From positions 1 to 35,115 of IMG/VR virus record IMGVR_UViG_3300046750_000033: a DNA stretch of 35,115 nt; one strand, written 5' to 3'. The stretch comes from a virus. A program made the translations under genes and the position numbers. A model generated the notes under the pieces. The model was given only the letters and a program-made list of their open reading frames with translations. It did no database searches and was not told the DNA's origin. Below are positions 1 through 35,115 of the stretch, piece after piece. The stretch's first letter is position 1; each line of letters begins with the position of its first letter.

Positions 1-127
1 TCCTGTTCCTGTAACCCATAGTCTGCCGTAAGCAGAACAAACTTCGTTACCTTGTACAACACCAGCAGCCCCAGATACAGAGTCTAGTCTAACTACAGAA
101 GAACCGTCGTACACCAGAGGTGCATGA
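1..127. repeat. Terminal overlap, copy 1 (same as 34989-35115)
   Basis: Bases 1-127 are identical to bases 34989-35115. The overlap is exactly 127 bases, a common maximum assembly k-mer length, and lies inside one continuous tail gene. It is therefore best read as the signature of a circular assembly graph, not as a biological terminal repeat. The circular unit is about 34,988 bp. A real direct terminal repeat elsewhere, or headful permutation, would also assemble as a circle. Confidence 0.93.
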
Positions 128-507
128 GAGGCTTGAAACAAGTAAGCTTTTTCATTAAAGTTTACTATTTTCCAGTTGTCTGCTGTAATAGTGTAAGAAC
201 CCGGAGTAGCGTCAGTAAGGGTAGTCGTCCCTGTAAATATTTTGTTGTTTCCTGTAGATAAAACTACGTTAGTACCACTACTTTTTTTAAACTCGTGTAC
301 GACTCTGACTGTACCAGAGCCTAACGCCGTTTTGTCTGTAGTAGTTACGTCGTGCCCTTTACGTGCGGCAATACGTCCTCTCTTGTCAATTACAGCGTTA
401 TCTGCAATCTCAGCAAAAGACGGGTCCTGCGCTAAAGGCGAGTCTTCGGTGTTGACACCTTTGAACGCAGGAGCTACAAGATTGATACTCTTTAGTTCTT
501 GAGCCAT
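1..507 (-). CDS. Tail/neck protein, N-terminal part (P22 gp10-like stabilization protein), continues at 34988
   Basis: This is the first 169 codons of a 502-residue protein whose remaining 333 codons are at 33987-34988 once the circle is closed; the frame is continuous across the junction. The ATG at 505-507 begins one base after the stop of the upstream tail gene. The N-terminus (MAQELKSINLVAP, then a GVNTEDSPL stretch and a DKRGRIAARKG stretch) resembles beta-propeller-like neck/tail proteins of short-tailed marine phages, often called packaged-DNA stabilization protein; P22 gp10 has 472 residues. Its position right after the gp4-like gene supports a tail-assembly role. The family assignment is from memory of similar proteins, not a search. 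Confidence 0.6.
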   Translation of the reverse strand, partial: MAQELKSINLVAPAFKGVNTEDSPLAQDPSFAEIADNAVIDKRGRIAARKGHDVTTTDKTALGSGTVRVVHEFKKSSGTNVVLSTGNNKIFTGTTTLTDATPGSYTITADNWKIVNFNEKAYLFQASHAPLVYDGSSVVRLDSVSGAAGVVQGNEVCSAYGRLWVTGTG

Positions 508-508
508 A

Positions 509-1156
509 TTAAATAGTCCTAAATACCATCTCTTCAGGATGTTTTGCTGCGTCTATAGCGATAGCGTCAGACAGAAACTTGTCAGCAATTTGGAAGTATT
601 CTCCAGTAGAAGTACCTCCTGTTTCTCCACGCTCACGGGCCAACAAAGCTACCGCAAGGTGGACTACAGGCATTGCAGGAACAAGCAGTACATCTGCGTT
701 GCTAGTCAAGTCAGCCTGACGTTTAATTACGTCAAATCGCAAGTTGTAGACACCGTCTGGTGTTGGGCTAACGAGTACTTGCGTATCACCACTAGAGTCT
801 AGACCGTTGTACGTGTAGTACCTTGGCGCTCCTTGGACTTCTTCAGCAATGTACAAAGAGTCATTAAACCAGTCTTTAGTCTGGTAAGCCATAAAACAAT
901 TTTGTGTATCGTTAATTACTGACATGACTTTTACGTTATCGTCAGCACCTGTTAAAGAATAACTGTTGTCGGAAGCAGTAGTAGATATAATAACGGTGTC
1001 ACGTAGGGCTGACCAGTCGTTAGACTCTTCTACTAACTTCTTAGCGTCATTAATGTAGTCACCGACCATCTTACTGTAAGTGTTAGCAGTAACAGTAGCA
1101 ACTTCGTCTTCACGCAATCGACGTAGTACGTTATTCATTAAGTTAAGATATGTCAT
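509..1156 (-). CDS. Tail accessory / head-completion protein (P22 gp4 or T7 tubular A-like)
   Basis: The 215-residue protein starts MTYLNLMNNVLRRLREDE, followed by an ExNDWSALR-type helix and a C-terminal part with LAVALLARERGETGG. This layout, an alpha-helical start, a beta insertion and a conserved ARERGE helix, is typical of the small adaptor that closes the portal ring in P22-like and T7-like phages. It overlaps the giant repeat gene by four bases (ATGA) and is followed one base later by the stabilization-like gene, so the two probably form a neck/tail-tube pair. The role is inferred from family resemblance and synteny. Confidence 0.65.
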   Translation of the reverse strand: MTYLNLMNNVLRRLREDEVATVTANTYSKMVGDYINDAKKLVEESNDWSALRDTVIISTTASDNSYSLTGADDNVKVMSVINDTQNCFMAYQTKDWFNDSLYIAEEVQGAPRYYTYNGLDSSGDTQVLVSPTPDGVYNLRFDVIKRQADLTSNADVLLVPAMPVVHLAVALLARERGETGGTSTGEYFQIADKFLSDAIAIDAAKHPEEMVFRTI

Positions 1157-4100
1157 ACGAGCATTCCGCTGTTTTTAAGTAAAAAGTTATTTAGTTCTAT
1201 GTCGTAGTCTTTTTGTTGTGGTTGGTAACCAATATACTGGAACTGAGCAGGGTCGTAAGACAACATGCCCTTGTGAGGCTTAAAGTCAGACGCTATTGGC
1301 GAACCGCTCAGCATGCCTTCTTCTTCACCGTCCCCTTCGCCATCACCCTCACCATCGCCGTCACCGTCTCCAACACCTGTACCAGTTCCTGTGCCAGCGC
1401 CTGGACCGTCTCCAGTACCTGTGCCGTCACCCGTACCGTCCCCAGTACCAGAAGTGTCCTTACCTTGAGTTTCAGCGTCCTTGCGTACCTGCTCTGAAGA
1501 ATCTAGATCTTTTTCAAGTTGCTCATCAGCTGCGTCCTTTCTAGACTGCTCAGCGTCTTTAGCATTAGTTTCAGCTTGAGTGTCTTTCTGAGTGTTTTCG
1601 TCCTTGGTTGATTGTTCGGCAGCCTGTTGTTCCTTAGCAGATTCTTCAGCAGCCTGTTGCTCTTTGGCTTGCTCTTCTGCTGCTTGCTCTTTAGTAGCTT
1701 CCTCAGCAGCTTGCTGTTCTTTTGCGTCAGACTCAGCTTGAGCATCCTTAGCAGCTTCAGCTTCTTTTTCCTGAGTTTCAGCCTGAGCGTCTTTAGCAGC
1801 TTCTGCCTCTTTGTCAGTAGTTTCTGCATCCTTTTGTTGTTGTTCGGCAGCAGCGTCCTTTTGACGTTCCTCAGCTTCCTTCTCGTTACTTTCAGCCTGA
1901 GCATCTTTAGCAGCCTCAGCTTCTTTCTCTTGGGTCTCTGCTTCAGCGTCTTTAGCAGCCTCAGCTTCCTTATCAGCAGTCTCAGCGTCCTTTTGTTGTT
2001 GCTCTGCTTGTACGTCCTTTTCTTGCCTCTCTGCTTCCTTATCTTCACGTTCAGCCTGAGCTTCCTTTTGACGTTCCTCAGCAGCAGTTTCTTCCTTTTG
2101 ACCTTCCTCAGCCTGTCTGTCTTTTTCTTCCTGTTCAGCCTGACGGTCCTTTTCTTGCTTTTCAGCTTGGTCCTTGTCTGCTTGTTCAGCATCTTTTTGC
2201 TGCTGTTCTGCTTCAGTATCTTTTTGACGTTGTTCTGCGTCTTTTTCTAGTTGCTCAGCAATGTCTTTTTCTTCGTCTTCAGCTTGGTCTTTTTCAAGTT
2301 GTTCTGCTGCGTCTTTGTCTGCAGTCTCTGCCTGAGCTTCTTTGTCAGCTTCCTCAGCAGCCTGTTGTTCTTTCTGTTGAGTTTCAGCGTCAGCTTCTTT
2401 CTGAGCTTCCTCAGCGGCCTGTTGTTCTTTCTCCTGCGTTTCTGCCTGAGCATCTTTCTGAGACTGTTCTGCAGCAGCCTCTTCTTTTTCTTGAGTTTCT
2501 GCCTCAGCGTCCTTTTGAGATTGTTCAGCGGCAGCTTCTTCTTTTTCCTGAGTCTCAGCCTGAGCTTCCTTGTCAGTTTGTTCTGCTTGAGTTTCCTTAT
2601 TTTCTTGCTCAGCTTGACGTTCTTTTTCAGTTTCTTCAGCGTCTTTCTGAGATTCCTCAGCTTCTTTATTTTCTTCTTCAGCCTGACGTTCTTTTTCAGC
2701 TATCTCTGCTGCTCTTTCTTCTTTTACTTGGGTTTCTGCTTTAGCATCTTTTTTGGCTTGTTCTGCAGCAGCCTGCTCTTTTTCCTGAGTCTCTGCTTCA
2801 GCTTCCTTCTCTGCTCTTTCTGCAGCGGCTTCTTCTTTTTGTTGTGTTTCAGCAGCAGCTTCTTTGTCCGCTCGTTCTGCTGCAGCTTCCTCTTTCTGTT
2901 GTGTTTCAGCAGCAGCTTCTTTATCAGCACGTTCAGCAGCAGCATCTTCTTTTCGTTGTGTTTCTGCTTGGGCTTCTTTGTCTGCTTGTTCTGCAGTTTC
3001 TTCTTTTACGTTTCTTTCAGCTTCTTTTTCAGCTCGCTCTGTTGCAGCCTCATCCTTTTCAGACTGTTCAGCTTGCTGTTCTTCTTTTTCTACACGCTCT
3101 GCTTCTTCTTGCTGTTCTTCTTTGTAAGCGCCTTCTGCAGCACCGGGGTCGTCATAAACCGTAGTACCATCTTCAGGAGTTTCGTATACAGCACGAGTAG
3201 TACCTTCAATAGGGTCGTACACATAACCAACAGGCTCAGGCTCAGGCGGTGTTTCGTAACCTTCGTAAGGGTCTTCTTCTAAGTAGGAGTCGTCCCATTG
3301 CTCTCCCGTATATCGCTCCCAATCTTCAATCAGGCCGTCAATAACGTCAGGGTCAGTTTCGTTTATAATAGCCTCGTGAATCTGACGTGCGATAACACTG
3401 TCTTCCATACCAGTGTACACGTCAGTAGAAGTGCCTGTAGTGTCGTCTGAACCTATGTCTGTAACAGGCGGTTGTGCGTCTTTTTCATCTTTTTCTGCTT
3501 CAGCATCTTTAGCATCTTCAGCAGCCTGAGCATCTTTGGCATCTTCAGCAGCCTGAGCATCTTTAGCATCTTCAGCAGCTTGGGCATCCTTAGCATCTTC
3601 AGCAGCCTGAGCATCTTTAGCATCTTCAGCAGCTTGGGCATCCTTAGCATCTTCAGCAGCCTGAGCGTCTTTGGCAGCTTCAGCATCCTTAGCATCTTCA
3701 GCAGCTTGGGCATCCTTATCTGCTTCTGCATCTTTAGCAGCTTCTGCCTCAGCATTTGCTAGTTCTTTTTTATCTTGTTCAGCTCTTTCGTCTTTGGCTA
3801 TTTCTGCTTTAGTGTCTTTCTTGCTTTCAGCTTGAGCATCCTTCGCCGCCTCAGCGTCCTTATCGGACTCAGCATCTTTAGCAGCCTCTGCGTCACCACC
3901 GCCACCACCGCCGCCAACCTCAGGATCTTCTAACTCTGGAGGTATGTTAATGACGTACACGATTCCTGTCTCAGGGTCAGTCCATGTTCCGTCTTCAAAA
4001 TAGTCTTCACGGTCAAGATTTGGAAACTGCTCTTCAAAGTCCTCTAAGTTTATACCAACTTGCTCTGGTGGTTGGTCAACAGGAGGTACTAAAACATCAG

Positions 4101-4482
4101 CAGTTTGGTCCCACCATTCGTTAAAGCCTTCTATGTCAGGTAAATCAGAGCCTATTAGAAGTTCATTAATTTGGTCTATAATGTCGTTAGGGTCATCAGT
4201 TTCTGGGTCGTAACCTTCAAGAATGCTAATTATTTCTTGTATTTCTTGACCAAGTTCTTGACTGTCAGCAACTTGCTCTTGCGTAGCTCTTTCGATCATT
4301 CCTGCGGCTACTAACTCTTGTAATGACGACAATAAAGCATCAAAAGTAAGTAACTCAGGTTGCTCTAACTCAGTGTCTCCTACAGGATCTGGTTGTTCTG
4401 GTTGTGTTGTAGGAGGCACATAGTCAAACATCCCGGTTCCAAAAGAAGGCTTGTAAGCAGTTGTAGGGGCTCTCTTTGCCAT
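1153..4482 (-). CDS. Giant hypercharged repeat protein, 1109 residues, function unknown
   Basis: The ordered N-terminal part (about residues 1-187) has a short YKPSFGTGMF motif. Next come a Gly7 stretch, a first repeat block (about 190-337) built on AAEDAKDAQ, a unique acidic segment (about 340-450), and a second block (about 452-1007) of imperfect AETQxKExxAAExxxKE units. A Gly/Thr/Asp/Glu tract (about 1008-1050) and a unique C-terminus with FKPHKGMLSYDP close the protein. The repeats are almost all A, E, K, D, Q with no hydrophobic heptads, so a classical coiled coil is unlikely; a single charged alpha-helix or disordered polyampholyte is more likely. It lies between holin and neck genes, overlaps the neck gene by four bases, and is transcribed with structural genes, so it is probably a virion or tail-associated protein. 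I do not recognise the family. Confidence 0.9.
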   Translation of the reverse strand: MAKRAPTTAYKPSFGTGMFDYVPPTTQPEQPDPVGDTELEQPELLTFDALLSSLQELVAAGMIERATQEQVADSQELGQEIQEIISILEGYDPETDDPNDIIDQINELLIGSDLPDIEGFNEWWDQTADVLVPPVDQPPEQVGINLEDFEEQFPNLDREDYFEDGTWTDPETGIVYVINIPPELEDPEVGGGGGGGDAEAAKDAESDKDAEAAKDAQAESKKDTKAEIAKDERAEQDKKELANAEAEAAKDAEADKDAQAAEDAKDAEAAKDAQAAEDAKDAQAAEDAKDAQAAEDAKDAQAAEDAKDAQAAEDAKDAQAAEDAKDAEAEKDEKDAQPPVTDIGSDDTTGTSTDVYTGMEDSVIARQIHEAIINETDPDVIDGLIEDWERYTGEQWDDSYLEEDPYEGYETPPEPEPVGYVYDPIEGTTRAVYETPEDGTTVYDDPGAAEGAYKEEQQEEAERVEKEEQQAEQSEKDEAATERAEKEAERNVKEETAEQADKEAQAETQRKEDAAAERADKEAAAETQQKEEAAAERADKEAAAETQQKEEAAAERAEKEAEAETQEKEQAAAEQAKKDAKAETQVKEERAAEIAEKERQAEEENKEAEESQKDAEETEKERQAEQENKETQAEQTDKEAQAETQEKEEAAAEQSQKDAEAETQEKEEAAAEQSQKDAQAETQEKEQQAAEEAQKEADAETQQKEQQAAEEADKEAQAETADKDAAEQLEKDQAEDEEKDIAEQLEKDAEQRQKDTEAEQQQKDAEQADKDQAEKQEKDRQAEQEEKDRQAEEGQKEETAAEERQKEAQAEREDKEAERQEKDVQAEQQQKDAETADKEAEAAKDAEAETQEKEAEAAKDAQAESNEKEAEERQKDAAAEQQQKDAETTDKEAEAAKDAQAETQEKEAEAAKDAQAESDAKEQQAAEEATKEQAAEEQAKEQQAAEESAKEQQAAEQSTKDENTQKDTQAETNAKDAEQSRKDAADEQLEKDLDSSEQVRKDAETQGKDTSGTGDGTGDGTGTGDGPGAGTGTGTGVGDGDGDGEGDGEGDGEEEGMLSGSPIASDFKPHKGMLSYDPAQFQYIGYQPQQKDYDIELNNFLLKNSGMLV
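1460..3128 (-). repeat. K/E/A/Q repeat block encoding about 555 residues
   Basis: Degenerate tandem repeats of mostly 19 codons (57 bp) read AETQxKExxAAExxxKExx, with shorter 7-11 codon variants at the C-terminal end. Several neighbouring units around 2830-2940 are near-identical, which points to recent tandem duplication. Stop-free frames on both strands here are a by-product of the composition. Confidence 0.85.
3470..3900 (-). repeat. 27-bp repeat block encoding AAEDAKDAQ units
   Basis: Nine-codon units reading AAEDAKDAQ recur many times and alternate between two synonymous spellings. One 54-bp double unit is perfectly duplicated (3547-3600 equals 3601-3654). Copy number here is a likely place for assembly collapse or expansion. 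Confidence 0.88.
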
Positions 4483-4881
4483 TTACTTTTCCCTTGATAC
4501 GCCCTTGGTTTTTTCATAAGAACGCATAGCACCAAGACCAAGCATACCCATCAGTACAGGCATCATAGTCTCTAGGTCAATGAGTGGTATAGTGACTTCA
4601 ATAGCCAACAGAGCTAAAACAAAGTTGGTAAATGGTATGACCATAAAGTTGCCCATCATACCTAGTACGCAACACCAGCCAACAGCAGGTCTCCAACCAG
4701 AGACAAACAAGGACTTGTGTGCTGCTTCTACCTTGTTAACCTCTAGTTGTGACTTAGCAAGCTCCTGAGCGTGTCTCTGAGCCATTGTGGCAACTTCATG
4801 AGCTAACCTAGCCTTCTGGTCCTTGTCTTGCACAAACTTGTCCAGAAGCCCTGTAACAGGCCCTATGAGCGACTCAATCAT
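4483..4881 (-). CDS. Holin, three-transmembrane type (Holin_3TM-like)
   Basis: The 132-residue protein has an amphipathic, coiled N-terminal half (MIESLIGPVTGLLDKF, then a QKARLAHEVA helix). A GWRPAVGW motif leads into three hydrophobic segments, roughly residues 65-85, 86-103 and 107-118, ending in a charged tail. The GWRP motif followed by membrane helices is the hallmark of the phage/GTA three-TM holin family, which permeabilises the inner membrane so that the endolysin can reach peptidoglycan. The start overlaps the upstream XhlA-like gene by four bases. The matching endolysin is far away at 17312-17662, so the lysis genes are split. Confidence 0.8.
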   Translation of the reverse strand: MIESLIGPVTGLLDKFVQDKDQKARLAHEVATMAQRHAQELAKSQLEVNKVEAAHKSLFVSGWRPAVGWCCVLGMMGNFMVIPFTNFVLALLAIEVTIPLIDLETMMPVLMGMLGLGAMRSYEKTKGVSREK

Positions 4882-5075
4882 CTAGCAAACTCCAAGATAG
4901 CAATAGCCATAGTCACAATAATAGCAATAGAAGCAAAGCCACCTGTCATCATCTTCTCTAGTTTGTCAAAGCGTTGATTGTGTGCGTCCAGTTGCATCTG
5001 AATCATTTCATAACGAATACTACACTCACGCTCATGAGCTTCTAACCGACTTAGTGCTTGCTCTAGATCTGACAT
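4878..5075 (-). CDS. Small coiled-coil membrane protein (XhlA-like lysis accessory)
   Basis: This 65-residue protein has a charged helical N-terminus (SDLEQALSRLEAHEREC, then a QRFDKLEKMM heptad run). It ends in a single C-terminal membrane helix (GGFASIAIIVTMAIAILEF) and one basic residue. The architecture matches hemolysin XhlA/holin-accessory proteins found beside phage holins. It overlaps the 3TM holin start by four bases, implying coupled translation and a joint function in membrane disruption. An alternative is a spanin-like or antiholin role; sequence alone cannot decide. Confidence 0.65.
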   Translation of the reverse strand: MSDLEQALSRLEAHERECSIRYEMIQMQLDAHNQRFDKLEKMMTGGFASIAIIVTMAIAILEFAR

Positions 5076-5077
5076 GA

Positions 5078-5440
5078 CTATTCCTTACCGCCTTGGTGAT
5101 CCACAGTCACCTGTGCATTTAATTTACCTATTTCTACTTCTACTTTATTTAACTGCCTGCGTAACTCGTGTATCTCTATGTTGCGTTCTTCCAAAGCCAT
5201 AATCTTAGCGTTCTGTATAAGATCGTCTGGTAAAGCACCACGTAGACCTAGAGGCCACTCACGAACAAACGCAGAGTTTTCTAGTATGTTCATGTTTTGT
5301 ATTTCTTGACCGTGTTCAATAGAGATGATACGAGTGTCTAGCGTTACGTAAGCAGTAGTAGCCATAACGATGCCAGCACCAAGAGCAACTAAATTCCTTA
5401 GCGGTATAGCTACTCTGGTGTTGTCATCAATCTCAGGCAT
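5078..5440 (-). CDS. Single-pass membrane protein with coiled coil, possible spanin or lysis regulator
   Basis: The chosen start is the ATG at 5440, which overlaps the stop of the upstream gene (TAATG) and gives 120 residues; a start six bases upstream is less likely. One membrane helix lies near residues 18-38 (NLVALGAGIVMATTAYV). The rest is a soluble part ending in a clear coiled coil (EERNIEIHELRRQLNKVEVEIGK). N-terminal anchor plus periplasmic coiled coil is the layout of inner-membrane spanins, and the next two genes are lysis genes. No outer-membrane lipoprotein partner is visible, so the spanin idea is inference. Confidence 0.6.
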   Translation of the reverse strand: MPEIDDNTRVAIPLRNLVALGAGIVMATTAYVTLDTRIISIEHGQEIQNMNILENSAFVREWPLGLRGALPDDLIQNAKIMALEERNIEIHELRRQLNKVEVEIGKLNAQVTVDHQGGKE

Positions 5441-5745
5441 TACCAAGGCATCCCATCAGCAGACACAGGGTTCTTCTGTGCTTCGATGTTGGCTGTTAGT
5501 GCCGCCTCAGTAGCGTCTTGATCGACTGACTCGTGTACCCATGCCAGTACAGCAGACTCAGTAAGGTCATCGTAAGCTACAAAGCCGTCAGCATCAGCGT
5601 CAGGTGTAAAGCCTACAGTGCCGTATGAAGAGGCAGTAAATGTGTCGTCACCAACAGTTTCAGATTCAGTAACACGCCAGTGTGCAACGGTTACACCGCC
5701 GTCTGCCACGTTACGCTCAAGGTTTGCGATAGTCCATGTAGCCAT
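5440..5745 (-). CDS. Small acidic accessory protein, DUF7936-like
   Basis: This is a 101-residue acidic protein starting MATWTIANLERNVADGG, with a HWRVTESETVGDD segment. Very similar short proteins are frequent next to tail-fibre genes in marine phage genomes; the family label is from memory and uncertain. It lies two bases after the 75-residue gene and overlaps the start of the membrane coiled-coil gene, so the three belong to one transcript. No catalytic motif, signal peptide or membrane segment is seen. Confidence 0.7.
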   Translation of the reverse strand: MATWTIANLERNVADGGVTVAHWRVTESETVGDDTFTASSYGTVGFTPDADADGFVAYDDLTESAVLAWVHESVDQDATEAALTANIEAQKNPVSADGMPW

Positions 5746-5747
5746 TG

Positions 5748-5975
5748 TTATGCTCCAAATACTGCGTTGCAGATAGCCTGCACGTTAGAGGGTTCAGATG
5801 ACCAATCGTCACCTGACTGAATTACATGACGGTGATACGACTGTGAAATTACAGCACCGTCTTCGAGCACCTTAGTAGCAGTCCGTACTTGAACACAGGT
5901 TACGTCATTGCCGTCCTCGTCCTGAGTAGTAACTACTTCTACTTTGTCTGCTGTTACGCTTTTAGTTAATGCCAT
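5748..5975 (-). CDS. Small conserved phage protein of unknown function
   Basis: The 75-residue protein starts MALTKSVTADKVEVVTTQDE and has a beta-strand-rich pattern with one QSYHRHVIQSGDDW segment. A good ribosome site (GGAG about eight bases upstream of the ATG) supports the start. It sits between the tail fibre and the DUF7936-like protein, a pairing often seen near tail fibres of marine phages, so a fibre-associated role is possible but not shown. No known catalytic motif. Confidence 0.7.
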   Translation of the reverse strand: MALTKSVTADKVEVVTTQDEDGNDVTCVQVRTATKVLEDGAVISQSYHRHVIQSGDDWSSEPSNVQAICNAVFGA

Positions 5976-6018
5976 TGTCTTTCTCCTTTAGTCCGTCTCA
6001 AGAATCCACTTGAGATAA

Positions 6019-9000
6019 TTAAGTTGTCATATAAACAACCATAGCATCTACGGCTGATGTCCCTGTTGAAGAACCACATTTTGATATTGCAAAATTTGAA
6101 CCTCCAATAGCCGCAAAACCTTGCCTGCTAAACTGGTCAATATCTTCTGTTATTACTGTTCCAGTTCCTGATTTAGAAATACTGAAAGGCAACCCTGCAA
6201 AAAGCTGATAAGTTGTAACTTGTAAATCAGCTCCTGTTGTAGTTATTCGTAGATAACAAATTACTGTATTGCCTATTTTTGTGTACTTACCTTCATAAGC
6301 TAATCCAGTTCCAGATAAATCCCCCGCTCCACTAGCATCAACCGTCCACGTCCCTTCTTCATAGTCATCCAGCTTGTTGGCTGAAGTTGTACCGCCTAGG
6401 TAAACACCGTCTGACAGGTAAAGGTCTCTGAATCGCAATGATGAACTACCTAAGCTAAGGGCATTATCTATACGCGAACCATTTCTTGCAGGGGCAACAG
6501 TCGCATTGCTAGGATGGAAGTGCAACCCTGAGCCGCTTGTAGTACCTGTTTGTATTATTAAAGAATCACCGCCTTCAGAAGCAATACTACCGACTGTGGA
6601 GCCGTCTTTGCTAAACCTTGCAATCTCACCATCTGACGAAGTTCTGTTAAGAAATAAACTAGCGTTGCCAGAGCGACTATGTGCCGCATAGCCTGCCGCA
6701 CCAATAGAATGGCCTGTGTTTGTATTGCCAACACCTACTGCCGCATCAGTAGTCCCAACCAGCAAGTTGCCGCTAGAGTCGATACGCATGCGTTCTGTTA
6801 AGGTGCCGCTACTATCATTAGAAAACGTAATGTGCGATGCGTAATCGTTTGATGCCCAGTTTGCACCAGCTAAAACTTGAATTTTTGCACCAGTTTGATT
6901 TGCAGAAGGATCGTCACCAGTAAATAAAATAGTGCCAACAGTGTTTCCGCTGTTTATGCTTGAGTCAGCACGATTAATAGTAAGTTGTTCTGTTCCGTCA
7001 GTAGAAACCGTTAGCGCAGTTGTTGGACTGCTAGTGCCAATACCAACATTCCCGCTAGAGTCGATACGTACCTTTTCGTCGTTACTGATATGGAAATAAT
7101 GCTCTGCGGCATAGTATCTTAAAGTATCGTAACTACCGGCTACCCTGTCGTACACCTGCATGTATGAGTTTCCATCTGATATACCATCAGGTTTAAACTC
7201 AAAGCCGGCAGAACCATTAGATACATGAAGTTCTGCTTGTGGACTGCTAGTGCCGATACCAACATTGCCGTCTGCGGTTAGCGTCATTACATCGCCAGTT
7301 TGATAACCGCTATTGTAAAGCGAACCAAACCGCATTTTAGCTTTAGGCGCTGTATAGTCTACGCTGATTCTGCCAAGAGTGTTTGTAGCGTCAGTCCACT
7401 CAATTGACTTGTTACCAGAAGGGTTGTTCCATCCTGTCTCTAACCGTAAAAGAGTAGCGGCAGAGCCTGTTGAGTTTTTTAAATGAAGCCTAGCACTAGG
7501 CGAAGTAGTGCCGATACCCAACGACTCCGCAGAAGCATCCCAGAACAACTTCGCAGTCGTGCCAGTGTCTTCGTAGAAGCTAACATCATTACCATTAGAA
7601 ATGTTCAACAGGCTTTTGGTTGTAGAGCCATCAGCACTACTTAAAACTCTAAATGAGCCACTAGCAGAGCCAGTTGTTACCGTAGACGTTATTGTTGCTG
7701 AACCGCCCGCATGCGAATACGTTGAGAATTGTGCGGCTTTAAGACTGGTAGAGCGAGAAACTCTAAAACCTTCAAAAACATCATTAAGCTCACCGTCAGT
7801 TGGCACAATATGTAAATACGTGGCTGGCGTTGTAGTGTTAATTGCAACATCGCCTATGACTTCAGCGCCATCAGCAACCACTGTGCCAGTTACGTCGATG
7901 CCTGTGGAGGTTGTTTCGAGCTTGGGGGTCGCCCCACCATCATAAAAAAGTTTAACAGCGCCATCAGCATTAGCATGAATCATTGCCTCTGACCCATCAG
8001 GTTTGCGAACCCTAAAGTCGTTGGCGTCAATTTGTAAATTGCCTGTGCCGTTATCTACGATATAACTGCCAGACCCATCATGATAAATCTGTAGGTCAGA
8101 GCCAGCACCGAAGATAGCCTTGTCGTTGTCGCCGAAAGATACGTCTGCTGTAGTCGTTAGACCTGCAAAGGTTGGGCTGTCAGTAGTAGCAACACCTTGA
8201 TCCAGAGACTTAACAGCAGTAAGGTTAGTTAGCTCTGAGTCCATCAAGGCACCAGCGGCTGTAACGTTAGTTGTGTCCGTTACGTCTGCTAATGCTTCGA
8301 TACCGTCTAGTTTACTATGGTCAGCATCGGTAAATACATTGGAGTCTGTAGCGGCTTCTACTGCGGCTCTAATCTCAGCATCTGTTTGATCTGCTGTAGC
8401 ACTAGCCTCAATACCGTCTAGCTTTGTACCGTCTGTAGCAACATCACGTCCGTCTACAGTACCGTCTACAGTAATATTGCCTGTAGCAGAAACAGTAGTA
8501 AATGAGCCTGCCGCTGCTGTAGTACCGCCAATGACAACACCATCAACAGCACCGCCGTTAATGTCAGCAGTTGGTATGGTAACTGTTCCTGTAAAGGTCG
8601 GAGAAGCTATAGGAGACTTAGTGTCAATTTGGCTTTGAATTGAAGAAGTAACACCGTCTACATAGTTTAATTCAATAGTTGTAGCGGTAATACCATCAAG
8701 AAGGTTTAATTCTGCGGTAGTTGCTGTAACGCCGTCTAGAATATTAAGCTCAATTCCAGTGGAAGTTACACCGTCGAGAATATTTAATTCTGCTGTAGTT
8801 GCGGTTACTCCATCTAGCAGATTAAGCTCTGCAGTAGATAAAGTTGCACCGTCAAGAATATTAAGCTCAGCAGCGGTAGCTGTAAGCCCGTCAAGAATAT
8901 CAAACTCATCACCAGTGACACCAGAGGCCCGGAGATCCTTAGCATAATTAAGATCGTCAACGGTTCCAGTAAAGCCGTCAAGTGTATTGAGTTCTGCTGT

Positions 9001-9267
9001 GGTAGAAGTAATGCCGTCGAGAGTGTTTAACTCTGCAGCAGTAGAAGTAATAGCTACACCGCCAATCTGTACGGTGGTTGCATTAGTAGTTGCAAAAGTT
9101 GCTGTGCCTGTAAACGTAGGCCCTGCTGTGTCAGCTTTGGTTGCAATAGCAGTAGAGATTGCGTCGAACTCAGTCTCAAACTCAGCACCTTTAATAATCT
9201 TGTCGTTATCTCCAGAAGGTAACGAGTCTTTTGCTTCAAAGTCTGTGGTTTTAGTATAGTTGGACAT
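6019..9267 (-). CDS. Tail fibre / host-recognition protein, 1082 residues
   Basis: The N-terminal part (residues 1-70) holds MSNYTKTTDFEAKDSLPSGD, a common fibre start. Residues about 75-215 are a tandem run of 13-residue TTAELNILDGVTA units, a beta-helix-like shaft. Several VGIGTSSP segments with LxV strands follow, as in trimeric fibre shafts. A C-terminal globular domain begins near the EEGTW motif and ends in MVVYMTT. No S74 chaperone-peptidase catalytic end was recognised. The gene follows the capsid terminator, so it may be transcribed by read-through or an unrecognised promoter. It is likely the receptor-binding protein, although a second candidate virion protein is encoded at 1153-4482. 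Confidence 0.85.
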   Translation of the reverse strand: MSNYTKTTDFEAKDSLPSGDNDKIIKGAEFETEFDAISTAIATKADTAGPTFTGTATFATTNATTVQIGGVAITSTAAELNTLDGITSTTAELNTLDGFTGTVDDLNYAKDLRASGVTGDEFDILDGLTATAAELNILDGATLSTAELNLLDGVTATTAELNILDGVTSTGIELNILDGVTATTAELNLLDGITATTIELNYVDGVTSSIQSQIDTKSPIASPTFTGTVTIPTADINGGAVDGVVIGGTTAAAGSFTTVSATGNITVDGTVDGRDVATDGTKLDGIEASATADQTDAEIRAAVEAATDSNVFTDADHSKLDGIEALADVTDTTNVTAAGALMDSELTNLTAVKSLDQGVATTDSPTFAGLTTTADVSFGDNDKAIFGAGSDLQIYHDGSGSYIVDNGTGNLQIDANDFRVRKPDGSEAMIHANADGAVKLFYDGGATPKLETTSTGIDVTGTVVADGAEVIGDVAINTTTPATYLHIVPTDGELNDVFEGFRVSRSTSLKAAQFSTYSHAGGSATITSTVTTGSASGSFRVLSSADGSTTKSLLNISNGNDVSFYEDTGTTAKLFWDASAESLGIGTTSPSARLHLKNSTGSAATLLRLETGWNNPSGNKSIEWTDATNTLGRISVDYTAPKAKMRFGSLYNSGYQTGDVMTLTADGNVGIGTSSPQAELHVSNGSAGFEFKPDGISDGNSYMQVYDRVAGSYDTLRYYAAEHYFHISNDEKVRIDSSGNVGIGTSSPTTALTVSTDGTEQLTINRADSSINSGNTVGTILFTGDDPSANQTGAKIQVLAGANWASNDYASHITFSNDSSGTLTERMRIDSSGNLLVGTTDAAVGVGNTNTGHSIGAAGYAAHSRSGNASLFLNRTSSDGEIARFSKDGSTVGSIASEGGDSLIIQTGTTSGSGLHFHPSNATVAPARNGSRIDNALSLGSSSLRFRDLYLSDGVYLGGTTSANKLDDYEEGTWTVDASGAGDLSGTGLAYEGKYTKIGNTVICYLRITTTGADLQVTTYQLFAGLPFSISKSGTGTVITEDIDQFSRQGFAAIGGSNFAISKCGSSTGTSAVDAMVVYMTT
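8622..9045 (-). repeat. Tail-fibre shaft repeats (TAELNxLDGxT units)
   Basis: Units of about 39 bp encode TTAELNILDGVTA and variants such as TAAELNTLDGITS. Most diverge at third codon positions while the protein unit is kept, which indicates selection on the shaft repeat rather than recent duplication. Confidence 0.85.
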
Positions 9268-9304
9268 CTGAGTTTCCTATTGCAGAAAAGAAGGGAAAAA
9301 GTAG

Positions 9305-9325
9305 AAGGGGGCCATAAAGACCCCC
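9305..9325 (-). terminator. Intrinsic terminator after major capsid gene
   Basis: On the minus strand the RNA reads GGGGGUC, a UUUAU loop, then GGCCCCC (five G-C pairs, one G-U, one C-G), followed by UUCUACUUUUU. It lies 19 bases past the capsid stop and before the tail-fibre gene. It probably sets high capsid expression relative to downstream tail genes. Confidence 0.75.
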
Positions 9326-9343
9326 TGAGTTTTACGCTGCTTC

Positions 9344-10321
9344 TTACTCTGGAATAGCAAGAACGAAACCAGCTTCTGGACGGTACACTTCGATACCGTA
9401 CAGGCAGTCCGCAGTGTACAGAGTCGAGAGGTACTCTTGCTTGTACTGAGTTTGCGAACGAACTGCTTGCTGCTCTGCCATGACAAGTGAGTCAGTGTGG
9501 AACAAAAGTGCAGCACGTACGTCACCACCTGCTGTGTTGTTAGCAGCAGTTTCGATAGTACGGCAGTTAGCTGATACGTACACGTCGACACCATAAAGGT
9601 TGCCAATAAGACCAGTCTGAGTAGCCTGACCAGATACGAAGTCAGAAGACACGTAACGGTCGATACCCATGATGGTGTTACGCACTGAAGGAGGAATAAC
9701 GAAGTGTCGTCCGTCCATTGGTACGTTGTTGTCGTCCATCTTCTGAATCATTGCACGGAAAAACGCATCATTGAAAACGTCAGCAGCAACGACAGTGTCG
9801 TCCGTGTACTGAGTTACAGTAGTACCTGCGTCGTTAAAGAAACAACCAGAGTGCTCGTAGTCACCACCAGTAGCGGCTGGAGAAAACGTCTTAGTTCCGT
9901 CGCCGAAGCCAGTAGCTGCGGCGTGAAGGTCGTTGTCCATACGAGTAGCAAGAGCATAACCAGCATCTTCAGTATAGAACTGACGGAGGCTAGAAAGTGC
10001 TTGTACTTCTACGATGTCTTCGATCAGACGTGAATATTCAAAATGACGATCAACGTCAACAGTCAATTCACCTTCTGTGTTTGCAATGATAGTAACTGCA
10101 GTGTCAGCAGCCTTTGCATTCGCATCACCACGTACGGGCTTTGGAATGTGGAGCTTGTCGCCCTTTTTGCCGTTCATTGCAATACGCTTAACAAGTGGAG
10201 CCATTTTAAGGTTCTTTTGATAAGCAGCAATGATTTCGTCACTCCAAATTTCTGGAATAAACTTGTCAGCTTCAGTCTTTGCAGTAAAACCCGCTGCGCC
10301 GGGATAAGTTGCAGTAGCCAT
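9344..10321 (-). CDS. Major capsid protein (HK97-like fold)
   Basis: The 325-residue protein starts MATATYPGAAGF and contains FIPEIWSDEIIAAYQKNL, a KKGDKLHIPKP segment, a DVDRHFEYSRLIEDIVEVQ helix and a late FVIPPSVRNTIM stretch. This pattern is shared by coat proteins of T7-like and other marine podoviruses. It is preceded 14 bases upstream by the scaffold gene, as expected, and followed by a strong terminator. It forms the icosahedral shell; no protease gene is nearby and no maturation cleavage is evident. Function is assigned from family resemblance plus synteny. Confidence 0.88.
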   Translation of the reverse strand: MATATYPGAAGFTAKTEADKFIPEIWSDEIIAAYQKNLKMAPLVKRIAMNGKKGDKLHIPKPVRGDANAKAADTAVTIIANTEGELTVDVDRHFEYSRLIEDIVEVQALSSLRQFYTEDAGYALATRMDNDLHAAATGFGDGTKTFSPAATGGDYEHSGCFFNDAGTTVTQYTDDTVVAADVFNDAFFRAMIQKMDDNNVPMDGRHFVIPPSVRNTIMGIDRYVSSDFVSGQATQTGLIGNLYGVDVYVSANCRTIETAANNTAGGDVRAALLFHTDSLVMAEQQAVRSQTQYKQEYLSTLYTADCLYGIEVYRPEAGFVLAIPE

Positions 10322-10335
10322 GTCAATCTCCTAGA

Positions 10336-11133
10336 TTATTTGACTCGACCCTCCGCATAAGCTGCCATGATTTCGTCGGACAATGCTTGATAACGGTCAG
10401 GGTCATTTTTCATTAGTTTAATAATGTCGGCCCTACGATATACTTTTTTACGTGACTTCTCAGCACTGCCTCGTGCATTGCCTGTATTTGCCGCCTTAAG
10501 TGTTTGCTTACGTGCCTGTCTTTCGACTGCGGCAGTTTGCTGCGCTACTGTTTTTCGTTCTTTCCAGAGTGAAAAAAGTTCGTCAGCAGATTCAGCATCG
10601 TACTGTTGGTCAGCTTGTACAAACAACTGAGTCCTAATTTTAGAAGCTTTAATCCATTCTGCAAACTTAGGATCACTAAGGATTGTCTGCATGTCCGGGT
10701 GTTTAGCTTGAAGCGTTGCAAGTGACGACTGCTTTTTGTACTGCTCAGTGTACTGCTCTGCTTCTTTAATTTTAGGATGATTCTCAATAGCACGGTTTAC
10801 TGCGCCTTGAGGGTCTGTAAAATAGTCTATATCGTCTTCAGGCTCAACGTATTGTTGAGGTGCTTGTGGTGGTGTCTGACTACCGATGTAGTCGTCTACA
10901 ACCTTACGAAGTTCACCTACCTCAGAAGACTGACGACCCAAAAGCTTTTCAGCCTCTTGATGCATCTGTACAACTTCTTCCAAAGATTTATTTTGGTACT
11001 TTTCTGGTAGGCTAGATTGTTCTTCTACTTGAGGTTGCTCAACTTGTTCTTGTTGAATCTCTTCTACTTCGTTTTCAATATTGTCCACGTTGTCCTCTAC
11101 AGGCTGTGGATCAAGCATTGTTGCTCGTGACAT
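10336..11133 (-). CDS. Capsid scaffolding protein
   Basis: The 265-residue protein has a very acidic, Gln/Glu-rich N-terminus (NIENEVEEIQQEQVEQ). A helical SLEEVVQMHQEAEKLLG segment and an amphipathic middle follow. The C-terminus is basic and helix-turn-helix-like (KSRKKVYRRADIIKLMKNDP). Acidic start, helical core and a basic coat-binding tail immediately upstream of the capsid gene are the classic scaffold signature. It templates procapsid assembly and leaves before or during DNA packaging. The exact family is not determined. Confidence 0.82.
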   Translation of the reverse strand: MSRATMLDPQPVEDNVDNIENEVEEIQQEQVEQPQVEEQSSLPEKYQNKSLEEVVQMHQEAEKLLGRQSSEVGELRKVVDDYIGSQTPPQAPQQYVEPEDDIDYFTDPQGAVNRAIENHPKIKEAEQYTEQYKKQSSLATLQAKHPDMQTILSDPKFAEWIKASKIRTQLFVQADQQYDAESADELFSLWKERKTVAQQTAAVERQARKQTLKAANTGNARGSAEKSRKKVYRRADIIKLMKNDPDRYQALSDEIMAAYAEGRVK

Positions 11134-11169
11134 AATTAAACTCCGTGATTATAATCATTGTGGAGATGT

Positions 11170-11379
11170 TTATTTTCTACCTGCTTTTTCGTGCTCTTTA
11201 ACCCACCTCATGTGCCGTCCGGGGAAATCCCCAGAGTGGCCCTCAAGGTGAAAAGACGGGGCAGATACCAGTTTTGTAGCATCAGCACCACAACCGCACC
11301 TACTGGTTGTAGTACCGGACTCTACCATTTCTTCAAAAACATGCCCGTTAGTACAACGGAAGTCATAGATTTTATACAT
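11170..11379 (-). CDS. Small zinc-ribbon protein, FmdB-like
   Basis: The 69-residue protein starts MYKIYDFRCTNGHVFEEM with a later RCGCGADATKLVSAPSF and a basic C-terminus (HMRWVKEHEKAGRK). The start and CxCG knuckle match FmdB-type zinc ribbons often found in phage structural operons. Here the first knuckle keeps one Cys plus His (CTNGH), so metal binding may be altered. It overlaps the preceding 84-residue gene by eight bases and is followed by a 36-base gap before the scaffold. Its role is unknown. Confidence 0.7.
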   Translation of the reverse strand: MYKIYDFRCTNGHVFEEMVESGTTTSRCGCGADATKLVSAPSFHLEGHSGDFPGRHMRWVKEHEKAGRK

Positions 11380-11626
11380 CTACCGGGCCTTCTTCTTCTA
11401 CTTCAGCTTGCTCTCTGGCAACTTCTATAGTACCCTGTAGATTAATTACAGTAGCTAAAGCAGCAACCTGACCCTTACGATAGAATAGTTCTTCGGAGTC
11501 TTTTATGGTTTGTACATCAGCTAATTGTTGTGCGTTTGCAGATAACTCTTGAATGAGTTGTTTGAAACCTTCGTGATTGAAGAGTTCGTTGTAGTTGTTA
11601 AAATAGGTTTCAAGCTCAGGAGCCAT
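11372..11626 (-). CDS. Small helical acidic protein, first gene behind the capsid-module promoter
   Basis: The 84-residue protein starts MAPELETYFNNYNELFNHEG and is predicted helical, with an acidic tail (EVEEEGPVDV). An AGAGGA ribosome site lies just upstream. It is the first gene after the perfect sigma70-like promoter at 11658-11686, followed by the zinc-ribbon, scaffold and capsid genes. Similar short proteins are common upstream of scaffolds in marine podoviruses; function unknown. A head-assembly role is inference from position. Confidence 0.75.
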   Translation of the reverse strand: MAPELETYFNNYNELFNHEGFKQLIQELSANAQQLADVQTIKDSEELFYRKGQVAALATVINLQGTIEVAREQAEVEEEGPVDV

Positions 11627-11657
11627 AGTTTCCTCTAATGTTGTTAACTATAGTTTT

Positions 11658-11686
11658 ATTATAGCATACTTTTAAGCAGTTGTCAA
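11658..11686 (-). promoter_or_regulatory. Perfect-consensus sigma70-type promoter with extended -10 for scaffold/capsid module
   Basis: On the minus strand: TTGACA (complement of 11681-11686), a 17-bp spacer, then TATAAT (complement of 11658-11663) preceded by TGC, which is the extended -10 motif. Every consensus base is present. It overlaps the 3' end of the QueC-like gene and lies about 30 bases upstream of the 84-residue gene start. The phage encodes no RNA polymerase, so host holoenzyme would use it. Confidence 0.9.
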
Positions 11687-12349
11687 GTCTTTTCTCATGG
11701 CTTCTTGTCGTTCACAAGCATGGCACTCACCGCAAACAACAAAACCACTAAGCAACTCAGTAGGGTGCCTACAAGACCAATACATCTCACGGAGATCCTC
11801 AGGCATACTTAAGTATATACCTTTGCTTCGTTCTACAGAATTGTACGTCATGTGTTCAAAAGGAGCTAACCAAATAGGCTTAGCACGTCGGGTAGTACAT
11901 AAAGCATTAAGGACACCCTGAGCTTCTGCTCCTTCTTCTCTTCCTATGTTGTAGTCACCAGTGTAAACAACATTAAAAGACTTACCTAAACCTGAAGCTG
12001 CTCTCATGGCTTGAAACAAAGCCAGTGTCATGTCTTTACCGCCGGGGTACTTCATTTTCATAGAGTACACCGAAGAAGAAAACTCAAAGGGTCTTTGGTG
12101 TTTCTTCATGTAGTTTATTGTTTCTCTAACCGCCTCTGCTTCCGCTTTTACACGGCCTTCAGAGTTGTCAATGTGTATTGAATGTACATGTATTTCTTGT
12201 TCTGTATGCTCTAAAAGATTCCATAGTAATGATACACTGTCCATACCACCTGAGTACATTACTATAGCTGACTCGTTTTTGCTTCCTTTAAAGTAGTTTT
12301 TGTTTAAACATATATCTAAAGCTTGCTTTACTTTAGTTTCATAACTCAC
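11672..12349 (-). CDS. queC-like: QueC-like PP-loop ATPase (7-cyano-7-deazaguanine synthase family)
   Basis: The 225-residue protein has the PP-loop YSGGMDS at residues 32-38, which binds ATP in the QueC/N-type ATP pyrophosphatase family. A C-terminal zinc-site candidate is Cys193, Cys206, Cys209, Cys212 (WSCRHP, then CGECHACER). QueC converts 7-carboxy-7-deazaguanine to preQ0 for queuosine tRNA or phage DNA modification. The spacing between the first two cysteines (12 residues) is longer than I recall for bacterial QueC. The start is GTG, overlapping the upstream stop as GTGA. No QueD, QueE, FolE or DpdA is recognised here, so its product would have to feed on host intermediates, or it acts on another substrate. 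Confidence 0.75.
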   Translation of the reverse strand: MSYETKVKQALDICLNKNYFKGSKNESAIVMYSGGMDSVSLLWNLLEHTEQEIHVHSIHIDNSEGRVKAEAEAVRETINYMKKHQRPFEFSSSVYSMKMKYPGGKDMTLALFQAMRAASGLGKSFNVVYTGDYNIGREEGAEAQGVLNALCTTRRAKPIWLAPFEHMTYNSVERSKGIYLSMPEDLREMYWSCRHPTELLSGFVVCGECHACERQEAMRKDLTTA

Positions 12350-12606
12350 TTTTTTCTACGTCTCCCTGAGGCAGTAACTGCATGTTTAATTTTGGCTGGT
12401 CCTGTTTTACGACGTGCAGAAGAAGCTTTTTCAGCTTTAGTCATTTTAGCTGCAACGGCTTTAGGACGGCAAGAAGGATATGCACGTTTAGATTCACCTT
12501 TCTTTGCAGACTTACGCCCACAAGGTTTACCTGTCTTTACGTCTACCCATTCTTCCTTAAACCACTTTTTAAGGGCTGCGCCTTTCTTACTTTTTCTTAC
12601 GGCCAC
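12346..12606 (-). CDS. Small basic protein, DUF5872-like
   Basis: The chosen start is GTG at 12606, giving MAVRKSKKGAALKKWF (86 residues). Earlier in-frame starts would overlap the preceding gene further. It carries KEEWVDVKTGKPCGRKSAKK and a KRAYPSCRPK stretch, a pattern I associate with the DUF5872 family of short phage proteins, and ends RRRKK. The composition is very Lys/Arg-rich. It overlaps the QueC-like start by four bases. The function is unknown; two conserved Cys could bind metal, but this is not demonstrated. Confidence 0.7.
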   Translation of the reverse strand: MAVRKSKKGAALKKWFKEEWVDVKTGKPCGRKSAKKGESKRAYPSCRPKAVAAKMTKAEKASSARRKTGPAKIKHAVTASGRRRKK

Positions 12607-12748
12607 TTTTGTTACCCCAGTTCTTAGCGCCAACTTTGCGGCATTTAGCTACAGCACCAGAGGCGTATGCAGAAGGCCAAACCTTGTATCTGGACTTGAC
12701 CTTCTTTGCACAAGCGTCGTTAGCTTTTTTAGTTTTAGCTTTAGGCAT
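12587..12748 (-). CDS. Small basic phage protein (53 residues)
   Basis: The 53-residue product starts MPKAKTKKANDACAKKVK and contains RYKVWPSAYASGAVAKCRK, ending KSGRKKK. The VWPSAYASG-x-x-x-KCRK core recurs in short proteins of many phages, which supports it as a real gene. It begins two bases after the stop of the 20-residue mini-gene and overlaps the next gene by about 20 bases. Function unknown; strongly basic, so nucleic-acid binding is possible. Confidence 0.78.
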   Translation of the reverse strand: MPKAKTKKANDACAKKVKSRYKVWPSAYASGAVAKCRKVGAKNWGNKSGRKKK

Positions 12749-12750
12749 TT

Positions 12751-12813
12751 TTAGTACCCCTTGGGTTTGCTCTTACCTTTTTTCTTCTTACGCTTACCTG
12801 TACAATGTGGCAT
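12751..12813 (-). CDS. Candidate 20-residue lysine-rich mini-protein
   Basis: An ATG with a strong AAGGAGG ribosome site about six bases upstream opens a 20-codon frame, starting MPHCTGKRKKKKG and ending KPKGY. It fills the otherwise empty gap between two small genes. Half of its residues are Lys or Arg. The strong ribosome site and exact fit argue for translation, but the peptide is too short for certainty. Confidence 0.5.
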   Translation of the reverse strand: MPHCTGKRKKKKGKSKPKGY

Positions 12814-12823
12814 AGCAGCCTCC

Positions 12824-12970
12824 TTACTTTTTGTGGACTTTTTGGACTTCAAAGTTAGCTGACTTAGACGCACCCTTGTGTGGCTTGTAGCCGTCTGAAG
12901 GGTCTTTCATCAGCTTGTAACCTTTACCGCTTTTCATCCAGTGATGACCTTTAGGTGCCGGGACTTTCAT
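12824..12970 (-). CDS. Small basic phage protein (48 residues)
   Basis: The 48-residue product starts MKVPAPKGHHWMKSGKGYK and ends FEVQKVHKK. Such MKVPAPKGHHWM proteins are familiar short genes in marine podoviruses, so I consider it real. The start overlaps the stop of the upstream gene by four bases (ATGA). Lys, His and Gly dominate; function unknown. Confidence 0.78.
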   Translation of the reverse strand: MKVPAPKGHHWMKSGKGYKLMKDPSDGYKPHKGASKSANFEVQKVHKK

Positions 12971-13389
12971 TTCTTAGGCATCCTAACTTCTTTACCGTCT
13001 TGATAATAACGCATACCGCCCCCGTCTCCACGTATGTCTACGCTACGGCTCATATCAGCTACAGGCAAACCTTTACTTTTTTTCAAGTCTACGTTAGCTG
13101 CAGTGTAATCATCACCACCTGATTTTGACATGCCTGCTGCAGTTGCTCCAGAACCAACCGCCGCTCCTTTAGTTTGTTGAGTTCGTCTGTCTGCTTTAGT
13201 TCTTTTTTTACCTACAGTAATACCATCGCTTTTAGATTTTCGACCGGGAGTTTTTTTATTTACTCCCTGCAATTTGTCTAAAGCATCATCTAATTGTCGT
13301 TCTGCCTTTTTAACTTGTGAAGCAACACGTTGAACGGCTTTGCGTCCTGTTTTAGCATCTTTAGCTGCTTTAGCTATTCTTGCTGCCAT
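12967..13389 (-). CDS. Basic protein of unknown function (140 residues)
   Basis: The N-terminal half is a Lys/Arg/Ala-rich helix with coiled-coil character (VASQVKKAERQLDDALDKLQ). A disordered basic linker (KKTPGRKSKSD) and a Gly/Ser/Thr-rich stretch follow. The C-terminus is short (GGMRYYQDGKEVRMPKK). A GGAGATAAC ribosome site precedes the ATG. Part of the run of small basic genes between portal and QueC-like gene. I do not recognise a family; the composition suggests nucleic-acid or capsid-interior contact, which is inference. Confidence 0.72.
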   Translation of the reverse strand: MAARIAKAAKDAKTGRKAVQRVASQVKKAERQLDDALDKLQGVNKKTPGRKSKSDGITVGKKRTKADRRTQQTKGAAVGSGATAAGMSKSGGDDYTAANVDLKKSKGLPVADMSRSVDIRGDGGGMRYYQDGKEVRMPKK

Positions 13390-13399
13390 TGTTATCTCC

Positions 13400-13666
13400 T
13401 TACCATTTTTTACACGACCAGTATCGTGCCGTTAGTTTACTAGGTGGATTAGTGTCACACTTGTGACGTGCCCTAAACGACTTACGCCGTGCGGGTTGGT
13501 CTTTCTTAATAGTCATCTTGGCGTCACCAAAACGAATAGTCTTAGTCTTGTCACCTTCCTTGGCTACCACTACAAACTTTTTCGTTGGGTGGCTAGGCGT
13601 CCGCTTTGGCTTGTTGTACCCGCTTACGCCCGCCCGTGCTAGTTTTGGGTCCTTGGACTTTGGCAT
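13400..13666 (-). CDS. Small basic protein, DUF6321-like
   Basis: The 88-residue protein contains KRTPSHPTKKFVVVAKEGDK, then TKTIRFGDAKM, a RRKSFRARHKC stretch and a final ARYWSCKKW. The HPTK-x-x-VVAKEGDK-x-KTIRFG and RRKSF-x-ARH pattern is one I associate with the DUF6321 family of phage proteins. Two closely placed C-terminal Cys/His residues might coordinate metal. The ATG overlaps the portal stop region (13666). Function unknown, though it is recurrent next to portal genes. Confidence 0.78.
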   Translation of the reverse strand: MPKSKDPKLARAGVSGYNKPKRTPSHPTKKFVVVAKEGDKTKTIRFGDAKMTIKKDQPARRKSFRARHKCDTNPPSKLTARYWSCKKW

Positions 13667-13796
13667 TACTGAGTTCCTCCACCTTGGTTTCCAAGTGGTC
13701 CACCTTGGTTTGTAGGTCCGCTAGGTGTTGGAATGTCCCTTGGAAGTGGTTGTGGACTTGGTTGATTAGGTGTTGGAGTTCCCGGTCGGTTAACAT
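13593..13796 (-). CDS. Overprinted coiled-coil mini-protein in the portal 3' end
   Basis: A 67-codon frame starts at an ATG with GAAGG eight bases upstream. It overlaps the last 131 bases of the portal gene and the first 74 bases of the next gene in another frame. The product has a regular heptad pattern (QVHNHFQGTFQHLADL, then KVDHLETKVEEL) and a basic tail. In this region the portal reads as a low-complexity Pro/Gly/Gln tail, as expected if the second frame is the constrained one. Similar MLTxRE coiled-coil proteins follow the portal in some marine phages as I remember them. Translation is not proven. Confidence 0.5.
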   Translation of the reverse strand: MLTDRELQHLINQVHNHFQGTFQHLADLQTKVDHLETKVEELSNAKVQGPKTSTGGRKRVQQAKADA

Positions 13797-15717
13797 TGGT
13801 TTTGCCTTCTATTTCTTTATTTTTAAGTAAAGTTTCAGCGACTCTCATACGACGTTCAAACTCTTTGTCTTCTTGGTCACCTTCACGTAAGTTTCTAGTA
13901 ACTGCGTTAATACGGTCGATCTCAAGCTCCATAGGCACTGCCTCAGCCTCTGCAGCCAACTTAGTAGCTCTAGCAGACGATTCTTGAGCTTGTGCTGCCA
14001 AAGCCGCTGTCTGGGACTGTTGGAATTGCATTTGCGCCTGTTGTGCTTGCATTTGCATTTGTTGTGCTTGAGGATTGGGCTGCATTGCTTGCTGCATAGC
14101 TGCTAACAGCTCTTCACGGTTCGACAAGTTCATGTTGTCAATAATGCTTTGAATTAGCGTATTGTACAGCGGAGAGTCTTTTTGCATAGTCTGTAGTAAC
14201 TGCACAAGCTGAGTCACCTCGTACTCCCTAGCAATAATACCTAGAGTACTGCTTGCGTTAAACTTATAGTCCGCAACAGGATAGTTTTCAGGATCAAACT
14301 GCATGTAACGGTACGCAGCTTTCTTAACAAAAGGAATAAGGAAAGACTGCTGGAAGTTAATCAGTGTACGCTTATGACGTTTAATAATAGCGCCAAGAGA
14401 CATACTAATGCCAGCGGCAGTACTCTCGCCATTAACTTGACCTGCAATTCCTGCTGAGTCCACTGCTCCTGTTGCTTGCTGTACCATTTGCTGCAATGCT
14501 CCGGCCTGAGCAAAAGTAATTTGACTGACTTGACCAAAGTTGAACGGTTGAAGTACTTCTTTAGGATTTCCACTGGTTAGTATCATCTTTCCGGGGCGTA
14601 CTTCGGGTTTAGCGCCACGAGGCAGCCTAGTTGCGTCAATAGCCATCATAGGATGGATCGTAAGACTTAAAGCGTCAATTCTAGCACGTAGCTCTGTGTC
14701 CAAGGCTTTTTGAGAGTTGTAACCTTTTTCACACACGCCACGACCCCAGAAACGTCCGGGCACTACGTCCCAAGGAAACGCTACTACAGGACGATCTTGC
14801 ATCATGTAAGGGTTAGCTTCGGCCTTAAGCAGTATACCTCCGTTAGCGATCACTACAACGGCTTCTACGTACTTTGATTCAGACTCTTCTTCTTCTACCA
14901 AATTTTCTTCATCGTTGCTTAGAGCGGAATTGAGAAGCTCTCGTGGCACCAAACCGTAGTATTTTGTGAGACGTACTTTGTCGTCATTGTAGATTGTAAT
15001 GTCTTGGTCAGGTTCCAAGTCAGTATCAGGAGCAGCAGAACCAACGTAAACATTACGGTACACGCCTTGTTCTTGTAGTAGCTCTACTTGGTGCATACTA
15101 ACAAACTCGTCTACAGCAACACCCATAGCGTCGTCTACAGATGTGGCCACAGGGTCAATTAAGAAGTTCTGAGGTAGTACAGGCTTAAGCTTCACTTTAA
15201 CACGCTCAGTAATGTTTACTCCTACTGCTTGCAGGTCTCCGCCCATAATAGGTTGAGTAGCAGGAGCCATTTCCTTCATTTCTTCAATAATAATTTCTCC
15301 GACGCCTGTACCAAAGACTGCTGAGTTAATAAGACACTCTGCAACAGCCTTACGTACCATACAGTCTTCAAAGTCTTCAGTAAGCTTATTACGAAGGAAC
15401 TGTACGTCTTGCTTATTGGTGTCGCCAAGGTTGTCACTTACGTCAAACCACTTACCACGCCCAAACGTAGCTTCTTCTAGTTCTGCTACATTAGACTCTA
15501 CAGCCTGCTGAAGTGCAGGAGAAATAATACGGGAACGCTCAGACCGACGCTCACTGTCAGCAGGATCCCACTGACCACGCCAGAGTCGATAATATTCTTC
15601 AAATTTTTCTTCGTAATTTGACTCGTAATAGTCACGCCAATCCTCACATTTGGTAATGACCCAGTCCTCAATTGTCTCTTCAACCAGCAAAGGGTCTTGT
15701 TCGTATAGTTCATCCAT
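13666..15717 (-). CDS. Portal protein (head-to-tail connector)
   Basis: The 683-residue protein begins MDELYEQDPLLVEETIEDW and continues with YYESNYEEKFEEYYRLWRG. A SRIISPALQQAVES segment follows. The middle contains PFNFGQVSQ and the long AAGISMSLGAIIKRHKRTL helix. A Gln/Ala-rich coiled stretch and a Pro-rich tail end the protein. This matches the large portals of P22-like and marine podoviruses (P22 gp1 has 725 residues). It forms the dodecameric ring through which TerL packages DNA. It directly follows TerL, separated by one base. The last 40 residues are low complexity and coincide with the overprinted frame. Confidence 0.88.
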   Translation of the reverse strand: MDELYEQDPLLVEETIEDWVITKCEDWRDYYESNYEEKFEEYYRLWRGQWDPADSERRSERSRIISPALQQAVESNVAELEEATFGRGKWFDVSDNLGDTNKQDVQFLRNKLTEDFEDCMVRKAVAECLINSAVFGTGVGEIIIEEMKEMAPATQPIMGGDLQAVGVNITERVKVKLKPVLPQNFLIDPVATSVDDAMGVAVDEFVSMHQVELLQEQGVYRNVYVGSAAPDTDLEPDQDITIYNDDKVRLTKYYGLVPRELLNSALSNDEENLVEEEESESKYVEAVVVIANGGILLKAEANPYMMQDRPVVAFPWDVVPGRFWGRGVCEKGYNSQKALDTELRARIDALSLTIHPMMAIDATRLPRGAKPEVRPGKMILTSGNPKEVLQPFNFGQVSQITFAQAGALQQMVQQATGAVDSAGIAGQVNGESTAAGISMSLGAIIKRHKRTLINFQQSFLIPFVKKAAYRYMQFDPENYPVADYKFNASSTLGIIAREYEVTQLVQLLQTMQKDSPLYNTLIQSIIDNMNLSNREELLAAMQQAMQPNPQAQQMQMQAQQAQMQFQQSQTAALAAQAQESSARATKLAAEAEAVPMELEIDRINAVTRNLREGDQEDKEFERRMRVAETLLKNKEIEGKTNVNRPGTPTPNQPSPQPLPRDIPTPSGPTNQGGPLGNQGGGTQ

Positions 15718-15718
15718 A

Positions 15719-16969
15719 TTAGTATCCTGCTACCACGTCTAAAATTTCGTGGTCCTCAATTTCGTAGTCGTAGTCGTACGCTACATTTGCCAGTTGGTCA
15801 ATATACGCCAAAGCGTCTATCAAGTCGTCATGCGTCAAAGGATCAGGAAACTGAAAAAGTTGATCTAAAAATCTACTGTTCCATTCACCTTTGTTTAATG
15901 TAATGTAGCCGTTTTCGAAACGACCTTGTAGTGCCCACATTACTCTGTCGGTCTTCTTTTTATTACCGTGGGTAAGCTCTTCTACTCTGAAGAACATACC
16001 GTGTCGCTTTTGCATATCTACTAAAGGAGACATTACGGCTTGTTTAGCAATACCTCTTTCGATTCCGACCGACACGGGACGGTAATCTCTAACGGCCTGA
16101 AATATCTTAGCTGCTGTTTCGTCAAGACTCCATCTACCGTATATGATATTGTCAACATACCAACCATGCTCATTGACCTTAACCACTGCGATGGCTGTGT
16201 CGTCAAGCTTGGAGTTTTTAGTTTTCTTTTTGTTGACTTCTTCAAAGCCTGCCAAGTCAACGGCAATGTAGTAATCTCCTATTTCAGGTTCGTCTTCGCT
16301 AAAAGAGACCCAGTCCTCTTTAAACATTTCTGACCCACGAGCTTCAAACGACGCCATAAATTCTTGACGGAACGCATAGCTCGACATGCTTCTTTTCGCA
16401 ATATCAATTTCTGACGGGTCCAATAAAGGATTATCGTAAGATGTAAAATGCCAAGCCTTGTACGTAGGGTCATCATCTAGCTCCGCATATTTGTATAGTT
16501 CGTAAAAGTGGTTCCTTCCCATTGGTGTGCCTATGAACATTGCACAACCCTTTTGGTCCGCCAAGGCAGGTCTCAAGATCTGCTCAAACACCTCTGGTTT
16601 CATGTCAGCGTATTCGTCCATGACTAGAAACTTAAGGCTGACACCTCGCATTGTCTCTGGTCTGTCGGCACCTTTGAGGCTAATGGTAGCACCGTTGACA
16701 AGCTTAATTTGCAAATTATTAATATGGCTGCCAGAGATAACAGGGTGCCCCAGCTCAAGCAGGGTTTGCCACATGATGTCTCTGGCTTGTCCTTGAGTAG
16801 GTGCGACGTAAAATACATGGCCTCTGTCTGCCTGAAGTGCGTTTACTATTAACAACCACGCTGCTAACCTAGACTTGCCTGTACGACGCCCAGCAGCTAC
16901 TATTTTAAATCTTGTGTCGTCTGCCCAAACATCTTGCTGCCAAGGCAGTAGTTCAATATTAAGATCCAT
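15719..16969 (-). CDS. terL: Terminase large subunit (packaging ATPase-nuclease)
   Basis: I chose the ATG at 16969 (MDLNIELLPWQQDVW, 416 residues); earlier codons extend into the preceding gene without homology. The Walker A motif is AAGRRTGKS (residues 25-33) and Walker B is FLVMDEY with Asp118 and Glu119. The RNase H-like nuclease has Asp238 (AVDLAG), Glu304 (GIERG) and Asp381/382/385 (HDDLIDALAY). All catalytic positions are intact. It pumps DNA into the procapsid and cuts the concatemer. It overlaps the beta-rich gene by 11 bases and is followed by the portal. The packaging mode cannot be decided from this sequence. Confidence 0.93.
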   Translation of the reverse strand: MDLNIELLPWQQDVWADDTRFKIVAAGRRTGKSRLAAWLLIVNALQADRGHVFYVAPTQGQARDIMWQTLLELGHPVISGSHINNLQIKLVNGATISLKGADRPETMRGVSLKFLVMDEYADMKPEVFEQILRPALADQKGCAMFIGTPMGRNHFYELYKYAELDDDPTYKAWHFTSYDNPLLDPSEIDIAKRSMSSYAFRQEFMASFEARGSEMFKEDWVSFSEDEPEIGDYYIAVDLAGFEEVNKKKTKNSKLDDTAIAVVKVNEHGWYVDNIIYGRWSLDETAAKIFQAVRDYRPVSVGIERGIAKQAVMSPLVDMQKRHGMFFRVEELTHGNKKKTDRVMWALQGRFENGYITLNKGEWNSRFLDQLFQFPDPLTHDDLIDALAYIDQLANVAYDYDYEIEDHEILDVVAGY

Positions 16970-17312
16970 TAAAGTTATTAAACACCGTTGGTGCTGGTAA
17001 CAAGTCAAAGGTAACAACTACCTCTACGTTACCTGCACTACCACTAGAAGCCTTAATAATGTCTCCGGGCTGTAGAACAAACACGGCATTACCGTCAATT
17101 AGCAGGTTTTCCTTTGAGGATATGTTAGTACCGTTGTAGATATACACGTCTGGAGTGGGGCTAGGTTTGTCCACAAACAACGTAATGTCATTGGTTGAGT
17201 TATGTAGATTAGCTATGAACGCCATATTCCAGTGAGCAACGTAACCAGCAGGGATTTCTACAATTGTCTGCGTACTAGTATCTGTTAGGTTCTTGTTCTT
17301 TGTATATAACAT
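16959..17312 (-). CDS. Beta-rich virion-associated candidate, unknown function
   Basis: The ATG at 17312 overlaps the lysin stop as TAATG and gives 117 residues starting MLYTKNKNLTDTSTQ. The sequence alternates strands (IVEIPAGYVAHWNMAFIANLH, here shown only in part, then FVLQPGDIIKASSGSAGN), a beta-sandwich-like pattern without membrane segments or catalytic motifs. Similar short beta proteins with a PAG-x-x-A-HWN motif sit beside terminase in other marine phages. A decoration or fibre-accessory role is possible but is inference. Confidence 0.72.
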   Translation of the reverse strand: MLYTKNKNLTDTSTQTIVEIPAGYVAHWNMAFIANLHNSTNDITLFVDKPSPTPDVYIYNGTNISSKENLLIDGNAVFVLQPGDIIKASSGSAGNVEVVVTFDLLPAPTVFNNFNGS

Positions 17313-17662
17313 TAGTATGTCCACATAACAGGTGTTGTGCCACGGGTGTCAACATGAATAAAGTCAGAAGCAACACCGATACCTGTAAATCCTAACTTAA
17401 GAGCACTATTGACAAGCTTAAGGCGATCAGCAGCGTTTGTTATTTTTATGTCCGCTGCGATCCCTTGGGCATGAGTTCCGGGAACATCTTTTCTTGACTC
17501 TATTGGATGTAGTGTCGGGTGTCTATATCCACTAGTAATCACAAAAGGAAATCCACAGTATGCCCTTAACTCGTCTAACTTCTCTAGAAACTCCTGTTCC
17601 ATGTTGTTGGTTCCGGAGACCTGACAATCGAATTCTTCTCTAGTAAAATGCTTAAGAGTCAT
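17312..17662 (-). CDS. Endolysin, M15-family zinc peptidase
   Basis: The 116-residue enzyme carries the peptidase M15 (subfamily A/VanY-like) motif set: SGYRHP (44-49), the zinc ligands His64 and Asp71 in THAQGIAADI, then His103 in FIHVDTR with Asp105 nearby, and Trp114 near the end. Such enzymes cut peptide crosslinks in peptidoglycan. There is no signal peptide, so export would rely on the 3TM holin at 4483-4881. It starts inside the 3' end of TerS (11-base overlap), an unusual place compared with the usual holin-lysin pair. Confidence 0.88.
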   Translation of the reverse strand: MTLKHFTREEFDCQVSGTNNMEQEFLEKLDELRAYCGFPFVITSGYRHPTLHPIESRKDVPGTHAQGIAADIKITNAADRLKLVNSALKLGFTGIGVASDFIHVDTRGTTPVMWTY

Positions 17663-18038
17663 CTTCTACTACTTCTCCTTCGATTATCTCTGGTGTTAGT
17701 ACCTCTGCAGTGCCTACGCCACTTATGTTGATCTGTATAGCGTTACGACCAGCATCTTTTACTACGTCCTTCTCAAAGGCACCCACTGGTAATATACGGT
17801 CCATCACAAGTTTCCAAGCAGCAGCCTGATTCTTATGGTCATGGTCTAAAGCAGCATCAAAAATAGTCTCTAGGACCTTACGTGACTTTGGACTAGCCAG
17901 CATACGAGCCTTGTACTCGTTAATTATCGCTGCGTCACCCTTTGGTCGGCCTACTACACCCTTGTTACCGGGCTTTACAGCAGCGACTTCGGACTTCCGG
18001 GGTCTGCCACGACCTCTTTTTTTAACTTCTGTGGTCAT
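17652..18038 (-). CDS. terS: Terminase small subunit (putative)
   Basis: The 128-residue protein has AT-hook-like basic motifs at the N-terminus (KKRGRGRPRK, then VGRPKG). A helical core (AKSRK-like, here ASPKSRKVLETIFDAALDH) and a beta/acidic tail (EGEVVEDDS) follow. Position as the first late gene, two genes before TerL, and similarity to small terminases of marine podoviruses as I remember them support the call. It would recognise the packaging site on DNA. It is the first gene behind the strong promoter at 18067-18095, with an AAGGG ribosome site. An alternative is a DNA-binding regulator. Confidence 0.65.
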   Translation of the reverse strand: MTTEVKKRGRGRPRKSEVAAVKPGNKGVVGRPKGDAAIINEYKARMLASPKSRKVLETIFDAALDHDHKNQAAAWKLVMDRILPVGAFEKDVVKDAGRNAIQINISGVGTAEVLTPEIIEGEVVEDDS

Positions 18039-18066
18039 GAAAAAAATTATCCCTTAATATGACTAT

Positions 18067-18095
18067 AGTATAACATAAGTCTTCACAAAAGTCAA
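18067..18095 (-). promoter_or_regulatory. Strong sigma70-type promoter of the leftward late arm
   Basis: On the minus strand TTGACT (complement of 18090-18095), a 17-bp spacer, then TATACT (complement of 18067-18072), about 30 bases upstream of TerS. Its spacer holds GAAGACTTATGT, part of an element repeated elsewhere in this divergent region. Host sigma70-like factors would read it. Confidence 0.88.
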
Positions 18096-18160
18096 GCTAT
18101 TTTAGAGGTAATTCCAGGGACTATTGAAACTTGAGTAAAAACAACAGGTTATACTGCTTT

Positions 18161-18196
18161 TATTTTTACTTAATTTTTCTAATTTTAGCTTATTTT
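18161..18196. other. AT-rich tract, likely DNA-unwinding element of the origin
   Basis: 32 of 36 bases are A or T, in runs such as TTTTTACTTAATTTTTCT. It lies about 58 bp from the first DnaA box and in a gene-free region, the layout seen in bacterial origins. The unwinding role is inferred. Confidence 0.6.
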
Positions 18197-18253
18197 GTGC
18201 CTGAGTGGCTACAGTAAAAATAATTGCCAACATAAGCCCTCCCCCGGCCCAAG

Positions 18254-18432
18254 TTATCCACAGGTTTTCCACAAATCAAAAGTTATCCACAGGTTATACA
18301 CAGGTTGTGGACATCTTGGGGATAACCTGTGTTTATCCTGTGGATAACTCTAGGGTTGTGGATAAAGTTATGCACAGGTTATCCACAGGTTGTGCACAGG
18401 GTCAACCTAAGTTATCCACAGGTTTATCCACA
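18254..18432. other. DnaA-box array: candidate replication origin (or DnaA titration site)
   Basis: Nine sites match TTATNCACA. Plus-strand: 18254-18262, 18283-18291, 18294-18302 (TTATACACA), 18368-18376 (TTATGCACA), 18379-18387, 18412-18420, 18424-18432. Minus-strand: 18339-18347 and 18357-18365. Seven are the perfect TTATCCACA. Three more differ by one base: 18265-18273, 18317-18325 (minus) and 18390-18398. Neighbouring boxes are often 11 bp apart (18254/18265, 18283/18294, 18368/18379/18390), placing them on one DNA face. An AT-rich tract lies to the left. DnaA is the bacterial initiator; the phage has its own helicase-primase and polymerase, so recruited DnaA could melt the origin. Function is inferred. 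Confidence 0.88.
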
Positions 18433-18483
18433 TGGCCCTGAGACGCCCTGAGAAGCCGCTCACGGGGTTTTAACCTTGGGGTA

Positions 18484-18502
18484 TACCATAAGACCAACTA
18501 AA
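18484..18502. repeat. Direct repeat TACCATAAGACCAACTAAA, partner at 18593-18611
   Basis: This 19-mer matches 18593-18611 (TAACATAAGACCAACAAAA) at 16 of 19 positions; the core CATAAGACCAAC is identical. Both lie between the DnaA-box array and the first early gene, and resemble iterons or operators. On the minus strand they read GGTCTTATG followed by TA, like the late promoter spacer. Confidence 0.65.
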
Positions 18503-18530
18503 GTTTATTCGAGTTTTTACACTTTGGGGG

Positions 18531-18559
18531 TTGACAAGTGTGAGGACTTATGTTGAACC
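18531..18559 (+). promoter_or_regulatory. Promoter-like element toward the early arm, matching the late promoter spacer
   Basis: TTGACA at 18531-18536 is followed after 17 bp by TGAACC, a poor -10. The spacer holds TGTGAGGACTTATGT, nearly the same as TGTGAAGACTTATGT in the late promoter on the other strand. The good -35 and shared spacer suggest a regulated or activator-dependent promoter for the early genes. No better promoter for 18721 onward was found. Confidence 0.45.
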
Positions 18560-18592
18560 CTCAGGGCCTTTCATAACGTGTGCACGTGCGAG

Positions 18593-18611
18593 TAACATAA
18601 GACCAACAAAA
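18593..18611. repeat. Direct repeat TAACATAAGACCAACAAAA, partner at 18484-18502
   Basis: Second copy of the near-identical 19-mer (see 18484-18502), about 110 bp upstream of the first early start codon. The gene-free stretch 18433-18720 holds, besides these copies and the promoter-like element, a 9-bp inverted repeat GGCCCTGAG (18434-18442) / CTCAGGGCC (18560-18568). Confidence 0.65.
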
Positions 18612-18720
18612 GGACAAGAAAAAATAATGTGAAATATTTACGCTTCACATCTGGGTCGTCCTGTGGTTTCATACACACATGGCGAGACGGGGACCGAAGC
18701 CACCCCGAAAGGTAAACATC

Positions 18721-18906
18721 ATGGAAAACATCACACGTTCAAAAATCCTAGGTCGATCAGTAATCCTTCGCAAGCGTAAGATCCTGAGCAAGCCCTTCAG
18801 CTACTCACAGGGCGAGTGCTACCACAATTTGACCGGTGGGCTTTGGTCGCTCTACATTGAGCACAAGAAGGGACGACCAGTGAACGTATCCATCGACGAC
18901 CGTTAA
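18721..18906 (+). CDS. Small basic early protein, first gene of the rightward arm
   Basis: The preferred start is the ATG at 18721 (MENITRSKILGRSVILRK, 61 residues), preceded by GAAAGG at a proper distance. An in-frame ATG at 18679 adds a basic 14-residue extension but lacks a ribosome site. The protein is basic in its first half and has aromatic beta-like segments after it (SYSQGECYHNLTGGLWSLYI, quoted in part). No family recognised. As the first gene after the origin region, it may be an early host-takeover or regulatory factor; that is inference only. Confidence 0.65.
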   Translation: MENITRSKILGRSVILRKRKILSKPFSYSQGECYHNLTGGLWSLYIEHKKGRPVNVSIDDR

Positions 18907-18924
18907 CAGCCGGTCAACCCTTGG

Positions 18925-18945
18925 GCCTCGCTTATGCGGGGCTTT
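18925..18945 (+). terminator. Hairpin with short T-run after first early gene
   Basis: GCCTCGC, a TTAT loop, then GCGGGGC form a seven-pair stem (one G-U) followed by TTTC. It sits between the first and second early genes. The short T-run suggests partial termination or transcript protection rather than a full stop. Confidence 0.5.
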
Positions 18946-18976
18946 CGTGGTATCAGACAACCAAAAGGAATAGACC

Positions 18977-19189
18977 ATGACAACAATCGCAAAGCATGTA
19001 GACAACTACGCAAAATATGTGGCACTCGCTGGCGAGGCATTAGACGACCTAAAGACGGACAATAGCCAAGTAAACTGGCGCAGTTATGACAGACAATATG
19101 ACCGCCTTCATGCATCCGCACAGGTGCTGATAAACTTAGGGATTGACGTTGACAAGTACTTGGGCTTTCCCGATCCTCACACGCTGTAA
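18977..19189 (+). CDS. Small early protein of unknown function (70 residues)
   Basis: The ATG follows AAAAGGAA at a good spacing. The product starts MTTIAKHVDNYAKYVALAGE and is predicted mostly helical with a LHASAQVLINLGIDVDKYLGF stretch. It is close to neutral, without Cys or membrane segments. It lies between two hairpins (18925-18945 and 19205-19230). No family recognised. Confidence 0.68.
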   Translation: MTTIAKHVDNYAKYVALAGEALDDLKTDNSQVNWRSYDRQYDRLHASAQVLINLGIDVDKYLGFPDPHTL

Positions 19190-19204
19190 ACAGTAGACTC
19201 AAGT

Positions 19205-19230
19205 AAGCCCATGGTTTAGACTGTGGGCTT
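19205..19230 (+). terminator. Hairpin after the 70-residue early gene
   Basis: AAGCCCA and TGGGCTT form a seven-pair stem around a 12-base loop, followed by TGTTG. The tail is weak for a terminator; with the similar hairpin at 18925-18945 it may act as an attenuator or mRNA stabiliser in the early operon. Confidence 0.45.
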
Positions 19231-19255
19231 TGTTGATTCTATTGGAGACTAAATC

Positions 19256-19903
19256 ATGATTAAACTTTCGAAGGCCTCAAAAATGCCGGGTCGCTCTTGG
19301 TCACTACAGGCGCTGGACACTTGTCCCGGTTCAAAGAAACGTGACGGGTCATTAGTGGACGCTTGTTCGGGATGCTATGCCACACAAGGAAACTACCGAT
19401 TCAAGAACGTCAAAGCCCCTAGAGAGCACAATCGGGAAGATTGGAAGCGAGACCAGTGGGTCGACGACATGGTCTCAGAATTGGATAACGACCGCTATTT
19501 CCGATGGTTCGACAGTGGTGACGTTTACGACGTTAGGTTGGCCCGTAAGATCTTGGAAGTGATGAAGCGAACGCCATGGTGCAATCATTGGCTACCGACA
19601 CGCATGCATAAGTTTTCAAAGTTTGGTTCAGTGTTGGCAGAAATGTCAGCATTGCCGAACGTAGTAGTTCGCCTATCGTCTGACAGCATAACCGGAGACA
19701 CCGTAGAAGGCCCTCAAACGTCCACCATAGCGACGTTGGACAATGTGCCAGGGGATGCCCTAGTTTGTGAAGCTTATTCACGAGAGGGCAAATGCGGACC
19801 TTGTAGGGCATGCTGGTCAAAGGATGTCGCACTTGTGTGTTACATTGGGCACGGTAAGAGCATGGAAAAGAAGCAACGGGATATAATAGCGAGGGTGGCG
19901 TGA
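19256..19903 (+). CDS. Cys-rich GP88-like phage protein (215 residues)
   Basis: The start (ATG with GGAG 10 bases upstream) gives MIKLSKASKMPGRSWSLQ. Nine cysteines include Cys23, Cys37 and Cys40 (CSGCYATQGNYRF) and a C-terminal cluster Cys171, Cys180, Cys183, Cys186 (CGPCRACW). The middle holds YFRWFDSGDVYDVRLARKIL and HWLPTRMHKF. This arrangement matches the GP88 family (Pfam 'gene product 88') of mycobacteriophage and other phages, whose function is unknown. The cysteine groups suggest iron-sulfur or zinc binding. It heads a tightly coupled series of small genes. Confidence 0.68.
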   Translation: MIKLSKASKMPGRSWSLQALDTCPGSKKRDGSLVDACSGCYATQGNYRFKNVKAPREHNREDWKRDQWVDDMVSELDNDRYFRWFDSGDVYDVRLARKILEVMKRTPWCNHWLPTRMHKFSKFGSVLAEMSALPNVVVRLSSDSITGDTVEGPQTSTIATLDNVPGDALVCEAYSREGKCGPCRACWSKDVALVCYIGHGKSMEKKQRDIIARVA

Positions 19904-20010
19904 TGATAGAACAATGGCAACCATGGTTCGACGTGCTGTTATTACTTGGGGTTTGTGGTATACTAACGCCCTTGTTTATTTACATTGATAAAAAGGAGCG
20001 GGACAAATGA
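19903..20010 (+). CDS. Tiny single-helix membrane protein (35 residues)
   Basis: The ATG shares a base with the GP88-like stop (TGATG) and has GAGGG upstream. The product starts MIEQWQPWFDVLLLLGVCG, with a hydrophobic helix of about 20 residues (residues 10-28) and a charged end IDKKERDK. The charge pattern suggests the C-terminus stays in the cytoplasm. It overlaps the next gene by four bases (ATGA). First of four tiny membrane proteins in this arm. Confidence 0.65.
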   Translation: MIEQWQPWFDVLLLLGVCGILTPLFIYIDKKERDK

Positions 20011-20198
20011 CAACATTCTACATGTGCCAGATCACCGGCAAGTATTTCGAGGACACCTTGATTGCTAAGACAGCGGTAAGGGTGTCAGATTACCCTAGCG
20101 AACCATCATGGGGCATATACAAGACGTACGACGGTGCCGCTATACTTTGTGATTGTGACGTGGACCACGCAAAAGGAGAGTTAAACGATGATAGTTGA
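20007..20198 (+). CDS. Small acidic protein of unknown function (63 residues)
   Basis: AAGGAG seven bases before the ATG supports the start (MTTFYMCQITGKYFEDTL). The protein is acidic, with Cys7, Cys48 and Cys50 (ILCDCDVDH), and has no membrane helix. It is coupled to the gene before (ATGA overlap) and overlaps the next by 11 bases. No family recognised. Confidence 0.65.
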   Translation: MTTFYMCQITGKYFEDTLIAKTAVRVSDYPSEPSWGIYKTYDGAAILCDCDVDHAKGELNDDS

Positions 20199-20517
20199 AA
20201 TGCTAGACGATAGGACATCTATTGAGGCCTTAGGACTGCTCCCGCACTTCTTTGAACGATCACTGTACATTGAAGGGCAATCCATACAGTCAGTCGCTGA
20301 CAAGATGGACGACTTATACCACTATGGCGGCTTTGTTTATCATTTAGACGGCACCATTGACGAAAAGGGTGTCTATACTTCGGCCCATGATGACGAGGAC
20401 ATATTGGACCCCATAGCACGGGTGGACAAGCTTGGGTTTACCCTTTGGGTTTATCCTTATGCAATCGTGGGGCTTACCGATAACAAAGGTAATCAAAAGG
20501 TAGCGAGGTTTGACTGA
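20188..20517 (+). CDS. Acidic early protein of unknown function (109 residues)
   Basis: AAAAGGAGAG precedes the ATG. The product starts MIVEMLDDRTSIEALGLLPH; it is acidic (DEKGVYTSAHDDEDILDP) with a beta-rich C-terminal part (GFTLWVYPYAIVGLTDN). It has no Cys and no membrane helix. It sits between two tiny membrane-protein genes and shares a base with the start of the second one. No family recognised. Confidence 0.7.
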   Translation: MIVEMLDDRTSIEALGLLPHFFERSLYIEGQSIQSVADKMDDLYHYGGFVYHLDGTIDEKGVYTSAHDDEDILDPIARVDKLGFTLWVYPYAIVGLTDNKGNQKVARFD

Positions 20518-20603
20518 TGGAGACAAGCGTATTGTTTTTACTTTGGTTTTGCTGTATACTTGGAGCAGTTTGGATTGTAATTAAAGGGGATAACGATGCC
20601 TAG
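20517..20603 (+). CDS. Tiny single-helix membrane protein (28 residues)
   Basis: A TGATG overlap with the preceding stop opens a 28-codon frame starting METSVLFLLWFCCILGAVW. A hydrophobic stretch (residues 5-22) is followed by KGDNDA. GAGG lies upstream. It overlaps the following acidic gene by eight bases. The layout repeats that of 19903-20010, which argues that it is translated despite its size. Confidence 0.55.
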   Translation: METSVLFLLWFCCILGAVWIVIKGDNDA

Positions 20604-20760
20604 GGAATCTTGGGAGATTGCACACGATAACTATTATGATGACCTTGAGGCCGATCATTACGACGGTCTTGACGATTCCGAAGCTTGGAAGGAAGAGGAG
20701 CAGAAAGTGATAGATGAATTGGTACAACGAATGCAAAGGGCTTATGGTGGGGTACATTGA
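20596..20760 (+). CDS. Small acidic protein of unknown function (54 residues)
   Basis: AAAGGGG precedes the ATG by a suitable distance. The product starts MPRESWEIAHDNYYDDLEAD and continues with a helical KEEEQKVIDELVQRMQRAYGG end. It is strongly acidic, 54 residues, no Cys. Coupled by overlap to tiny membrane-protein genes on both sides. No family recognised. Confidence 0.65.
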   Translation: MPRESWEIAHDNYYDDLEADHYDGLDDSEAWKEEEQKVIDELVQRMQRAYGGVH

Positions 20761-20851
20761 TATACTGTGCTGGACTGTCGTTTGTGTCGTGGGTATCAAG
20801 CTTATGTTTGCTATGGTGGATATACTTTTAAATAGGAGAAAAAAGAAATGA
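20744..20851 (+). CDS. Tiny single-helix membrane protein with basic tail (35 residues)
   Basis: The ATG lies 17 bases before the end of the preceding gene, with AAAGGG upstream. The product starts MVGYIDILCWTVVCVVGIK, with a hydrophobic region spanning about residues 4-29 and a strongly basic end NRRKKK, which should keep the C-terminus in the cytoplasm. ATGA overlap with the next gene. Third tiny membrane protein in this series. Confidence 0.58.
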   Translation: MVGYIDILCWTVVCVVGIKLMFAMVDILLNRRKKK

Positions 20852-21066
20852 CCATTGACGAGTACGCTACTGATAGCGGCGCTTTAGATGACAACTCAGG
20901 TCCAACAAAGGACCCCATGGACCAAGCTATGGTCGAACACATAGTAGAATTTGAAACAGAAATGTTTCGTATGGACTGCTTACGCAAATACTCTAGGCTC
21001 AACACTAGACACCTAGAGAAACTAATGATTGAGATACATGGGGAGTACTGGCGAGATGCGTTGTAA
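20848..21066 (+). CDS. Acidic helical early protein (72 residues)
   Basis: AGGAG precedes the ATG (MTIDEYATDSGALDDNSG). The first third is acidic and probably flexible. The rest is helical with charged heptads (MVEHIVEFETEMFRMDCLRK and RHLEKLMIEIHGEYWRDAL, each given in part). A dimeric helical protein is plausible. Overlaps the next zinc-ribbon gene by 11 bases. No family recognised. Confidence 0.68.
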   Translation: MTIDEYATDSGALDDNSGPTKDPMDQAMVEHIVEFETEMFRMDCLRKYSRLNTRHLEKLMIEIHGEYWRDAL

Positions 21067-21250
21067 AGCTTGTAATGTAATTTTGGACGATACTGAACTA
21101 ACCAAAAAGGATGCAAATGGTGACTTTATTGATATGTGTAATTATTGTGTTCATGCTTCTGGGTCTGTCGAGGTAGATAGTGATACTTTTGTGACAAATT
21201 ACCCTAATGAGGTATTTACAAATGACGACGATTATGATACCCTCTTCTAA
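21056..21250 (+). CDS. Small zinc-ribbon-like protein (64 residues)
   Basis: I chose the ATG at 21056 (MRCKACNVILDDTELTKKD) because the CxxC motif then lies at the very start, as in related short phage proteins; earlier in-frame starts run back into the preceding gene. Cys3/Cys6 and Cys28/Cys31 (CNYC) form a four-cysteine zinc ribbon. The C-terminal half is acidic (VFTNDDDYDTLF). Such proteins are common in early regions of T7-like marine phages and may contact RNA polymerase or nucleic acid, but no function is known here. Confidence 0.72.
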   Translation: MRCKACNVILDDTELTKKDANGDFIDMCNYCVHASGSVEVDSDTFVTNYPNEVFTNDDDYDTLF

Positions 21251-21267
21251 GGTATATACCTAAGAAG
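21244..21267. promoter_or_regulatory. 24-bp imperfect palindrome around AGGTATATACCT
   Basis: CTTCT, A, the perfect 12-bp palindrome AGGTATATACCT, A, then AGAAG make two 11-base arms plus one mismatch pair. It spans the stop of the zinc-ribbon gene and precedes the 69-bp gap before 21319. Perfect dyads of this sort are typical operator sites; a terminator is less likely because no T-run follows. Confidence 0.6.
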
Positions 21268-21285
21268 TAAACTAAAGAAGTAAAC
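21262..21285 (+). repeat. Tandem AAGAAGTAAAC motif, two copies
   Basis: The 11-mer at 21262-21272 recurs at 21275-21285, 13 bp apart, just after the 24-bp palindrome and before the AGGAG of the next gene. It may belong to the same regulatory site. Confidence 0.5.
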
Positions 21286-21318
21286 AGTAGTAGTTAAACC
21301 TAAGGAGCAACTTAAGTT

Positions 21319-21570
21319 ATGCTGATAGACGAAAAGAGTATCTACGTGGTCGATGGTGGTGACTACTCCATCTACTGCTTAGGCTACACTCAGGCCCGCA
21401 CAGTGACCAATGACATCATGAAGGCCGACCCTTGGGGTGGTATACCCTTTGTGCTACGTAAGGACCTAGAGATTTCTTTGGACGACCGGGGTAATGTGGT
21501 GATGTCTAAGTCCACGCTGGACAAGATCTTGGACCTTGCTAGTGATGACCTACCGGAGGGTGACGAATGA
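21319..21570 (+). CDS. Small early protein of unknown function (83 residues)
   Basis: AAGGAG lies 11 bases upstream of the ATG. The product starts MLIDEKSIYVVDGGDYSIYC, with beta-like strands in the first half and a helical acidic tail (LDKILDLASDDLPEGDE). No membrane helix or catalytic motif. It opens a new coupled group with the next two genes (ATGA overlap at its end). No family recognised. Confidence 0.68.
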   Translation: MLIDEKSIYVVDGGDYSIYCLGYTQARTVTNDIMKADPWGGIPFVLRKDLEISLDDRGNVVMSKSTLDKILDLASDDLPEGDE

Positions 21571-21845
21571 AACAACCAGAGAACGGCCACACGAAGCACT
21601 TTGGCAACGACGGACCCATAGGTAACGACGCTGAAATCATTGTGTACTATGAAGAACGTGGGCCAGCAGAGCCAGTCCTGCGCATACCCTTTTGGTACTG
21701 TAAGGACGAACTAGGGATGTACGAGAATTTTGAGGAGTCAGTACGTAGGACAGCCAAGGCGCTCGCAGAGTCCTACACGTACTGGCCCGACGGGTACGTC
21801 CATGTGCAGACAATCATTAATCAGGAGTACGTAAACATAATATGA
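21567..21845 (+). CDS. Small early protein of unknown function (92 residues)
   Basis: GGAGGG precedes the ATG, which overlaps the preceding stop as ATGA. The product starts MKQPENGHTKHFGNDGPIG; the middle is beta-rich with IIVYYEERGPAEPVLRIPFW, then a helical FEESVRRTAKALAESY segment. Aromatic-rich, soluble, near neutral. It overlaps the start of the 50-residue membrane protein. No family recognised. Confidence 0.68.
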   Translation: MKQPENGHTKHFGNDGPIGNDAEIIVYYEERGPAEPVLRIPFWYCKDELGMYENFEESVRRTAKALAESYTYWPDGYVHVQTIINQEYVNII

Positions 21846-21994
21846 TGACGGAACAGCAGTTAGAGCAGTGGATACGGGACAACCCGTGGAAAGCCAATGT
21901 GATCTGTCCTGCTGGGGGTATAGGGTTTATGATGTTCATTATGTACACTTGTGTGCAGATCATAGATTCTTTTTTGACAGGTAAATTCATTTAG
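21842..21994 (+). CDS. Small single-helix membrane protein (50 residues)
   Basis: The ATG overlaps the preceding stop as ATGA (a second ATG follows at once). The product starts MMTEQQLEQWIRDNPWKAN; a hydrophobic helix spans about residues 20-41 (VICPAGGIGFMMFIMYTCVQ), then FLTGKFI. Fourth small membrane protein in this arm. Its last codons contain the -35 box of the ssb promoter. Confidence 0.62.
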   Translation: MMTEQQLEQWIRDNPWKANVICPAGGIGFMMFIMYTCVQIIDSFLTGKFI

Positions 21995-22002
21995 TGTATA
22001 CT
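21974..22002 (+). promoter_or_regulatory. Strong sigma70-type promoter for the replication operon
   Basis: TTGACA at 21974-21979, 17-bp spacer, TATACT at 21997-22002, about 50 bases upstream of ssb. The -35 is perfect and the -10 differs by one base. A 13-bp palindrome (21998-22010) overlaps the -10 box and start region, so the promoter is likely repressible. Confidence 0.88.
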
Positions 22003-22010
22003 ATTAGTAT
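21998..22010. promoter_or_regulatory. 13-bp palindrome ATACTATTAGTAT over the ssb promoter -10
   Basis: Arms ATACTA and TAGTAT around one central T form a perfect dyad. It begins one base into the TATACT hexamer. Just downstream, ATGCAAT occurs twice (22014-22020, 22023-22029). A repressor or host factor bound here would block transcription. Confidence 0.55.
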
Positions 22011-22054
22011 GATATGCAATAATGCAATCATGAAACGATGACGGAGATTATTCC

Positions 22055-22432
22055 ATGACAGCAACAACAATCGAAGGCGTAGTTAACTTCAGCAACCTAA
22101 CCCAACATGACGTATTCAATGGGCAGGACACTGGTCAGTACTCATTGACCATTACGATGACTGAAGATGACGCCTCAGCGTTGTCCGCAATGGGGGTCAA
22201 GATCAAAGACTACCAAGGCGCTAAACAACGTAAGTTTAAATCTAAGTACGACGTAAAAAGCTTTGACGAAGACGGTAACCCTTATGGTGGTGAGATCCCT
22301 TACAACTCTAAGGTACGTCTCAAGTACAAGCTTGGGCCAGCACATCCAGTACACGGTGTGTCAACCTATCTCGAAGCAGTGAAAGTCCTTGAGGAAGCTG
22401 AGATGGCTGTGGGCGATGCCGCAGACTTCTAA
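22055..22432 (+). CDS. ssb: Single-stranded DNA-binding protein (gp2.5-like)
   Basis: The 125-residue protein starts MTATTIEGVVNFSNLTQHD and shows the strand pattern of an OB fold (YSLTITMTEDDASAL; KVRLKYKLGP). The tail is short and acidic and ends in Asp-Phe (VGDAADF), the signature of T7 gp2.5-type SSBs that dock to the polymerase and helicase. It is half the length of T7 gp2.5. It is the first gene behind the strong promoter and overlaps the primase-helicase start. It would coat single strands at the fork. Confidence 0.8.
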   Translation: MTATTIEGVVNFSNLTQHDVFNGQDTGQYSLTITMTEDDASALSAMGVKIKDYQGAKQRKFKSKYDVKSFDEDGNPYGGEIPYNSKVRLKYKLGPAHPVHGVSTYLEAVKVLEEAEMAVGDAADF

Positions 22433-24035
22433 GTTTGTACGTCACGAGAGTTGTCCGGAGTGTGGTTCTTCGGACGCTCTCGCTATCTACGACAACGGAG
22501 GCCAACACTGCTTTGGCTCCGGTTGTGACTACCATGTATTTGGAGACGGTGAAACACCAATGACGACTCAAGAACTACCAAAGGCTAAACCCCTGAACAT
22601 GGGTGGTGTAGTAGCGGCAATACCTCAGCGTAGACTCTCGCAGGAAACCTGTAGCCGCTTTGGTGTTACCGTTGAGTACTCCAGCACAGGGGAGATTCAA
22701 AAGCATTACTACCCTTACTACAACGGCGAGTCAGGGGAAGTGTGTGCAGCTAAGGTGCGTGACGTAAAAACCAAAGGATTCCACGCAACCGGAGACATGT
22801 CCGGTGCTGGTTTCTTTGGACAGCAGCAGTGTAGCGGTAATAAGTACATCACAATCACCGAAGGAGAACTCGACGCACTCAGTGTGTACGAGATGTTCAA
22901 CAAACAGTACGACGTGGTTTCCCTACGGTCAGGTGCTAGTAATGCCGCCAAGGAAATCAAAGAACAGCTAGAGTGGCTTGAGTCGTACGAAAACATTGTT
23001 ATTTGTTTCGACAATGACAAAGCAGGAGATTCGGCTCTGGAGCAAGTTAAGGACCTCTTTAGTCCTAACAAGCTAAGGATCTGTAAACTTCCTGTGAAGG
23101 ACGCCAGTGACATGCTCATGGCTAACAGGGTTAAGGACTTTACGCAAGCATGGTGGAATGCGAAAGTTTACCGACCCGACGGCATTGTAGCAGGTACTGA
23201 AACATGGGACACTCTGGTAGAGAAAAGACAGGTGAAGTCCATCCCGTATCCTTGGGAAGGTCTAAACCACATCACAAGGGGACATAGACCTTATGAGTTG
23301 GTCACGATCACAAGCGGCAGTGGTATGGGAAAGTCCCAATTTATCAGAGAAATTGAGTACGATCTACTACGCCGATGCGAAGGCAATATTGGAGTCTTGG
23401 CGCTTGAGGAAGATCTGGCCCGAACAAGCCTTGGTATCATGTCGGTGGCGGCAAACAGGCCCCTACACTTGGAAGAGGACACGCCTGTGGACCAACTTCG
23501 ACCTTTTTGGGAGGCCACACTGGGCACAGGACGTTACTACTTATTCGACCATTGGGGGTCTACTTCAGCAGATAACTTGCTCGCCCGTGTTCGCTACATG
23601 GCAAAAGCGCTTGACTGCAGGTACGTCGTACTGGACCACCTGTCCATCGTCGTGTCTTCCCAAGAGTCCGGAGACGAGCGTAAGGCCATTGACGAGATCA
23701 TGACCAAGTTACGTACGCTTGTGGCAGAGACAGGCATTGGTCTGTTCCTCGTGTCACACCTTCGTCGATCCCAAGGTAAGGCACACGAGGACGGTGCTCA
23801 GATATCCTTGGGTGAACTACGGGGTAGTCAGGCGATTGCACAACTGTCCGACATAGTAATAGGTATGGAGCGTGACCAGCAGAACGCTAACGAAGACATC
23901 AGGAACACGACTACTGTTCGAGTCCTAAAGAATCGTTACACTGGTGAAACCGGACCAGCGTGTTACTTACAGTACGACAGAAGTACCGGAAGAATGACAG
24001 AAGTAGCTAATCCTGAAGTAGGAGCAGACTTTTGA
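22416..24035 (+). CDS. T7-like primase-helicase
   Basis: I chose ATG 22416 (MPQTSKFVRH, 539 residues), which places the zinc finger at the usual distance; a TTG at 22389 is in frame but less plausible. The zinc site is Cys13, Cys16, Cys32, Cys37. The Toprim primase core has Glu149/Glu151 (TEGELD) and Asp199/Asp201 (FDNDKAG). The RecA-like helicase core has Walker A SGSGMGKS (300-307), Walker B Asp407 (VVLDHLS), His448 (SHLRR) and an ELRGSQ motif. All expected residues are intact; T7 gp4 has 566. It unwinds the fork and makes primers, and overlaps SSB by 17 bases. Confidence 0.93.
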   Translation: MPQTSKFVRHESCPECGSSDALAIYDNGGQHCFGSGCDYHVFGDGETPMTTQELPKAKPLNMGGVVAAIPQRRLSQETCSRFGVTVEYSSTGEIQKHYYPYYNGESGEVCAAKVRDVKTKGFHATGDMSGAGFFGQQQCSGNKYITITEGELDALSVYEMFNKQYDVVSLRSGASNAAKEIKEQLEWLESYENIVICFDNDKAGDSALEQVKDLFSPNKLRICKLPVKDASDMLMANRVKDFTQAWWNAKVYRPDGIVAGTETWDTLVEKRQVKSIPYPWEGLNHITRGHRPYELVTITSGSGMGKSQFIREIEYDLLRRCEGNIGVLALEEDLARTSLGIMSVAANRPLHLEEDTPVDQLRPFWEATLGTGRYYLFDHWGSTSADNLLARVRYMAKALDCRYVVLDHLSIVVSSQESGDERKAIDEIMTKLRTLVAETGIGLFLVSHLRRSQGKAHEDGAQISLGELRGSQAIAQLSDIVIGMERDQQNANEDIRNTTTVRVLKNRYTGETGPACYLQYDRSTGRMTEVANPEVGADF

Positions 24036-25666
24036 TCTACCTTGACCTTGAGGCCAACGGTTTAACTCCCGACACCATTTGGTGTGTTGTAACACGGGAG
24101 AACGGTGTTTCACAGGTACATACCAACCGTAGTACCCTCTGTGAGGCTCTGGCTGGCTCTGTGAGCGTTTGTGGACACAACCTGATAGGTTATGACCTCC
24201 CAGTGCTAAAGCGTCTCTGGGGGCTTTCTGTGGCTCCTGAGAGGGTAGTGGACACACTGGTGTTGTCACGTTTGTTTGACCCAAGCAGACAGGGTGGACA
24301 CTCGTTGAGGGCTTGGGGTGAAACCTTGGGCTTCCCAAAGGGTGACCATGACGACTGGTCGTGTTTGTCTCCCGCTATGATTGACTACTGCATACAGGAC
24401 GTAGCAGTCACAGAGTCAGTACATCAGCAGCTTGTCAAGGACATGCAAGATTTTGACCCTAAGTGTATCGAATTGGAACACAAGGTTCAGTTTGCAGTCC
24501 AACAACAAGAGCGCAATGGTTGGGTCTTAGATCAGCAATTGGCTAATGAGTTATGTGCAACATTCAAGGAAGGCATGAATGCAATTGAAGCCGAACTACA
24601 AGAGATGTTCCCGCCCATTGTCGAAGAAAGGATTTCTGAAAAGACAGGGAAACGACTTAAGGACAAAGTTACAGTTTTCAATGTTGGGTCCAGACAACAA
24701 GTGGCAGAACGACTTGCAACTAAGGGTGCGAAGTGGAACGAGAAGACGCCAAGCGGAAAGCCCGTTGTCGATGAAAAGACGCTTAAGGAGAACAACCACG
24801 TCCCTGAGGCAGGAAAAGTTTTGGAGTACCTTACTCTTCAAAAGCGATATGCGCAAGTACATTCTTGGTTAGAAGCCGTTAAGGAGGACGGTAGAGTACA
24901 CGGTCGTGTCATTAGTAACGGAGCAGTAACAGGTCGAATGACACATCAGAGTCCCAACATGGCCCAAGTCCCAGCAAGCCACAGTCCTTATGGACATGAG
25001 TGTCGCTCCTGCTGGACTGTACCTGAAGGGAAGAAGCTAGTAGGTTTCGACGCTAGTGGCCTTGAGCTACGAATGTTGGCGCACTACATGGACGACAAGG
25101 AGTTTACCAATGTCCTCCTCACCGAAGACATTCATACACGAAACCAAATGGCTGCAGGGCTTGAAACAAGACCTCAAGCAAAGACTTTCATATACGCTTT
25201 CCTCTACGGGGCTGGAGATGCCAAAATTGGAAGTGTCGTTGGAGGAAGCGCAAGAGATGGCGCAGATCTTAAACAGCGATTTCTCCGAAATACACCTGCT
25301 CTTGAAAGTCTACGAGAACGGGTTACTAGAGCATCTCAGCGAGGCTATCTCAGAGGACTTGATGGTAGAAGGCTTAGAGTTAGATCTGAACATGCTGCAT
25401 TGAATACTCTGCTCCAAGCAGCAGGTGCAATCGTAATGAAAAAAGCACTGGTGATCTTGGACGACTACGCACAGCAGTGGAACATTGACTATAAATTCAT
25501 AGGTAACATTCATGACGAAGTACAATCGGAGGTGGCTGCAGACCAAGCAGAGAAGTTTGGCTGGCTCGCAGTGGAGTGCCTCAAGGCGGCAGGCGTGGAG
25601 TATAACCTTAGATGCCCCCTTGACGGAGAATACAAAGTCGGTACAACATGGGCGGAGACACATTAA
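24032..25666 (+). CDS. Family A DNA polymerase with 3'-5' exonuclease
   Basis: The gene starts with TTG at 24032, overlapping the helicase stop (TTGA), with GGAG seven bases upstream. The exonuclease residues are Asp5 and Glu7 (YLDLEA), Asp55 (HNLIGYD) and Asp123 (YCIQDV). Polymerase motif A is Asp340 (GFDASGLELR). Motif B has Arg380, Lys384 and Tyr388 (RPQAKTFIYAFLYGAG). Motif C is His494-Asp495-Glu496. Tyr388 matches Tyr526 of T7 and position 762 of E. coli Pol I. With 544 residues it is about 160 shorter than T7 gp5 (704), with a small region between exonuclease and thumb. It replicates the genome. Confidence 0.93.
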   Translation: MIYLDLEANGLTPDTIWCVVTRENGVSQVHTNRSTLCEALAGSVSVCGHNLIGYDLPVLKRLWGLSVAPERVVDTLVLSRLFDPSRQGGHSLRAWGETLGFPKGDHDDWSCLSPAMIDYCIQDVAVTESVHQQLVKDMQDFDPKCIELEHKVQFAVQQQERNGWVLDQQLANELCATFKEGMNAIEAELQEMFPPIVEERISEKTGKRLKDKVTVFNVGSRQQVAERLATKGAKWNEKTPSGKPVVDEKTLKENNHVPEAGKVLEYLTLQKRYAQVHSWLEAVKEDGRVHGRVISNGAVTGRMTHQSPNMAQVPASHSPYGHECRSCWTVPEGKKLVGFDASGLELRMLAHYMDDKEFTNVLLTEDIHTRNQMAAGLETRPQAKTFIYAFLYGAGDAKIGSVVGGSARDGADLKQRFLRNTPALESLRERVTRASQRGYLRGLDGRRLRVRSEHAALNTLLQAAGAIVMKKALVILDDYAQQWNIDYKFIGNIHDEVQSEVAADQAEKFGWLAVECLKAAGVEYNLRCPLDGEYKVGTTWAETH

Positions 25667-25995
25667 TGGAAATGAGTAAGAGCAGAAAAGGAGACTTTGC
25701 GGAGTTCTATGCAGTTACTTGGCTTTGGGACAACGGGTACGAAGTGTTTCTAAACGCAGGCTGCTCAGGGCCTATTGACATGATTGCTACAAAAGATGGA
25801 GAAACAGTTCTAATTGACGTAAAGACTTCTCAGTACGATCCTAGAAACGATCTCTGGACCGTACGTTCATATAGAAGTGACCAGCAAAAAAAGTTAGGTG
25901 TTGTTTACTTGCTTTTTGACGCAGAAACACGTAAACTTAGATGGGTTAACCATAGAGATGCAGAAGACAAGCAATTAGGACTGGAATTAGTATGA
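25666..25995 (+). CDS. Small PD-(D/E)xK nuclease
   Basis: I chose the ATG at 25666, which shares a base with the polymerase stop (TAATG) and has GGAG nine bases upstream; an ATG at 25648 is in frame but lies inside the polymerase gene. The 109-residue protein has Glu13 (DFAEF), Asp38 (GPIDMI) and Asp51-x-Lys53 (LIDVKTS), the PD-(D/E)xK catalytic set. Small single-domain proteins of this kind often act as Holliday-junction or flap nucleases. Direct coupling to the polymerase suggests a role in replication or recombination. Substrate unknown. Confidence 0.75.
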   Translation: MEMSKSRKGDFAEFYAVTWLWDNGYEVFLNAGCSGPIDMIATKDGETVLIDVKTSQYDPRNDLWTVRSYRSDQQKKLGVVYLLFDAETRKLRWVNHRDAEDKQLGLELV

Positions 25996-26858
25996 AGAAT
26001 GTATACACATTAGTAGACGACATCTACAAACTTGTTAAGACCAAGAGAGTAGACAAAGACGTTGACATCGAAGAGTGCATAGACCTATTCGGTGAAAACG
26101 TGAAGGACCTTATGCGTAAGGAGTTTGGACAGAGACGTGCTTGGGACGGTCGTAAGTTACGTATGTCCAACATAGGCAAGGGAGACCGCTTCTTATGGAA
26201 TCACTACAACAATGTTCAGAAGTCAGAGGAGATGCAAGGACATACGCTTGTTAAGTTCCTTTACGGTCATCTGATTGAAGAACTATTACTATTCCTAACG
26301 AGGGCATCAGGACATGAGGTTACCGCCGAACAGAAGCAGTGTGAAATCAAGGGCATTACGGGTTCTATGGACTGCAAAATTGACGGTGTTGTCACAGACG
26401 TTAAGAGTGTTTCGAGCTACGGGTTTAAGAAATTCAAAGACGGTACTCTGGCTTACGATGATCCATTTGGATACGTCGCTCAAATTAAAGGATATGCAGA
26501 GGCAGAAGGTCAGACAACTTTTGGCTGGCTTGCGATGGACAAGCAAAACGGACACCTAACGTACCTCATGTACGATCAGGAGGACACTCAAGCCCCTGTG
26601 TACGAGAAGATAGGGTTTGACATCACAGACCGCATTGAGCACGTACAGTTAATGGTGGAGAAGCAAGAGCCGCCAAAGCAGTGCTACGAGCCAAAGCCAG
26701 ACGGCAAGAGTGGTAACATGAAGTTGGACATCGGTTGCTCGTACTGTGCGTACAAGAAAGCCTGTTGGCCCGGCCTACGTGCCTTCTCTTATTCAACAGG
26801 TCCAAGGTTTTTAACGGAGGTGGTCAATGAGCCGAAGGTCCAAGAAATCAGCATTTAG
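25992..26858 (+). CDS. Cas4/RecB-like exonuclease with four-cysteine cluster
   Basis: The 288-residue protein has His93 and Glu96/97 (YGHLIEE), Asp127 (GSMDCKIDG), Asp136-x-Lys138 (VTDVKS) and Gln164 (VAQIKGY), the PD-(D/E)xK core of the RecB/Cas4 clan. Four C-terminal cysteines (Cys231, Cys249, Cys252, Cys258) could hold an iron-sulfur cluster, as in Cas4 and AddB. It overlaps the upstream nuclease by four bases (ATGA). In the phage it could degrade host DNA to supply nucleotides or process ends, taking the place of T7 gene 6 exonuclease. No CRISPR or cas1/cas2 is present. The family is clear, the substrate is inferred. Confidence 0.8.
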   Translation: MKNVYTLVDDIYKLVKTKRVDKDVDIEECIDLFGENVKDLMRKEFGQRRAWDGRKLRMSNIGKGDRFLWNHYNNVQKSEEMQGHTLVKFLYGHLIEELLLFLTRASGHEVTAEQKQCEIKGITGSMDCKIDGVVTDVKSVSSYGFKKFKDGTLAYDDPFGYVAQIKGYAEAEGQTTFGWLAMDKQNGHLTYLMYDQEDTQAPVYEKIGFDITDRIEHVQLMVEKQEPPKQCYEPKPDGKSGNMKLDIGCSYCAYKKACWPGLRAFSYSTGPRFLTEVVNEPKVQEISI

Positions 26859-27216
26859 AAGCACGTTTGAAGAAGATGTCAGCAAGATACTGAAGGATTT
26901 TGATTATGAACCATTCACGGTCCCTTACGTTATTAGTCGGTCTTACCGTCCTGATTTCGTACATAATGCTTCCGGTACTCTTGTTGAATGCAAAGGATAT
27001 TTTCGGGACGGAGACACGAAGAAGTACACCAGTGTTAGAGACAGTCTCCCCGAAGGACAAGAGCTAGTGTTTGTTCTGATGTCGCCCAACAAAAAGATAC
27101 GAAAAGGTGCCAAAATGACAATGGCACAATGGTGTGACAAAGAAGGAATACTATGGTATAATATAGAGACATTACAGGAGTTGATTAACTATGTCACTAA
27201 CACTAGAGGAAGTTAA
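26827..27216 (+). CDS. T7 endonuclease I-like Holliday-junction resolvase
   Basis: The 129-residue protein starts MSRRSKKSAFRSTFEEDVSK, matching the AFRSGLEDKVSK region of T7 gp3 as I recall it. The catalytic residues are Glu15, Asp43 (YRPDF) and Glu54-x-Lys56 (VECKG), the same set as in the T7 enzyme (149 residues). It resolves branched replication intermediates before packaging. GGAGG lies seven bases upstream, inside the end of the Cas4-like gene (32-base overlap). A promoter for the next genes is embedded in its 3' end. Confidence 0.88.
   Translation: MSRRSKKSAFRSTFEEDVSKILKDFDYEPFTVPYVISRSYRPDFVHNASGTLVECKGYFRDGDTKKYTSVRDSLPEGQELVFVLMSPNKKIRKGAKMTMAQWCDKEGILWYNIETLQELINYVTNTRGS
27134..27162 (+). 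promoter_or_regulatory. Sigma70-type promoter inside the endonuclease I gene
   Basis: GTGACA (27134-27139), 17-bp spacer, TATAAT (27157-27162) with the extended -10 TGG in front. It points at the 58-residue gene, DUF3310 gene and NrdJ, and would allow their expression apart from the replication genes. Confidence 0.68.
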
Positions 27217-27367
27217 GGAACGCCTCTTGAAAACCTTAGACCCGGACGACCTGCTGGAGGCCCTACAGATAACCTCAGAAGAGATGCTGGACAGGTTTGA
27301 GGACAAGCTAATCAACAGACTAGATGTGTTTGAACAAGAGCTAGAGGAGGAAGAAAATGAGTATTGA
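27191..27367 (+). CDS. Small acidic helical protein (58 residues)
   Basis: AGGAG nine bases before the ATG supports the start (MSLTLEEVKERLLKTLDPDD). The protein is an acidic helix pair with LLEALQITSEEMLDRFEDKL, a pattern I recall from short proteins of many T7-like phages. It overlaps endonuclease I by 26 bases and the DUF3310 gene by 11 bases. It is first behind the promoter at 27134-27162. Function unknown; the charged, regular helices suggest an oligomeric protein. Confidence 0.78.
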   Translation: MSLTLEEVKERLLKTLDPDDLLEALQITSEEMLDRFEDKLINRLDVFEQELEEEENEY

Positions 27368-27635
27368 CGATGCGACTCCTGCAGAGTGGGACGGGATTTC
27401 TATACTGAAGAAGACGAAGAAGGTAGACCCTGTAGACCAACCTGACCACTACAACAAAGGATCAATCGAAGCTATCGAAGCAATCAAAGCGTCCATGCCT
27501 GAACATGAGTTCAATGGTTATCTCAAGGGTAACGCACTGAAGTACCTCTGGCGCTATGACTACAAAGGTAAACCAGTGGAGGACTTACGTAAATGCCGCT
27601 GGTACATCGAACGACTAATCAAGGAACTAAATTAA
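27357..27635 (+). CDS. DUF3310 protein (putative nucleotide kinase, T7 gp1.7-related)
   Basis: The core VDQPDHYNKGSIEAIEAI, then NGYLKGNALKYLWRYDYKGK and DLRKCRWYIERLI, is the DUF3310 domain. It occurs alone in many phages and in T7 gp1.7, a nucleotide kinase. GAGGAAG precedes the ATG. With 92 residues it is close to the minimal domain. It overlaps the NrdJ start as TAATG, so it probably works in the same nucleotide pathway. Catalysis in this short form is not proven. Confidence 0.82.
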   Translation: MSIDDATPAEWDGISILKKTKKVDPVDQPDHYNKGSIEAIEAIKASMPEHEFNGYLKGNALKYLWRYDYKGKPVEDLRKCRWYIERLIKELN

Positions 27636-29506
27636 TGGACGCATATCAACAGTACATACACAAGTCACGCTACGCTCGTTACCTACCAGAGGAACAGCGA
27701 CGGGAGACTTGGGAAGAAACAATTGACCGCTACCTAAACTTCTGGATTGAGAAGGGTAAGCTAACACTAGAGCAGGCTAACGGTATCTTTGCAGACATTC
27801 ATGACATGGGTGTTATGCCTTCCATGCGAGCACTTATGACTGCTGGAGAAGCACTAGACCGTGACAATGTAGCTGGGTTTAACTGCTCCTACATGCCTAT
27901 CGACCACCCTAAAGCATTTGATGAGATGATGTACGTTCTCATGTGCGGCACTGGAGTGGGCTTTAGTGTAGAGCGTCAGTACGTAACAAAATTACCAGAA
28001 GTAGCAGAGGAATTCCATGATACCGATACAGTTATACATGTCGCCGACAGCAAAATTGGATGGGCTAAAGCTTACCGGGAACTTGTTAGCTTGTTGTATT
28101 CAGGCCAACTTCCGAAATGGGACGTGTCTGGAGTACGACTTGCAGGGGCAACCCTTAAGACCTTCGGAGGTAGAGCATCTGGTCCAGAACCTCTTGTCGA
28201 TTTGTTCAACTTCACAGTCAGCGTCTTTCGGGAAGCTGCTGGACGTAAACTTAGCTCCATTGAGTGCCACGATATCTGCTGTAAGATTGCACAGATCGTC
28301 GTTGTCGGAGGTGTACGCAGGTCCGCTCTCATCAGTCTGTCTAACCTCACTGACGATAGACTCCGACGATGCAAGTCAGGCCAGTGGTGGCAGGATAACC
28401 CTCAGCGAGGACTAGCGAACAACAGCGCATGTTATACAGAGAAGCCAGACTTTGAGGCGTTTTTAAATGAGTGGAAAAGTTTATACGAGTCCCGCTCCGG
28501 AGAACGAGGAATGTTCTCTAGAGTCGCAAGTCAAAAGCAAGCTGCAAAGAACGAGCGACGAGATGCTACCTATGATTTTGGAACTAATCCATGCTCAGAG
28601 ATCATCCTCAGGCCCTACCAGTTCTGCAATCTATCGGAAGTTGTTGTCAGGGCAGGAGATACGCTGTCGGACCTCAAACGAAAAGTACGTGTTGCAGCTA
28701 TCCTTGGGTCTCTTCAGGCTACGCTAACCGACTTCCGCTACCTACGTAAGGTGTGGCAGAAGAATACAGAAGAAGAAGCACTGCTGGGTGTATCACTAAC
28801 AGGCATCATGGACCATGCCGTGTTGTCAGGGAGGGAAGATCGTGAGAAACTTAAAGATTGGCTCGTGGCTCTCAAAGAGGAGGCGATTAGTACTAATAAG
28901 GAATGGGCTACTAAGCTTGGTATTAATATTAGCACTGCCATCACTGCTGTTAAACCTTCCGGTACTGTTAGTCAGCTGGTTGATTCTGCTTCTGGCATCC
29001 ACCCTAGATACTCAGATCAATACATTAGACGAGTTAGAGCAGATGCAAGAGACCCGCTCTGCCAAGTCCTAGAAGCCGCTGGAGTGCCCGTAGAGGACGA
29101 CGTAATGTCACCCACTACCAAGGTATTCTCCTTCCCCATAAAGTCGCCTGAGGGGGCTGTAGTGGCCTCTGAGATGGGTGCTATGGAGCAACTTGAGCTT
29201 TGGGAGATCTATCAGGACTTCTGGTGTGAACATAAGCCGTCAATGACGTGTTACTACCGTGACGATGAGTTCCTTGAGGTGGGTCAGTGGTTGTACAACA
29301 AGTTCGACAAGATCAGTGGCGTAAGCTTCCTGCCTTACTCAGAGCATACGTACCAACAGGCTCCTTATGAACCTATTGATCTAGAGACGTTTGAGAAGTT
29401 GAAGGAGGAGTTTCCTGAGACCATCGACTGGAACATCTCTGAGAACTCTGACATGACTGAAGGGTCGCAACAGTTGGCTTGTACAGGTAATAACTGCGAG
29501 TTGTAA
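27635..29506 (+). CDS. nrdJ: Adenosylcobalamin-dependent (class II) ribonucleotide reductase
   Basis: I chose the ATG at 27635, which shares a base with the DUF3310 stop (TAATG), giving 623 residues. Key residues match the monomeric Lactobacillus enzyme: Cys84 (GFNCSYM), Cys320 and Glu322 in NPCSE, Cys331 (QFCNL) and the C-terminal pair Cys616/Cys621 (CTGNNC). The spacing 320-331 and 616-621 equals that of Cys408-419 and Cys731-736 in the 739-residue Lactobacillus leichmannii enzyme, so activity is likely. It makes deoxynucleotides for phage DNA. It needs vitamin B12 coenzyme, so the host must make or import cobalamin. A terminator follows. Confidence 0.92.
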   Translation: MDAYQQYIHKSRYARYLPEEQRRETWEETIDRYLNFWIEKGKLTLEQANGIFADIHDMGVMPSMRALMTAGEALDRDNVAGFNCSYMPIDHPKAFDEMMYVLMCGTGVGFSVERQYVTKLPEVAEEFHDTDTVIHVADSKIGWAKAYRELVSLLYSGQLPKWDVSGVRLAGATLKTFGGRASGPEPLVDLFNFTVSVFREAAGRKLSSIECHDICCKIAQIVVVGGVRRSALISLSNLTDDRLRRCKSGQWWQDNPQRGLANNSACYTEKPDFEAFLNEWKSLYESRSGERGMFSRVASQKQAAKNERRDATYDFGTNPCSEIILRPYQFCNLSEVVVRAGDTLSDLKRKVRVAAILGSLQATLTDFRYLRKVWQKNTEEEALLGVSLTGIMDHAVLSGREDREKLKDWLVALKEEAISTNKEWATKLGINISTAITAVKPSGTVSQLVDSASGIHPRYSDQYIRRVRADARDPLCQVLEAAGVPVEDDVMSPTTKVFSFPIKSPEGAVVASEMGAMEQLELWEIYQDFWCEHKPSMTCYYRDDEFLEVGQWLYNKFDKISGVSFLPYSEHTYQQAPYEPIDLETFEKLKEEFPETIDWNISENSDMTEGSQQLACTGNNCEL

Positions 29507-29512
29507 ACAAAA

Positions 29513-29530
29513 GGGGGCCTTAGTGCCCCC
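29513..29530. terminator. Bidirectional intrinsic terminator between the two arms
   Basis: GGGGGC (29513-29518) pairs with GCCCCC (29525-29530) around a six-base loop. In the plus direction it ends with GTTCTTTC; in the minus direction the stem is followed by TTTTGTTT, the better T-run. It therefore stops both the NrdJ transcript and the late transcript that reads past 29688. Confidence 0.8.
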
Positions 29531-29549
29531 GTTCTTTCAAGGTGTGTTT

Positions 29550-29684
29550 ATGAACATTAAACGTGATATTGAGATACGCATAAGAGTACTTGAGAACAAA
29601 CTACATAAGTCTATCCCCGCAGCCCGAAATAACGAGATACGGGGAGAGATCATGGGCCTGAAGTGGGTGCTAGAGCGTCTCTAG
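29550..29684 (+). CDS. Small basic helical protein (44 residues)
   Basis: A 44-codon frame (MNIKRDIEIRIRVLENKLHK, then AARNNEIRGEIMGLKWVLERL) lies between the terminator and the convergent late gene. Upstream AAGG is weak. The heptad pattern (IEIRIRVLENKL) suggests a coiled coil. It lies after the terminator, so expression depends on read-through or an unseen promoter. I recall similar short proteins in phages but cannot name a family. Confidence 0.5.
   Translation: MNIKRDIEIRIRVLENKLHKSIPAARNNEIRGEIMGLKWVLERL
29670..29684. other. Perfect CTAGAG-CGT-CTCTAG hairpin at the end of the right arm
   Basis: Six-base arms with three-base loop; the stem extends with two G-U and two G-C pairs. It covers the stop of the 44-residue gene and faces the end of the late arm at 29688. 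It lacks a T-run, so it is a helper hairpin rather than a full terminator. Confidence 0.5.
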
Positions 29685-29687
29685 TGC

Positions 29688-31712
29688 CTACATCACCATG
29701 TTACGCATAGGTGCAGACACTTGTTCTGCTTGTAGGTCTCTAACTACTTCGTTCTGCCTACGTACGTAATTACGTACTTCTGCTTGGTCTTCTTCAGGTA
29801 AGGATCTCATGATGTCCGCTACTACGTTACCTGCAGCCACTAACATTGCGTCATTGTTCTTAAACTCTTTGTTTTGAAAAGCAATGAGTCTATTTACATT
29901 GGCTGGGTTGTAAGCAGCCTTGGCTAAGAAGACAGGAAGAGTCAAAATAGCAGCACCTCCGATAACACCAGTTGCTGCTGAACCACCTACCGTACCTCCA
30001 GCAGTTGTCAAGAGACTACCACCCAAGCCTAGTACGGCACCACCAGCACTATATTCTTTGGTCCTCAACATAAGCTCACCAATATTACTGCTAGGGAACT
30101 GTGACGCTTCAGACATTAGGTTAAACAACTGACGTACTTTGGGTGCTTTGTCTCCAAAGAGAATCTTAAGTTTTTCAGCGTCCTTACCTCTTTCAAAGCG
30201 AGAAGCCAGCTTCTGAAACTTTTGTATATCAAAGTCACCGGAACCCATAGTAGGCATAAGCTGTTTCAAATAACCTTCTTGAAGCTTTGCCATCGCCTCG
30301 TCCAAAGACGCTGGAGGAGTTCCTCCTGCTTTTCTGATTGCGGCATGAGAGGTACGTAAAGACTTAATCATTGAGTTTAGGTTGTCCAAGCTTCCTGAAG
30401 AAGCTGCAAGCTGTCCCAAGGCAGCGTACTGTCCTGCTTTAGCGCCTTCTACCAGACCTTTTATGTTGCTAGGGAGGATCCCTTCAATCGTCTGTCCATA
30501 AGATTTTTTGACTGCTGCGTACTCAGCCGCTGCTGCAGGATCTAAACGCTTGATTTCACGTTGAACTGCCATACGTATCATTTCTGACATTTCAGCTAGT
30601 TCTCTAGCAGCATCATTATTGTAGGAGTTAGAGTTAAGATCACTAAACTTTCTCATGTCTTTCATTAGCTTCTTCTCATAGTCAATGAGATTAGAAGCAG
30701 ACATGTTTTTCATTCTGCTTAGGTCTTCAATAACACTACTAGCAAAACCTAGTGTGTCTTTGTCAAGCATTGTAAAGCCCTTCTTCTGGCCGCCTCTCTG
30801 ACCTGCCTTGATAAACCTTTCAACTTGACGCTTGAACTGACCTGTGTTTACTCTTGCTTTTCCTACTCTAGATATTACGTCGTTCATTCCCTGTTCGTAG
30901 ATGTTAAAAGCAGCGTTACGACCTTGGTCAATCACACTGAACATCTCTTGTCCTAAGACTGAAGGCTGAATACCTTCTCTTCCTACGTTGGCAAGCAGCG
31001 CATCAAACTCCTCTTGAACAACTTCGTTAACCCTGTCGTAGTTTCTTCGACCAACACTTTGAGAAAGGATACCCGTGTCTGCAATCCTTTGCGTAAGCTC
31101 TCTTTGTCGAGTAGCTTGGTAAGGAGTCAATGTAGCTCCTTGCTCTGAAAGAATTCTCTGGGAGGCACGTATTGACTCTTCGCTACCAGCAACAGCTTCA
31201 CCAACAGGGGACTGAGCCAAGAACTCTCTTGCAGTCTCATCAGGAGAAATACCTAATGGTAAGTTCTTTTTTATAAGACCTCCTAATAAAACAGCCCCCT
31301 TACCTCCAACAAAAAGACCAGTATCTATACCAGCACTTATTAAAGCTTCTTTTGTTGCATTACCGTAGTCTACTTCTTTACCCTGAAGTACGTCTTCAGT
31401 AACTTCACCACCAAAAGTACCTGCAGCTCCTCCAACAACACTACCAAAAAGCGCACCCCAAGGTCCTGCAGCGGAACCTACTTTAGCGCCTCCCATTGCT
31501 CCTGCAAGACCAGCAGGAATGTCTAGGTTTTCTAGGCTAAAGTCTCTTAGTTTTTCACCTGCAGTTTTACCTCCGGGAGTTTGGTCCATGCTAGTAATGA
31601 TGCCAGCACTCATTGCCTTGTCCAAAATAACTTCTTTAGGTGTACCTACGGGGACATTTTTAAGGACGTTGCCATTGGCAAACTTAACGTCCATCAGTTC
31701 TTGTTCTGCCAT
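29688..31712 (-). CDS. Putative DNA ejection / internal virion protein (674 residues)
   Basis: The protein starts MAEQELMDVKFANGNVLKNV. It has two glycine-zipper membrane-like segments: about residues 65-105 (AGAMGGAKVGSAAGPWG, then VVGGAAGTFGG) and about 565-605 (AGGAVLGLGGSLLTTAGG, then VIGGAAILTLPVFL). Between them is a long, charged helical region. Gly-rich membrane-inserting segments with a helical body, at the end of a podovirus tail operon, match P22 gp16/T7 gp16-type ejection proteins, which form a channel for genome entry. There is no transglycosylase motif that I can see. It ends the leftward transcript. Confidence 0.7.
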   Translation of the reverse strand: MAEQELMDVKFANGNVLKNVPVGTPKEVILDKAMSAGIITSMDQTPGGKTAGEKLRDFSLENLDIPAGLAGAMGGAKVGSAAGPWGALFGSVVGGAAGTFGGEVTEDVLQGKEVDYGNATKEALISAGIDTGLFVGGKGAVLLGGLIKKNLPLGISPDETAREFLAQSPVGEAVAGSEESIRASQRILSEQGATLTPYQATRQRELTQRIADTGILSQSVGRRNYDRVNEVVQEEFDALLANVGREGIQPSVLGQEMFSVIDQGRNAAFNIYEQGMNDVISRVGKARVNTGQFKRQVERFIKAGQRGGQKKGFTMLDKDTLGFASSVIEDLSRMKNMSASNLIDYEKKLMKDMRKFSDLNSNSYNNDAARELAEMSEMIRMAVQREIKRLDPAAAAEYAAVKKSYGQTIEGILPSNIKGLVEGAKAGQYAALGQLAASSGSLDNLNSMIKSLRTSHAAIRKAGGTPPASLDEAMAKLQEGYLKQLMPTMGSGDFDIQKFQKLASRFERGKDAEKLKILFGDKAPKVRQLFNLMSEASQFPSSNIGELMLRTKEYSAGGAVLGLGGSLLTTAGGTVGGSAATGVIGGAAILTLPVFLAKAAYNPANVNRLIAFQNKEFKNNDAMLVAAGNVVADIMRSLPEEDQAEVRNYVRRQNEVVRDLQAEQVSAPMRNMVM

Positions 31713-31724
31713 GTCTATTCCTTA

Positions 31725-33131
31725 TTATATGTCGCCAAAGTCAACTACTACGTTGCCTGTTGGCTGTGCATTAGGTCCTGTGTCCGCTGAGTAAAGAGCG
31801 TTTACATAGTTTACGTAGCCGTCTAAGTCCGCCCCTTCAGTAAACATGTACCCAATCGCCGCTCTTTCTCTCCCTAGTCTCTCTTTTAGTCGTTCAAGTA
31901 TTGCTTTGTTAACTCCTTCAGCGTTAGCTAAATCAGGAATCAGCTGCTCTAGGTACTGTCTTTCGCCTTCTGTTGGGTTAGCTCCAAATGATTTAATGCG
32001 TCCTACCAAAAGCTCTTTAGCAATTATTCTGAGTTTCCCGGGATCTGTTTCTTCAGTTCCAAGAACTCTTTCAATGTTGTTCATGAGAGGAACTAAACTA
32101 CCACCTTGGTCTATTACTTCAACAATTTCTAACAGGTCGTTTACATCTGCCAAAGTACTTTCTACCTCAGGAAGGCGTTTGGCGGCAGCACTCCTTAAGT
32201 CAGAGAAGTTGTCGCTCTCCTTGATAGTTTCTGCCTTAGTAATGTCTAATCTTGTTTTTGCTCTCGCTTCCTCTAGTTTTCTATCTGATGTTCCTGCCGC
32301 TGTTTCTCTATAAGCGCCGCCCAAAGGAACAGTAGCATTCGGCTTGCCGTTTACCGTGTCTACAAAAGGAATACTATGTCCTACAGGCTCGTAGTTTAAA
32401 GTTATGTCTTCTGGATCAGGGCCTGTCCTTATTTCAGAAAGACCGTAACGCAAGCCTCTAGAATCTTGAATGTCTCCTCTGTTTACATAGCTAGGTCTGC
32501 CTGTGACGGTCGCCCTTGTTTTAGCCCTTTCAATTTGCGTACCACGTTCTTCAGCTAAAATTTGCATAGCCTCATTAAACGAAACCTTATGTCTTTCTGC
32601 AACATTTTTGTAGCCTTGTAATTTTCCGGGGTCCTGTGGATCAAAAAGATCCATTTGAGCCATAGCACGTAAACGTCCACGGCCTTTTTCACGTAAAGGC
32701 TCATTAAGTGCGTCTGCCGCCGCTCTTCCCTGCGCCAATTGCTCTAAGGTTCCGCCAGAAGTTAAGAAGTCCTGAGCGTATTGCGGAGTAACACCTTCTT
32801 CAGTACTTGCTTGAGTTAGCAGACCGCCTGCCCTAGCTCTTTGAGCAGCCTGTAAACCACGTTGTGCTGCTGCCGTGGAAAACTGTTGTGCTTCCTTAAC
32901 GTAGCCTAAACCAGAAAGTTCTTGAGCAATACCAGAAAGCACAACAGGATCAGGCTCTGCTGATGCCATGGATGCTTGTCCTCTTTTCATAATCTCGTTA
33001 AACTTTTCTCGCTTTTGCTTCTCTTCAGCCTTGCCCGGAAGACCGCCAATAGCAGCACCTAGGTCCATCATACCTTTAGTCATCTGAGGACGACCAAGAG
33101 TAGCTAAAAACTCTCTTGAAAAAGTAGCCAT
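31725..33131 (-). CDS. Putative DNA ejection / internal virion protein (468 residues)
   Basis: The protein starts MATFSREFLATLGRPQMTKG and is largely alpha-helical, Ala/Gln/Glu-rich, with a FSTAAAQRGLQAAQRARAG helix and a C-terminal region holding VGRIKSFGANPTEGERQYL, typical of phage internal core proteins. It is the middle one of three consecutive genes arranged like P22 genes 7, 20 and 16. GGAGACAATA upstream of the ATG supports the start. Function is inferred from layout and composition. Confidence 0.65.
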   Translation of the reverse strand: MATFSREFLATLGRPQMTKGMMDLGAAIGGLPGKAEEKQKREKFNEIMKRGQASMASAEPDPVVLSGIAQELSGLGYVKEAQQFSTAAAQRGLQAAQRARAGGLLTQASTEEGVTPQYAQDFLTSGGTLEQLAQGRAAADALNEPLREKGRGRLRAMAQMDLFDPQDPGKLQGYKNVAERHKVSFNEAMQILAEERGTQIERAKTRATVTGRPSYVNRGDIQDSRGLRYGLSEIRTGPDPEDITLNYEPVGHSIPFVDTVNGKPNATVPLGGAYRETAAGTSDRKLEEARAKTRLDITKAETIKESDNFSDLRSAAAKRLPEVESTLADVNDLLEIVEVIDQGGSLVPLMNNIERVLGTEETDPGKLRIIAKELLVGRIKSFGANPTEGERQYLEQLIPDLANAEGVNKAILERLKERLGRERAAIGYMFTEGADLDGYVNYVNALYSADTGPNAQPTGNVVVDFGDI

Positions 33132-33141
33132 TATTGTCTCC

Positions 33142-33990
33142 TTACTCGAACAAGCCGCCTAAAGCGGACCCGGCCAGTTGTGTACCAAAGCCTCCAGCAA
33201 TACCTGCCTGACCAAGACCAGCCTGTAGTAGTGCTTCCAGACCTGTAGTGTACGTTTCTCCGTACGTTCTTGCCTGTTCTGACAACGCAGCACGTCGTTG
33301 CTCTGCTGCTGTCATTCCGGGCTGTAGTGCAGACAAAAGAGCAGTCTGAGGTACGTAGCTGCCTGAAAGCATGCCTTGTGCCAACTGAGCTTGTCTTGCC
33401 TGCTCATCTCCAGCAAACTGCATTGCGCCCAACATAGCTTTGTTTCTGGCTTCTTCTTGCGCCTTAGCAAGAGAAAGTTGTTCGCCTGTACCTCCAAACT
33501 GTGCTGTCTGAACACCCAAGCGTCCCTGTGCAGCCAGACGTTGTTCCAGATCTAAACGCTCACGTTCTTGTTCTGGTGTGATTGCAGTCATCATTCTTTG
33601 GAACACTTCCTGCTCACGGTCAGCCACAGGCATTGCTGCTTGTCCGTACATCTGTTGAGACTGTGACAGCAACTGTTGTTGCAACGCCTGCTCGTCAGGA
33701 GACATCTGCATACCGTAAGACATCTCTCCCGTAACAGGGTCTTGTGTCATGCCAAACTGACCACCAGTAGCAGTAGTAACAGTGTATGGCTGAAACTCAA
33801 GCATTCCTTGTAGTTGAGACGCAATACCTTCTGGACCAGCCATCTCACGATAAGCTTGCTGTCCAATGTCGCCTATGTCCTTATAGCCTTCCCTTGCCAG
33901 TGCAAGACCAGCAAGTACGGCCCCTGTTCTGCCTAGATCTCCGGCACTGCCAAAGCCCAGTTCTGTTGCAAGATCTCCAAAAAAACTCAT
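33142..33990 (-). CDS. Putative DNA ejection / internal virion protein (282 residues)
   Basis: The protein starts MSFFGDLATELGFGSAGDLG with a hydrophobic GAVLAGLALAREG helix. A Gln/Ala/Met-rich helical body follows (LQQQLLSQSQQMYGQ; LDLEQRLAAQGRLGVQT). The C-terminal hydrophobic glycine-rich end (LGQAGIAGGFGTQLAG) suggests membrane contact. The start overlaps the stop of the stabilization-like gene as ATGA. First of three putative ejection proteins, by position comparable to P22 gp7. No enzyme motif. Confidence 0.62.
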   Translation of the reverse strand: MSFFGDLATELGFGSAGDLGRTGAVLAGLALAREGYKDIGDIGQQAYREMAGPEGIASQLQGMLEFQPYTVTTATGGQFGMTQDPVTGEMSYGMQMSPDEQALQQQLLSQSQQMYGQAAMPVADREQEVFQRMMTAITPEQERERLDLEQRLAAQGRLGVQTAQFGGTGEQLSLAKAQEEARNKAMLGAMQFAGDEQARQAQLAQGMLSGSYVPQTALLSALQPGMTAAEQRRAALSEQARTYGETYTTGLEALLQAGLGQAGIAGGFGTQLAGSALGGLFE

Positions 33991-35115
33991 AACAATTTAC
34001 CTATCAAAGCCATTACGTTAATCTCCTGTAGTGATAATTGAGACCCGTCAATGTCAGCCTCTAGTCCAACTACGATACTTGTACCGTACCCTGTTGCATT
34101 TAAACTCTTTTGGTTAGTTAAAGCACCGCCAGTAAATTCTACTGTGGTGTACTCGCTTTCCCCGAAGTAACCAGTAATTTGGTCACCTACTGTAAATTCT
34201 GCTGTTGCGTACGAACTCTTGAAGTCATAAGCCCACTTAAGAAATACTGTTGCGTTGTTCGCACCGACCAGTGTAGGCTTTAACTTTTTTAGAATCTTAA
34301 CCCTAGAGCTGTCACCAAAAGTCAAACTTGGGCTGTAGTACTTAAAACGATAGGTGCTGCCGTCGTCTCTGTACCCATCGTACTCGCTTATTCCCTTAGA
34401 CGTGCCTATAAGCAGTGTACCGTTTTCTTGCCTAGTGTAACATGAAAAGCCTGTAGAGACCCAGCGTGTTACACGGTACGACCCGTTTTCTGTGGTGCCA
34501 CGTACGTCAAAGCAGTAAGTTGTATCCTGACCTACAAAAGTCAACAAGTAAAAACCTTCTTCTGGACTATAGACAGACCTGAAGAAGTCGTTCTCAGTCT
34601 GTAGACCGCCAATTATGTCTTTGGTAATGTTTCCAGACAAGCTGCTAATAGGCATGGACTTTTCTTGTATTGTGCGCCCAAAGCTTTTAAGACCAGTATG
34701 GGACAAAAACAACACGTCAGTTCCTGTGTACTGCACGGTGTCTCTATTTACGCAGCCTACGCCAGCCACAGTGTCTGCTAGTTTCATTTCTGCCGGGGCT
34801 TCTGCACCTTCGTAAGCAACAATGCTGTGATTACCAAAAATAATCAACAAACCATTATGTGCAGCTAATGCTACAATCTCGTCATAACCATCAGGCCAGA
34901 CTTTGGAGATGTTAATAGAACCGCTAGTACCACCAGAGTAGTCATGACCTATTAATAAATCAGACCAATAAACAGTAGATGAGTTAGCTCCTGTTCCTGT
35001 AACCCATAGTCTGCCGTAAGCAGAACAAACTTCGTTACCTTGTACAACACCAGCAGCCCCAGATACAGAGTCTAGTCTAACTACAGAAGAACCGTCGTAC
35101 ACCAGAGGTGCATGA
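33987..35115 (-). CDS. Tail/neck protein, C-terminal part (P22 gp10-like), partial at window edge
   Basis: The open frame runs to the window end without a true start; the start lies at 507 on the other side of the circle (bases 34989-35115 repeat 1-127). Unique sequence here encodes residues 170-502. Repeated beta motifs (VYWSDLLIGHDYSG; IVALAAHNGLLIIFG; YLLTFVGQDTTYCFDV) fit a beta-propeller. A second, C-terminal beta domain (KILKKLKPTLVGANN) follows. The whole protein would be 502 residues against 472 for P22 gp10. It forms part of the short tail or neck and precedes the ejection-protein genes. Confidence 0.6.
   Translation of the reverse strand, partial: HAPLVYDGSSVVRLDSVSGAAGVVQGNEVCSAYGRLWVTGTGANSSTVYWSDLLIGHDYSGGTSGSINISKVWPDGYDEIVALAAHNGLLIIFGNHSIVAYEGAEAPAEMKLADTVAGVGCVNRDTVQYTGTDVLFLSHTGLKSFGRTIQEKSMPISSLSGNITKDIIGGLQTENDFFRSVYSPEEGFYLLTFVGQDTTYCFDVRGTTENGSYRVTRWVSTGFSCYTRQENGTLLIGTSKGISEYDGYRDDGSTYRFKYYSPSLTFGDSSRVKILKKLKPTLVGANNATVFLKWAYDFKSSYATAEFTVGDQITGYFGESEYTTVEFTGGALTNQKSLNATGYGTSIVVGLEADIDGSQLSLQEINVMALIGKLL
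34989..35115. repeat. Terminal overlap, copy 2 (same as 1-127)
   Basis: Exact copy of bases 1-127, marking closure of the circular genome. See the entry at 1-127. Confidence 0.93.

Follow-up and report, generated by a model that had tools for sequence, protein, structure and literature searches.

How replication starts in phages that lack an RNA polymerase of their own, yet replicate their DNA with T7-like proteins, is, as far as we know, an open question. The virus genome considered here, a stretch of 35,115 nucleotides (IMG/VR record IMGVR_UViG_3300046750_000033, referred to below as the window), raises this question in a concrete form, as it contains a dense array of boxes for the host initiator DnaA, originally predicted to be either an oriC-like origin or a DnaA sponge. 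The window assembles as a complete-looking circle with a 127-bp overlap and a GC content of 45.6%, and the features on which the argument depends are the following.

15719-16990, minus strand: terminase large subunit gene (TerL)
17652-18038, minus strand: putative terminase small subunit gene (terS), with an AT-hook, adjoining TerL
18067-18095, minus strand: sigma-70-like promoter (TTGACT-17-TATACT), directed towards terS
18161-18196, no strand: AT-rich tract, 32 of 36 A/T, overlapping the conserved element
18180-18212, minus strand: conserved noncoding element GTAGCCACTCAGGCACAAAATAAGC..., which remains with terS
18237-18250, no strand: G-rich tract (GGGCCGGGGGAGGG on the minus strand), flush with the array, exchange point of the array types
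18254-18432, no strand: DnaA-box array, nine exact and three one-mismatch sites, 11-bp phased, plus orientation predominating
18721-18906, plus strand: 61-aa gene, the first early gene
19256-19903, plus strand: GP88 family gene (PF17338), within the exchanged block
22055-22432, plus strand: gp2.5-like ssDNA-binding protein (SSB) gene
22389-24035, plus strand: T7-like primase-helicase gene, its clade matching the array type
24032-25666, plus strand: PolA-type DNA polymerase gene
25992-26858, plus strand: Cas4-domain-type exonuclease gene, right end of the co-inherited block

The original description of the phage as T7-like holds for its replication genes (gp2.5-like SSB, primase-helicase and PolA), but the terminase is not obviously of the T7 type. 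As had also been proposed, no phage RNA polymerase, including the single-subunit enzyme by which Autographiviridae are recognised, was found among the ORFs scanned (the small ones in part). The GC-skew switch suggested as a check for an origin is real at 18-19 kb, but the skew also turns with the direction of the genes at 29.5 kb; it thus tracks the coding strand, is uninformative on the origin and was dropped as evidence. Elsewhere in the window, a 1109-aa protein (1153-4482, minus strand) consists mostly of degenerate charged repeats (KDAEA, AEQADKEAQAETQ), and a protein with a YSGGMDSVSLLW loop (11672-12349, minus strand) presumably resembles a QueC-like PP-loop enzyme, with a possible 7-deazaguanine link. 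An M15 peptidase gene (17312-17662, minus strand) shares a 170-bp stretch, 72% identical, with a peptidase/endolysin gene of the Pseudoalteromonas phages H105/1, HS1 and HS5, which may be taken as a weak hint of the host. A terminase search of bacterial genomes for the host returned three metagenome bins, each of a different phylum and probably contaminated, and was discarded.

Nine exact TTATNCACA sites lie within 18254-18432, seven of them perfect TTATCCACA (18254+, 18283+, 18339-, 18357-, 18379+, 18412+ and 18424+) and the remaining two TTATACACA (18294+) and TTATGCACA (18368+); three more sites carry one mismatch (TTTTCCACA at 18265, TTATCCCCA at 18317- and TTGTGCACA at 18390). On recounting, the numbers and coordinates first reported proved correct throughout, as did the location between divergent arms, with terS (minus) on one side and the first early gene (plus) on the other. 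No exact TTATNCACA site occurs in the rest of the 35-kb window, and 300 order-2 Markov simulations gave a mean of 0.86 sites per genome and a maximum of two in any 180 bp. The array is therefore a cluster well above chance, as in oriC-type loci, made of multiple strong boxes, as in datA-type loci; for scale, E. coli oriC holds three exact sites within about 190 bp. An ORF covering the array (18205-18441) was ruled out as coding sequence by the 11-bp repeats and by the indels among relatives.

For comparison, 80 contigs with related terminases were fetched. Twelve of these carry 5-11 exact boxes at the equivalent place, 1.3-1.7 kb upstream of TerL, and the same array is present in about 50 related contigs. 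The enrichment in relatives, whose lack was to have refuted the original prediction, was found, but it is confined to a subset: other relatives, some with 98% identical TerL, have no exact boxes at the array position. DnaA is known to tolerate changes at box positions 3 and 5. Among the 141 boxes of 13 arrays (a set from which boxes with more than one mismatch at positions other than 5 were excluded, a filter which gives position 3 no advantage), changes concentrate at positions 3 (A, G or T) and 5 (any base), while positions 2, 4, 6 and 8 are invariant and 79 boxes are TTATCCACA; the degeneracy is that of DnaA. Furthermore, 76 of the 101 same-orientation gaps in these arrays (about 75%) are multiples of 11 bp. 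In E. coli oriC, exactly 2 bp separate the 9-mers of the arrays, and the boxes point in one direction within each half and in opposite directions between halves (PMC4451416). The phage boxes thus combine DnaA degeneracy with the cooperative 2-bp spacing. Recognition by host DnaA, as predicted, is well supported by the way the boxes vary, by their spacing and by the presence of the array in relatives, and in our own estimate it is very likely that host DnaA binds the array.

In close relatives, the exact position of the array is occupied by a different repeat, CATGCAA-N4-CATGCCAA (also given as CATGCAA-N4-CATGCCAACT), seen in contigs L002, L004, L006, L017, L050 and L066 and lying about 1.3-1.45 kb upstream of TerL in L002. 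The core of this repeat is eleven times more frequent than in shuffled sequence, and its copies lie 11 bp apart far more often than at any other distance. The two types of array are nearly mutually exclusive across contigs; carriers of the CATGCAA type have terminases near-identical to that of the window, several with 95-96% identity in TerS. When relatives differing in array type were compared, in three pairs, homology ended 210-228 bp from the start of terS, a point which in the window corresponds to the G-rich tract at 18237-18250, flush with the array. Since homology between the array types breaks at the array edge, the array is to be counted with the early/replication genes.

Phylogenetic trees point to the same assignment. 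On the TerL tree (59 contigs), the DnaA-type label has to change five times or more on branches with good support. Five changes are required on the TerS tree (24 contigs), and seven are needed, with the same 24 contigs, for gene 21319, located between the array and the helicase. Four changes were counted for gene 21567 and four for the RNR (9 contigs); an association of array type with TerL or RNR is absent. The primase-helicase tree, by contrast, shows a single change with 100/100 support (same 24 contigs), and two each are found for SSB (24 contigs), the polymerase (19 contigs), the exonuclease and gene 20848. Repeated changes on the terminase trees, and on those of two genes that directly precede the replication genes, against one on the helicase-primase tree indicate that the array travels with the replication module. 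On the evidence of these trees, the replication genes are inherited as a block that has the array at its left end and whose small genes get replaced in patches. Co-inheritance with replication genes, as in an oriC-type locus, is thus found with a caveat, as patch replacement alone could keep array and helicase linked, making the linkage support and not proof. Moreover, two carriers of the array (L024 and L134) have a helicase of another lineage (43-45%), so that the match between array and helicase holds within one helicase family only. Helicase residues fixed by array type were just three and uninformative.

The DNA between array and terS follows the terminase. The G-rich tract is kept in more than 50 relatives, and the conserved element beyond it (GTAGCCACTCAGACACAAAAAAG...) is retained in over 50 contigs, the most distant with a TerS only 46% identical; since it stays with terS under either array type, it is probably a packaging or cos-type site. 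The AT-rich tract noted in the original prediction is present, with 32 of 36 A/T confirmed, a value attained nowhere else in the genome, but it lends weak support to an origin. It overlaps the terS-linked element and is thus not specific to phages of the DnaA type, and the boxes closest to it face away from it. Several other observations concern this stretch. The element and the G-rich tract (18180-18250) might form a G-quadruplex. A 24-bp inverted repeat occurs both in the terS promoter region (18072-18095) and in the early leader (18531-18554), and is accompanied by further ACATAAG copies, a possible shared operator. At positions 1-30 of contig L250, a library-primer-like string (GTTTCCCAGTCACGATC) is fused directly to the G-rich tract.

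Similar arrays, some of them unannotated, were found in other phages. Of the T7-like phages concerned, which do encode an RNA polymerase, P483, nasanit and phiEap-1 have five exact boxes each and A7 has four; those of phiEap-1 lie 71-174 bp from the left end of its record. The T5-like phage DT57C has four boxes in 75 bp, and a microvirus has seven. The unannotated exact-TTATCCACA clusters are those of L202, L203 and L205 (Berlinvirus), L281 (phiEap-1), L282 (DT57C) and L285 (the microvirus). The Studiervirinae arrays (Berlinvirus P483, A7 and nasanit; Eapunavirus phiEap-1) resemble that of the window in their location at the packaging/early junction, where roughly 100 bp hold four or five exact boxes, but these phages have their own RNA polymerase and irregular spacing, and the exchange with another array shown here is that of the window family. 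The injection stop region of T5-like phages (DT57C, S114), described with DnaA boxes (PMC13250531), is likewise noncoding, repeat-rich and placed between divergent early genes; it differs in its fewer boxes, the type of phage, a long terminal repeat and the A1/A2 genes. A literature search returned no description of DnaA arrays from T7-like phages, and the T5 injection stop signal was the only case in which it found DnaA connected with lytic phages; for an unrelated Pseudomonas phage, one paper gives DnaA boxes predicted by Ori-Finder. A search among plasmid arrays gave one weak match. DnaA arrays thus appear, from the box clusters, to recur in lytic phages of differing replication modes, which makes the strategy less unusual than first claimed and an origin harder to deduce from the array.

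Depending on the weight given to these likenesses, different functions can be envisaged. The second half of the original prediction, a sponge that sequesters host DnaA and halts initiation on the host chromosome, has its model in datA of E. coli, a DnaA titration locus made of a cluster of strong boxes. The predominance of consensus boxes would fit it, as would the location of the array in an exchangeable early region beside accessory genes and the similar arrays in phages of differing replication modes; about 100 phage copies with 9-12 strong boxes each would offer some 1000 sites, a number comparable to the DnaA pool. The phage array, unlike datA, is far denser, phased, carried on a multicopy genome and tied to replication genes. 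Co-inheritance with the helicase-primase is unexpected for an accessory trait, relatives swap the array for another phased repeat instead of simply losing it, and one incoming genome would bring too few sites to matter early. We therefore regard titration as unlikely, and lean towards a replication role, which the co-inheritance of array type with the helicase-primase favours. Somewhat less likely still is a genome-end function, in which the array would mark the end injected first and bound DnaA would control or stage entry, as at the T5 stop signal. The T5-like boxes, the position of those of phiEap-1 and the contact of the array with the conserved G-rich/ACTCAGACACAAAA element by terS, which is packaging- or cos-like, speak for it, but the window assembles as a circle, the contigs that end at or near the conserved element (L239, L250 and L255) give only a weak hint of a genome end, and the helicase coupling would be left unexplained.

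Two further readings seem improbable to us. DnaA is a known transcription regulator, and an array placed between the divergent arms, with a good promoter on the minus strand close by, could serve it in controlling the terS and early promoters; against this, a scan found no good early promoter inside or beside the array, 9-12 boxes exceed what regulation needs, and the coupling to the helicase is again unaccounted for. There is equally little to recommend a phage-encoded binder, either an initiator or the small terminase, in place of DnaA. The swap for another phased repeat does suggest an exchangeable binder, and orthologues of the 61-aa gene (at least 69% identity) have 6-10 exact boxes upstream in all 36 loci with enough sequence; motif and degeneracy, on the other hand, are those of DnaA. 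The 61-aa gene was also rejected as a functional partner of the array, as none of its 22 distant homologues in other contigs has such an array, so that the constant association is probably one of linkage; a structure model of the protein was unusable (mean pLDDT 43). The small terminase was excluded as well, being near-identical in carriers of either array type.

An origin is the best single reading, given the box spacing, the lack of an RNA polymerase among the ORFs scanned and the link between array and replication module, and we tentatively favour the array as a high-affinity host-DnaA cassette that may form the initiator-binding half of a phage replication origin. Host DnaA would bind the consensus boxes and, by cooperative binding along one helical face, occupy the sites phased at 11 bp; this complex would open nearby DNA and expose single strand for the T7-like primase-helicase and the PolA polymerase of the phage. 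The primase-helicase should need no DnaC-type loader, and a start of this kind would replace that of T7, which requires the phage RNA polymerase apparently absent here. DnaA binding, melting at the array and the start of a fork there are steps that we infer. In common with bacterial oriC (E. coli K-12, PMC4451416), the array has clustered 9-mer boxes, 2-bp spacing, two orientations and AT-rich DNA alongside. The differences from E. coli oriC, several of which count against an origin, are that there are three times more consensus boxes, nearly all strong where oriC mixes strong and weak sites; that GATC sites are absent; that the boxes nearest the AT-rich tract are reversed with respect to E. 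coli R1, which faces the unwinding element; that the tract is kept by the terminase side when arrays are exchanged; and that the phage brings its own helicase-primase. The arrays of T5-like phages and of those T7-like phages that encode an RNA polymerase, and the different helicase lineage of L024 and L134, also weigh against it.

The wider proposal, that a marine phage family exchanges origin cassettes at one fixed site, either an array for DnaA, an initiator universal among hosts, or a phased repeat for another binder, each matched to the helicase-primase lineage, is a possibility that we hold with rather more reserve than the origin itself. That phages alike in nearly everything else differ in array type provides a natural experiment on replication start, and the array also connects DnaA of the host with lytic phages. 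If the reading as exchangeable cassettes is true, it would represent an unrecognised way of starting replication for phages with a T7-type replisome and no RNA polymerase.
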